From Mycobacterium sp. UM_WGJ (lineage in GTDB: Bacteria > Actinomycetota > Actinomycetes > Mycobacteriales > Mycobacteriaceae), in contig NZ_AUWR01000048.1 in NCBI RefSeq assembly GCF_000455125.1, positions 1 to 37,276 of the forward strand: DNA of 37,276 nt, read 5' to 3'. This document shows positions 1 to 37,276 of this stretch, one piece after another. Positions within the stretch are counted from its first letter, which is position 1; the number at the start of each line of letters is the position of its first letter. The position numbers and the translations under genes are program-made. The notes under the pieces were generated by a model. The model worked only from the letters and a program-made list of their open reading frames with translations, searched no databases and was not told the origin of the DNA.

Positions 1-30
1 AGGAATGGCGCCATGGGTGGAGCGCCGTGA
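1..30 (+). CDS. Mce family protein, mceB position, last 9 codons (partial)
   Basis: The first 30 bases read in frame 1 as RNGAMGGAP followed by TGA at 28-30. That stop overlaps the GTG start of the next gene in a GTGA tetramer, the same coupling seen at most other junctions in both mce operons here. Because the next gene is in the mceC position, this is most simply the C-terminus of an mceB-type protein. Nothing of the domain is visible, so the identity rests on context only. Confidence 0.55.
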   Translation, partial: RNGAMGGAP

Positions 31-1079
31 CCACACCGACCAAGAAGTTCTTCCGCGAATGGCGCACCCGACCGCTGGAGTCCTACAACACCACTTGGCT
101 GGGGTTCGGGGCCCTGGCCGTGGTGGCCGTCGTGGTGGCCGCGGCACTGTTGGTCAAGGTGATCGGCTTCGGCTACACCCGCTACTCCGCGGAGTTCGCC
201 CAGGCCGCCGCGCTGGCCCCCGGGAACCCGATCATGGTCGCCGGCATCGAGGTGGGCCGGGTGACGAGCATGCGACTGGCCGGGGATCACGTGGTGGCCG
301 GCCTGACCGTCCGCAACGACGTCCCCCTGGGTAAGGACACCCGGGCGAAGATCCAGGTGATGACGATCCTCGGGTCGCGGTATCTCAAGCTTGAGCCCGA
401 CGGCCCCGGCTCGCTGCCCGGCAAGCGGATCGACCTCGCCCACACCGAGGTTCCCTACTCCCTGGAGTCACTGCTCGAAGACGCCACCACCACCTTCGAC
501 CAGGTTGACTCCGACCAGTTCGGGCAGTCCCTGGCCGTGCTCGGCCAACAACTCAGCGGGCTGCCGCCGGTGATTCCGCAAGCGATGGCCAACCTGCACA
601 CGCTGTCGAAGATCACCGCCGACCGCCGCGACCAGCTGGGCACCCTGCTCGCCAGCACCCAGCGGGTGGCCACCACCCTGCGCAACCAGCAGACGCATCT
701 GGGAAACCTGGTTGATCAAAGCCAGGACTTCATCGGCGAGCTGGTGGCACGGCAGAACACCTTCCACGCCATGATGGCCGCGTTGACCAGTCTGGCGGGC
801 CAGCTCAACAGTGTCGTGGTCACCGACCGCGCCATGCTCGACGACATGCTGGTCAATATCCGCGCTCTCTCGGACATGCTCGGCCAGCACGACGACCTGC
901 TGCGCAGCCTGCTCCAGTCCGCGCCGCCGCCGCTGCGGGGAATCACCAACGCCACCGGCTATGGACCCGGCATCGAGTTCTTCGCCGGCAACGGGATCGC
1001 GATCGACTCGTGGATGTGCGCCATCAGCGGCCGCGCCAAGCAGTTCGGCATGATCGAGTACTTCAAGGACTGCAAATGA
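27..1079 (+). CDS. Mce family protein, mceC position
   Basis: A 350-residue Mce substrate-binding subunit of a lipid importer (MlaD-type domain). Residues about 25-47 are a single N-terminal membrane segment rich in V and A. The MlaD-like beta domain follows at about 50-125, with the typical phrases GNPIMVAGIEVGRV and TILGSRYLKLEP. The long helical region (about 145-300) probably builds the hydrophobic channel. It ends in CAISGRAKQFGMIEYFKDCK and lacks the proline-rich tail of the mce1 proteins in this window. The GTG start lies in the GTGA overlap with the preceding stop; the stop overlaps the next gene in ATGA. The paralogue number (mce2, 3, 5 and so on) cannot be decided from the sequence alone. 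Confidence 0.92.
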   Translation: MTTPTKKFFREWRTRPLESYNTTWLGFGALAVVAVVVAAALLVKVIGFGYTRYSAEFAQAAALAPGNPIMVAGIEVGRVTSMRLAGDHVVAGLTVRNDVPLGKDTRAKIQVMTILGSRYLKLEPDGPGSLPGKRIDLAHTEVPYSLESLLEDATTTFDQVDSDQFGQSLAVLGQQLSGLPPVIPQAMANLHTLSKITADRRDQLGTLLASTQRVATTLRNQQTHLGNLVDQSQDFIGELVARQNTFHAMMAALTSLAGQLNSVVVTDRAMLDDMLVNIRALSDMLGQHDDLLRSLLQSAPPPLRGITNATGYGPGIEFFAGNGIAIDSWMCAISGRAKQFGMIEYFKDCK

Positions 1080-2281
1080 GCGCGACATCGACGACCGCGG
1101 CAGACGACCCGATCGAGGAGCCGGCAGACACCGACTCCACGCTGCCCGGCACCCAGCCGGTAGCTGCCGGCAAGAGTCGTCGCGGGGTCAAGGCGCTGGT
1201 GGCGACGCTGATCGCCGGTGCCCTGATCATTGCCGTCGTGGCCGGCTCACACCTCAACCCCTTCGGCGGGCACATCACCGTCACCGCCCAATTCGACAGC
1301 GCCGCGGGTCTTTACGAAGGCAATGTGGTCGCGGTGCTCGGCATGCCGGTCGGCAAGGTCCGCAAGGTCACCCCCAAGGGCGAGTACGTCGAGGCGGAGT
1401 TCACCGTCGACCGCGGTGTGAAGATCCCCGCCGACGTCAACGCCGTAACCATCAACACCTCGATCCTCACCGCGCGCCAGATCGAGCTGACCCCGGCGTA
1501 TTCGAGCGGCCCGGTGTTGGCCGACCGCACCACTATCGGGCTGAACCGCACCCGCACACCGGTGGCGTTCGATCGCGTGCTGGACATGCTCGACAAGGTC
1601 TCCAAGTCACTCGGCGGCGACGGCAAGGGCAACGGGCCGGTGGCCGATGTGATCAACGCCGGCGCCGATATCGCCAACGGCAACGGCGAGAAGATCAAGT
1701 CGGCACTGAGCGAGCTGTCCCTGGCCCTGCGGCTCAGCTCCGACCGTGGCGAGGCGACCGGCGACCAGTTGACCACGATCATCACCAATCTCAGCTCGCT
1801 GATGGACGCCGCGGCCCGCAACGACGCGAAGCTGCGTCAATTCGGTTCCACCACGCGTCAGTTGAGTCAGATGCTGGCCAACGAGGACTTCGGTACCGGG
1901 CGCACCGGGCGCAAGTTCAACGAGATCATCAGCCAGGCAACGTCGCTGCTGCAGGCCAATCGGGACCACCTCAAACAGAGCATTCTCAACGGCGACACCG
2001 CCGTAACGACCTTCGTGGACAAGCAGCGCGACCTGGCCGAGCTGATCAACCTGCTCCCGCTGACGCTGGAGAACCTCTACAACGCCGTCGACTCCAACAA
2101 CGGAGCGGTCCGCCTGCACGCACTGGTCGACAAGATCCTGGTCGACAGCCAAAGCACCAAGGAACTGTGCAACATGATGCACCTCCGGCAATTGGGATGC
2201 GGCACCGGAACCTTGGCGGACTACGGGCCGGACTTCGGCCTCACCTATGTCCTGGACGGCCTTTCGATGATGGGACAGTAG
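1076..2281 (+). CDS. Mce family protein, mceD position
   Basis: A 401-residue Mce subunit. The ATG at 1076 overlaps the previous TGA (ATGA). An in-frame start at 1010 exists but would add 22 residues that only read through the upstream gene. The N-terminus is a charged cytoplasmic stretch of about 40 residues, followed by a membrane segment (VKALVATLIAGALIIAVVAG). The MlaD-like domain comes next (FDSAAGLYEGNVVAVLGMPVGKV), then a long helical part. The C-terminus carries two cysteines (ELCNMMHLRQLGCG). It presumably assembles with the MceA-F partners into the hetero-oligomeric channel spanning the periplasm. Confidence 0.92.
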   Translation: MSATSTTAADDPIEEPADTDSTLPGTQPVAAGKSRRGVKALVATLIAGALIIAVVAGSHLNPFGGHITVTAQFDSAAGLYEGNVVAVLGMPVGKVRKVTPKGEYVEAEFTVDRGVKIPADVNAVTINTSILTARQIELTPAYSSGPVLADRTTIGLNRTRTPVAFDRVLDMLDKVSKSLGGDGKGNGPVADVINAGADIANGNGEKIKSALSELSLALRLSSDRGEATGDQLTTIITNLSSLMDAAARNDAKLRQFGSTTRQLSQMLANEDFGTGRTGRKFNEIISQATSLLQANRDHLKQSILNGDTAVTTFVDKQRDLAELINLLPLTLENLYNAVDSNNGAVRLHALVDKILVDSQSTKELCNMMHLRQLGCGTGTLADYGPDFGLTYVLDGLSMMGQ

Positions 2282-2283
2282 AC

Positions 2284-3531
2284 GTGACACCACGATCGAG
2301 ACGGGCACCGAGGACTGCCCTCGCCTTGTTGTGCAGTGCCGTCATCGCCTCGTCGGCAGCGGGCTGCGGCACCAGCGGGCTGGACAGCCTGCCGCTGCCG
2401 GCCCCGGGTATCGGCAGCGGGGGTTACCTGATCACCGCGGTGTTCGCCAACGCGCTCAACCTGCCCAGCCACGCCAAGGTGAAGCTCTCGGGTGCCGACG
2501 TGGGCCAGATGGAGTCGATGGTCGCGCGCAACTACACCGCGGTCAGCACGCTGCGCATCATGGACGGCGTCCGAATTCCGGTGGGCAGCACCGCTGAACT
2601 GCGGTCAGCCACACCGCTCGGGGACGTCTTCGTGGCGATCAAACCGCCGACCTCCGTTGACCCCTCTGCGCCACTGCTCAAGGGCGGCGACTCCATCGGA
2701 CTGGATGCGACCACCTCGGCCGCCACCGTGGAGTCGGTGCTGAGCTCGGCAGCGCTGCTGGTGAACGGCGGCGCCGTGCAGAACTTCACCAACATCGTCA
2801 ACGGCGCCGGGAAAGCCACCGGCGACCAGGGCAAGGCGTTCGGGAAGCTGATCAACCAGTCCAACGAGCTGCTGGCCAAACTCAACGCCCGATCCGGGGA
2901 GATCGAGACGGCCCTTCGTGAGACCAGCCGGCTCGCCGACCAACTCGATGCCCGCAGCGCCGCACTCACCGACGTGCTCAACGCGGCGGGGCCGGCGACC
3001 GACACCCTGGTGGACAACACCAGCCAGATCGCCGACCTGGTCGAGCAATTGGGCGCGACCAGCCGACAGCTGGCCCGGTTCCCGTCGATTGCCGGGACCG
3101 ACGATTCCGGGCACAGCTTCATCAAGGACGCCAACGTGGTGGCCGGTGCGTGGAACGACGTGGCCACCGATCCCAGCACCAGCCTGGCCGCCCTCAACCG
3201 GCTGATGGCGCCGTTCATCAAGATGACGGCAGGTTCGGGTGTTTCGATGCACGCCAGCATCGACCGCCTGGTGTGGGGTTCCATGCCCGACGCCGGGTTC
3301 AAGGGCGACCCGGCGTTCCACGGCCCGAAGCGCTACGACTGGGCCAAGATGGCCGGTTCGATCAAATACGCGCTGTGGCGGCTGCAGGAACGCGTGGTGG
3401 GTCGCGGCCCGGACACCGACATGGGCCAAGCACCGTGGACGGCCGTCGGCCCGCCGATACCGCCGACCCCGGCGGAGGTTGACGCCGAAGACGCCGCGCC
3501 CGGCCCACTGATACCGAGGCCCACACCATGA
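2284..3531 (+). CDS. Mce family lipoprotein, mceE position (LprK/LprM class)
   Basis: A 415-residue lipoprotein member of the Mce complex. The GTG at 2284 gives a signal peptide of the form VTPRSRRAPRTALALLCSAV with a lipobox-like SAAGC and acceptor Cys28. The -3 position is Ala rather than the usual Leu, so the box is slightly atypical. The MlaD-like domain (about 45-125; LSGADVGQMESM, TPLGDVFVAI) precedes a helical region and a proline-rich tail (PPIPPTPAEVDAEDAAPGP). The start is 2 bases after the mceD stop. An in-frame start at 2167 is rejected because it would overlap mceD by 115 bases and bury the signal peptide. Confidence 0.92.
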   Translation: MTPRSRRAPRTALALLCSAVIASSAAGCGTSGLDSLPLPAPGIGSGGYLITAVFANALNLPSHAKVKLSGADVGQMESMVARNYTAVSTLRIMDGVRIPVGSTAELRSATPLGDVFVAIKPPTSVDPSAPLLKGGDSIGLDATTSAATVESVLSSAALLVNGGAVQNFTNIVNGAGKATGDQGKAFGKLINQSNELLAKLNARSGEIETALRETSRLADQLDARSAALTDVLNAAGPATDTLVDNTSQIADLVEQLGATSRQLARFPSIAGTDDSGHSFIKDANVVAGAWNDVATDPSTSLAALNRLMAPFIKMTAGSGVSMHASIDRLVWGSMPDAGFKGDPAFHGPKRYDWAKMAGSIKYALWRLQERVVGRGPDTDMGQAPWTAVGPPIPPTPAEVDAEDAAPGPLIPRPTP

Positions 3532-4778
3532 TCGACGCACTCAGTCGCCAGATCGTGGCCCTGGTCCGCGCCGGCTACCGGCGCAAGAACCTGCTGTCCG
3601 GGCTCGCGTTGGCAATGACCCTGGTGGTGGCGGTCGGCTACCTGCTGGTGGGGGCACTGCGGGTGAACCCGGCACGATCGACCTACCAGATCACCATCGC
3701 ACTGCCCGATTCCGGCGGACTGCTCACCAACCAGGACGTGTCGGTGCGCGGCGTGCCGGTCGGCCGGATCGAGTCGCTGCGAATCACGCCGCAAGGCATC
3801 GACGCGGTCGCCAACGTCGACTCGAAGGTGAAGATTCCCGCCGCCAGCCCGGTACGCGTCTCCGGCCTGTCAGCGGCCGGCGAGCAGTACATCGACTTCG
3901 AACCCCCTTCGAACGACGGTCCATTCCTGTCGGCCGGCAGCGTGGTGTCCCGGGATCGCGCGACGACGCCGATTCCCATTTCGCAGTTGCTCGCCGACGC
4001 CGACGGCATGCTGGCCCAGACCGATCCACGCAAACTCGATCTGATCAAGAAGGAGCTCAGCCTCTCCGACGAAGGCCCGCGCAAGCTCACCGACATCGTC
4101 GACGGCGGCACCTTCCTGCTGTCCACCCTGGATTCGGTGCTGCCGGAGACAGTGAGCCTGCTCAGGTCGAGCCGGATCGTGCTGACCATGCTCAGCGACG
4201 TCAACAACGGCATGGCCGCAACATCAGCCAATCTCGACAAAGTGTTCAAGGGCGTCACTTCGATGATCGGGGGATACCACCGATTGGTCGACCAGGCTCC
4301 GGGGATGCTGGCGCAGGTCGACGCGCTGTTCGACGACAACTCCGACACCATGGTCGGGCTGCTGGGGAATCTGGTCACCCCCGCTCAGCTGCTCTACGTG
4401 CGCACTCCCGCGCTCAACGCCCTGTTCCCCAACTACCGCGGTTCCACGGTGGAGGCGCTCAGCTCGGCCATCCACGAAGACGGCATGTGGGCGACCGTCG
4501 ACATCTACCCGCGCTACACCTGCGACTACGGCACGCCCCGGCGCCCTCTGTCCCAGGCGGACTACCCGGAGCCGTTCCTGTACGGCTACTGCCGCGACAC
4601 CGACCAGTCCGTGCTGGTGCGCGGCGCCCACAATGCGCCACGCCCACCCGGTGATGACACCGCTGGCCCCCCGCCCGGTGCGGACCTGGCGGCCACCACC
4701 GACCCGACCCCCAAGGGCCGCTACACGATTCCCACCCCATACGGCGGGCCGCCACTGCTGATCGAACCGCCTCGTTGA
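3528..4778 (+). CDS. Mce family protein, mceF position
   Basis: A 416-residue Mce subunit and the last of the six. The ATG at 3528 overlaps the mceE stop (ATGA). Residues about 22-44 form the membrane anchor (LSGLALAMTLVVAVGYLLVG). The MlaD-like domain (about 50-125) contains GGLLTNQDVSVRGVPVGRIE and AAGEQYIDFEPP, which resemble the F-type sequence in the mce1 operon of this window (SAIGEQYLDL). A helical region follows, then a Cys-containing segment (YTCDYG, YGYCRDTDQS) and a proline-rich end. No Mas gene is fused to it; Mas follows after 19 bases. Confidence 0.92.
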   Translation: MIDALSRQIVALVRAGYRRKNLLSGLALAMTLVVAVGYLLVGALRVNPARSTYQITIALPDSGGLLTNQDVSVRGVPVGRIESLRITPQGIDAVANVDSKVKIPAASPVRVSGLSAAGEQYIDFEPPSNDGPFLSAGSVVSRDRATTPIPISQLLADADGMLAQTDPRKLDLIKKELSLSDEGPRKLTDIVDGGTFLLSTLDSVLPETVSLLRSSRIVLTMLSDVNNGMAATSANLDKVFKGVTSMIGGYHRLVDQAPGMLAQVDALFDDNSDTMVGLLGNLVTPAQLLYVRTPALNALFPNYRGSTVEALSSAIHEDGMWATVDIYPRYTCDYGTPRRPLSQADYPEPFLYGYCRDTDQSVLVRGAHNAPRPPGDDTAGPPPGADLAATTDPTPKGRYTIPTPYGGPPLLIEPPR

Positions 4779-4797
4779 TGCTCAAGGAGATGCCGCG

Positions 4798-5412
4798 GTG
4801 AGCACCGCCGACGAACCGACCGCCGAGACCACGCCCGAGGACGTGGAATCCACTGCGGTTGAACCGGAGTCGAAAGCCGTCGAGGACGCGGACGAGGCCG
4901 CCACCGTGGAGTCGGCGGTAGCACCGGCACGCAAGGGTCGGATCCCGTTGCCAGTCGTGGCCGTCGCAGCCGCTTATGTCACCGTGTTCGGGCTGGTCTT
5001 CGGCCTCGGATGGCAGCTGGCGCAACAGGAGCGGGTCTCTGCGGCGGAAACAGCTGGACGCCAGGCGGCGGTGGACTACGCCCAGGTGTTGACCAGCATC
5101 GACTCCAACAAGGTCGATGACGACTTCAGCGCGGTCCTCAACGGCGCGACCGGGGATTTCAAAGACACTTACACCAAGGCCAGCGTTCAGCTGCGGCAGC
5201 TGCTGATCGACAACAAGGCGACCGCACAGGGCACGGTGGTGGAGTCCGCCGTGCAGTCCGGTTCCAAGGACACCGTGGTAGTGCTGTTGATGGTCAACCA
5301 GACGATCACCAACACCACGCGGCCCGACCCGCGGGTGGACCGCACCCGGATGAAGATGACGATGCAGAATGTCGACGGCCGGTGGCTGGCGAGCAAAGTC
5401 GAATTGCCTTAG
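4798..5412 (+). CDS. Mce-associated membrane protein (Mas)
   Basis: A 204-residue protein with Mas layout: an acidic, Glu/Ala/Thr-rich cytoplasmic N-terminus (about 1-40), a membrane helix at about 48-70 (VVAVAAAYVTVFGLVFGLGW) and an extracytoplasmic domain of about 130 residues. That domain carries the family pattern in which a small-molecule or interaction fold ends in VDGRWLASKVELP. Mas proteins are thought to stabilise the Mce complex. The start is GTG with a clear ribosome site AAGGAGA at 4784-4790, 7 bases upstream. Only one Mas gene is present, against four in the mce1 operon here. Confidence 0.85.
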   Translation: MSTADEPTAETTPEDVESTAVEPESKAVEDADEAATVESAVAPARKGRIPLPVVAVAAAYVTVFGLVFGLGWQLAQQERVSAAETAGRQAAVDYAQVLTSIDSNKVDDDFSAVLNGATGDFKDTYTKASVQLRQLLIDNKATAQGTVVESAVQSGSKDTVVVLLMVNQTITNTTRPDPRVDRTRMKMTMQNVDGRWLASKVELP

Positions 5413-5422
5413 GAGGCAGGCT

Positions 5423-6217
5423 ATGTGGGCGACCCGGCTACTGACGGGCATGCTCGCCGCGGCACTTGCGGTGGCCACGGTGTCCGGGACACCGGTCGCC
5501 GGTGCTTCAGCGCCGTCGTTCTGCAGCGGGCTGGGCGGCAATTGGGACGGGCAGTACTGCACCACCGACGTGCAATCCGAGCGGCTGGCCACCCGCTATA
5601 TCCGGATGGCGGTGCCCGGAGACCTGGTCGACCACCCGGTCGCCGGTCCCCCGATCCGTGACTACCTGTCGAAGTTGTTCAACAACTGGCGCAGTAAAGG
5701 TGCCTCGATGGTGGCCGACAGCTGGGGAAATGAGAACTACGAGATCTTCCAGCACGGAAACGCATTGACCGCGGTCTTCCACGAGGACTACCACTCCGAC
5801 GGTCCCTACATCAACAACGCCTACCGCACTTTCACGTTCGACATGGGCGCCGGCGGGCGGCAGTTGCAATTGGCCGACATCACCAAGCCTGGGATCGACC
5901 CACTGGCGACGATCCCGCAACTGGGCGAGCCTTACATCAAGGAGGCACTGGACCGGGCGTTCTGGGAGCACCGCCCCGGAGACTATCCCTTTGTCCCGGA
6001 GCGCTTCACGCCCGACAAGGTGTTCTCCGGCGGCTACCGGTCGTGGGCGCTGACCCCCGATGAGCTGATTCTCTACATGCCCGACTACCCGGTCAGCCAC
6101 GACAGTCCGATCCAGTACAACCAGATGCAGTGGTACATGGACGGCGGCAACGTACAGGCGCACATCCCGCTGTCCGCACTGAGCTCGATCCTGCGACCGG
6201 AGTACGGCGGGTCCTAA
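5423..6217 (+). CDS. Secreted RsiV/MPT64-like (DUF3298-type) protein at the end of the mce operon
   Basis: A 264-residue probable secreted protein. The ATG at 5423 has a strong AGGAGG (5411-5416) starting directly after the Mas stop, so it belongs to the operon. A Sec signal peptide (MWATRLLTGMLAAALAVATV) ends near AGASAPSF. The mature protein begins with a short Cys-bounded segment (FCSGLGGNWDGQYCTT). A domain follows whose phrases FHEDYHSDG, RTFTFDMGAGGRQLQLADI and ALTPDELILY...AHIPLSALSSIL match the MPT64/RsiV fold pattern as I know it. From memory, the M. tuberculosis mce3 operon also ends in secreted proteins, which would fit an mce3-like origin, but I cannot verify this. The function is unknown. 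Confidence 0.7.
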   Translation: MWATRLLTGMLAAALAVATVSGTPVAGASAPSFCSGLGGNWDGQYCTTDVQSERLATRYIRMAVPGDLVDHPVAGPPIRDYLSKLFNNWRSKGASMVADSWGNENYEIFQHGNALTAVFHEDYHSDGPYINNAYRTFTFDMGAGGRQLQLADITKPGIDPLATIPQLGEPYIKEALDRAFWEHRPGDYPFVPERFTPDKVFSGGYRSWALTPDELILYMPDYPVSHDSPIQYNQMQWYMDGGNVQAHIPLSALSSILRPEYGGS

Positions 6218-6227
6218 CGGAGCCCGG

Positions 6228-6893
6228 CTAGCCGTACCGAAACAACGCCAGGCTCGCCAGCACCACGATCCCAGCGATCGCGATGACCGGCGCCACCATG
6301 ATGGGCGTCAACGTGGCCCCGACGACGGCGCCCAGGATCATCACGAAAACGACGCCGTAGCGCAGCTTTCCGCGTTCGCCGGTCCCACCGGCCAACCGGC
6401 TGTCCACCCCGATACCGACGATCGTCGAGGTGAGCACCGTGGTGTAAAGCTCCTGAATGCCGAACTGGCGGGCGCTCGAGTTCTGCACACCGAACGCGAT
6501 CGCCAGGCCGGCGATCAAGAGCAGCTTGCTGGTGCCGTAGTAGTCCAGCACACCCATGCCCGCCAGTGCGGCCAGCACCAGAAGCATCACTGCCTCCAGT
6601 CCCAGTGCGATCGTGAGCCAGTAGCGGGGCCGCTGGCCGAAGCTTCGGAACAACCGCCCGCCGATGACCGCGCCCAGCAGGAATCCCGCCACCGCGACGA
6701 TCGCAGCGGTCAGATCGAATCCGGTGCTGGGGACGAACAGGAACCCCAGGAAGATCGCATTGCCAGTCATATTCGCCACGAATACCCGGCCGAGCACCAA
6801 GACACTGACCGCGTCGACCAGACCCGTGGCGAAGGTCAGCAGCATTAGCGCGATCACCGTGCGCCGCTGCGACAACGGCGACGCGATCGGCAT
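6228..6893 (-). CDS. DUF1275 (YoaK-like) multi-pass membrane protein
   Basis: A 221-residue integral membrane protein with about six hydrophobic helices. The family hallmarks are TFATGLVDAVSVLVLGRVFVANMTGNAIFLGF near the N-terminus and the central GVQNSSARQFGIQELYTTVLTSTIVG. These match DUF1275/YoaK, a transporter-like family without a settled function. It starts with ATG 30 bases after the last mas stop, on the same strand, so it may be read through from the mce1 operon. Its stop lies 10 bases from the stop of the convergent + strand mce operon. I do not know it as a standard mce1 gene. Confidence 0.82.
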   Translation of the reverse strand: MPIASPLSQRRTVIALMLLTFATGLVDAVSVLVLGRVFVANMTGNAIFLGFLFVPSTGFDLTAAIVAVAGFLLGAVIGGRLFRSFGQRPRYWLTIALGLEAVMLLVLAALAGMGVLDYYGTSKLLLIAGLAIAFGVQNSSARQFGIQELYTTVLTSTIVGIGVDSRLAGGTGERGKLRYGVVFVMILGAVVGATLTPIMVAPVIAIAGIVVLASLALFRYG

Positions 6894-6923
6894 GCTATCC
6901 GCTAACCCTCGTCCGGTCCTGGG

Positions 6924-7679
6924 CTAGCCCTGGAGACGTGGAGTCAGGTCCAGCGAGGTGATGGTGGGCATCCTGGTGACCACCCACCGGTTCTGGTCGC
7001 GCTTCATGAAGAGCCGGTAGGTCAGGTACTTGATCTGGGGGATCGATTTGCTCAGTTCGCTGGTTGCCGTGGTGTTGGTGTAGACGATCACCGTGGCCTC
7101 GGGACCATTCAGGGTCTCGACGGCCGCACCGACGATCTCGGTGGTGTCGGTGACCCTGGCCTGCTTGTTGCTGTCCGCGATGGCGTCAATGAACTTGCGG
7201 TACTGGGCTTCCAGGTCGCCACTGAGATAGACCGAGGCCCGATCCGGAAGGGAATCCATGTTTTCCGGGGTGTAGTTCCACAGCGTGTGGATCGCCCGGG
7301 CCGCAGTCCTGGCGATGTCGAGCTTGATGGCCACCTCCGCGCGATCCAGGAGATACGGCTGGGCCGCGGCGCCCGCAAACGCGGCGGCGCCCACGAATGC
7401 CGCGGCCGAGAGCGCAACCGCAAGCCGCACACCGAACTTGCCCCGACCCGGGCGCTTCGCCGCCGCCTGCTCGGCGACGACCGACTCCTGGTCCTCGGCT
7501 TCGGCCTCGGTCTCGGAGGCTTCGGTCTCAGAAGCCTCGGTCTCGGACTCCACCTCGGCGGCGTCGGCTGCCGGCTTGAGGTCGTCCGTCGGCTCAGCGG
7601 TGGGATCGATTTCCGGATCGACCTCTGTCCCGGAGGACGCGTCGGTCACAGCACCTGGTTCAGATTGCTGATCTTCCAC
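6924..7679 (-). CDS. Mce-associated membrane protein, fourth Mas of mce1 (Rv0178-like)
   Basis: A 251-residue Mas protein. The N-terminal 85 residues are highly acidic and repetitive (tandem ETEASE units), followed by a membrane helix (VRLAVALSAAAFVGAAAFAG) and an extracytoplasmic domain ending in RDQNRWVVTRMPTITSLDLTPRL. Two GTG starts compete. The one at 7679 has a good purine-rich site (AAGGAAGGGG) but overlaps the upstream gene by 34 bases. The one at 7649 makes the GTGA overlap typical of this operon and gives 241 residues, close to what I recall for Rv0178. It is the last mce1 operon gene before the DUF1275 gene. Confidence 0.85.
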   Translation of the reverse strand: MEDQQSEPGAVTDASSGTEVDPEIDPTAEPTDDLKPAADAAEVESETEASETEASETEAEAEDQESVVAEQAAAKRPGRGKFGVRLAVALSAAAFVGAAAFAGAAAQPYLLDRAEVAIKLDIARTAARAIHTLWNYTPENMDSLPDRASVYLSGDLEAQYRKFIDAIADSNKQARVTDTTEIVGAAVETLNGPEATVIVYTNTTATSELSKSIPQIKYLTYRLFMKRDQNRWVVTRMPTITSLDLTPRLQG

Positions 7680-8194
7680 TGGTCCCCTTCCTTCTGTGCT
7701 GTGGCGAGCCAGCGGGTGGCCACCTTGACATCGTGCTTTCCGTCCGATGACTTACTGGTGTTCTCCACCGCCACCAGCAAGCTCACGCTGCCATCGTCAT
7801 TCCACCGTTCGACACCGGCCGCTCTGACCAGCCCGGTGGTCGGCTCGCTACGCGCCACCGCGATCAGGATCTGATTGGCCTTCTCCTGGTATTGCTCGGC
7901 GAAATCGCCGGTTGCGTGGTCCAGGACATTCGCCAGGTAGTCGTTGGCGTGGAATGGATCTGGCGAGGTGAACATCGTCATGAACGATTCGACCGCGTCC
8001 CGGGCCTCGATGTTCCGCACCACTGTTCGCCGGTGTTGCTCGTGGGTTATCAGTGTCATCGCGCACACCGCGATGGCTGCGGCGGTCACCACAAGCGAAC
8101 TGGCGATCACCATCGGCAGCCGTCGACGCCGGGGCGCCACCTGGGCGACGAAGAGCGGTTGGTCCTCGGTGGGCACGCGGCGGCGGGGGCTCAT
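7646..8194 (-). CDS. Mce-associated membrane protein, third Mas of mce1 (Rv0177-like)
   Basis: A 182-residue Mas protein: a basic cytoplasmic N-terminus (MSPRRRVPTEDQPLFV, then RRRRLP), a membrane helix (MVIASSLVVTAAAIAVCAMT) and an extracytoplasmic Mas domain ending in KEGDQWKISNLNQVL. The ATG at 8194 overlaps the previous stop (ATGA). An in-frame upstream start at 8251 is rejected because it would overlap the RDD-Mas gene by 60 bases. Length and position match the third of the four Rv0175-Rv0178 genes as I remember them. Confidence 0.85.
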   Translation of the reverse strand: MSPRRRVPTEDQPLFVAQVAPRRRRLPMVIASSLVVTAAAIAVCAMTLITHEQHRRTVVRNIEARDAVESFMTMFTSPDPFHANDYLANVLDHATGDFAEQYQEKANQILIAVARSEPTTGLVRAAGVERWNDDGSVSLLVAVENTSKSSDGKHDVKVATRWLATAQKEGDQWKISNLNQVL

Positions 8195-9144
8195 TTCGCC
8201 CCCTCGGCCGGCAACGGCTTGCTGACCACCGTCAGGTCGTCGACGCGCCAAGTCCCCGAGGTCTGCACGAACACGACTTCGACGGTAGCGCTGATCAGGC
8301 GCTCCTTTCCGGCTGTGCCGCGCTGGCCCTGTAAGAACAGCAGCATGGTGGCGCGGTGCGGAGTCGCGTTGATCACCGCGGCATCGGTCACCCGGTAGAA
8401 GTTCGGAACCGGCTGGGCATCGCGGATCGCGTCCTGCTGAGGCACCAGTTGCTGACGATATTTTTCGGTGGCCAACGACTGCGCACGTTCGAAGTCGTCC
8501 TGCAGGGTCTCCGGGTCGTAGGACAACATGTCCGCCACGATCTTGGGTCCCTGTCTGGCGATCTCAGCCTGGGCCAGAACCGATTTGTGGTCGTTCTGAT
8601 AGACCACGCTGTACGCCGCGCCGGCAGCGGCGAGGCTCAGCGCCGCCGCTGCCACGAATACCCTGGCAGTCACGGCTCGGACGTTCGCCGGTGGCTTGCG
8701 CTCGCCGGCCTGGCGTACCTCGGTGCGGGCCAGCACATCGGCGAAGGTACGCCCCCGGCGGTCCCGCATCGGCCAAAGCCAGCCCAGCAGGACCGGCACC
8801 GTGTCGAGCAGGTGCGCGACCTCACGAAGCAACAGTCGGCTCACACCGACCGCCGGAGCCGAGCTTGCGCCACGGACCACTTCGATGCCGGTGACGGCGC
8901 GGCCCAGGCTCCACCCCTTGAGCGCCGGCAGAAAAATTCGATTGACCTCGGTCGCCAGGAACGCCAGCCCCGCGATTCCTGACGCGACCCACCGCCAGAG
9001 GCTGTCGGACGGCAGGCACAGGGCGAGCATGCCGGTGCTCGCCATCACCGCCGACCCCGGCAGCAGATCGATGGCGAGCGCCGTTGCGCGGGACCGCCAG
9101 CCGGCCGGCTGCAGACGCGGAGCGTCGGCCGCGGTGTCGGTCAC
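8191..9144 (-). CDS. RDD-domain Mas fusion protein of mce1 (Rv0176-like)
   Basis: A 317-residue protein in two parts. Residues about 10-140 form an RDD-type membrane domain: RSRATALAIDLLPGSAVMAS contains the first helix with its Asp, and the block ends in MRDRRGRTFADVLARTEV. Residues about 155-317 are a Mas unit with a membrane helix (FVAAAALSLAAAGAAYSVVY) and an extracytoplasmic domain ending in GTWRVDDLTVVSKPLP. I recall Rv0176 as about 320 residues with the same architecture, so this pins the operon as mce1. The GTG at 9144 overlaps the previous stop (GTGA); an in-frame open frame reaching back to 9483 only runs through the upstream gene. Confidence 0.85.
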   Translation of the reverse strand: MTDTAADAPRLQPAGWRSRATALAIDLLPGSAVMASTGMLALCLPSDSLWRWVASGIAGLAFLATEVNRIFLPALKGWSLGRAVTGIEVVRGASSAPAVGVSRLLLREVAHLLDTVPVLLGWLWPMRDRRGRTFADVLARTEVRQAGERKPPANVRAVTARVFVAAAALSLAAAGAAYSVVYQNDHKSVLAQAEIARQGPKIVADMLSYDPETLQDDFERAQSLATEKYRQQLVPQQDAIRDAQPVPNFYRVTDAAVINATPHRATMLLFLQGQRGTAGKERLISATVEVVFVQTSGTWRVDDLTVVSKPLPAEGAK

Positions 9145-9779
9145 CTGGCCACCTGGTCGAGCTTCGCGATCCGGTACTGCCCGTCCTCGCGAACCATCTG
9201 GGCCCGCAGCCGGTATCCGACCTCTTTGCCCTGAGTTTCGATGTTGTTGATCTTGACGCGGAATGCCACCAGGACGTCGACGGAGCCGTCCGGGTTGTTG
9301 CGCTCGACGGCAGCGCCCATCTCGGTGACATCGGCGTGCACCTTTGCCGCCTGGTAGGCGTGCACGAACATCTCCGCGTACAAGGTCACCTGGGTGCGGA
9401 ACTCGCCGGCCGTGCAGTTCAGGATCTTCTGCTGCGCCAGCGCGATGTCCCGCCCGTCCGGCGCCTGGGTGGCCAGCACGCACTCCTTGGCCGCTGCAAT
9501 CGCTTCGGCATTGTCGCGGTCCAGTTGCCGGCTTGCCGCGTGGTCGCGCAGGCCGACGAAGCCGGCGGCCACCAAACCCGCTGCGAACAGCAGTAACAGC
9601 ACACAGATACCCGCCTGTTGGCGACGGCCCAGACGCGACGGTGCCGGTTGGGCGTCTACCGCCGCCGAGTCGGTCGACTCCTGCGGAGCTTCCTGCTCCG
9701 TCTCCGCCACTACATTCTCAGCGTCCAGCGCGTCCCGCGCCGGGGTCTCTGCAGTCTGCTGGTCCTCGTCCGTGCTCAC
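9141..9779 (-). CDS. Mce-associated membrane protein, first Mas of mce1 (Rv0175-like)
   Basis: A 212-residue Mas protein with an acidic N-terminus (about 1-60, Glu/Ala/Thr rich), a membrane helix at about 66-88 (AGICVLLLLFAAGLVAAGFV) and an extracytoplasmic domain ending in EDGQYRIAKLDQVAR. The GTG at 9779 makes a GTGA overlap with the mce1F stop. An ATG 27 bases further upstream (MEGDAGTVP) is possible but would overlap mce1F more deeply. Length agrees with the 213 residues I recall for Rv0175. Confidence 0.85.
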   Translation of the reverse strand: MSTDEDQQTAETPARDALDAENVVAETEQEAPQESTDSAAVDAQPAPSRLGRRQQAGICVLLLLFAAGLVAAGFVGLRDHAASRQLDRDNAEAIAAAKECVLATQAPDGRDIALAQQKILNCTAGEFRTQVTLYAEMFVHAYQAAKVHADVTEMGAAVERNNPDGSVDVLVAFRVKINNIETQGKEVGYRLRAQMVREDGQYRIAKLDQVAR

Positions 9780-11368
9780 CGGAACGGTGCCAGCATCCCC
9801 TTCCATGCGTCGTCTCCTATGTTCATCGAGTTCTCGACGGAGTATTCGACGCCGTCTGGCCCCACCGCCTGGCCACTCTGCGGATTGTAGATCGCGGATG
9901 GACCCCCACCGGGGGTGTAGATGCAGGGGTTGGGTTGTTGCCCATTGCACTGCACGCTACCCGTCCCCGGCCGGGACAGCGGGTCGCTGGTCGGCGGCGG
10001 TGTCGCCGGCACCATGTCCGCGGGTAGCGGGTTCAGGCCGGTGTTGACCGATGGCGCCGGGATCACGTGACCCGGCTCGACGGGCTGGTCACAGCGAGCG
10101 CCCAGCGCCGGGCAGTTCCGGATCTGGTTGGGGTCGCCGTACCAGGGGTTGGTGCCCAGCGGGACGTACGGCTTGTCGCTGCGGCATTCCTTGGGTGTCG
10201 GGGCGCGCTTACCGGGCACATCCACACATGGGATGTTGCGGACACCGCGAACATTGTTGGCCGGGGTGTCCTGAGGGATCCGGCAGGCCACGTCCGGCAG
10301 CTCCGCCGGGCTGGTGTCTGCAAACGCCCGCCACTCCGACGCCGGCAGAAAGCCGGTAAAGCAGGGCGGGGGCGAGTTCAGGCTCAAGCCCGGAACCGGC
10401 ACCGGGAAGATGGGGCCGGGGAACGCCCCGAGCGCAACGCCCATCGAGCCTCGGCCCGGGTAGGTGGCGGTCACGGTCTGGATGATCGACCCGGCCTGCG
10501 GGAGGAAGACCAGCACCTGCTCGGTGTTCCGGTTGTACCGCTTGGACATCTCCGTCAGGATCGCCATGTTGGCCATGAGCTGCGGCAGCGAGTCCTTGGT
10601 CTCGCTGAACACCGTGTGCACCTGGTCGATCAACGGCGGCAGGTCCGAGACGATGTGTTTCACCGTGTCTTCACGGCTCGCCGCCTGACTGGCCAGCACA
10701 TTCAGGTTGCGCGCCCATTGGTGAATCGCGTCGCCGGATTGGGTCTGGCTCTCGATGATCGGCGCCGATTTCTCCACGATGGCGTCGACGTCATCCAGAT
10801 TCGCCGTGAAGTCACCGACGATGGCCTGCGTCGCGTCGACGAGGCGTTGCAGTGACGGGCCCAATCCACCGACCGCCGTCGCGGTCTCGTCCAGCAGCGA
10901 CGAGATCTTTCCGGTGGGCAGCGCCGCCAATCCGCGATTGGCGGTGTCCAGCGCCGGACCGATCGCCGACGGGACGGTGCTCTTGGTGATCGTCTGGCCG
11001 GCCTTCAAATATTGGCTCGGGTTGTCGGCGGACACCAGATCGAGGTACTGCTCGCCGATCGCCGACACCGAGTGCACATTGGCACTGGTGTCGACCGGGA
11101 TCTTGTACTTGCTGGAGATCTGGAACGTGGCCTGCGCCCCGGTCTCGGTCGGTTCCACGCTGGTGACCCGGCCGATGATCGTCCCGCGGTAGGTCACGTT
11201 GGCGGTCTTGTACAAACCGCCTGCCTCGGGCAGATCGGCCTTCAGCGAGTACTGGCCCACGCCGGCCAGCGTCGGCAGCCGCAGGTAGTAGACACCCAAC
11301 ACCAGCAGCGACACCGCCGTCAGGATGCTGAAGATAACCAGCTGGCGCTTGATCTGTGGTTTCAGCAA
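9776..11368 (-). CDS. mce1F: Mce1F, substrate-binding subunit of the Mce1 lipid importer
   Basis: A 530-residue protein. The membrane anchor is at about 8-28 (RQLVIFSILTAVSLLVLGVY). The MlaD-like domain (about 40-120) contains GGLYKTANVTYRGTIIGRV and SAIGEQYLDLVS, and the helical region extends to about 300. The last 200 residues are rich in Pro and Gly with several cysteines (PPPCFTGF, VACRIPQ, IPCVDVPGK, NCPALGARCDQP), as in Mce1F. The start is TTG at 11368, which overlaps the lprK stop by 7 bases. The stop overlaps the first mas gene. The Mce1 system imports fatty and mycolic acids in M. tuberculosis; the role here follows by homology. Confidence 0.93.
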   Translation of the reverse strand: MLKPQIKRQLVIFSILTAVSLLVLGVYYLRLPTLAGVGQYSLKADLPEAGGLYKTANVTYRGTIIGRVTSVEPTETGAQATFQISSKYKIPVDTSANVHSVSAIGEQYLDLVSADNPSQYLKAGQTITKSTVPSAIGPALDTANRGLAALPTGKISSLLDETATAVGGLGPSLQRLVDATQAIVGDFTANLDDVDAIVEKSAPIIESQTQSGDAIHQWARNLNVLASQAASREDTVKHIVSDLPPLIDQVHTVFSETKDSLPQLMANMAILTEMSKRYNRNTEQVLVFLPQAGSIIQTVTATYPGRGSMGVALGAFPGPIFPVPVPGLSLNSPPPCFTGFLPASEWRAFADTSPAELPDVACRIPQDTPANNVRGVRNIPCVDVPGKRAPTPKECRSDKPYVPLGTNPWYGDPNQIRNCPALGARCDQPVEPGHVIPAPSVNTGLNPLPADMVPATPPPTSDPLSRPGTGSVQCNGQQPNPCIYTPGGGPSAIYNPQSGQAVGPDGVEYSVENSMNIGDDAWKGMLAPFR

Positions 11369-12531
11369 TTCCGGTCAGCCCTTTCCACATACGGACCGCC
11401 GGGCGCGGTGGCCGGGTTCGGCGTGTACCGAACGTCCGGGATCATCTTCGCGGGGTCGTGACCAAAGGACTGCTCCAACGCCCGCAGCATCCCCGAGAAA
11501 CCGGTTCCGGTCAGGATCGCGTTGTCGATGGCCGCGTAACTCAGGTCCACCACGAGCGAGGTGTTGATGAAGTCACCGCGCACGGCCTTGAAGGCACCGT
11601 CGACGTGATACGGCGCGGTGATCATCACCTGCAGCAGGTCAGGCAGGTAAGGCGAAGCCTTGCGCAGTTCGCGTGCCGGGCACTGCATCGAGGTCAGCAC
11701 CTGGTGCAGATCGGACCGCGCAGGTGCGATCTGCTGGTTGACCTGTGTGCCCATGGCGCCCAGCGCCTCGACGGCGTCGATGAAGATCGACTGTTGCGCG
11801 TTGAAGTACTTGAACAACGGCGGGAAGTCGGTCAGGGCCTTGTCGAGGCTGTCGTTGTGCGAACCGAAGTAACTCAGCAACCGGTTGCTGGAGTCGATCG
11901 CCCGCGTGATGTCCTCACGCTGATCGTTGAGGCTCCCGATGAACGTGTCCAGCTTGGTCAGGAAGGCCCGGATCTCATCGCCCCGCCCATTGGACAGCGC
12001 GGCGAACTCCGTGGTGATGGTGTCCAGGTCCGACAACCCACCTCGTTGCAGCAGCAGCGCCAGCCCAGCCAGGGTCCGCTCGATCGTCGGGTAGGACGAG
12101 GAACTGCTCATCCCGATGGTGTCACCGTTGCGGAGTTCACCCTCGGGGTTCTCCGGGGCCCTCAACTCGATGTGCTGCGAACCCAACAAGCTGGTCTGGC
12201 CGATCTTGGCCGTCGCGTTGCGCGGCAGGTGGACATCGCGGTTCAGCCGCAGCTTGAGTGTGGCGACCCAGTTCTTGAGCTCGATGCGCTCCACCGCGCC
12301 GACGAAGACGTCGGCGACCAGTACGCGGCTGTTGCCGTTGAGCGCCAAGGTGTCGGGCACCTGCACGTAGACCGTGTAGGCGCCGGGTCCACTACCCGGT
12401 CCGCCGGGCAAGGACACGTTGGCGATCCCGCGCCAGCTGCTGCACGACGACAGCGTCAGAGCGGCCATCAGCAGTACCAGCGCCTGCAAGCCGCGGCGGC
12501 TGACCGTCTTCATCGCGGTACTCCGTCCCAT
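11362..12531 (-). CDS. lprK: LprK/Mce1E, Mce1 lipoprotein subunit
   Basis: A 389-residue lipoprotein. The signal peptide contains LQALVLLMAALTLSSC, with the canonical lipobox LSSC and acceptor Cys30. The MlaD-like domain (about 45-130) has VADVFVGAVERIELKNWVAT and TSLLGSQHIELRAP, followed by a helical region. It ends in PNPATAPGGPYVERADRNC. The ATG at 12531 shares its A with the TAA stop of mce1D (TAATG). A second ATG 18 bases inside (MKTVSRRG) would also leave an intact signal peptide. Length agrees with the 390 residues I recall for LprK. Confidence 0.93.
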   Translation of the reverse strand: MGRSTAMKTVSRRGLQALVLLMAALTLSSCSSWRGIANVSLPGGPGSGPGAYTVYVQVPDTLALNGNSRVLVADVFVGAVERIELKNWVATLKLRLNRDVHLPRNATAKIGQTSLLGSQHIELRAPENPEGELRNGDTIGMSSSSSYPTIERTLAGLALLLQRGGLSDLDTITTEFAALSNGRGDEIRAFLTKLDTFIGSLNDQREDITRAIDSSNRLLSYFGSHNDSLDKALTDFPPLFKYFNAQQSIFIDAVEALGAMGTQVNQQIAPARSDLHQVLTSMQCPARELRKASPYLPDLLQVMITAPYHVDGAFKAVRGDFINTSLVVDLSYAAIDNAILTGTGFSGMLRALEQSFGHDPAKMIPDVRYTPNPATAPGGPYVERADRNC

Positions 12532-14096
12532 TAGCCGTCACCTCGCGGTGCCAGCGGTGCCACCGGCCCGGGGACCACGTTCGGACCCGGCGGCGGCGGT
12601 GCAATCGGTGCCTGGCCGGGCGGCAAACCGATGAACGGCAGCGGCCCTGCGGACTCGTCATACGAGTTAGGCGGCCCAGGCGGAGTCTGGTACTGCGAGT
12701 CGACCGGAGCCGGGTCGGGTCCGCCCATCAACTGCGCCAACGACTCTGGCGTAAGCAGCCGCGCGGTGTCGTGGCCGGGCTCCACACCCTGCATGCCCGG
12801 CGCGGTGATCCAGCCCGGCTGGGTGTTGCGGTGCGAGGTGGGGGTGTCGGGCACCCAGATGCCCGGGACGGTGGTGTCCTTGTACCCCGGAGGCGGCTGC
12901 AGGCGCGGCTCGGAGTAGGCGATCTCTTTCGGCGTGGTGTACGCGCTGTTCCAGATGTTGATACCGAACGGCAGGTAGTTGAACTTGATCGCGTCGGCCA
13001 CCGGTGCCAGGTATTCCGCACACAGTTCCGCGGAGTCCTGGTAACCCAGTCGGCTGCCGGCCTGGATAGCGCTGCACAGGAACTGCATCGGGTTCGCGAA
13101 GTTCGCGATGACCGGGTTGCTGAGCACCATGCCCTGTGCCGGGTGGTAGATCTCGTCGACGCCCGCCAGCACGTTCGGCAGGATGTGCAACGCGGTCTCG
13201 AAGCCCTCCAGCGCCTCGGGCTGGGTGATCGCCGTGCTGACCTGCTCCACGTTGTTGATGCTCTGCACCAGCGGCTTGGCGTTCTGGTTGAGGAACGCCT
13301 TGATGATCGTCATGGTGGCGTAGAACTGGTCGGTGGCCGTCGCCAGGGCCTGGTCGGTGCTGTTCAAGTTGTTGGTGAACTTGGCCAGATCGTGGTTGAG
13401 CGCGACGAACTGCTGGTCGTTATGGTCCAGTGCCTTGACGAACAGCGACAGGCTGCGCACCACTGCGAAGAAGTCGCCGCGGCCCTTGTTCAGCGCTGTC
13501 AGCGCGGAGGAGAGGCTGTCGAAGGCGGTGTTGATCTCCGAACCCTTGCCCGAGAGGCTGTCGGCGAAGGTCTCGATGGCCTCACCGATCGGGCCCTTGG
13601 GCTGCTCGGCCGTGGGCCCGAGCTTGTTGATGATGTTGGTGACGTCGTTGCGCAGGGTGTCCCATTCGACCGGGACCTCGGTGCGCTCCTCGGGGATCAC
13701 CGCTTTGTCGGCCAACACCGGCCCGCCCCGGTAGGGGGGCTCGAGCTGGATGGTCCGCGACGCCACCAGGGTCGGGTTCAAGATGATCGCCGAGGCGTCG
13801 GCGGGCACCTTGTACTTGTTGTTGTAGTGCAGGGTGACCTTCATGTGGTCACCCGCCGGCTCGATCTTGTCGATCGCGCCCACGCGAACACCCATGATCT
13901 GTACCGCGTCACCGGGATACAGCGCGTCGGTCTGCGGGAAGTAGGCGACCACGGTGGTGCTGTTCAGCTTCCGGAACAGCTGCACACCGCCGAAGCCGGC
14001 CGCCAGCACCAAGGCCAGCAGCAACGATCCGATGATCACCGTCTTGCGCGAACGCTCGGGAAGCTGCCGGTTGCGGATATCAAAGATGGTGCTCAC
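12531..14096 (-). CDS. mce1D: Mce1D, substrate-binding subunit of the Mce1 lipid importer
   Basis: A 521-residue protein with a short basic cytoplasmic end (MSTIFDIRNRQLPERSRK), a membrane anchor (VIIGSLLLALVLAAGFGGV) and an MlaD-like domain (about 45-130; GDAVQIMGVRVGAIDKIEP, SRTIQLEPPY). A long helical portion follows to about 350. The tail after about residue 395 is dominated by Pro and Gly (PPGQAPIAPPPPGP). The GTG at 14096 overlaps the mce1C stop (GTGA). Position and length agree with Rv0172. Confidence 0.93.
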   Translation of the reverse strand: MSTIFDIRNRQLPERSRKTVIIGSLLLALVLAAGFGGVQLFRKLNSTTVVAYFPQTDALYPGDAVQIMGVRVGAIDKIEPAGDHMKVTLHYNNKYKVPADASAIILNPTLVASRTIQLEPPYRGGPVLADKAVIPEERTEVPVEWDTLRNDVTNIINKLGPTAEQPKGPIGEAIETFADSLSGKGSEINTAFDSLSSALTALNKGRGDFFAVVRSLSLFVKALDHNDQQFVALNHDLAKFTNNLNSTDQALATATDQFYATMTIIKAFLNQNAKPLVQSINNVEQVSTAITQPEALEGFETALHILPNVLAGVDEIYHPAQGMVLSNPVIANFANPMQFLCSAIQAGSRLGYQDSAELCAEYLAPVADAIKFNYLPFGINIWNSAYTTPKEIAYSEPRLQPPPGYKDTTVPGIWVPDTPTSHRNTQPGWITAPGMQGVEPGHDTARLLTPESLAQLMGGPDPAPVDSQYQTPPGPPNSYDESAGPLPFIGLPPGQAPIAPPPPGPNVVPGPVAPLAPRGDG

Positions 14097-15697
14097 GGGC
14101 GCTCACTCCCTCGCGCGCCACCGCCGCCACCGGGCGTGCTGTTGCCACCTTCGCCCGGGGTGATGAACGGTGCGGGTAGTTGGTTGCCGGGTCCGGGCGG
14201 TGCCGGAGGTCCGGGGGCCAAGGGTGCCGGGGGCGGTGCTGCGCCCGGGTTGGCCGCGGCCGGGCCCGACACCGGGCCCAAGGGCTCGGTGCGTCCGCCG
14301 GGGTTGGCGTCGGGCATCGGAACCGGAGTACCCGGCACCAATGGCGGCGTCTCACCCGGGCGACCCGCGATAGAGATGCCCGGCGATGACGGGATGCCAT
14401 CGGGGTTCGCCGGCGAGACCAACACGTCGGTCGGGCCGGGGTACGGTCCGCTTCGTCCGAACGGGCCGTCATTCGGGTCCAGGTTGGCGCACGGCAGCGG
14501 GTTGCCCGGGGTCGGGAACATGCCCGCGGCAGGTGCGTAGGAGCATGGAGATCCCGGCGCGACTGCGGGCCCCGGGTGCTCGGGCGTGCCCTCGATCACC
14601 TGAGGAGCAGGCGGCGGGGCACCGTTGGCGAACCGGGTTCCGTTCGGGTCCGGGTAGCGGAACTCGGGCAAGCCGGCGTTGCGCCAGAATTCCTCGGGCG
14701 AGATGCCGCGCTTCTTGAACGCCGCGTCGACCCACGGCTGCAGGATCCAGTAGGGGATCAGGTTCAGGGTCGAGACTTTGAAGTACGGTCCCGATGCCAT
14801 CGCCTCGTTGACGATCGTCAGGTACCTACCCAAGATGGTGAACATCTCCCGGAGGTCATCCTGGCGCCGGACCAGCATGCCGGTGATGTTGGAGGCCTCT
14901 TCGAACACATGGTTCAGATCCAAGCCCGGGTTGTCCCGGACCAGGCCCTGAACCTGTTCGCCGAAGTACGCGATGTTGCCGAGCAACGCCGAGATCGCCT
15001 GGCTGCGCTGGTTGACCGCGGCCGACAGGGTCTGGGTGTTGCGCAACAGCGCATCGATCTGCCCGCTGCGGGCGCCGACGACGCTCGCGATTTGGTTGCT
15101 CTGGGCCAGCAAGTGAGTGATCTCGTCGTCCCGCTTGCCGATGGTGTCGGAGAACTTCGCGACACCATCCAGCGCGGCGCTCAGGTCGGGAGAGGTCTGC
15201 TCGACGGTTTCCGAGAGCACCTTCAACGACTTCTTGACCGTGTCGATGTCCCAGCCGGAAGCGGCCTTGGTCGCGTCGAAGACCGCGTCATAGAGCTGAT
15301 AGGGCGTGGTGCTCTGGCCCAGCGGCAGGACCGCTTGCGGGGCGATGCGGTGCTCGCCCTTCGGTTCGATCGACAGGACCTTCTTGCCCAAGATGGTGTC
15401 GGTCTTGACTCCGATGATGCTGTCGCTGCCGATCGGGTTGGCCCCGACCGAGAACTTCACCAGCACGTGGTCGCCGGCGATGGACAGGTCCTGGACCTTG
15501 CCGACGTCCACGCCCGAGATGCGCACCTTATCCCCGGCGGTCAGGCCGCCGGTGTCGGAGAGCTCGCCGTAGTAACTGGGCTCGGCGAAAAGCATCGGCA
15601 CCGTGGTGAAGGTCTGCCCCACCAGGGTGACCAACGCCAGCGTCGCGACGCCGATGATGCCGATCCGTGCCCGGTTGGGCGGTTCCAGAGTTCTCAC
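14093..15697 (-). CDS. mce1C: Mce1C, substrate-binding subunit of the Mce1 lipid importer
   Basis: A 534-residue protein starting VRTLEPPNRARIGIIGVATL, which closely resembles the start of M. tuberculosis Mce1C as I remember it. A membrane anchor (about 10-32), an MlaD-like domain (GGLTAGDKVRISGVDVGKV, TDTILGKKVLSIEP) and a helical region to about 340 come first. The final 190 residues are Pro/Gly rich (AAPPPAPLAPGPPAPPGPG). The GTG at 15697 lies in a GTGA overlap with the mce1B stop. An in-frame ATG-equivalent start at 15730 would only add residues read through mce1B, so it is rejected. Confidence 0.93.
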   Translation of the reverse strand: MRTLEPPNRARIGIIGVATLALVTLVGQTFTTVPMLFAEPSYYGELSDTGGLTAGDKVRISGVDVGKVQDLSIAGDHVLVKFSVGANPIGSDSIIGVKTDTILGKKVLSIEPKGEHRIAPQAVLPLGQSTTPYQLYDAVFDATKAASGWDIDTVKKSLKVLSETVEQTSPDLSAALDGVAKFSDTIGKRDDEITHLLAQSNQIASVVGARSGQIDALLRNTQTLSAAVNQRSQAISALLGNIAYFGEQVQGLVRDNPGLDLNHVFEEASNITGMLVRRQDDLREMFTILGRYLTIVNEAMASGPYFKVSTLNLIPYWILQPWVDAAFKKRGISPEEFWRNAGLPEFRYPDPNGTRFANGAPPPAPQVIEGTPEHPGPAVAPGSPCSYAPAAGMFPTPGNPLPCANLDPNDGPFGRSGPYPGPTDVLVSPANPDGIPSSPGISIAGRPGETPPLVPGTPVPMPDANPGGRTEPLGPVSGPAAANPGAAPPPAPLAPGPPAPPGPGNQLPAPFITPGEGGNSTPGGGGGARGSERP

Positions 15698-16722
15698 TGG
15701 GGCGTGCACCTCCCCGTCGGCTGCTGCCACAGACGAGCGTTGCGGATCGGGCCGCCTGCCTGCAGTCCGGGAAGCTTGATGGTCACGTCGCAGAGATAGA
15801 AGTTGAAGAAGTCACCGTAGACACCGGTGCGTCCGATCAGCTTCATCGCCTTGGGAATCTTCTGCAGAATCTGGTCGACATCGTCGAGCCGGTCGGGCGG
15901 CTCCGGACCGGCGACCGGGAAGATGCTGTGCAGCTGCTTGCGGTTGTCGGCCAGCAGATCTGCGAGGTTACCGGCAGCGTTACCGAACTCCGCCGTGCCG
16001 TTGGCCAGGCCCGGGGCGTGGCTGTTCAGCCCCTTGACCAGTTTGTCGAAGTTGTCGACCGTCTCGTCGAAGGTCTGCCGATGCCGGACCGCGGTGTCCA
16101 GGACCACGTTCAGGTTCTTGACCACTTCACCGATGGCTGCGTCCCGGTCGGCGATGTGGGCAGTCAGCTGAGCGGTCTGCTGGAGGATGTCGTTGATGGT
16201 GCCGCCCTGGCCCTGGAAGACCGTGACGATGGTGGACGCGATGGTGTTGATCTTCTCGGGGTCCAGTGCGCGGAACACCGGTTTGAACCCGCCGATCAGC
16301 GCATCCAGGTCCAGCGCCGGCTCGGTGCGGGAGGCGGGGATGAAGCCGCCGATGGGTAGCCGCTGGTCGGCGCCCTCGCCATCGCCCCGCTTGAGCTCCA
16401 GGTACCGGTTGCCGATGAGGTCGGAGTAGCGGATCTGTGCGGTGGTGGACTGAAACAGCGGCAGCGAACGGTCGACGTCGAAGTCCACCACTGCCCGACG
16501 TCCACCGTCGACCAGCTTGACCTTCTTGACCTTGCCGATCTCGACCCCGGAGGCACGCACGAACTGTCCCGGGCGCAGGCCGCTGGCGTTGCTGAATTCG
16601 GCGGAGTAGCCGGCCGTCCGGTCGAACCGGATCTGCCCGAAGACCACGACGAGTCCGACCGTGAAGAGCAGCAGCACCGAGCCGACGGCGCCGAGTTTGA
16701 GGGCGGTTCTGGTGATGTTCAT
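15694..16722 (-). CDS. mce1B: Mce1B, substrate-binding subunit of the Mce1 lipid importer
   Basis: A 342-residue protein with a membrane anchor (about 8-30; LGAVGSVLLLFTVGLVVVFG), an MlaD-like domain (about 35-115; LRPGQFVRASGVEIGKVKKV, YSDLIGNRYLELKRG) and a helical region. The end is compact, without a Pro-rich tail (FYLCDVTIKLPG...RLWQQPTGRCTPQ). The ATG at 16722 overlaps the mce1A stop (ATGA). Length matches the roughly 346 residues of Rv0170. The two C-terminal cysteines could form a disulfide outside the membrane. Confidence 0.93.
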   Translation of the reverse strand: MNITRTALKLGAVGSVLLLFTVGLVVVFGQIRFDRTAGYSAEFSNASGLRPGQFVRASGVEIGKVKKVKLVDGGRRAVVDFDVDRSLPLFQSTTAQIRYSDLIGNRYLELKRGDGEGADQRLPIGGFIPASRTEPALDLDALIGGFKPVFRALDPEKINTIASTIVTVFQGQGGTINDILQQTAQLTAHIADRDAAIGEVVKNLNVVLDTAVRHRQTFDETVDNFDKLVKGLNSHAPGLANGTAEFGNAAGNLADLLADNRKQLHSIFPVAGPEPPDRLDDVDQILQKIPKAMKLIGRTGVYGDFFNFYLCDVTIKLPGLQAGGPIRNARLWQQPTGRCTPQ

Positions 16723-17939
16723 GGGTTAATCGTGTAATCCCCGACTTGGCGACCCCAGACGTAATCAATGGCCAGGGGCGATCCGGTATCAAAGTGGTTG
16801 TACGGCGCTTGGCTGACTCCCGTGTCGGCCACCAGGTAAGGCGCCGGCCAGAAGTCGTGAGTGATCTCCTGCCAGCAGCCCGGCGCACCGCCTGGGCCAC
16901 CGCGAGCGTTGTAACGCGGCAGGTTCTCGGGATAGATGTACGGGTTGGCCGGTCCGACCAGCTCACTGTTGGTAGCGAGCGAGTAGCCGTCGCCGCCGAG
17001 GAAGTCGTAGACCTTGGGTGCGCCCTCGGCAAGGTTGCGGATGGCGCAGAACAGCTCGGGGCTGTACTCGTCGAGCAGCGCCGACACCGGGACCAGGTCG
17101 GAGAACTGTGCCCGGAAGTACGGCCCGAACCGCTCCGTGACGTCCGCTCCGAGGTTGCCCACTCCGGCGGCGCCCAGCAGTGCGGCGTCGAGCTCCTTCT
17201 GCTGGTTGGTGATGGTCTTGACGGTCACGACCGAGGTGTCCAAGAACCCGACCAGGTCCGGTGCTCCGTCGGCGTAGATCTCGCTCAGGTTCGCGAATCC
17301 CTTGAGGTCGCGACGGAAGGAGGGCATCCGCGCGTTGACGTCGTCGAGGATCCGGTTGCCGTTGACCAGCGATTCGCCGAGCTTGTCGCCCAGCCCGGTC
17401 AGCGCCTCGGCCGCGGCATGCAGCGTCAGGTTCAGTTTGATCGGGTCGACATGCTCCGAGATGTTGTTGACGGTCTCGAACAGGGTGTTGAGCTCCGTCG
17501 TCACCGAGGTCGCGATGATGCTCTTGGTGGTGATGCGTTCCCGCGAGGGGTGCTCGGGCGCGCTCAGGGATACGTACTTGTTGCCGAACAGGGTGGTCGC
17601 CATGATGTCGGCTTTGACGTTCGACGGGATCAGCTTGATGTACTTGGGGTTCACGTCGAGGGTGAACTTGGCCGCCGGCTTGTTCTCGTACTCCGTCGGC
17701 GCGATCTCCGCGACGCGACCGATCTGGACACCGTTGTAGGTGACCGGTCCGCCCGGGTCCATCACCAGACCGGCGCGCGGGGCCACCATGGTCAGTGACG
17801 TCGTCTTGGTGAAGGCGCCGCGGAACTGGCCGTAGACCAGTGCCCCGATCAGCGCCAGCACCGCGAAGGTGACCACGCCGGCCACCTTGAACGGCGGCTT
17901 GTGCACTCTGTTCTGCTTCCCGGTAGCCATGCGCGTCAC
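16719..17939 (-). CDS. mce1A: Mce1A, first Mce subunit of the Mce1 lipid importer
   Basis: A 406-residue Mce1A. The membrane anchor is at about 18-38, followed by the MlaD-like domain with RAGLVMDPGGPVTYNGVQIG and TTLFGNKYVSLSAP. The helical part contains LNLTLHAAAEALTGLGDKLG. The end is very characteristic: ENLPRYNARGGPGGAPGCWQ, then WPAPYL and YVWGRQVGDYTINP. Compared with the 454-residue M. tuberculosis protein as I recall it, the hydrophobic stretch between the NSE motif and PYxYPENLPR is absent. The GTG at 17939 overlaps the yrbE1B stop (GTGA); an ATG three codons in (MATGKQ) is the alternative. Confidence 0.95.
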   Translation of the reverse strand: MTRMATGKQNRVHKPPFKVAGVVTFAVLALIGALVYGQFRGAFTKTTSLTMVAPRAGLVMDPGGPVTYNGVQIGRVAEIAPTEYENKPAAKFTLDVNPKYIKLIPSNVKADIMATTLFGNKYVSLSAPEHPSRERITTKSIIATSVTTELNTLFETVNNISEHVDPIKLNLTLHAAAEALTGLGDKLGESLVNGNRILDDVNARMPSFRRDLKGFANLSEIYADGAPDLVGFLDTSVVTVKTITNQQKELDAALLGAAGVGNLGADVTERFGPYFRAQFSDLVPVSALLDEYSPELFCAIRNLAEGAPKVYDFLGGDGYSLATNSELVGPANPYIYPENLPRYNARGGPGGAPGCWQEITHDFWPAPYLVADTGVSQAPYNHFDTGSPLAIDYVWGRQVGDYTINP

Positions 17940-18805
17940 ATCGTCAGGTTGAAGTTGGGGTTGACGCCGTAGAGCGCCAACGCTGCGAGCAGCACCACCG
18001 TGGGAACGGTGATCAGGGACAGCCGCATCGACTGGCCCACCGCGGCGCCGACACCGACCGGGCCGCCGCTTGCTTTGAAGCCGTAGTAGCAGTGCGTGAC
18101 CATCACCACCACCGCGATCACGATGGTCTCGATGAACGACCAGAACACGTCATCGGGTCTCAGGAACGTTCGGAAGTAATGCTCGTAGGTGCCCGACGAC
18201 TGCCCGAAGAACAACGTGGTGACGATCTGCGGTGCGGCGAACGCCATGATCAGCGCGAGTGCGTACAGCGGGATGATCACGGTGAAGCCGGCCACCACGC
18301 GAGTCGAGACCAGATAGGCGATCGAGTTGATGCCCATCACTTCGAGGGCGTCGATCTCCTCGCTGATGCGCATCGCGCCGAGCTCGGCGGTGGCGCCGGC
18401 TCCGACGGTCGCCGCCAAGGCGATGCCGGCGTTGACCGGTCCGACCACACGGACGTTGACCAGGGCCGCTGCGAAACCGGTGTAGGTCTCCACGCCGATG
18501 TTGCCCAGTGAGGTGAACCCCTGGATCGCGATCAGCGAGCCGCCGGCCAGCATCACGAAGCCCATGATGGCGACGGTGCCGCCGATCACGGCCATGGCGC
18601 CGGTGCCCATGCCCAATTCGGCGACCAGGCGCAGCGTCTCGGTGCGGTACCGGCGCAGCGCCCAGGGGACCTCTCGGAGGGCGGTCAGCGAGAACCAGCC
18701 GAGCCGACCACTCCTTTCGAGTCCACGGCCGGCCATCCCGACGTAGCGCTGGTAGTTCGCGACCAGCCCGGGAAAGCGACCCCGGACCACTGCCGATGTC
18801 GACAT
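17936..18805 (-). CDS. yrbE1B: YrbE1B, MlaE-type permease subunit of the Mce1 importer
   Basis: A 289-residue MlaE-family integral membrane protein with five to six hydrophobic helices. The conserved cytoplasmic loop ELGAMRISEEIDALEVMGIN is present; in MlaE homologues it contacts the ATPase (Mkl/MceG in mycobacteria, not encoded here). It pairs with YrbE1A to form the permease below the Mce channel. The ATG at 18805 is separated from the yrbE1A stop by a single base. Length equals the 289 residues I recall for Rv0168. Confidence 0.95.
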   Translation of the reverse strand: MSTSAVVRGRFPGLVANYQRYVGMAGRGLERSGRLGWFSLTALREVPWALRRYRTETLRLVAELGMGTGAMAVIGGTVAIMGFVMLAGGSLIAIQGFTSLGNIGVETYTGFAAALVNVRVVGPVNAGIALAATVGAGATAELGAMRISEEIDALEVMGINSIAYLVSTRVVAGFTVIIPLYALALIMAFAAPQIVTTLFFGQSSGTYEHYFRTFLRPDDVFWSFIETIVIAVVVMVTHCYYGFKASGGPVGVGAAVGQSMRLSLITVPTVVLLAALALYGVNPNFNLTM

Positions 18806-18806
18806 G

Positions 18807-19610
18807 TCAGGTCCCCGTTCCGAACTTCACGCCGATCGTGGTCAGCACCACGTTCACGGCGAACAACGCAAGCACGCACAGCACGACCGTTTCGTTCACG
18901 GCCGTGCCCAGGCCCTTGGAGCCGCCGCGGACGGTGAGTCCGCGGTAGCAACCGACGAGGCCGGCGATAAGTCCAAACACACTGGCTTTCACCGTCGAGA
19001 TGATCACCTCGGGCAACCCGGTGAGCAGAGTCAACGTGGACAGGTAGGCACCACCGGACACGTTCTGCAGGTAAACACCGAACAGAAAGCCTCCGGTCAG
19101 ACCGATCACGATCACCAAGGCGTTGAGCAGCAGGGCCACCACAGTCGCTGCGATCACCCGCGGCACCACCAGTCGATGGATCGGGTCGATGCCGAGCACT
19201 TCCATCGCGTCGATCTCTTCGCGGATGGTGCGGGCGCCCAGGTCCGCGCAGATGGCGGTGGACCCGGCGCCGGCGACCACCAGCACGGTGACCAGCGGAC
19301 CCAGCTGGGTGACCGCGGCGATGCCTGCCCCGGCACCCGAAACGTCGGCGGCACCGAACTGCGCCAACAGGATATTGAGTGTGAAGACCAGCAGAACGGT
19401 CAGCGGAATGGCGACCGCGATGGTCGGAATGATGGCGACGCTGGTGATGAACCAGCCCTGCTGCAGGGTCTCACGCCATTGGAACGGCCGTACGAAAAGC
19501 GCACGGGCGGTCAGCGCACACATTCTGAAGAATCCGCCGACCATGATCAGCGGCGGCAGCACCCGATCCCGGAGGAAATCGGCGACACGGGGACGCGCTG
19601 GAGCTGTCAC
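18807..19610 (-). CDS. yrbE1A: YrbE1A, MlaE-type permease subunit of the Mce1 importer
   Basis: A 267-residue MlaE-family membrane protein and the first transport gene of the mce1 operon. Hydrophobic helices surround the signature loop DLGARTIREEIDAMEVLGID, the presumed coupling site for the MceG ATPase. The start is GTG at 19610, preceded by the G-rich run GGGGGGTGGT that can serve as ribosome site. It sits downstream of a 257-base intergenic region after fadD5, so it could have its own promoter. Length agrees with the 265 residues I recall for Rv0167. Confidence 0.94.
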   Translation of the reverse strand: MTAPARPRVADFLRDRVLPPLIMVGGFFRMCALTARALFVRPFQWRETLQQGWFITSVAIIPTIAVAIPLTVLLVFTLNILLAQFGAADVSGAGAGIAAVTQLGPLVTVLVVAGAGSTAICADLGARTIREEIDAMEVLGIDPIHRLVVPRVIAATVVALLLNALVIVIGLTGGFLFGVYLQNVSGGAYLSTLTLLTGLPEVIISTVKASVFGLIAGLVGCYRGLTVRGGSKGLGTAVNETVVLCVLALFAVNVVLTTIGVKFGTGT

Positions 19611-19867
19611 ACCACCCCCCTCACCAGAAATCCCGCCGCACGACTCAGCAAGGAATCGCGTCGCACAGTGTCTTCTCCCGTCCGTCGTTCAGCGAGACCC
19701 GCGTCACCTTATCGGCCCGAGGTGCCCTTGGCGACCATCGGACCATACCTGATGGGCGCGTGAGAGGGACATCGAACGGAAGGAACCCGCACGGGTTTCC
19801 TACCGGAGAGTAACGTGCCGCCACCTCACCTATCGCGGTTTCGAGCGGCATTGCCTGGGACTCTTCC
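19611..19867 (-). promoter_or_regulatory. fadD5-yrbE1A intergenic region, probable internal mce1 promoter region
   Basis: This is the longest non-coding stretch in the window. Reading the - strand, fadD5 stops at 19868 and yrbE1A starts at 19610. It contains an inverted repeat (listed separately) and a candidate -10 TAAGGT (bases 19706-19711, - strand) in the context GATAAGGTG, about 95 bases before the yrbE1A start. I see no convincing -35. No open frame in it looks like a protein. A promoter here is inference. Confidence 0.4.
19781..19801 (-). terminator. Inverted repeat downstream of fadD5, candidate terminator or attenuator
   Basis: AGGAACCCG and CGGGTTTCCT flank a 2-base centre. They pair over eight to nine positions with one bulged base, leaving a loop of about four bases. 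The repeat lies about 67 bases past the fadD5 stop. No T-run follows, which is common for mycobacterial hairpins, so it may slow rather than end transcription into yrbE1A. Confidence 0.4.
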
Positions 19868-21508
19868 CTACTCTGACCCCTGAGCCGTCCCGTAGTTAAT
19901 GCGTAGATCGGTTTTGAGCACTTTCCCGGCTGGGTTGCGGGGCAGCGCCTCGACGATCTCGAGCGCCTTGGGGTGCTTGTAGCGCGCCAGCCGCTGAGTC
20001 AAGAAGTCATCGAGGTCGGCCAGGGTCAGGCCCGCTCGCGACAGCGCGGCGACCGCGATCGGAACCTCACCCCAGCGCTCGTCTGGGCGACCGATAACGG
20101 CGACCTCGGCGATGTCGGGGTGATCAGCCAGCACGTTCTCCACTTCGGCGCAGTACACGTTCTCACCGCCGGAGATGATCATGTCCTTCTTGCGGTCGAC
20201 GACCCACACATAGCCCTCTTCATCCATCCGGACCAGGTCGCCGGAGTGAAACCAGCCGCCGGCAAAGGCCTCAGCGGTGGCCTCCGGCTTGTTCCAATAG
20301 CCACTCATCAAGGTGGGCGCCCGGTAGACGATCTCGCCCACCTCACCCACGGCGACGTCGTTCATCTGTTCGTCGACGACCCGGGCGGAGACGGTCGGAA
20401 TCACGGTGCCGACCGAACCGCGCTTTCGGGTGGCGTCCTCGCCGAGCAGGATGCAGGTGACCGGCGACATCTCCGTCTGCCCGAAGGCCGCCAGGATCTT
20501 GGTGCCGGGGAAGGTGTCCGCCATCTGCCGCAGCAACGCGTCGGAGGCCGGCGCCGCTCCCCACGACATGGTTCGCAACCGGATGTCGCGCGGGTTGGCC
20601 TGTTGCTGAGCACAGACCGCCTGCCATTGGGCCGGCACCAGGAAGATGCCGGTGACCCGCTCGGCGGCCAGCACGTCGAGCAGTTGGCCGGCGTCGAACG
20701 CACCCAGTGGGTTGATGACGGTCGGGATGCCCAACCACATGCCGGGCAGCAGGTTGCCCACGCCGGCAATGTGGAAGAACGGCACCCCGATGAAGGCCAC
20801 GTCGGAGGTGCCGGTACCGGAGGTGTGCAACGCGGTCATCGTCTGACCGACCAGGTTGGTGTGGGTGAGCACCGCTCCCTTGGGCAGGCCGGTGGTCCCC
20901 GAGGTGTACATGATCAGGGCCGGCGAGTCGTTGGGAATGTCCACCGGCGCGTGCGGCTCACCGGTCTCCTCGATCAGGTCCTCGTAGGCGATCAGCCCCT
21001 CGCCTGCTGAACCGCCGGGCTCATGCGGCGGTCCCAGCTTCGCCTCTCCTCCGTCGAGCCTCGCTGAACCGCCGGCCACCACCACGTGCTCCAGCAGTCC
21101 GGTCAGCTCGCGCACACCCCCGGCGACCGGCACCAGCGCCGGTTCGGTGATCAGCACCCTGGCCTCGCAGTCGGTCACCAGGTAGGCGATCTCCGTCGGC
21201 GTGAGCCGGAAGTTGACCGGGACGGCGATCCCGCCCAGCATGTTGGCGGCCAGCACCGACTCGACGAACTCGGTGCGGTTCAGCATCAGGATCATGACCC
21301 GGTCACCGGCGCGGACCCCGCGGCGGCTCAGTGCGTCGGCGAGTGCGCCGACCCGATCACGCAGCTGCGACCAGGTGGTGGTCTGACCGAGGAACCGCAG
21401 TGCGGGGGCGTCCGGTTTCATCAGCGCATGCCGGTCCAGCTGGTTGACCCAGTTCTGTCGACGCGCCCGGTAGGGCTGCTCGGCGGGATCGACGGTTGCG
21501 TGGCTCAA
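19868..21508 (-). CDS. fadD5: FadD5, fatty-acid CoA ligase of the mce1 locus
   Basis: A 546-residue ANL-superfamily acyl-CoA ligase, ATP-dependent, presumably activating lipids imported by Mce1. Motifs: ATP-binding P-loop YTSGTTGLPKG (about 201-211), the A5-type stretch AAFGQTEMSPVT, the hinge region HSGDLVRMDEEGYVWVVDRK followed by KDMIISGGENVYCAEVENVL, and the catalytic lysine near the end in NPAGKVLKTDLR. The TTG at 21508 is chosen because it keeps the conserved RARRQNWVNQL and has GGGAG 8 bases upstream. The next ATG (MKPDAPAL) would cut into the family-conserved region. Relative to Rv0166 as I recall it, about 20 extra residues lie at 147-171, encoded by a repeat-flanked insert. Confidence 0.93.
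   Translation of the reverse strand: MSHATVDPAEQPYRARRQNWVNQLDRHALMKPDAPALRFLGQTTTWSQLRDRVGALADALSRRGVRAGDRVMILMLNRTEFVESVLAANMLGGIAVPVNFRLTPTEIAYLVTDCEARVLITEPALVPVAGGVRELTGLLEHVVVAGGSARLDGGEAKLGPPHEPGGSAGEGLIAYEDLIEETGEPHAPVDIPNDSPALIMYTSGTTGLPKGAVLTHTNLVGQTMTALHTSGTGTSDVAFIGVPFFHIAGVGNLLPGMWLGIPTVINPLGAFDAGQLLDVLAAERVTGIFLVPAQWQAVCAQQQANPRDIRLRTMSWGAAPASDALLRQMADTFPGTKILAAFGQTEMSPVTCILLGEDATRKRGSVGTVIPTVSARVVDEQMNDVAVGEVGEIVYRAPTLMSGYWNKPEATAEAFAGGWFHSGDLVRMDEEGYVWVVDRKKDMIISGGENVYCAEVENVLADHPDIAEVAVIGRPDERWGEVPIAVAALSRAGLTLADLDDFLTQRLARYKHPKALEIVEALPRNPAGKVLKTDLRINYGTAQGSE
21006..21075. repeat. 13-bp direct repeats bounding a 57-bp in-frame insert in fadD5
   Basis: GCTGAACCGCCGG occurs at 21006-21018 and again at 21063-21075, an offset of exactly 57 bases (19 codons). 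The segment between encodes a Gly/Glu/Pro-rich stretch in FadD5 (about residues 145-168) that I do not recall in the M. tuberculosis enzyme. It looks like a small repeat insertion or duplication that kept the frame. Confidence 0.55.
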
Positions 21509-21528
21509 TTCGGTTCTCCCGCTTCGTG

Positions 21529-21969
21529 TTAGCCCGAAGCCAGTTCTTCGGCGCGCCGTTTGAGATTGTCCGCCAGATAGTCCAGGGCGTTGCTGAAGGC
21601 CTTCTTGAGCATCGGCTTGGGCACCGACATCTGGGTCTCGACATTCATGTCGACGGTCAGCAACGTGGTCGGGCCGATCTCGACCACCGAGAACAGCTGC
21701 TCCTGCTTGCTGAACAGGTCGCCCTGCTGGAGCACGGTCTGAATCTGGGTGGCACTGGGGTAGTAGACGGCCTGGATGAAGGTGCCGTCGAAACCGGAGT
21801 AGGAGGCATCCAGCCGCAGCTGGCTGGGCCGGCCGTCGTCGTAGCGGGCCAGCACCCAGATCCCTTTGACCTCTTCGTTCCACTGCGGGTACGCCTCGAA
21901 GTCGGCCACGATCCCCATGATTGTGGCGGCGTCGGCGGCGACTTCGACGGTCTTGCTCACGAGCGGCAC
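21529..21969 (-). CDS. SRPBCC (START/polyketide-cyclase-like) protein, TB18.5/Rv0164-like
   Basis: A 146-residue single-domain SRPBCC lipid-binding-fold protein. It begins MPLVSKTVEVAADAATIMGI and continues FEAYPQWNEEVKGIWVLARYDDGRPSQ. That closely matches TB18.5 (Rv0164) as I remember it. It ends in a helix (LDYLADNLKRRAEELASG), typical of the fold. The GTG at 21969 aligns with the known protein; GTG at 21960 has a better ribosome site (GGCGGG, 8 bases upstream). It precedes fadD5 by 20 bases on the same strand, so the two are likely co-transcribed. Its ligand is unknown. Confidence 0.85.
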   Translation of the reverse strand: MPLVSKTVEVAADAATIMGIVADFEAYPQWNEEVKGIWVLARYDDGRPSQLRLDASYSGFDGTFIQAVYYPSATQIQTVLQQGDLFSKQEQLFSVVEIGPTTLLTVDMNVETQMSVPKPMLKKAFSNALDYLADNLKRRAEELASG

Positions 21970-22005
21970 CCGCCGAGCATAGCCACCGGCGAAACAGCCG
22001 CCGAG

Positions 22006-22473
22006 CTAAACCTGGGCGGTGGCCAACAGCGCGCGAATACCGTCGGGGATCGGCACCGGCCGCCGGGTGCTGCGGTCGACATAGACGTGCACCCAGTGCC
22101 CGAGCGCGGCCACCGGGACCGCGTCATCGCCCGTTGCGGCGCGAAACACCGCCAGCCGGTAGGTCACGCTGCTGCGGCCTAACCGGGTGACGGCCAGCCC
22201 CACCGCGAGCCGGTCCGGGAAGGCGAGTTCGCCCAGGAAGCGGCAGCCCGATTCGGCGACCACCCCCAGCTCCGGGGCCGCGACGGGGTCTATCTCGACG
22301 TGTGCGGCGATCCAGCCGTTGATCGCGGTGTCGAACAGCTGGTAGTACACGGCGTTGTTGAGGTGGCCGAACATGTCGTTGTCGGCCCAGCGGGTCAGCA
22401 CCGGCCAGTGCACCGGAAAGTCCTGGCTGGTCAACCCTTCCGGCGCGGGCGGGACCGCGGCGTCCGAACTCAT
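22006..22473 (-). CDS. Hotdog-fold acyl-CoA thioesterase (4HBT family), Rv0163-like
   Basis: A 155-residue single hotdog domain. The motif RWADNDMFGHLNNAVYYQLFD matches the 4-hydroxybenzoyl-CoA thioesterase family, in which the Asp of the first loop is catalytic. The ATG at 22471-22473 faces the adhE1-like gene with only 14 bases between the two starts. The downstream TB18.5-like gene follows after 36 bases. Synteny with Rv0163-Rv0164 supports the assignment; the acyl substrate cannot be read from the sequence. Confidence 0.85.
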   Translation of the reverse strand: MSSDAAVPPAPEGLTSQDFPVHWPVLTRWADNDMFGHLNNAVYYQLFDTAINGWIAAHVEIDPVAAPELGVVAESGCRFLGELAFPDRLAVGLAVTRLGRSSVTYRLAVFRAATGDDAVPVAALGHWVHVYVDRSTRRPVPIPDGIRALLATAQV

Positions 22474-22487
22474 GGTTGTATTCCAGC

Positions 22488-23597
22488 ATGACCACGATCC
22501 GCGGTGCAGTGCTGGAGCGGATCGGGGCGCCGCGCCCTTATGCCGCCTCGCGCCCGCTGACGGTGACAGACGTGGAGCTGGCGCCGCCCGGCGACGGTGA
22601 GCTGCTGGTGCGGGTCGAGGCCGCCGGGGTCTGTCATTCCGATCTGTCCGTGGTCGACGGCAACCGGGTGCGTCCGGTGCCGATGCTGCTCGGCCATGAG
22701 GCCGCCGGCATCGTCGAAGCGGTCGGCGCCGGGGTCACCGCGGTGCGGCCGGGTCAGCGGGTAGTGCTGACCTTCCTGCCCCGCTGCGGCCACTGCGCGG
22801 CCTGCGCCACCGACGGCCTGGCGCCGTGTGAGCCCGGCAGCGCCGCCAACGGCGCGGGCATCCTGCTCGGCGGCGGGCAGCGGCTGCACCGCGGGGACCA
22901 GACCGTCTACCACCACCTCGGGGTCTCCGGGTTCGCCACGCATGCGGTGGTCAGCCAGACCAGCGCGGTGCCGGTACCCGACGACGTCCCGCCGACGGTG
23001 GCCGCCTTGCTGGGCTGTGCGGTGCTAACCGGTGGCGGCGCGGTGCTCAACGTCGGCCGTCCGGGGCCGGGCGACGCCGTCGCGGTGGTCGGACTCGGCG
23101 GAGTGGGGATGGCCGCGGTACTGACCGCGTTGGCCCACGACGGCGTGCAGGTGATCGCGATCGACCGGCTGCCGGACAAGCTGGCCGCCGCAACGGCGCT
23201 GGGCGCGCACCGCACCTACACCCCGCAGCAGGCACTCGACGCGGGCGTGCGCGCCCCGGTGGTGATCGATGCGGCGGGTCATCCCGCCGCGCTGGAGACC
23301 GCGATCGGCTTGACCGCACCGGGCGGGCGCACCATCACCGTCGGCCTGCCGCCTCCGGACGCCCGGATCAGCGTCTCCCCACTGGGTCTGGTTGCCGAGG
23401 GTCGCTCGTTGATCGGCAGCTACCTGGGGTCGGCGGTCCCCGCGCGCGACATCCCGCGCTTCGTGGCGTTGTGGCGGGCCGGCCGTCTGCCCGTCGAGCA
23501 GCTGGTGTCGGCGACCGTGCCACTCGAGCAGATCAACGAGGCCATGGACGCACTGGCCGACGGTGCCGCGGTACGTCAGATCATCACGTTCGCTTAG
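22488..23597 (+). CDS. adhE1: Zinc-type alcohol dehydrogenase, AdhE1/Rv0162c-like
   Basis: A 369-residue MDR-family dehydrogenase. Catalytic zinc ligands: Cys49 (GVCHSD), His70-Glu71 (GHEAAG) and Cys177. The structural zinc site is complete as Cys100, Cys103, Cys106 and Cys114. The Rossmann motif is GLGGVG at 202-207. The ATG at 22488 is preferred over the in-frame TTG at 22476, which would leave almost no space to the divergent thioesterase. Its position and orientation match Rv0162c beside Rv0163. The last 14 bases overlap the 3' end of the convergent monooxygenase gene. The symbol is by synteny. Confidence 0.8.
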   Translation: MTTIRGAVLERIGAPRPYAASRPLTVTDVELAPPGDGELLVRVEAAGVCHSDLSVVDGNRVRPVPMLLGHEAAGIVEAVGAGVTAVRPGQRVVLTFLPRCGHCAACATDGLAPCEPGSAANGAGILLGGGQRLHRGDQTVYHHLGVSGFATHAVVSQTSAVPVPDDVPPTVAALLGCAVLTGGGAVLNVGRPGPGDAVAVVGLGGVGMAAVLTALAHDGVQVIAIDRLPDKLAAATALGAHRTYTPQQALDAGVRAPVVIDAAGHPAALETAIGLTAPGGRTITVGLPPPDARISVSPLGLVAEGRSLIGSYLGSAVPARDIPRFVALWRAGRLPVEQLVSATVPLEQINEAMDALADGAAVRQIITFA

Positions 23598-25071
23598 CAC
23601 CGACGGCCGGTTCGAAGGTGAAGTCGGCGGTCCGGAACCGGCGGGTCATCGCCCAGAAGGCCCCGGCACTGCGCGGCCACTGGGTGACCACCCGGCCGTT
23701 GGCGGCACGAAAGTAGTTGCTGCAGCGGGTGGTCCACACCGTGCCGTGCATCCACCGGTCGATCTTGGCGATGAAGTCGGCCAGCGCGGCAGGGCGCACG
23801 GCGACATAGGACTTGCGGGTGCGGCGCAGGTGTTTGAGCACCCGAACGATGTAGCGCGCTTGGGCTTCCAATACGAAGATGACGCTGTTGGAGCCGACGT
23901 TGGTGTTGGGCCCGTAGAGCATGAAGAAGTTGGGGAAGCCGGGCATCGCCATGCCGAGGTAGGCGCGGGGCCCGTCGCGCCAGGCCTGTTTGAGTGTGGT
24001 GGCGTCCTCACCGGTCACCTCGATCTGACCGAGGTAATCCGCAGCGGCATATCCGGTGGCGCACACCACCACGTCGACCTCGCATTCGGTGCCGTCCTCG
24101 GCGACCACCGATCGGGAACGCAGGGCCCGCGCCGGGCTGGGCACCACTTCGACGTTGGGCCGGGTCAGCGCGGGCAGGTAGTCCGAGGAGAACACCAGAC
24201 GCTTGCAGCCCAGCGGGTGGTCGGGGGTGAGCGCTGCCCGCAACTGCTCGTCGGCGATGGAGTCGCCCAAGAGTTTTCGCGCGATGTCGGTGAACTGGCG
24301 GGTTTTGTCGCTGCCGTTCTCGATCACCGCGATGTTCGACTCGCTGCGCAGCCACAGTCGCGTCCGGTACAGCCGCTGGGCCAGCGGGATGCGGTCGAGG
24401 GCCCATCGCTCCCGCGGGGTGTAGCGACGGTCCGGCTTGGGCAGGATCCAGGTCGGGGACCGCTGCAGCGAGTACACCTTCTCGGCGACCTCGGCCAACT
24501 CCGGCAGCAGTTGCGCCGCGGTCGAACCCGTCCCGAGTACGGCGACTTTCGCACCGGCGAGCGGCACCGAATGATCCCACCGCGCCGAGTGCATCACGGT
24601 GCCCCCGAAGGGCTGTTCTTCGATCAGGTCGGGCAGCACCGGCTGGGTGAACAACCCCACCGCGGAGACCACCACGTCGAACCGATGCTGCGCACCGTCG
24701 CTGCTGCTCAGACACCACTGCCGCCCGTCCGGCTCCCAGCGGGCGGCGCGAATCTCGGTGCGCAGCCGCAGATGTGCGTCCAGGCCGTGGTCGGCCGCGC
24801 AGCGTTCGAAGTAGGCCAGTATCTCGGGTTGCTGCGACCACAGCCGCGACCAGTGCGGATTCAGGTCGAACGAATAGGAGTACAGGTGGGATTTGACGTC
24901 ACATGCCAGCCCCGGATACGTGTTGATCCGCCAGGTGCCGCCGACGCCGTCCTCCCGGTCGAAGATGGTGAAGTCGGAGAATCCGGCTCGCCGCAACAGG
25001 ATTCCCAGCGCCAGCCCTCCCGGCCCTGCACCGATGATGCCGACCGACGGGCCTTGCCCATGCCTGGTCAT
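23584..25071 (-). CDS. Baeyer-Villiger-type flavin monooxygenase
   Basis: A 495-residue class B flavoprotein monooxygenase. The FAD-binding GAGPGG is at 14-19. The Baeyer-Villiger fingerprint FxGxxxHxxxW is intact as FGGTVMHSARW (155-165). The NADPH-binding GTGSTA is at 180-185, and a late ATGY motif is present. Such enzymes insert oxygen next to a carbonyl, turning ketones into esters or lactones. The ATG at 25071 overlaps the SDR stop (ATGA), making it the last gene of a seven-gene - strand operon. A longer open frame back to 25605 only runs through the SDR gene. The substrate is unknown; a cyclic or long-chain ketone produced by the operon's dehydrogenases is plausible. Confidence 0.88.
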   Translation of the reverse strand: MTRHGQGPSVGIIGAGPGGLALGILLRRAGFSDFTIFDREDGVGGTWRINTYPGLACDVKSHLYSYSFDLNPHWSRLWSQQPEILAYFERCAADHGLDAHLRLRTEIRAARWEPDGRQWCLSSSDGAQHRFDVVVSAVGLFTQPVLPDLIEEQPFGGTVMHSARWDHSVPLAGAKVAVLGTGSTAAQLLPELAEVAEKVYSLQRSPTWILPKPDRRYTPRERWALDRIPLAQRLYRTRLWLRSESNIAVIENGSDKTRQFTDIARKLLGDSIADEQLRAALTPDHPLGCKRLVFSSDYLPALTRPNVEVVPSPARALRSRSVVAEDGTECEVDVVVCATGYAAADYLGQIEVTGEDATTLKQAWRDGPRAYLGMAMPGFPNFFMLYGPNTNVGSNSVIFVLEAQARYIVRVLKHLRRTRKSYVAVRPAALADFIAKIDRWMHGTVWTTRCSNYFRAANGRVVTQWPRSAGAFWAMTRRFRTADFTFEPAVGAKRT

Positions 25072-25799
25072 CGGATCTGCAGGCACTGGCCGCCGTCCAC
25101 CACGAGCTCGGCGCCGGTGATGAAAGACGCGGCTTGCGAAACCAGGAATGCCACCGCGTCCGCCACCTCGGCCGGGCGGCCGAGCCTGCCGCCCGGCGAC
25201 ACCGCGGCCAGGCGCTGCTGAGTGCCGTCGTCGAGCATCGGGGTGGCGATCGGCCCGGGAAATACCGCGTTGACCCGGATGCCCGTCGAGACGAGTTCCG
25301 CGGCGACGGTCTGCGTCAGGCCGCGAAGCGCCCATTTCGACGAACCGTAGGCGCTGTGCCGGCCGAAGGGTCGGATCGCCCCGGTGCTGCAGGTGTTGAC
25401 GATAGCTGCACCTTCGGCCGCCCGCAGTTGGTCCAGGGCCGCCTGGATGCCCAGGAATGCGCCCAGACAGTTGACCCGCCAAGCCCTTTCGAAGCCGTCG
25501 GGCGTCTCGTCGGCGATCGTGGCCCGGTGCAGGATGCCGGCGTTGTTGATCAACGCGGTCAGCGCCCCGAACCGCTGAATGGTCGCCGCCACCGCGGCCT
25601 CCCATTCCTCAGGACAGGTCACGTCGAGGCGGACGCCGATCAGCGCGTCGTCGGCCCGCGCGGCGACGGCGGCATGCAGCTCAGCTTCGTTGATGTCGCA
25701 GGCGACCACCGCGAAACCGTCGGCGAGCAGCCGTTCGGTGATGGCCCAGCCTTGGCCCCGGGCGGCGCCGGTGACCAGTGCAACCCGTGCCGGGGTCAT
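25068..25799 (-). CDS. Classical short-chain dehydrogenase/reductase (SDR)
   Basis: A 243-residue classical SDR. Cofactor motif TGAARGQG at 10-17, an Asp after the second strand (ACDINEAE) that favours NAD(H), NNAG at 85-88, and the catalytic set Ser138, Tyr151 and Lys155 (YGSSK). The late GPIATPM is also typical. It probably oxidises an alcohol to a ketone or the reverse. The ATG at 25799 overlaps the aldolase stop (ATGA) and its own stop overlaps the monooxygenase start, so translation is likely coupled. The substrate is inferred only from context. Confidence 0.9.
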   Translation of the reverse strand: MTPARVALVTGAARGQGWAITERLLADGFAVVACDINEAELHAAVAARADDALIGVRLDVTCPEEWEAAVAATIQRFGALTALINNAGILHRATIADETPDGFERAWRVNCLGAFLGIQAALDQLRAAEGAAIVNTCSTGAIRPFGRHSAYGSSKWALRGLTQTVAAELVSTGIRVNAVFPGPIATPMLDDGTQQRLAAVSPGGRLGRPAEVADAVAFLVSQAASFITGAELVVDGGQCLQIR

Positions 25800-26545
25800 C
25801 GGCCCCTCGCTTCCTCGAGATGTTCCAGGGCTCCTCGGCGCAGCGCCGCAGACTCGGCAGCCAACGTGATCATCTGGTAGCCCAGCCCGGCCAGGGCCGC
25901 TCCCGCCGCTCCCGATCCGCCGTGGATCGCCGCGATCACGCCCGCTTCGGTTGCCGCGGCCCGGATCCGTGCCATCGCCGCGAGCAGGTCGGGATGCGTG
26001 GTGGATTGGGCGACGTCGACGCCCATCGAGATCGCCAGATCGGCGGGCCCGACGTAGATTCCGGCCAGGCCGGGAACCGCACAGATGCGTTCCACGTCTG
26101 CCAGGGCCGCGGCGGTCTCGATCATCGCGAAGACATCCGCTCGCGATTCCAGGCCGGCCAGATCGCGGCCCAGGCCAGGCCGCAGCGGCCCGAAGCTGCG
26201 GATCCCGGCCGGCGGGTAGCGGGTGGCGGCCACCGCAGCGGCGGCCTGTTCGGCGGTCTCGATCAGCGCGATGATGACCGCGTCGGCGCCGGCATCGAGC
26301 ACCCGGCCGATGGGGGCAGCGTCCGCGTTGGGCAATCGGACCGCGGTGGCGATCGGCAGGTGTTCGGTGTGCCGCAGCATGGCCGCGATGTCGGCGTCGT
26401 CAAGGTAACTGTGTTGGGCGTCGAAACCCACGTAGTCATAGCCGGCGCGGGCGAATTCCTCCGGGCCCAGCACGGTGGGCCCGGTCACCCAGCCGCCCCA
26501 GAGCGGGGCCCGGTCCGCCACAGCGGCGCGCAGCGCCGACGTCAT
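25796..26545 (-). CDS. HpcH/HpaI-family (class II, metal-dependent) aldolase
   Basis: A 249-residue protein of the HpcH/HpaI aldolase/citrate lyase family. Residues equivalent to the HpaI active site are visible: His45 (FDAQHS), Arg70 (ATAVR), metal ligands Glu143 (MIETAAAL) and Asp169 (VGPADLAISMG), and the Gly/Pro-rich strand around 115-125. These enzymes cleave or form hydroxy-keto acids, releasing pyruvate or a related oxoacid. The ATG at 26545 overlaps the preceding stop (ATGA). In this operon it would act late, on a ring-opened product. Confidence 0.88.
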   Translation of the reverse strand: MTSALRAAVADRAPLWGGWVTGPTVLGPEEFARAGYDYVGFDAQHSYLDDADIAAMLRHTEHLPIATAVRLPNADAAPIGRVLDAGADAVIIALIETAEQAAAAVAATRYPPAGIRSFGPLRPGLGRDLAGLESRADVFAMIETAAALADVERICAVPGLAGIYVGPADLAISMGVDVAQSTTHPDLLAAMARIRAAATEAGVIAAIHGGSGAAGAALAGLGYQMITLAAESAALRRGALEHLEEARGR

Positions 26546-27510
26546 GCGACCATCGCGATCTTGACGCGGTCCGGCACCGGTCGGGCCGCCAACTCGAAGG
26601 CAGCCTGGGCTTCGTGGCAACCGAAGACATGAGTTACGTAGTTGCGCAACAGCTCCGGATTCTCCGCGGCGAATCGGCCTGCGGCTTCCAGCATCCGTCG
26701 CCGATCCTGGGTCACTCCGGAGATCAGCGTGAGATTGTTGCGCAGCATGGTCCGCATACTGATCGGATAACTGTCGTCGTCGGGGACACCGAAGTAGAAC
26801 ACCGTGCCACCGGGTGCGGCGGCCTCGATGGCGTGGCCCAGGGTGGCGACCTGGTGCCCGACCGCCTCGATCACGATCTCCGGGCGGTCGCCGGCGTCAA
26901 GGTGGCGCACCCAGCGGTCGCTGGTCGCCTGTACCACTGCGTCAATTCCGAAGGCGGCAGCCACATCTCGACGGTCGACCGGGTCCACCCCGGTGACGCG
27001 GCGCGCCCCCGCCGCTTTGGCGACGGCGCTGAACAGCAGACCGATCGAGCCCTGACCGATCACCGCCACATGGCGGCCGGCCAGGTCGGGCAACTGTTCC
27101 ACGGCGTAGAGCACGCATGCCAGCGGTTGCAGGCCCACGGCTTGGGCGGGTTCCAGCGCCGGGTCGTAGGCCACCAGTCCCTCGCCGTCGCTGATCACCC
27201 GTTCCATCAGTCCGTCGAAGCCCGATGCCCACCCGACGACTCGGTCGCCGCGTCGATGCTGCGGGTGCCGACTGGTGATGACGTCGCCGACGATCTCATG
27301 GATCGGGAAGCCGAGTTTCTCCGCGGCCGCGGCGCCGTCGTCGCCGGGCAACCTGCCCTGCGCGCCGCGAAAGGCCGGCAGGTCACTGCCGCATACCCCG
27401 GCGGCCACGAACTGCAGCAGCACCTGCCCGGCGCCGAGCTCCTGCTCGGTGGGGTCGGGGGCTTCTATCTTCTCGAACTGATACGGCGCGATCAACCGGT
27501 ACGCCCACAT
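26542..27510 (-). CDS. Zinc-type medium-chain dehydrogenase (threonine/sorbitol dehydrogenase-like)
   Basis: A 322-residue MDR protein. Cys40 (GVCGSD) and His71-Glu72 (FPIHEIVGD) keep the catalytic zinc positions, and the cofactor loop is GQGSIG at 152-157. The lobe with four structural zinc cysteines is missing, and the usual GHE is IHE, so it is a shortened variant. It likely oxidises a secondary alcohol with NAD(P). The ATG at 27510 follows the P450 stop after one base, fitting the idea that it acts on the P450 product. Confidence 0.85.
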   Translation of the reverse strand: MWAYRLIAPYQFEKIEAPDPTEQELGAGQVLLQFVAAGVCGSDLPAFRGAQGRLPGDDGAAAAEKLGFPIHEIVGDVITSRHPQHRRGDRVVGWASGFDGLMERVISDGEGLVAYDPALEPAQAVGLQPLACVLYAVEQLPDLAGRHVAVIGQGSIGLLFSAVAKAAGARRVTGVDPVDRRDVAAAFGIDAVVQATSDRWVRHLDAGDRPEIVIEAVGHQVATLGHAIEAAAPGGTVFYFGVPDDDSYPISMRTMLRNNLTLISGVTQDRRRMLEAAGRFAAENPELLRNYVTHVFGCHEAQAAFELAARPVPDRVKIAMVA

Positions 27511-27511
27511 C

Positions 27512-28741
27512 TCAGACCTCCACCGGGATGGTGTTCCAGCCCCACTGAAAACTGGACGGCAGCCGGGTCGCGCCGTCGTCGGCGATCTGAAAGTTCGGGA
27601 CGCGGCGCAGCCATTCCTGCACCAGGACAGTCACTTCCAGCCGGGCCAGGTGATAGCCGATGCAGAAGTGCTGCCCGCGACCGAACGCCAGTGACCGTTT
27701 GATCGGCCGGTCCCAACGGAATTCGTCGGGTTCGGGGTATTCGCGTCCGTCGCGATTGGCCGACGCCAGCAGGGTGATGATGCGTTGGCCCGGCTCAACA
27801 GTCGTGCCGTGCAGCGTGAACGGTTTGCGGGCGGTGCGCGCGAACCATTGCGCCGGTGCGCAGTAGCGGATCATCTCCTCGCGTGCCAGCTGCACCGTGT
27901 GGTGCGGATCGGCCCGTACCGCGGCTAGTTGATCCGGACGCCGAGACAGTTCCCACAACCCGTGCGCGACGATCTTGGGCACGGTCTCGGTGCCGCCGAT
28001 GAAGATGCAGAGCAGTTGTGTCGCGGCTTCGACGTCATCGAGATCGCTGCCGTCGGGCAGTCGGTAGGCCAGCATCCCGTCGACGATCGGCAGTTCGCCG
28101 GAGCCCTGCTCAGCGCGCCGGCGTTGCACCGCCGGGATGAGGTACTGCAGGTAGTTGGGCCGCGCCGCGGCGGTGTCCACCCCGCTGCCGGCCTGCGCGA
28201 GACTTCCGGCGTTCACCGTCGCCAACACCTCTGCGGCGCATTCGACCGGAATGCCCAGCAGTTCGCAGACCACTTGAGCCACCACGACACCGCCGTAATC
28301 ACAGGTCAGGTCGAACTGGCCCTGCGGAAGCAGCTCATCGAGCCGCTGATTGGCCAATTCACGGACCCGGCCTTGCCAGTCCACCACCGAGCGGGGCCGA
28401 AACGCCGGGGACTGCAACCGGCGAATGTCGTCGTAGATCGGCTTGTCGAAGACGGCGTGGAAAGGCAACGGGTGCAGTGGCGGGTCCGGCACCGGGCCGC
28501 TGTTGTGGTGCGCCAGCACGGTGGCCGCCGGCAGTGTTCCCTCCGAGGCCACGAACGTTCCGTCACTGACCGCCAGTACGTCCCAGATGTCGTCGAAGCG
28601 CGACAGGGCGTACAGATCCCACTGCGGGACGTAATACATCGGGTGGTGATCGCGTAGCACCCGGTAGTACGGCAGCGGGTCGGCCATCACCGCCGGGTCG
28701 AACGGATCGTAGGAGAACTCCGGCGCGGCAACGCTTGTCAT
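27512..28741 (-). CDS. Cytochrome P450
   Basis: A 409-residue soluble bacterial P450. The heme-binding loop FGRGQHFCIG places the proximal Cys at 360. The K-helix ExxR is E289-M-I-R292, and the oxygen-binding I-helix is IGGTETV (248-254), with Glu before the Thr instead of the more common Asp. The family number (CYP) cannot be given without comparison. The ATG at 28741 overlaps the previous stop (ATGA). No ferredoxin or ferredoxin reductase gene is in the window, so electrons must come from elsewhere. It probably performs the first hydroxylation in the pathway. Confidence 0.92.
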   Translation of the reverse strand: MTSVAAPEFSYDPFDPAVMADPLPYYRVLRDHHPMYYVPQWDLYALSRFDDIWDVLAVSDGTFVASEGTLPAATVLAHHNSGPVPDPPLHPLPFHAVFDKPIYDDIRRLQSPAFRPRSVVDWQGRVRELANQRLDELLPQGQFDLTCDYGGVVVAQVVCELLGIPVECAAEVLATVNAGSLAQAGSGVDTAAARPNYLQYLIPAVQRRRAEQGSGELPIVDGMLAYRLPDGSDLDDVEAATQLLCIFIGGTETVPKIVAHGLWELSRRPDQLAAVRADPHHTVQLAREEMIRYCAPAQWFARTARKPFTLHGTTVEPGQRIITLLASANRDGREYPEPDEFRWDRPIKRSLAFGRGQHFCIGYHLARLEVTVLVQEWLRRVPNFQIADDGATRLPSSFQWGWNTIPVEV

Positions 28742-29454
28742 CTGTCGTCTCGCTGCAGCGGGCAGGGCGGCAGTGCTTGCAGGATCGAGTCCTCCCAGCC
28801 GTCGCGTAAGGCGGGCGCCACACTCATCCACGTCACGATCTCCGCCGGCGGGTGGTCCTTCCACGACGGGTAATGCTCGGCGAAGCAGTCCCAGCCGCCG
28901 TCCAGTGCCCAGTAGTGGATGACCTCGTTGTAGCGGAACGTGGTGGTGAACGAACCGAGCCAGCGCTTGCCGGTGCTCTCCGACCACGGCACATATAGGC
29001 GTTCCAATTCCCGGATGTAATCGTCTTGGCGACCGGGTTTGGTCTGCATGATCTCCTGAATGACAACGGTCGCGTCGAAGTCGGCCGCGCGCAACTCAGC
29101 CAAGGTCCTGTTGTGCGGGCCGGGGTACATGATGCGGCCCTCCCCCGATGCTCCGATTCCGGCGAGGTAGGCCGACCATTCGGCCGCCGGCGGGGCGTGG
29201 CTACCGCCGCGGCCCTGCGCCCGCCCGATTCGGGCGTAGTCGGCGAACGCGTCGATCTCCCAGATGATCGTGACCTGCGGCCAGTGCCCGTTGTAGGCGG
29301 TGGACTCCCACAGCGCGAACAGCCGGGCACCCAACTCGGTCATCATCGGCTGGTAGATCTCGGTGAAGTTGCGGGTGAAGTCGTCGCGCAGCCCACGGCC
29401 CAGATTGATCGTCTCGTGCAGGTAGAGCAGGGTGTGGTCGTAATGCTTGCGCAT
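28738..29454 (-). CDS. NIPSNAP/EthD-like tandem ferredoxin-fold protein (putative)
   Basis: A 238-residue protein with what looks like two diverged copies of one unit. The first (about 5-85) runs from TLLYLHETINLGRGLRDDF to TIIWEIDAFADYARI. The second (about 135-215) runs from ATVVIQEIMQTKPGRQDDYI to IHYWALDGGWDCFAEH. Both follow a strand, helix, strand pattern with a conserved Gly-Asp-Asp, a Pro and a closing W/D, as in NIPSNAP, EthD and other dimeric alpha/beta-barrel proteins. The ATG at 29454 overlaps the preceding TGA by one base. EthD-type proteins accompany P450 systems elsewhere; a helper or small-molecule role here is inference. Confidence 0.55.
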   Translation of the reverse strand: MRKHYDHTLLYLHETINLGRGLRDDFTRNFTEIYQPMMTELGARLFALWESTAYNGHWPQVTIIWEIDAFADYARIGRAQGRGGSHAPPAAEWSAYLAGIGASGEGRIMYPGPHNRTLAELRAADFDATVVIQEIMQTKPGRQDDYIRELERLYVPWSESTGKRWLGSFTTTFRYNEVIHYWALDGGWDCFAEHYPSWKDHPPAEIVTWMSVAPALRDGWEDSILQALPPCPLQRDDR

Positions 29455-30005
29455 CAGCCGACCGGGACCAGGTCGGAATTGACGGGCAGGCAATGCTTCT
29501 GGTCACTGCGGAAAATCTCCGGCCCGTCGCACGGCGCCGCGTGCCCGGCGGCAGCAAGCGCCTGCCGCTTGAACGCCCGGCCCGCCACGGTGGGCAGGTG
29601 CTGCACTGGGCTGAGCCGATGGCTGACCTCCAGCGGCCAGCGCTCGCCCCACAACACGACCTGGGTCAGGCTGCTCCGCAGGGCGTGATGCACCCGCGCC
29701 CTGATACGGGGATCGGTGGCGAGCGCGTCGGCGACCACCGCCAGGCTGTGTCCGGGTGCATCGCTGTGCGCGGCAGACAGTTCCGTCTCGAGGTCTGCGG
29801 TATCGAGCCCCAGGATCTGCAACGGCCGGACATCTTGGTGCGGCGGCGCCAACACCCGCACATCCCAGCCGGTCGCCGCACGGTGATACAGCCACCCGCC
29901 GGCCGCGTGCACCAGGTCGGCGACATCGGGGGCGATGACATCGAGGCGGTAGCGCAGGTGGGGGTCCCGCGTCAGGGAATCCAGGGCCGCAGCGGTACTC
30001 GTCAT
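29454..30005 (-). CDS. Hypothetical protein, first gene of the P450 operon
   Basis: A 183-residue protein that I do not recognise. It is soluble, with no signal peptide or membrane segment. The N-terminal third has a beta-like YRLDVIAPDVADLVHAAGGW and WDVRVLAPP. Residues about 65-150 look helical and contain several His and Arg. The end (EIFRSDQKHCLPVNSDLVPVG) has a single conserved-looking Cys. The ATG at 30005 has GGGA 7 bases upstream. It is translationally coupled to the next gene (TGATG) and lies 88 bases from intergenic motif A, so it heads the seven-gene operon. Confidence 0.7.
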   Translation of the reverse strand: MTSTAAALDSLTRDPHLRYRLDVIAPDVADLVHAAGGWLYHRAATGWDVRVLAPPHQDVRPLQILGLDTADLETELSAAHSDAPGHSLAVVADALATDPRIRARVHHALRSSLTQVVLWGERWPLEVSHRLSPVQHLPTVAGRAFKRQALAAAGHAAPCDGPEIFRSDQKHCLPVNSDLVPVG

Positions 30006-30090
30006 CGCATCATCCCAGCTCGTCGTGAGAATCTCAGACGGTGCCGCTGGCCGGGCGAACTGTCCGGCCGCGCAGCACAACTTCTCCGAG

Positions 30091-30120
30091 ATATTACAGT
30101 TGAAGCTAAATTTGTAAAGC
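30091..30120. promoter_or_regulatory. Shared regulatory element, copy A (divergent P450 operon / DUF427 gene)
   Basis: TTACA (30094-30098), 14 bases, TGTAA (30113-30117), followed by AG. It shares TTGAAGC and TTTGTAAAG with copy B. On the - strand the same DNA reads as a strong promoter, TTTACA (30118-30113), 16 bases, TAATAT (30096-30091), pointing at the P450 operon. On the + strand it reads ATTACA, 16 bases, TAAAGC. It may be a TetR operator, a bidirectional promoter, or both. Confidence 0.6.
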
Positions 30121-30149
30121 CGAATGAGGTGGACACGGGTGGGAGCGCG

Positions 30150-30845
30150 ATGAGTCTGGTTGCCGGACACGGTCCGCTGAGCACCGAGCGCGCCGGCTGG
30201 TTCGCCCCGGAGATCACCGGGGCCCTGGTGTACGTCGAACCGCATCCGCGCCGCGTCCGGGCGATCCGGGGGGAGCGCACCGTGATCGACAGCGAACGCG
30301 CGCTGCTGGTGCATCGCCAGGGCGAGCCGCTGGCCTACGCCTTCCCCGCGGACGCCGTCGGCGATCTTCCGCACCGGGCGCTGCCGGAGGCATCGGGTTT
30401 CGTGCAGGTTCCGTGGGACGCCGTGGACGCCTGGTTCGAAGAGGGCCGGCGGCTGGTGCACTACCCGCCGAACCCCTATCACCGGGTCGATTGCCGGCCC
30501 ACCCGGCGCGCATTGCGGGTCGAAGTCGACGGAGTGGTCCTGGTGGACACCGATGACACCGTGATCCTGTTCGAGACGGCCCTGGCACCGCGCCTGTACG
30601 TCGCCGCGGACTACTTGCGCACGGATCTGTTGCGGGCTTCGACGACGTCGACCTACTGCAACTACAAGGGCTATGCCCGCTATTGGTCCGCGTTCATCGG
30701 AGACACCGTCGTGCCGGACGTGGCCTGGAGCTATCCGGACCCGCTGCCCGAGAGTGCACCCATCGCAGGTCTTTTCAGCTTTGATCTGTCGCTGGTCGGC
30801 GGTTTCGCCGAACTACCCGGCGCGGCAGGGCGCCCGCGGCTATAG
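30150..30845 (+). CDS. Tandem DUF427 protein
   Basis: A 231-residue soluble protein with two DUF427-type units. The first (about 28-115) contains VRAIRGERTVIDSERALLVH and the Asp-rich DAVGDLPH. The second (about 125-205) contains LRVEVDGVVLVDTDDTVILF, YVAADYLRTDLL and the well-conserved STYCNYKGYARYWSA. DUF427 has no assigned reaction. The ATG at 30150 has GGGAG about 4 bases upstream; an in-frame GTG at 30129 lies at the predicted transcription start and is an alternative. It is divergent from the P450 operon across motif A. Its stop sits in a CTATAG palindrome shared with the convergent thioesterase. Confidence 0.82.
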   Translation: MSLVAGHGPLSTERAGWFAPEITGALVYVEPHPRRVRAIRGERTVIDSERALLVHRQGEPLAYAFPADAVGDLPHRALPEASGFVQVPWDAVDAWFEEGRRLVHYPPNPYHRVDCRPTRRALRVEVDGVVLVDTDDTVILFETALAPRLYVAADYLRTDLLRASTTSTYCNYKGYARYWSAFIGDTVVPDVAWSYPDPLPESAPIAGLFSFDLSLVGGFAELPGAAGRPRL

Positions 30846-31739
30846 CCGCGAGTGCTCGGCGATCTTGTTGTCGCTGGTGCGCAGCGGCCGGATCAGGCCG
30901 TCCTGGGCGAACGAGGCCAGGATAGCGCCCTCCTCGGTGTGCACGGTGCCGCGAACATAGGACATGCCCGCGCCCACCTGGGTGCTTTCATGCCCGTAGA
31001 GGATCCAGCCGTCCCAGCGCACCGGCTCGTGGAAGCTCACGGTGACCGTCATGGGAGCGGTGGACACCGTCAGGTGCGACTGGCTGGTGCCGATCCCGGC
31101 GTGCGCGCGCATCGTCGTCGAGATGCCCAGATGTCCGGTGAAGTAAGCGATCAGCGCTTTGGCGAGATCGTCGCGGGCGGGAATGGGCTCATAGTGCAAC
31201 CAGGCGTAGAGCTCCGGCGGGCCCACCTCGTCGGGGCTGTTGACGTCGACGACGTCGACCAGGCGTACCTCGCGTCCGGTCATCGGCATGGCACAGGGGT
31301 TGGACTGCGCGGGGCCTGCCACTTCAGGGCGGGGCAGGTGGTGGGTGATCACGTCGGCCGACGGAACATCCGCCAGCACGGTGATGGTTGCGCAGCGCTT
31401 CTGGTTCTGCAGCACTGAGATCACCGCGGTGGCCGTGGAACGGCCCTCGTTGACCACGTCGATCACGTATTCCGCCGCCGGTCCGACCAGCACAGCCCGG
31501 GCGAACACCGCGTGCACCGACCGGACGGACTTGTCGCTGAAGCGTTTCGCCGCCGCGACGATCGCCTGCGCCACCAGTTGGGTGCCTTCGACGACTTGGC
31601 GCTCGTCGTCGCCGGCCAGGCCGGTCGCGCCGGTGAACCGGTCCGGGCCGTCGGCCGTCACCTCGAACAGGTCCAGCAGGCCGCCGACTGACCATTGCGG
31701 CGCGGCGGAAGTCTCGGTGGCCGGAGATGCTTCAGACAT
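30840..31739 (-). CDS. TesB-like acyl-CoA thioesterase II (double hotdog)
   Basis: A 299-residue double-hotdog thioesterase. The first domain has the family phrase QVVEGTQLVAQAIVAAAKRF and SVHAVFARAV. The second has DGWILYGHESTQVGAGMSYV, RGTVHTEEGAILASFAQDGL and IRP, where TesB enzymes carry their active-site Thr/Ser and Gln. It hydrolyses acyl-CoA to free acid plus CoA. The ATG at 31739 has no clear ribosome site. Motif B begins only 7 bases upstream, so expression must be tightly tied to that element. Confidence 0.87.
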   Translation of the reverse strand: MSEASPATETSAAPQWSVGGLLDLFEVTADGPDRFTGATGLAGDDERQVVEGTQLVAQAIVAAAKRFSDKSVRSVHAVFARAVLVGPAAEYVIDVVNEGRSTATAVISVLQNQKRCATITVLADVPSADVITHHLPRPEVAGPAQSNPCAMPMTGREVRLVDVVDVNSPDEVGPPELYAWLHYEPIPARDDLAKALIAYFTGHLGISTTMRAHAGIGTSQSHLTVSTAPMTVTVSFHEPVRWDGWILYGHESTQVGAGMSYVRGTVHTEEGAILASFAQDGLIRPLRTSDNKIAEHSRL

Positions 31740-31745
31740 TCCGCG

Positions 31746-31776
31746 AGCGTGACATTTGAAGCGAATTTTGTAAAGT
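31746..31776 (+). promoter_or_regulatory. Shared regulatory element, copy B (divergent tesB-like / SMP-30)
   Basis: AGCGTGACA (31746-31754) and TTTTGTAAAGT (31766-31776) are identical to copy C, at the same distance; the inside shares TTGAAGC with copy A. As an operator it is TGACA-N14-TGTAA. As a + strand promoter it is GTGACA (-35), 16 bases, TAAAGT (-10, 31771-31776), with a start expected near 31783. That is about 35 bases before the SMP-30 gene. Confidence 0.65.
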
Positions 31777-31817
31777 AGGCCTAACCGCGCCCGCGGCCGC
31801 CGGACAGGAGGGCGACA

Positions 31818-32687
31818 GTGTTGGGTATCGCCGAAACAAGTTCACAGCAGGACAACCCGGGTTCCGAGTCCCCGCCGGTGCCGCTGGCGGGCGGCTTCTG
31901 CTTCGGCGAGGGCCCGCGCTGGTTCGAGGGGCTGCTGTGGTTCTCCGACATGCTCGGCGAGGCGATCCACACCGTGAACCTGCGCGGCTCGATGACCACG
32001 GTGCCGCTGCCGGGACACACTCCCAGCGGGCTGGGTTTCCGGCCGGACGGAACGCTGTTGATCGCCTCGGCGTCCGATCGCAAGGTGCTCTGCTACGACG
32101 GTGACACCGTGACCACGCTGGTCGACCTGAGCGAGCAGGTGCCCGCGGACCTCGGCGACATGGTGGTGGACGCCGCAGGCCGCTGCTACATCGGGTCGCA
32201 GGCCTACTCCGGCGGCGTGCTGGTACGCGTCGACCCCGACGCCGGCGTGCATCTCGTCGCCGAGGATCTCGACTTTCCCAACGGAATGGCGATCGCCCCG
32301 GACGGCGGCACGCTGATCGTCGCCGAGTCGATGGACCGCCGGCTCACCCGGTTCACCATCGAAGCCGACGGCGGGCTGCGTGACCGCCGGGTGTTCGCCG
32401 ACGGGTTGGACGGACCACCGGACGGCATTGCGCTGGACGCCGCCGGCGGGGTCTGGACGGCGATGACCCTGGCCAATCAGTTCGAGCGCATTACCGAGGG
32501 CGGCGTGGTAACCGACCGCATCGCAACCGGCGAGCGGGCTGCGATCGCGTGCGCGCTGGGCGGGCCGAGTCGCCGCACGCTGTTCCTGCTGTCCAGCCCC
32601 ACCGCCTACCCGAAGCGCCTGATCGGCACCCGCGACTCGCGCTTGGACACCGTGACCGTGGAGATCCCCGGCGCCGGATTGCCCTGA
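31818..32687 (+). CDS. SMP-30/gluconolactonase-family lactonase
   Basis: A 289-residue six-bladed beta-propeller of the SMP-30/gluconolaconase/LRE family. The N-terminal metal ligand Glu is in FCFGEGPRWFEGLLWFSDML. The central Asn is in LDFPNGMAIAPDG, and the second metal Asp is in LDGPPDGIALDAAGGVW. These enzymes hydrolyse lactones using a divalent metal. The GTG at 31818 has a clear AGGAGG (31806-31811), 6 bases upstream. In this island it is the natural partner of the Baeyer-Villiger enzyme, opening the lactone it would form. Confidence 0.88.
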   Translation: MLGIAETSSQQDNPGSESPPVPLAGGFCFGEGPRWFEGLLWFSDMLGEAIHTVNLRGSMTTVPLPGHTPSGLGFRPDGTLLIASASDRKVLCYDGDTVTTLVDLSEQVPADLGDMVVDAAGRCYIGSQAYSGGVLVRVDPDAGVHLVAEDLDFPNGMAIAPDGGTLIVAESMDRRLTRFTIEADGGLRDRRVFADGLDGPPDGIALDAAGGVWTAMTLANQFERITEGGVVTDRIATGERAAIACALGGPSRRTLFLLSSPTAYPKRLIGTRDSRLDTVTVEIPGAGLP

Positions 32688-32697
32688 GGTGGATTCG

Positions 32698-33504
32698 ATG
32701 ACCGACTCCTACTACGAGTTACTGGACGCCGCCGATCCGCGGGGCGAGAAGTTCGGGGCCACCGATCTGGTGCGCGGCACGTGGTCGGCTCAGATCCAGC
32801 ACGCCGCACCGGTGTCGGCGCTGCTGGTGCGGGCACTGGAACGCTTGGCGGCGCGGGACGACACCCGGCTCAGCCGGGTCAGCATCGACCTGTTGGGCCC
32901 GGTGCCCGCCGAAGGCGCGCTGTGGGTGCGCGGCCAGGTCGACCGGGCCGGCAAGCAGATCGAACTGGTCAGCGCCGAGATGCTGGCACCCGGCCCCGAC
33001 CAGCTGCCGCGACCGGTCGCCCGTGCATCCGGTTGGCGGTTGCAGACGTTGGACACCGGCGACGTACAGCACGCCTCGGCTCCCCCGCTGCTGCCGGTCA
33101 GTGCGGCACAAACCAACAACATGCAGCAGAACTGGGACCGCAACTACATCCACAGCCTGGACTGGCGGTGGCTGACCACGCCGTTGGCCCCCGGCGCCGG
33201 TGAAGCCTGGATCTCGCCGCTCGTGGACCTGGTCAAGGGTGAAGTGATGACTCCGCTGCAGCGGTTGTTCGCGGTGGCCGACGACGCCAACGGGGTCGGC
33301 ACCAAGCTCGACATCAGAAAGTGGACGTTCCTCAACACCGACCTGGTGGTGCACGTGCACCGGGTTCCCGACGGCGAGTGGATCGGCATCCGGGCCGAGA
33401 CCAACTACGGCCCCGACGGCATCGGGACGACCATCGGCACCTTGTTCGACCAGCAGGGCGCGGTGGCGGGCATTGCGCAGTCAGTCCTGGTGCGCCGTCG
33501 TTAG
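32698..33504 (+). CDS. Thioesterase-family protein (4HBT_3-like double hotdog)
   Basis: A 268-residue protein resembling mycobacterial thioesterase-family acyl-CoA hydrolases: an N-terminal hotdog with RGTWSAQIQHAAPVSALLVR and LSRVSIDLLGPVP, and a C-terminal hotdog with EVMTPLQRLFAVADDANGVG, FLNTDLVVHVHR and the closing GTLFDQQGAVAGIAQSVLVR. The ATG at 32698 has GAGGTGG 5 bases upstream; the in-frame GTG at 32689 is less likely. It follows the lactonase gene after 10 bases, so they form a two-gene operon under motif B. Its stop overlaps that of the convergent SDR-like gene by 4 bases. Confidence 0.82.
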   Translation: MTDSYYELLDAADPRGEKFGATDLVRGTWSAQIQHAAPVSALLVRALERLAARDDTRLSRVSIDLLGPVPAEGALWVRGQVDRAGKQIELVSAEMLAPGPDQLPRPVARASGWRLQTLDTGDVQHASAPPLLPVSAAQTNNMQQNWDRNYIHSLDWRWLTTPLAPGAGEAWISPLVDLVKGEVMTPLQRLFAVADDANGVGTKLDIRKWTFLNTDLVVHVHRVPDGEWIGIRAETNYGPDGIGTTIGTLFDQQGAVAGIAQSVLVRRR

Positions 33505-34097
33505 CGACCCGCTCCCACAGCCGGGAGCATTTCGACCAGACGCAGCCGCGGCTCGGTAGCCATCCCGGCGAGCAGGCGGCCGGCCGCAGCGGTGGAGGCG
33601 CCCGGCCCCGGCCGGACCGACCGCACGGCCGAGGCCCGAACCCCGGTGCCGACGAATTCCGCGTCCAAGGCCGCCAGCCAGGCGTCGACCTTGTGCTGTG
33701 CGGTCGCGCAGTGCACCCCGGCGAACTCCGGGCCGACCAGCACCACATCACCGCTGCCCCGGGCGATCATGGCCGGAATCACCCGGGTGGCCAGGGTTTG
33801 CGCACCCACACCGGCGCCGTCTGGTGACTCGCCCGCCGGGCCGGCCAGGCCGACATCGGTGATGAGCACGTCCGGGGTACCGATGAGATAGTGCGCGGCG
33901 GCGAGGAACTCGTTGATTGACCGCGGGTCTGCGAGATCGAGATGGGCAGCGAACGCGCTGCCGCCGCGGTCTCGCAGCTGCGCCGCGAACCGCTCGGACT
34001 CCGCGATTCGCCGACCGCCGAGCAACACCAGGTGTCCTTGGGCGGCCAACTGCGCGGCGGCCACCTGGCCGATCCCGGCTGCTTCGATGACGATCAT
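33501..34097 (-). CDS. SDR-fold protein with degenerate cofactor and active-site motifs
   Basis: A 198-residue Rossmann-fold protein of SDR type, but the signatures are lost. The cofactor motif TGxxxGxG is IEAAGIGQ, NNAG is ITDVGL, and the YxxxK tetrad is TAQHK, with Thr in place of the catalytic Tyr and no clear Ser in VLVGPEFAG. Recognisable parts are QLAAQGHLVLLGGRR, FAAHLDLADP and ATRVIPAMIARGSGDVV. It is also short for the family (usually about 250). ATG at 34097 is chosen to match the family start; a GTG at 34154 would add VIEAPQVTYEERTHPLRAV, which oddly repeats the VIEA phrase. It is divergent from the TetR gene across motif C. Confidence 0.65.
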   Translation of the reverse strand: MIVIEAAGIGQVAAAQLAAQGHLVLLGGRRIAESERFAAQLRDRGGSAFAAHLDLADPRSINEFLAAAHYLIGTPDVLITDVGLAGPAGESPDGAGVGAQTLATRVIPAMIARGSGDVVLVGPEFAGVHCATAQHKVDAWLAALDAEFVGTGVRASAVRSVRPGPGASTAAAGRLLAGMATEPRLRLVEMLPAVGAGR

Positions 34098-34221
34098 CAC
34101 GGCTCGCAGCGGATGCGTGCGTTCCTCGTACGTGACTTGCGGCGCTTCGATCACAATAATTGCCCTACGGCCCGGCCCAGGGGGCCCGCGACGGTGAGGA
34201 ACGATGTCCAGGCACCGAACC

Positions 34222-34252
34222 AGCGTGACACTCTCGCTATATTTTGTAAAGT
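34222..34252 (+). promoter_or_regulatory. Shared regulatory element, copy C (tetR promoter/operator)
   Basis: AGCGTGACA (34222-34230) and TTTTGTAAAGT (34242-34252) match copy B exactly, with the same 11-base gap. As promoter: GTGACA, 16 bases, TAAAGT (34247-34252), then 7 bases to the A of the tetR ATG, the exact geometry of a leaderless mycobacterial start. As operator: TGACA-N14-TGTAA. A repressor bound here would block its own gene. Confidence 0.68.
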
Positions 34253-34259
34253 CTTTGCT

Positions 34260-34793
34260 ATGACCCGCAGCACGGTGGACGGCCCCGACAACTCGAGCCG
34301 GCAGCGGATCCTCGCGGCCACCGCCGAGGTGCTCGGGCGCAATGGATTGACCAAGCTCAGCCTGTCCGAGGTAGCCTCCCAGGCCGGGGTCTCCCGCCCC
34401 ACCCTGTATCGGTGGTTCCCGTCGAAGGAAGAACTGATCTCGGCGTTCTCTCGTTACGAGCGGCACATCTTCGACAGCGGGATCGCGCGCGCTACCGAAG
34501 GACTCAAGGGCACCGAAAAGCTCGACGCTGCACTGCGTTTCATCGTCGAATACCAACACTCATATACGGGTGTGCGAATGATCGACATCGAGCCCAAGCA
34601 CGTGCTCGCCGACTTCTCCCGGATCATGGTGCCGATGCGCGAGGGTCTGAAGCGGATGCTGACCGGGCCGGATGCGGCGGTGAAGGCGGCCGCCGCGATC
34701 CGGATCGCCATCTCGCACTACATCATTCGCAGCGACGACTCCGAGGAGTTCCTCGCCCAGCTGCGTCAGGCTGTCGGCATCAAGCACCGCTAG
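34260..34793 (+). CDS. TetR-family transcriptional regulator
   Basis: A 177-residue TetR regulator. The DNA-binding domain occupies about 12-58: SRQRILAATAEVLGRNGLTK, then LSLSEVASQAGVSRPTLYRW and FPSKEELISA, the helix-turn-helix being about 34-54. The C-terminal ligand domain (60-177) is diverged, as usual. The ATG at 34260 probably begins a leaderless message, since TAAAGT ends 7 bases upstream and no ribosome site exists. A longer open frame upstream to 33942 is rejected because it runs through the promoter and the divergent gene. It is the only regulator gene in the island and the best candidate to bind motifs A-C. Confidence 0.9.
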   Translation: MTRSTVDGPDNSSRQRILAATAEVLGRNGLTKLSLSEVASQAGVSRPTLYRWFPSKEELISAFSRYERHIFDSGIARATEGLKGTEKLDAALRFIVEYQHSYTGVRMIDIEPKHVLADFSRIMVPMREGLKRMLTGPDAAVKAAAAIRIAISHYIIRSDDSEEFLAQLRQAVGIKHR

Positions 34794-34796
34794 CGG

Positions 34797-34853
34797 CGAT
34801 CGCAAGCTCGGCGGAGCCTGCGGAGCCGGGCGCGGCGGGTCGTCGCCATCGGC
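34797..34853. terminator. GC-rich inverted repeat between convergent genes, candidate bidirectional terminator or REP-like element
   Basis: The 60 bases between the tetR stop and the stop of the FAD-linked oxidase hold an outer pair GGCGA/TCGCC, an inner CTCGGC/GCCGGG hairpin and a direct repeat of GGAGCC. It resembles the small GC-rich intergenic repeats seen in many mycobacteria. A terminator role for both convergent genes is inference. Confidence 0.4.
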
Positions 34854-36230
34854 TCAGTCGAACAGCACCGCGGCATTGAGATAGCCGGTCGGATCGAACG
34901 CGGCCTTGATCGTCCGCATCGCCGCGACATCGTCCGGCCCGCGCGACATCGCCAAGTAGGCCCGCTTGCGGCTGCCCACCCCGTGTTCGGAGCTGACGTT
35001 GCCGCCGCAGTCGGCGATGAGCGTCATCATCGCCGCGTACAGGCCCGCTTCGGCTGGTGCCGAGCAACGCAGCACGTTGAAGTGCAGGTTGCCCTCGCCG
35101 ACATGGCCGAACAGCACCGGAAGCGCCTGCGGCGCGTGCCGTTGCACCAATGTGCCCGCCGCTGCGGCGAATCCGGCGATCGCTGCCAGGGGCAGGGACA
35201 CATCGAACTTCAGGGGCGGCCCGAATGCCCCCAACACATCGGCGATCGCCTCGCGCACCCGCCACAGCCGCTGTTGGGACGCACCGTCCACGCCCACCGC
35301 CGGCTCGTCACAGGACCGCACCTGCGCCAGCAGGCCGGCGAGGCGGTCGGTCTGGTCGGTGTCGCCGGTCAGTTCCACCAGCAGCAGCCAGTCACCTTGC
35401 ACCGGAGCGACAATCCCGAGTCGCTCGCCGGTCAACGCGGTGACGCGGGCGTCGATCAACTCCAGGGTCGCGATGCCGTCGAGGTCGCGAAAGGTTCGCG
35501 CCGCATCTACCAGGGCCTGCAGCTCCGCGAAGCCGCAGAGTGCGGTGACCCGGTGGACCGGGCGGGCATGCAGTCGCAGATCGAGCCCGGTGATGACGCC
35601 CAAAGTTCCTTCGGCGCCGACAAATAACGCCGGTAGGTCGTAGCCGGTGTTGTCGGAGCGCACCGCGCTGCGTCGGTGTAGCAGCGCTCCGTCCGGCAGC
35701 ACCACCTGCAGGCCGAGCACCTGTTCGCCCATGTTGCCGTAGTGCACCGTGTACAGCCCACCGGCGTTGGTCGAGGCCATTCCGCCGACGGTCGCGGTAT
35801 CCCGGGCGGTCAGGTCGACACCGAAGATCAGGCCGGCGTCGGTCGCCGCCCGCTGCACCGCCGCGAGCGTGGCACCCGCACCCACACTCACCCGGCGCTC
35901 AACCGGGTCGACCTCACCGACGGTGTTCAGCCGCTCGGTGGACAGCAGCACGTCGTCGTGCTCGGGGACGGTGCCGGCCACCAGCGAAGTGCGCCCGCCC
36001 TGGACGGTGACGTTCGCGCCCGCGTCGCGGCAGAGTCGCAGCACCGCGGCGACTTCCTCGGGCGACCCGGGGCGCACCAGCGCGCCCGCTCGGCCCCGGT
36101 AGCGACCGGTGTAGTCGACGCTGCGGCCGGCCAGCACGTCGGGATCGTCGGTGACATAGCCGGGGCCCACCACCTCCGTCAGGCTCGGCAAAAGGCTCCG
36201 AAACTGGCTGTGAGTCACCGCCCCGGTCAC
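34854..36230 (-). CDS. FAD-linked oxidase (GlcD/D-lactate dehydrogenase family)
   Basis: A 458-residue flavoprotein of the FAD_binding_4 / FAD-oxidase_C type. The FAD domain contains LVRPGSPEEVAAVLRLCRDA, VQGGRTSLVAGTV, the diphosphate-binding TVGGMASTNAGGLYTVHYG and VGAEGTLGVIT. The C-terminal domain carries the metal/substrate motifs LFGHVGEGNLHFNVL and SSEHGVGSRKRAYL, characteristic of D-2-hydroxyacid dehydrogenases. It likely oxidises a D-2-hydroxy acid to the 2-oxo acid. GTG at 36230 (MTGAVTHSQ) is used; GTG at 36218 is possible. It has no copy of motif A-C upstream, so membership of the TetR-controlled set is doubtful. Confidence 0.88.
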   Translation of the reverse strand: MTGAVTHSQFRSLLPSLTEVVGPGYVTDDPDVLAGRSVDYTGRYRGRAGALVRPGSPEEVAAVLRLCRDAGANVTVQGGRTSLVAGTVPEHDDVLLSTERLNTVGEVDPVERRVSVGAGATLAAVQRAATDAGLIFGVDLTARDTATVGGMASTNAGGLYTVHYGNMGEQVLGLQVVLPDGALLHRRSAVRSDNTGYDLPALFVGAEGTLGVITGLDLRLHARPVHRVTALCGFAELQALVDAARTFRDLDGIATLELIDARVTALTGERLGIVAPVQGDWLLLVELTGDTDQTDRLAGLLAQVRSCDEPAVGVDGASQQRLWRVREAIADVLGAFGPPLKFDVSLPLAAIAGFAAAAGTLVQRHAPQALPVLFGHVGEGNLHFNVLRCSAPAEAGLYAAMMTLIADCGGNVSSEHGVGSRKRAYLAMSRGPDDVAAMRTIKAAFDPTGYLNAAVLFD

Positions 36231-36266
36231 GAAGCCGGTCTACCACACCCGGGGCTACCTTTAGGC

Positions 36267-37175
36267 ATGGCTATCCGCGAAGACGTCTCATTCCGATCCG
36301 GCGCGGACCGTATCCGCGCCTGGCTGTACCGCCCCGGCCCGGCCGGCGCGACAGATCCGGACGGTGCCCCGCTGCTGGTGATGGCGCACGGCCTGGGCGC
36401 GGTGCGCAGCATGCGACTGGACGCCTACGCCGAGCGGTTCGCCGCGGCCGGATACGCCTGCCTGGTGTTTGACTACCGCAACTTCGGCGACAGCGACGGT
36501 GCTCCCCGCCAGTTGCTCGATGTGGGCATGCAGTTGGCTGACTGGGCCGCCGCGGTCGACTTCGCACACACCCTGCCCGGTGTCGACGGCAACCGGATCG
36601 GCCTGTGGGGCACCTCGTTCGGCGGTGGTCACGTGATCGCGACGGCGGCGCGGCTGTCGGTGGCGGCGGTGGTGGCGCAATGTCCGTTCACCGACGGGAT
36701 CGCCTCTGCGCGCACCATTCCGCCGTTGACCATCGCACGAATCACCATGCTGGCGTTGCGGGATCTGGCCGCAGCCCGGTTCGGCAATCCGCCGGTGATG
36801 GTGGCGACCGCCGGTCGCCCCGGCGAGGTCGCGCTGATGACGACGCCCGACTCTTACCTGGGCTATCTGCGCCTGGTTCCCAAGGGGCTGACCCTGCGGA
36901 ATGAGGTCGCCGCGCGGATCGGGATGAAGATCCTCGCCTACCGTCCGGGCCGGCTGACGGCCAAGGTGAGCTGCCCGATCCTGTTCTGCATCTGCGATAC
37001 CGACTCGGTGGCACCGCCCGGACCGACCCTGCGTTACGCCGCGAAGGCGCGCCGCGGCAGCGTCAAGAGCTACCCCGAGGGCCACTTCGACATCTACGTC
37101 GGCGAGGCCTTCGAACGGGTGGTCGCAGATCAACTGGAGTTCCTGGACCGCAACCTCAAGACTGCGGGGTATTGA
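36267..37175 (+). CDS. Alpha/beta hydrolase
   Basis: A 302-residue alpha/beta hydrolase. The oxyanion strand is LLVMAHGLGAVRSM, the nucleophile elbow is GLWGTSFGGG (Ser in GTSFGG), the acid is in ICDTDSVAPP and the His in YPEGHFDIY, so the triad is complete. Sequence style (REDVSFRSGADRIRAWLYRP) suits the peptidase S15/dienelactone hydrolase-like group. Only 36 bases separate its ATG from the divergent oxidase start. TACCTT at 36256-36261 could be a -10 for a near-leaderless message. The substrate is unknown. Confidence 0.87.
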   Translation: MAIREDVSFRSGADRIRAWLYRPGPAGATDPDGAPLLVMAHGLGAVRSMRLDAYAERFAAAGYACLVFDYRNFGDSDGAPRQLLDVGMQLADWAAAVDFAHTLPGVDGNRIGLWGTSFGGGHVIATAARLSVAAVVAQCPFTDGIASARTIPPLTIARITMLALRDLAAARFGNPPVMVATAGRPGEVALMTTPDSYLGYLRLVPKGLTLRNEVAARIGMKILAYRPGRLTAKVSCPILFCICDTDSVAPPGPTLRYAAKARRGSVKSYPEGHFDIYVGEAFERVVADQLEFLDRNLKTAGY

Positions 37176-37246
37176 GCCTGGCCGGTGCGGCGAGAACTGT
37201 CACCGATGTCCTGACACATCACCCGACGCTTGTCGCCTGCTTCCGG

Positions 37247-37252
37247 TACAGT
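37247..37252 (+). promoter_or_regulatory. -10 element of a leaderless promoter
   Basis: TACAGT fits the mycobacterial TANNNT -10. Seven bases separate it from the A of ATG at 37260, which would make that A the transcription start. No good -35 is visible. The last T is also the first base of the SOS box. Confidence 0.6.
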
Positions 37253-37267
37253 CGAACTTATGTTCGA
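37252..37267. promoter_or_regulatory. LexA-binding SOS box, perfect palindrome
   Basis: TCGAAC-TTAT-GTTCGA is an exact match to the mycobacterial/actinobacterial LexA site TCGAAC-N4-GTTCGA. It overlaps the -10 by one base and covers the predicted transcription start and the start codon of the next gene. LexA would therefore block initiation until DNA damage. Confidence 0.85.
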
Positions 37268-37276
37268 TACGGATCT
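37260..37276 (+). CDS. Start of an SOS-controlled gene, cut by the window edge
   Basis: ATG at 37260 is followed by TTC GAT ACG GAT CT, giving MFDTD. Only five complete codons are visible. The ATG lies inside the LexA box, so the codons for Phe and Asp are part of the palindrome. In mycobacteria, 13E12-type HNH endonuclease genes often start with MF and carry such a box, so that family is my best guess, from context only. Confidence 0.5.

Follow-up and report, generated by a model that had tools for sequence, protein, structure and literature searches.

We found that three copies of one imperfect palindrome (A, B, and C; Table 1) occur in the window, i.e., the entire 37,276-nt stretch of DNA from a non-tuberculous mycobacterium analyzed here, and that this element is symmetric, conserved, rare, and tied to a TetR-family protein. 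Judged from the sequences, A, B, and C are probably (at a rough probability of 0.83) operators for the TetR-family product of the gene at 34260–34793, and the system as a whole would best be read as a catabolic regulon under an autoregulated TetR, of an ordinary type.

The palindromic element in the window and in related loci

A pattern scan of the whole window placed TKACA-N14-TGTAA at 30094–30117 (A, which matches on both strands), 31750–31773 (B), and 34226–34249 (C) and nowhere else, compared with a mean of 0.03 matches in 100 shuffled windows. AG directly follows the pattern in all three copies, and B and C have AGCGTGACA and ATTTTGTAAAGT in common at identical spacing. The three copies and the B/C identities described in the earlier note are confirmed, as is its statement that the flanking divergent gaps at 22474–22487 and 36231–36266 hold no copy, as far as the exact element is concerned. 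TTGAAGC, which had been pointed out as common to A and B, is indeed present in both, but it belongs to the variable spacer, and relatives do not generally retain it; the sharing is therefore probably a coincidence, and we rejected a functional role for it.

Table 1. Features of the island and of element copies A, B, and C
Feature	Position	Strand	Remark
BVMO: flavin monooxygenase, Baeyer-Villiger-like	23584..25071	-	FMO-like match; listed ORF to 25605; FGGTVMHSARWD
SDR1: short-chain dehydrogenase	25068..25799	-	
HpcH/HpaI aldolase family protein	25796..26560	-	Listed ORF 25796-26620
ADH2: zinc alcohol dehydrogenase	26542..27510	-	
Cytochrome P450	27512..28750	-	Listed ORF begins further upstream, at 28987
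NIPSNAP-like protein	28738..29493	-	Weak match, under Pfam cut-off
hyp: hypothetical protein	29454..30005	-	First gene on minus side of A
Element A	30091..30120	.	Predicted palindromic operator, TTACA-N14-TGTAA
Element A minus promoter	30118..30091	-	TTTACA-N16-TAATAT; toward hyp/NIPSNAP/P450/ADH2/HpcH/SDR1/BVMO genes
Element A plus -10		+	TAAAGC; toward DUF427 gene; weak
DUF427 protein	30150..30845	+	
TE2: acyl-CoA thioesterase family protein	30840..31739	-	
Element B	31746..31776	.	Predicted operator, TGACA-N14-TGTAA
Element B plus promoter	31749-31776	+	GTGACA-N16-TAAAGT; toward SMP-30/TE3
Element B minus promoter (inferred)	31774..31746	-	TTTACA-N17-CACGCT; toward TE2, ATG 6 nt on
SMP-30/gluconolactonase family protein	31818..32687	+	
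TE3: acyl-CoA thioesterase family protein	32689..33504	+	
SDR2: short-chain dehydrogenase-like	33501..34115	-	Start codon uncertain, ~34100-34160
Element C	34222..34252	.	Predicted operator, TGACA-N14-TGTAA
Element C plus promoter	34225-34252	+	GTGACA-N16-TAAAGT; tetR ATG 7 nt on; predicted leaderless
Element C minus promoter (inferred)	34250..34222	-	TTTACA-N17-CACGCT; toward SDR2
tetR	34260..34793	+	177 aa; proposed binder of A, B, C and two off-window sites

Comparison of loci revealed that the palindrome is kept in Mycolicibacter and other mycobacteria, with CTTTACA as the most constant half-site of the operator core TKACA-N14-TGTAA(A)G, and element A reads GATATTACA or AATATTACA in 16/16 loci. 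When AAG is dropped from the pattern, the remaining symmetric core loses specificity (6 places versus 3 per strand for the control). Copy C is lost in two loci (L053 and L054), while a third (L059) has lost the element and retained tetR. The observation that copies lie only in divergent intergenic regions holds for A, B, and C but is not general: in the six loci that lack SDR2, copy C sits between the co-directional TE3 and tetR genes, and the two sites beyond the island also lie between co-directional genes, so that a need for divergent flanking genes was rejected. In the seven loci missing the gene divergent to tetR (about five losses, counted by eye), the bases serving that gene are altered and the operator core is unchanged.

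The 177-aa protein belongs to the TetR family, with an N-terminal TetR_N helix-turn-helix domain that scores 54.2 bits for the longer ORF (Pfam cut-off, 24). It does not reach the NCBIfam cut-offs for KstR (31.7 versus 280 bits) or FasR (35.2 versus 330 bits), both equivalog models, or for mycofact_TetR, i.e., MftR (31.4 versus 224.9 bits), and a PDB search returned distant TetR relatives, e.g., LfrR, Mce3R, and EthR. Consistent with autoregulation, 7 nt separate the end of the element C −10 from the ATG of tetR. Among the other proteins of the island, the BVMO-like protein matched pentalenolactone D synthase far below the cut-off.

Occurrence of the element with the TetR protein across genomes

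In the 4.47-Mb genome, TKACA-N14-TGTAAAG has 5 sites versus 0 for the reversed control pattern, and 71 genomes of the same GTDB genus contain 294 matches versus 21 (~0.3 control match per genome). Given this control frequency, three copies inside 4.2 kb are far from chance. The two sites beyond the island precede a thiolase gene and an SDR gene. A related site was found upstream of 22 of the 30 thiolase orthologues fetched (8/30 were without one), while 16 of the 20 SDR orthologues fetched had no site directly upstream. A 209-aa TetR adjoins the off-island SDR site and is a candidate binder of that site. Across genomes, 75/267 sites have no listed tetR within 40 kb, and some of these recur in coding-like form and may be chance matches. 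The scan of the genome and of relatives that the earlier note proposed thus yielded an element that is rare, kept in related islands, and tied to the TetR. Its local TetR regulon of 13 genes is supported on these same grounds, but the regulon we propose is larger, taking in the sites before the thiolase and SDR genes elsewhere in the genome.

With TetR presence scored at E values up to 1e-20, the element occurred in 56/61 TetR-positive and 0/10 TetR-negative genomes of the genus (one-sided Fisher test, 6.5e-9, treating related genomes as independent). For genomes G042 to G070, the outcome was predicted beforehand: G044 and G050 were empty as expected, and 22 of the 27 TetR-positive genomes, not all, matched. 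The TetR-positive genomes G042, G055, G056, G063, and G070 contained neither the exact element nor a looser pattern of it; near-matches could be seen by eye in three of these five, with none in G063 and G070. Phylum-wide, the TetR was found at E values up to 1e-18 in 10 of 396 genomes, each of which, the window genome among them, belongs to the genus of the window, among the 8 candidates scored for each genome row listed. A plasmid search with the TetR gave no match.

Among tetR genes of 60–100% identity, an exact copy lies within 20 kb in 59/64 but ≤300 bp upstream in only 19/64, indicating that autoregulation via the exact site is not universal. Among TetR relatives of 45–60% identity, 13/17 have an exact copy ≤300 bp upstream. 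In five genomes (G004, G018, G024, G043, and G053), one copy lies 96–105 bp upstream of the tetR match, and another two, ~4.9–5.0 kb apart, lie elsewhere beside the SDR-gene orthologue. In G004 this remote pair shares a contig with tetR at a distance of 1.4 Mb or more, and in the remaining four it is on other contigs; island genes around the remote copies were seen for G004 only. Beyond the mycobacteria, the Acidimicrobiales MAG L060 encodes a TetR of 51% identity with a perfect inverted repeat, GTTACAGA-N10-TCTGTAAC, upstream that ends 4 nt before an in-frame ATG, and none of these island genes were found in its 4.8-kb stretch.

Overlapping predicted promoters and competing explanations

A promoter scan called B plus, C plus, and A minus as sigma-70-like, among 4 matches where 0.4 were expected. 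Putative opposed promoters can be read by eye in all three copies, of which the scan called only one direction per copy. In this reading, each −35 falls at the −10 region of the opposite promoter, and the predicted starts are ~45 bp apart. The gap from −10 to ATG is 6–7 nt in 15/15 C copies, and on the minus side of B it is 6 nt to the TE2 ATG in 16/16 loci. The CACGCT that would serve as a weak −10 on the minus sides of B and C agrees with TATAAT at 2/6 positions and was not called. A sigma-factor promoter had been put forward as a competing or overlapping explanation; of the two, overlapping fits the promoter.

Could the element be a shared sigma-factor promoter only (−35, 16 bases, −10), lacking any site for a regulator? 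The three sigma-70-like calls and the leaderless spacing at the tetR ATG in 15/15 loci would fit, but a housekeeping sigma factor is expected everywhere, whereas the exact element is absent from 10/10 TetR-negative genus genomes. At off-island site E (SDR), moreover, a plus −10 would lead into a different gene at its 3′ end. The last plus −10 base also varies while TGTAAAG is kept, at E (T, C, C, and T in four genomes), at off-island site D (A, G, A, and C), and at A (T in 6/16). Because the element co-occurs with the TetR, marks tetR in genomes where the pathway sites are unlinked, and recurs as the L060 repeat, a sigma promoter alone cannot explain it; as the sole cause we consider it highly improbable and rejected it. 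Another account would have a different, co-travelling pathway regulator bind the element, with the TetR as a bystander. Co-occurrence alone cannot single out the binder among co-inherited genes, and the pathway genes track the TetR too, with thiolase (at least 73%) and SDR (at least 68%) orthologues in 0/10 TetR-negative genomes. However, the element marks tetR itself in the five genomes whose pathway sites are elsewhere, stands just before tetR in L060 apart from the island genes, and lies close upstream of most of the 45–60% relatives; the scan of island proteins in the window turned up no further regulator. We therefore regard a bystander TetR as quite unlikely.

Acceptance of the TetR as the binder leaves the direction of its effect. 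An activating or dual role, in which the protein would choose the direction of polymerase on two opposed promoters, could be argued from the single operator spanning promoters that face opposite ways, and regulators set direction at E. coli bidirectional promoters according to PMC12825309. Yet both the −35 and the −10 of a given promoter lie under the operator, as would be expected if the protein repressed sterically. Most TetR-family members with operators placed in this way act as repressors, and a mainly activating or dual role thus appears unlikely.

Under the preferred reading, TetR operators would be laid over sigma-A-type promoters, and because operator and promoters overlap, binding of a dimer would shut RNA polymerase out of the promoters for tetR, SMP-30/TE3, TE2, DUF427, and the P450-to-BVMO genes. 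Each palindrome arm could supply one promoter with its −35 while overlapping or adjoining the opposing −10, so that one operator could close two promoters reading apart. The two remote operators would bring the thiolase and SDR genes under the same TetR, which could then switch the whole pathway, remote gene sites included. By analogy, the repressor may be released by a pathway compound such as an acyl-CoA. That the element is a single palindrome whose arms serve at once as half-operators, as opposed −35s, and as part of or next to the −10s is a tentative proposal, to which we give slightly less than even odds. If true, it would yield compact divergent promoters that exclude each other, can be repressed together, and are leaderless on some sides, and in which evolution edits promoter bases according to the neighbours present while the operator letters stay fixed.

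Relation to known regulators and significance

KstR and KstR2 repress catabolic regulons of mycobacteria and are autoregulated members of the TetR family. The present system, as predicted, resembles them in its TetR protein, a palindromic operator over promoters of lipid-like catabolic genes, local and remote sites, and autoregulation, but it differs from KstR in the protein itself (by the score given above) and in its genes (P450, BVMO-like, SMP-30); the operator is also unlike the motifs of KstR and KstR2. In the Tn10 tetR/tetA control region, the genes for a TetR repressor and its target likewise have divergent promoters that overlap, with operators placed over them, although Tn10 has two shorter operators and resistance genes. 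EthR/EtaA is a mycobacterial TetR controlling a Baeyer-Villiger monooxygenase; a BVMO-like target would be common to both, while the similarity to EthR is weak and lies in the N-terminal DNA-binding part (E = 7e-6).

MftR, the mycofactocin regulator, is of the TetR family and responds to long-chain acyl-CoA induction, as the title of PMC8728441 has it; it too is a mycobacterial TetR-family regulator, but it has other targets, and the protein described here scores far below the mycofact_TetR cut-off. The E. coli protein AcrR, which acts at the bidirectional promoter of acrAB and acrR, is a TetR-family autorepressor of a divergent overlapping promoter pair (PMC12825309), as proposed here for catabolism rather than efflux. 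The bidirectional promoters in that paper have one −10 in common, and the usual distances between their starts are 10, 18, or 23 bp, whereas here the −35 lies at the opposite −10 region and the predicted starts are ~45 bp apart. PMC4633059 served as a background paper. Among the matches listed in the open-licence literature, in the portions of text that these give, we recognised no publication on this TetR regulator, its motif, or the island.

The system belongs to a well-known kind. Its analysis links a mycobacterial TetR subfamily, present in 61/71 sampled genus genomes, to a specific predicted operator and a set of oxidation genes, and this link offers a direct route to the presumed inducer and substrate of the pathway. 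The loci without the tetR-divergent gene, in turn, provide a natural test of base sharing between the operator and opposed promoters.

Rarity of the element and its sites outside the island

The earlier note had placed three copies of TKACA-N14-TGTAA in a catabolic island, and a pattern search of the window returned these copies (A, B and C) and no other, against a shuffle mean of 0.03; one of the four rows returned was copy A read on the opposite strand. The element is rare: a scan of the whole genome (G000; 4,473,234 bases) yielded five matches to TKACA-N14-TGTAAAG and none to a reversed control. Without the extension, the symmetric TKACA-N14-TGTMA occurred at six places (the known five and one on contig C55) versus 3 per strand for its control, and the AAG extension therefore matters.

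Locations of element copies and associated features
Feature	Location	Setting	Strand
Copy A	window, start 30094	island	
Copy B	window, start 31750	island	
Copy C	window, start 34226	directly precedes tetR	
Site D	C24:19965	between enoyl-CoA hydratase gene and thiolase gene	both genes minus
Site E	C14:35166	between stop of 209-aa TetR gene and start of SDR gene	both genes minus
mpaB/rubber-oxygenase family gene	L006:10884-12092	just past the TetR gene adjoining site E	
tetR without an element of its own	L053 9930-10010	immediately after TE3	
tetR without an element of its own	L054 9930-10010	immediately after TE3	
About 82 kb with 15 distinct exact-element places	G067:C4:87937-170166 (L114-L118)	two subfamily TetR genes, thiolase and SDR orthologues	

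Sites D and E are both retained in the three genomes whose TetR comes closest to that of the window (the 177-aa regulator encoded beside copy C), namely G016, G022 and G069. Among thiolase orthologues (the best 30 of those listed), a related site lay upstream in 22 of the 30 fetched, scoring at least 9.5 of 11, a cut-off picked after viewing the scores, while the second-best window in those 22 loci scored at most 8; the site was missing before the other 8. For the SDR gene, the site was directly upstream in only the four closest of 20 fetched orthologues and not in the remaining 16; in G067, G018 and G004, an element copy and an SDR orthologue are no more than about 1.5 kb apart.

Conservation and co-occurrence with TetR

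Among named organisms, those nearest to the window are Mycolicibacter; the TetR of a M. heraklionensis strain is 95% identical. Conservation in related islands, the lack of which the earlier note had named as refuting, was borne out, as A and B were retained in 16/16 island-bearing Mycolicibacter loci (window counted). Copy C was retained in 15 Mycolicibacter loci, including L041, and is missing in L053 and L054, where TE3 directly precedes tetR; in these two, transcription of tetR may start at element B, and the gene may still be self-controlled. Two Mycolicibacter genomes (L041 and L059, the latter M. arupensis) have lost the island and kept tetR beside ADH1, element C being kept in L041 only and no element in L059. 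Four further strains or species (M. celatum, M. kyorinense, M. shimoidei and strain MFM001) likewise have copies at various of the SMP-30, TE2, hyp, NIPSNAP and tetR genes, as do the rearranged islands of other genomes.

TetR was found at E ≤1e-20 in 61 of 119 genomes, all 61 in the window's GTDB genus; 10 of the 71 genus genomes lacked it at this threshold, two of the ten being <81% complete. The element was present in 34/34 TetR-positive and 0/8 TetR-negative genomes among G000–G041, and in 0/28 genomes from other families of the order. For G042–G070, the expectation of the element in all positives and no negatives was set down alongside the search but ahead of its result, which was 22/27 positives and 0/2 negatives. 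The exact element was not found in TetR-positive G042, G055, G056, G063 and G070, nor were P450 and SMP-30 orthologues found near tetR in the stretches fetched from these five; one-mismatch versions occur in G055 and G056 and weaker ones in G042, with no near-match seen in G063 or G070. Overall, with kinship ignored here as in the counts above, the 71 genus genomes gave 294 element matches versus 21 for the control, and the ten TetR-negative genomes gave 0 versus 3. Thiolase orthologues (≥73% identity) and SDR orthologues (≥68%) were likewise in 0/10 TetR-negative genomes, though not in every positive. Because pathway genes track TetR too, the binder cannot be named from co-occurrence alone.

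Position of the element relative to tetR

Distances were taken from 267 element places of the G000–G070 searches to 86 listed tetR genes: 180 places have such a gene within 20 kb, 192 have one within 40 kb, and 75 have none within 40 kb. Copies lie within 20 kb of 59/64 tetR genes of 60–100% identity and ≤300 bp upstream of 19/64; the latter holds for 13/17 genes of 45–60% identity and 0/5 below 45%. The position of the element says more about its binder than co-occurrence does. In G004, G018, G024, G043 and G053, a copy lies 96–105 bp upstream of the tetR match, and two further copies, about 5 kb apart, sit beside a remote SDR orthologue (≥1.4 Mb off in G004, on another contig in the rest). 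In a single Acidimicrobiales MAG (L060), a perfect GTTACAGA-N10-TCTGTAAC ends 4 nt before an in-frame ATG. The gene encodes a TetR of 51% identity, and a phosphotransferase-like gene and a Rieske oxygenase gene are among those around it.

Copies of the TGACATT-N-ATGTAAAG type stand just upstream of ~50% identical TetR relatives at G007:C122, G030:C14, G039:C1:1.70 Mb, G040:C85, G045:C1:2.42 Mb and G068:C11; at all but one of these six places, another copy lies no more than about 1.5 kb away. G067 also carries a second island copy on C36 (L119). Two types recur far from tetR: a TTACACACT-GCCGTAATGTGTAAAG near-palindrome (G006, G036, G045, G047, G062), which may belong to another regulator, and TGACA-ATGAC-GAGGCTGTAAAG (G001, G017, G036, G038, G046, G048, G051, G058, G061, G062), which varies as coding sequence might and is probably a chance match within a conserved gene.

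Predicted overlapping promoters and a proposed mechanism

A shared sigma-factor promoter had been raised as a competing or overlapping explanation. A promoter scan gave 4 matches versus 0.4 expected, with B plus and C plus reading GTGACA-N16-TAAAGT and A minus TTTACA-N16-TAATAT; toward the thiolase, site D reads TTTACA-N16-TAAGGT, 7 nt, ATG in 4/4 genomes. The gap from the -10 to the tetR ATG is 6–7 nt in 15/15 C loci, and that from CACGCT (minus strand) to the TE2 ATG is 6 nt in 16/16 B loci, spacings that would be expected of leaderless mRNAs, which are described as common in mycobacteria (PMC4633059). CACGCT is a poor match to the -10 consensus, and we infer its role as the minus -10 from the ATG spacing and from flank changes in loci lacking SDR2. 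The left flank of C is AGCG in 8/8 Mycolicibacter loci with divergent SDR2 and in L055, L056 and L058; L057 keeps it with the first core base altered (AGCGGGACA). AGCG is found in 0/7 SDR2-less loci retaining C (L041, L042, L043, L045, L048, L051, L052), where TGACA and TTTGTAA are retained and the A that would give the minus -10 its final T is altered in 7/7. Since bases farther out in at least L042, L045 and L048 still resemble those of other loci, this change is a substitution rather than a deletion joint. By eye on a three-protein tree (rooted on the M. celatum group; some nodes weak), the pattern suggests about five separate SDR2 losses. The plus -10 retains its final T in B 16/16, C 15/15, A 6/16, E 2/4 and D 0/4 copies. 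Because flank and -10 bases change where the core stays, the letters of an operator are distinguishable from those of a promoter, and the element appears to contain both, the overlapping form of the explanation.

Autoregulated TetR catabolic regulons are a known class. The 177-aa TetR falls below every NCBIfam cut-off, and nothing on it was found among the matches listed in the open-licence literature. At acrAB/acrR (PMC12825309), an operator is likewise superposed on opposed promoters, but the geometry differs here. Most likely, a TetR dimer on the palindrome would block polymerase in both directions, and TetR would be released from the operator by a compound of the pathway. Substrate and ligand assignments are guesses; the predicted P450, zinc ADH, BVMO-like flavoprotein (FGGTVMHSARWD), SMP-30 family and HpcH/HpaI family proteins, thioesterases and thiolase suggest a pathway of oxidative ring opening followed by later CoA steps.
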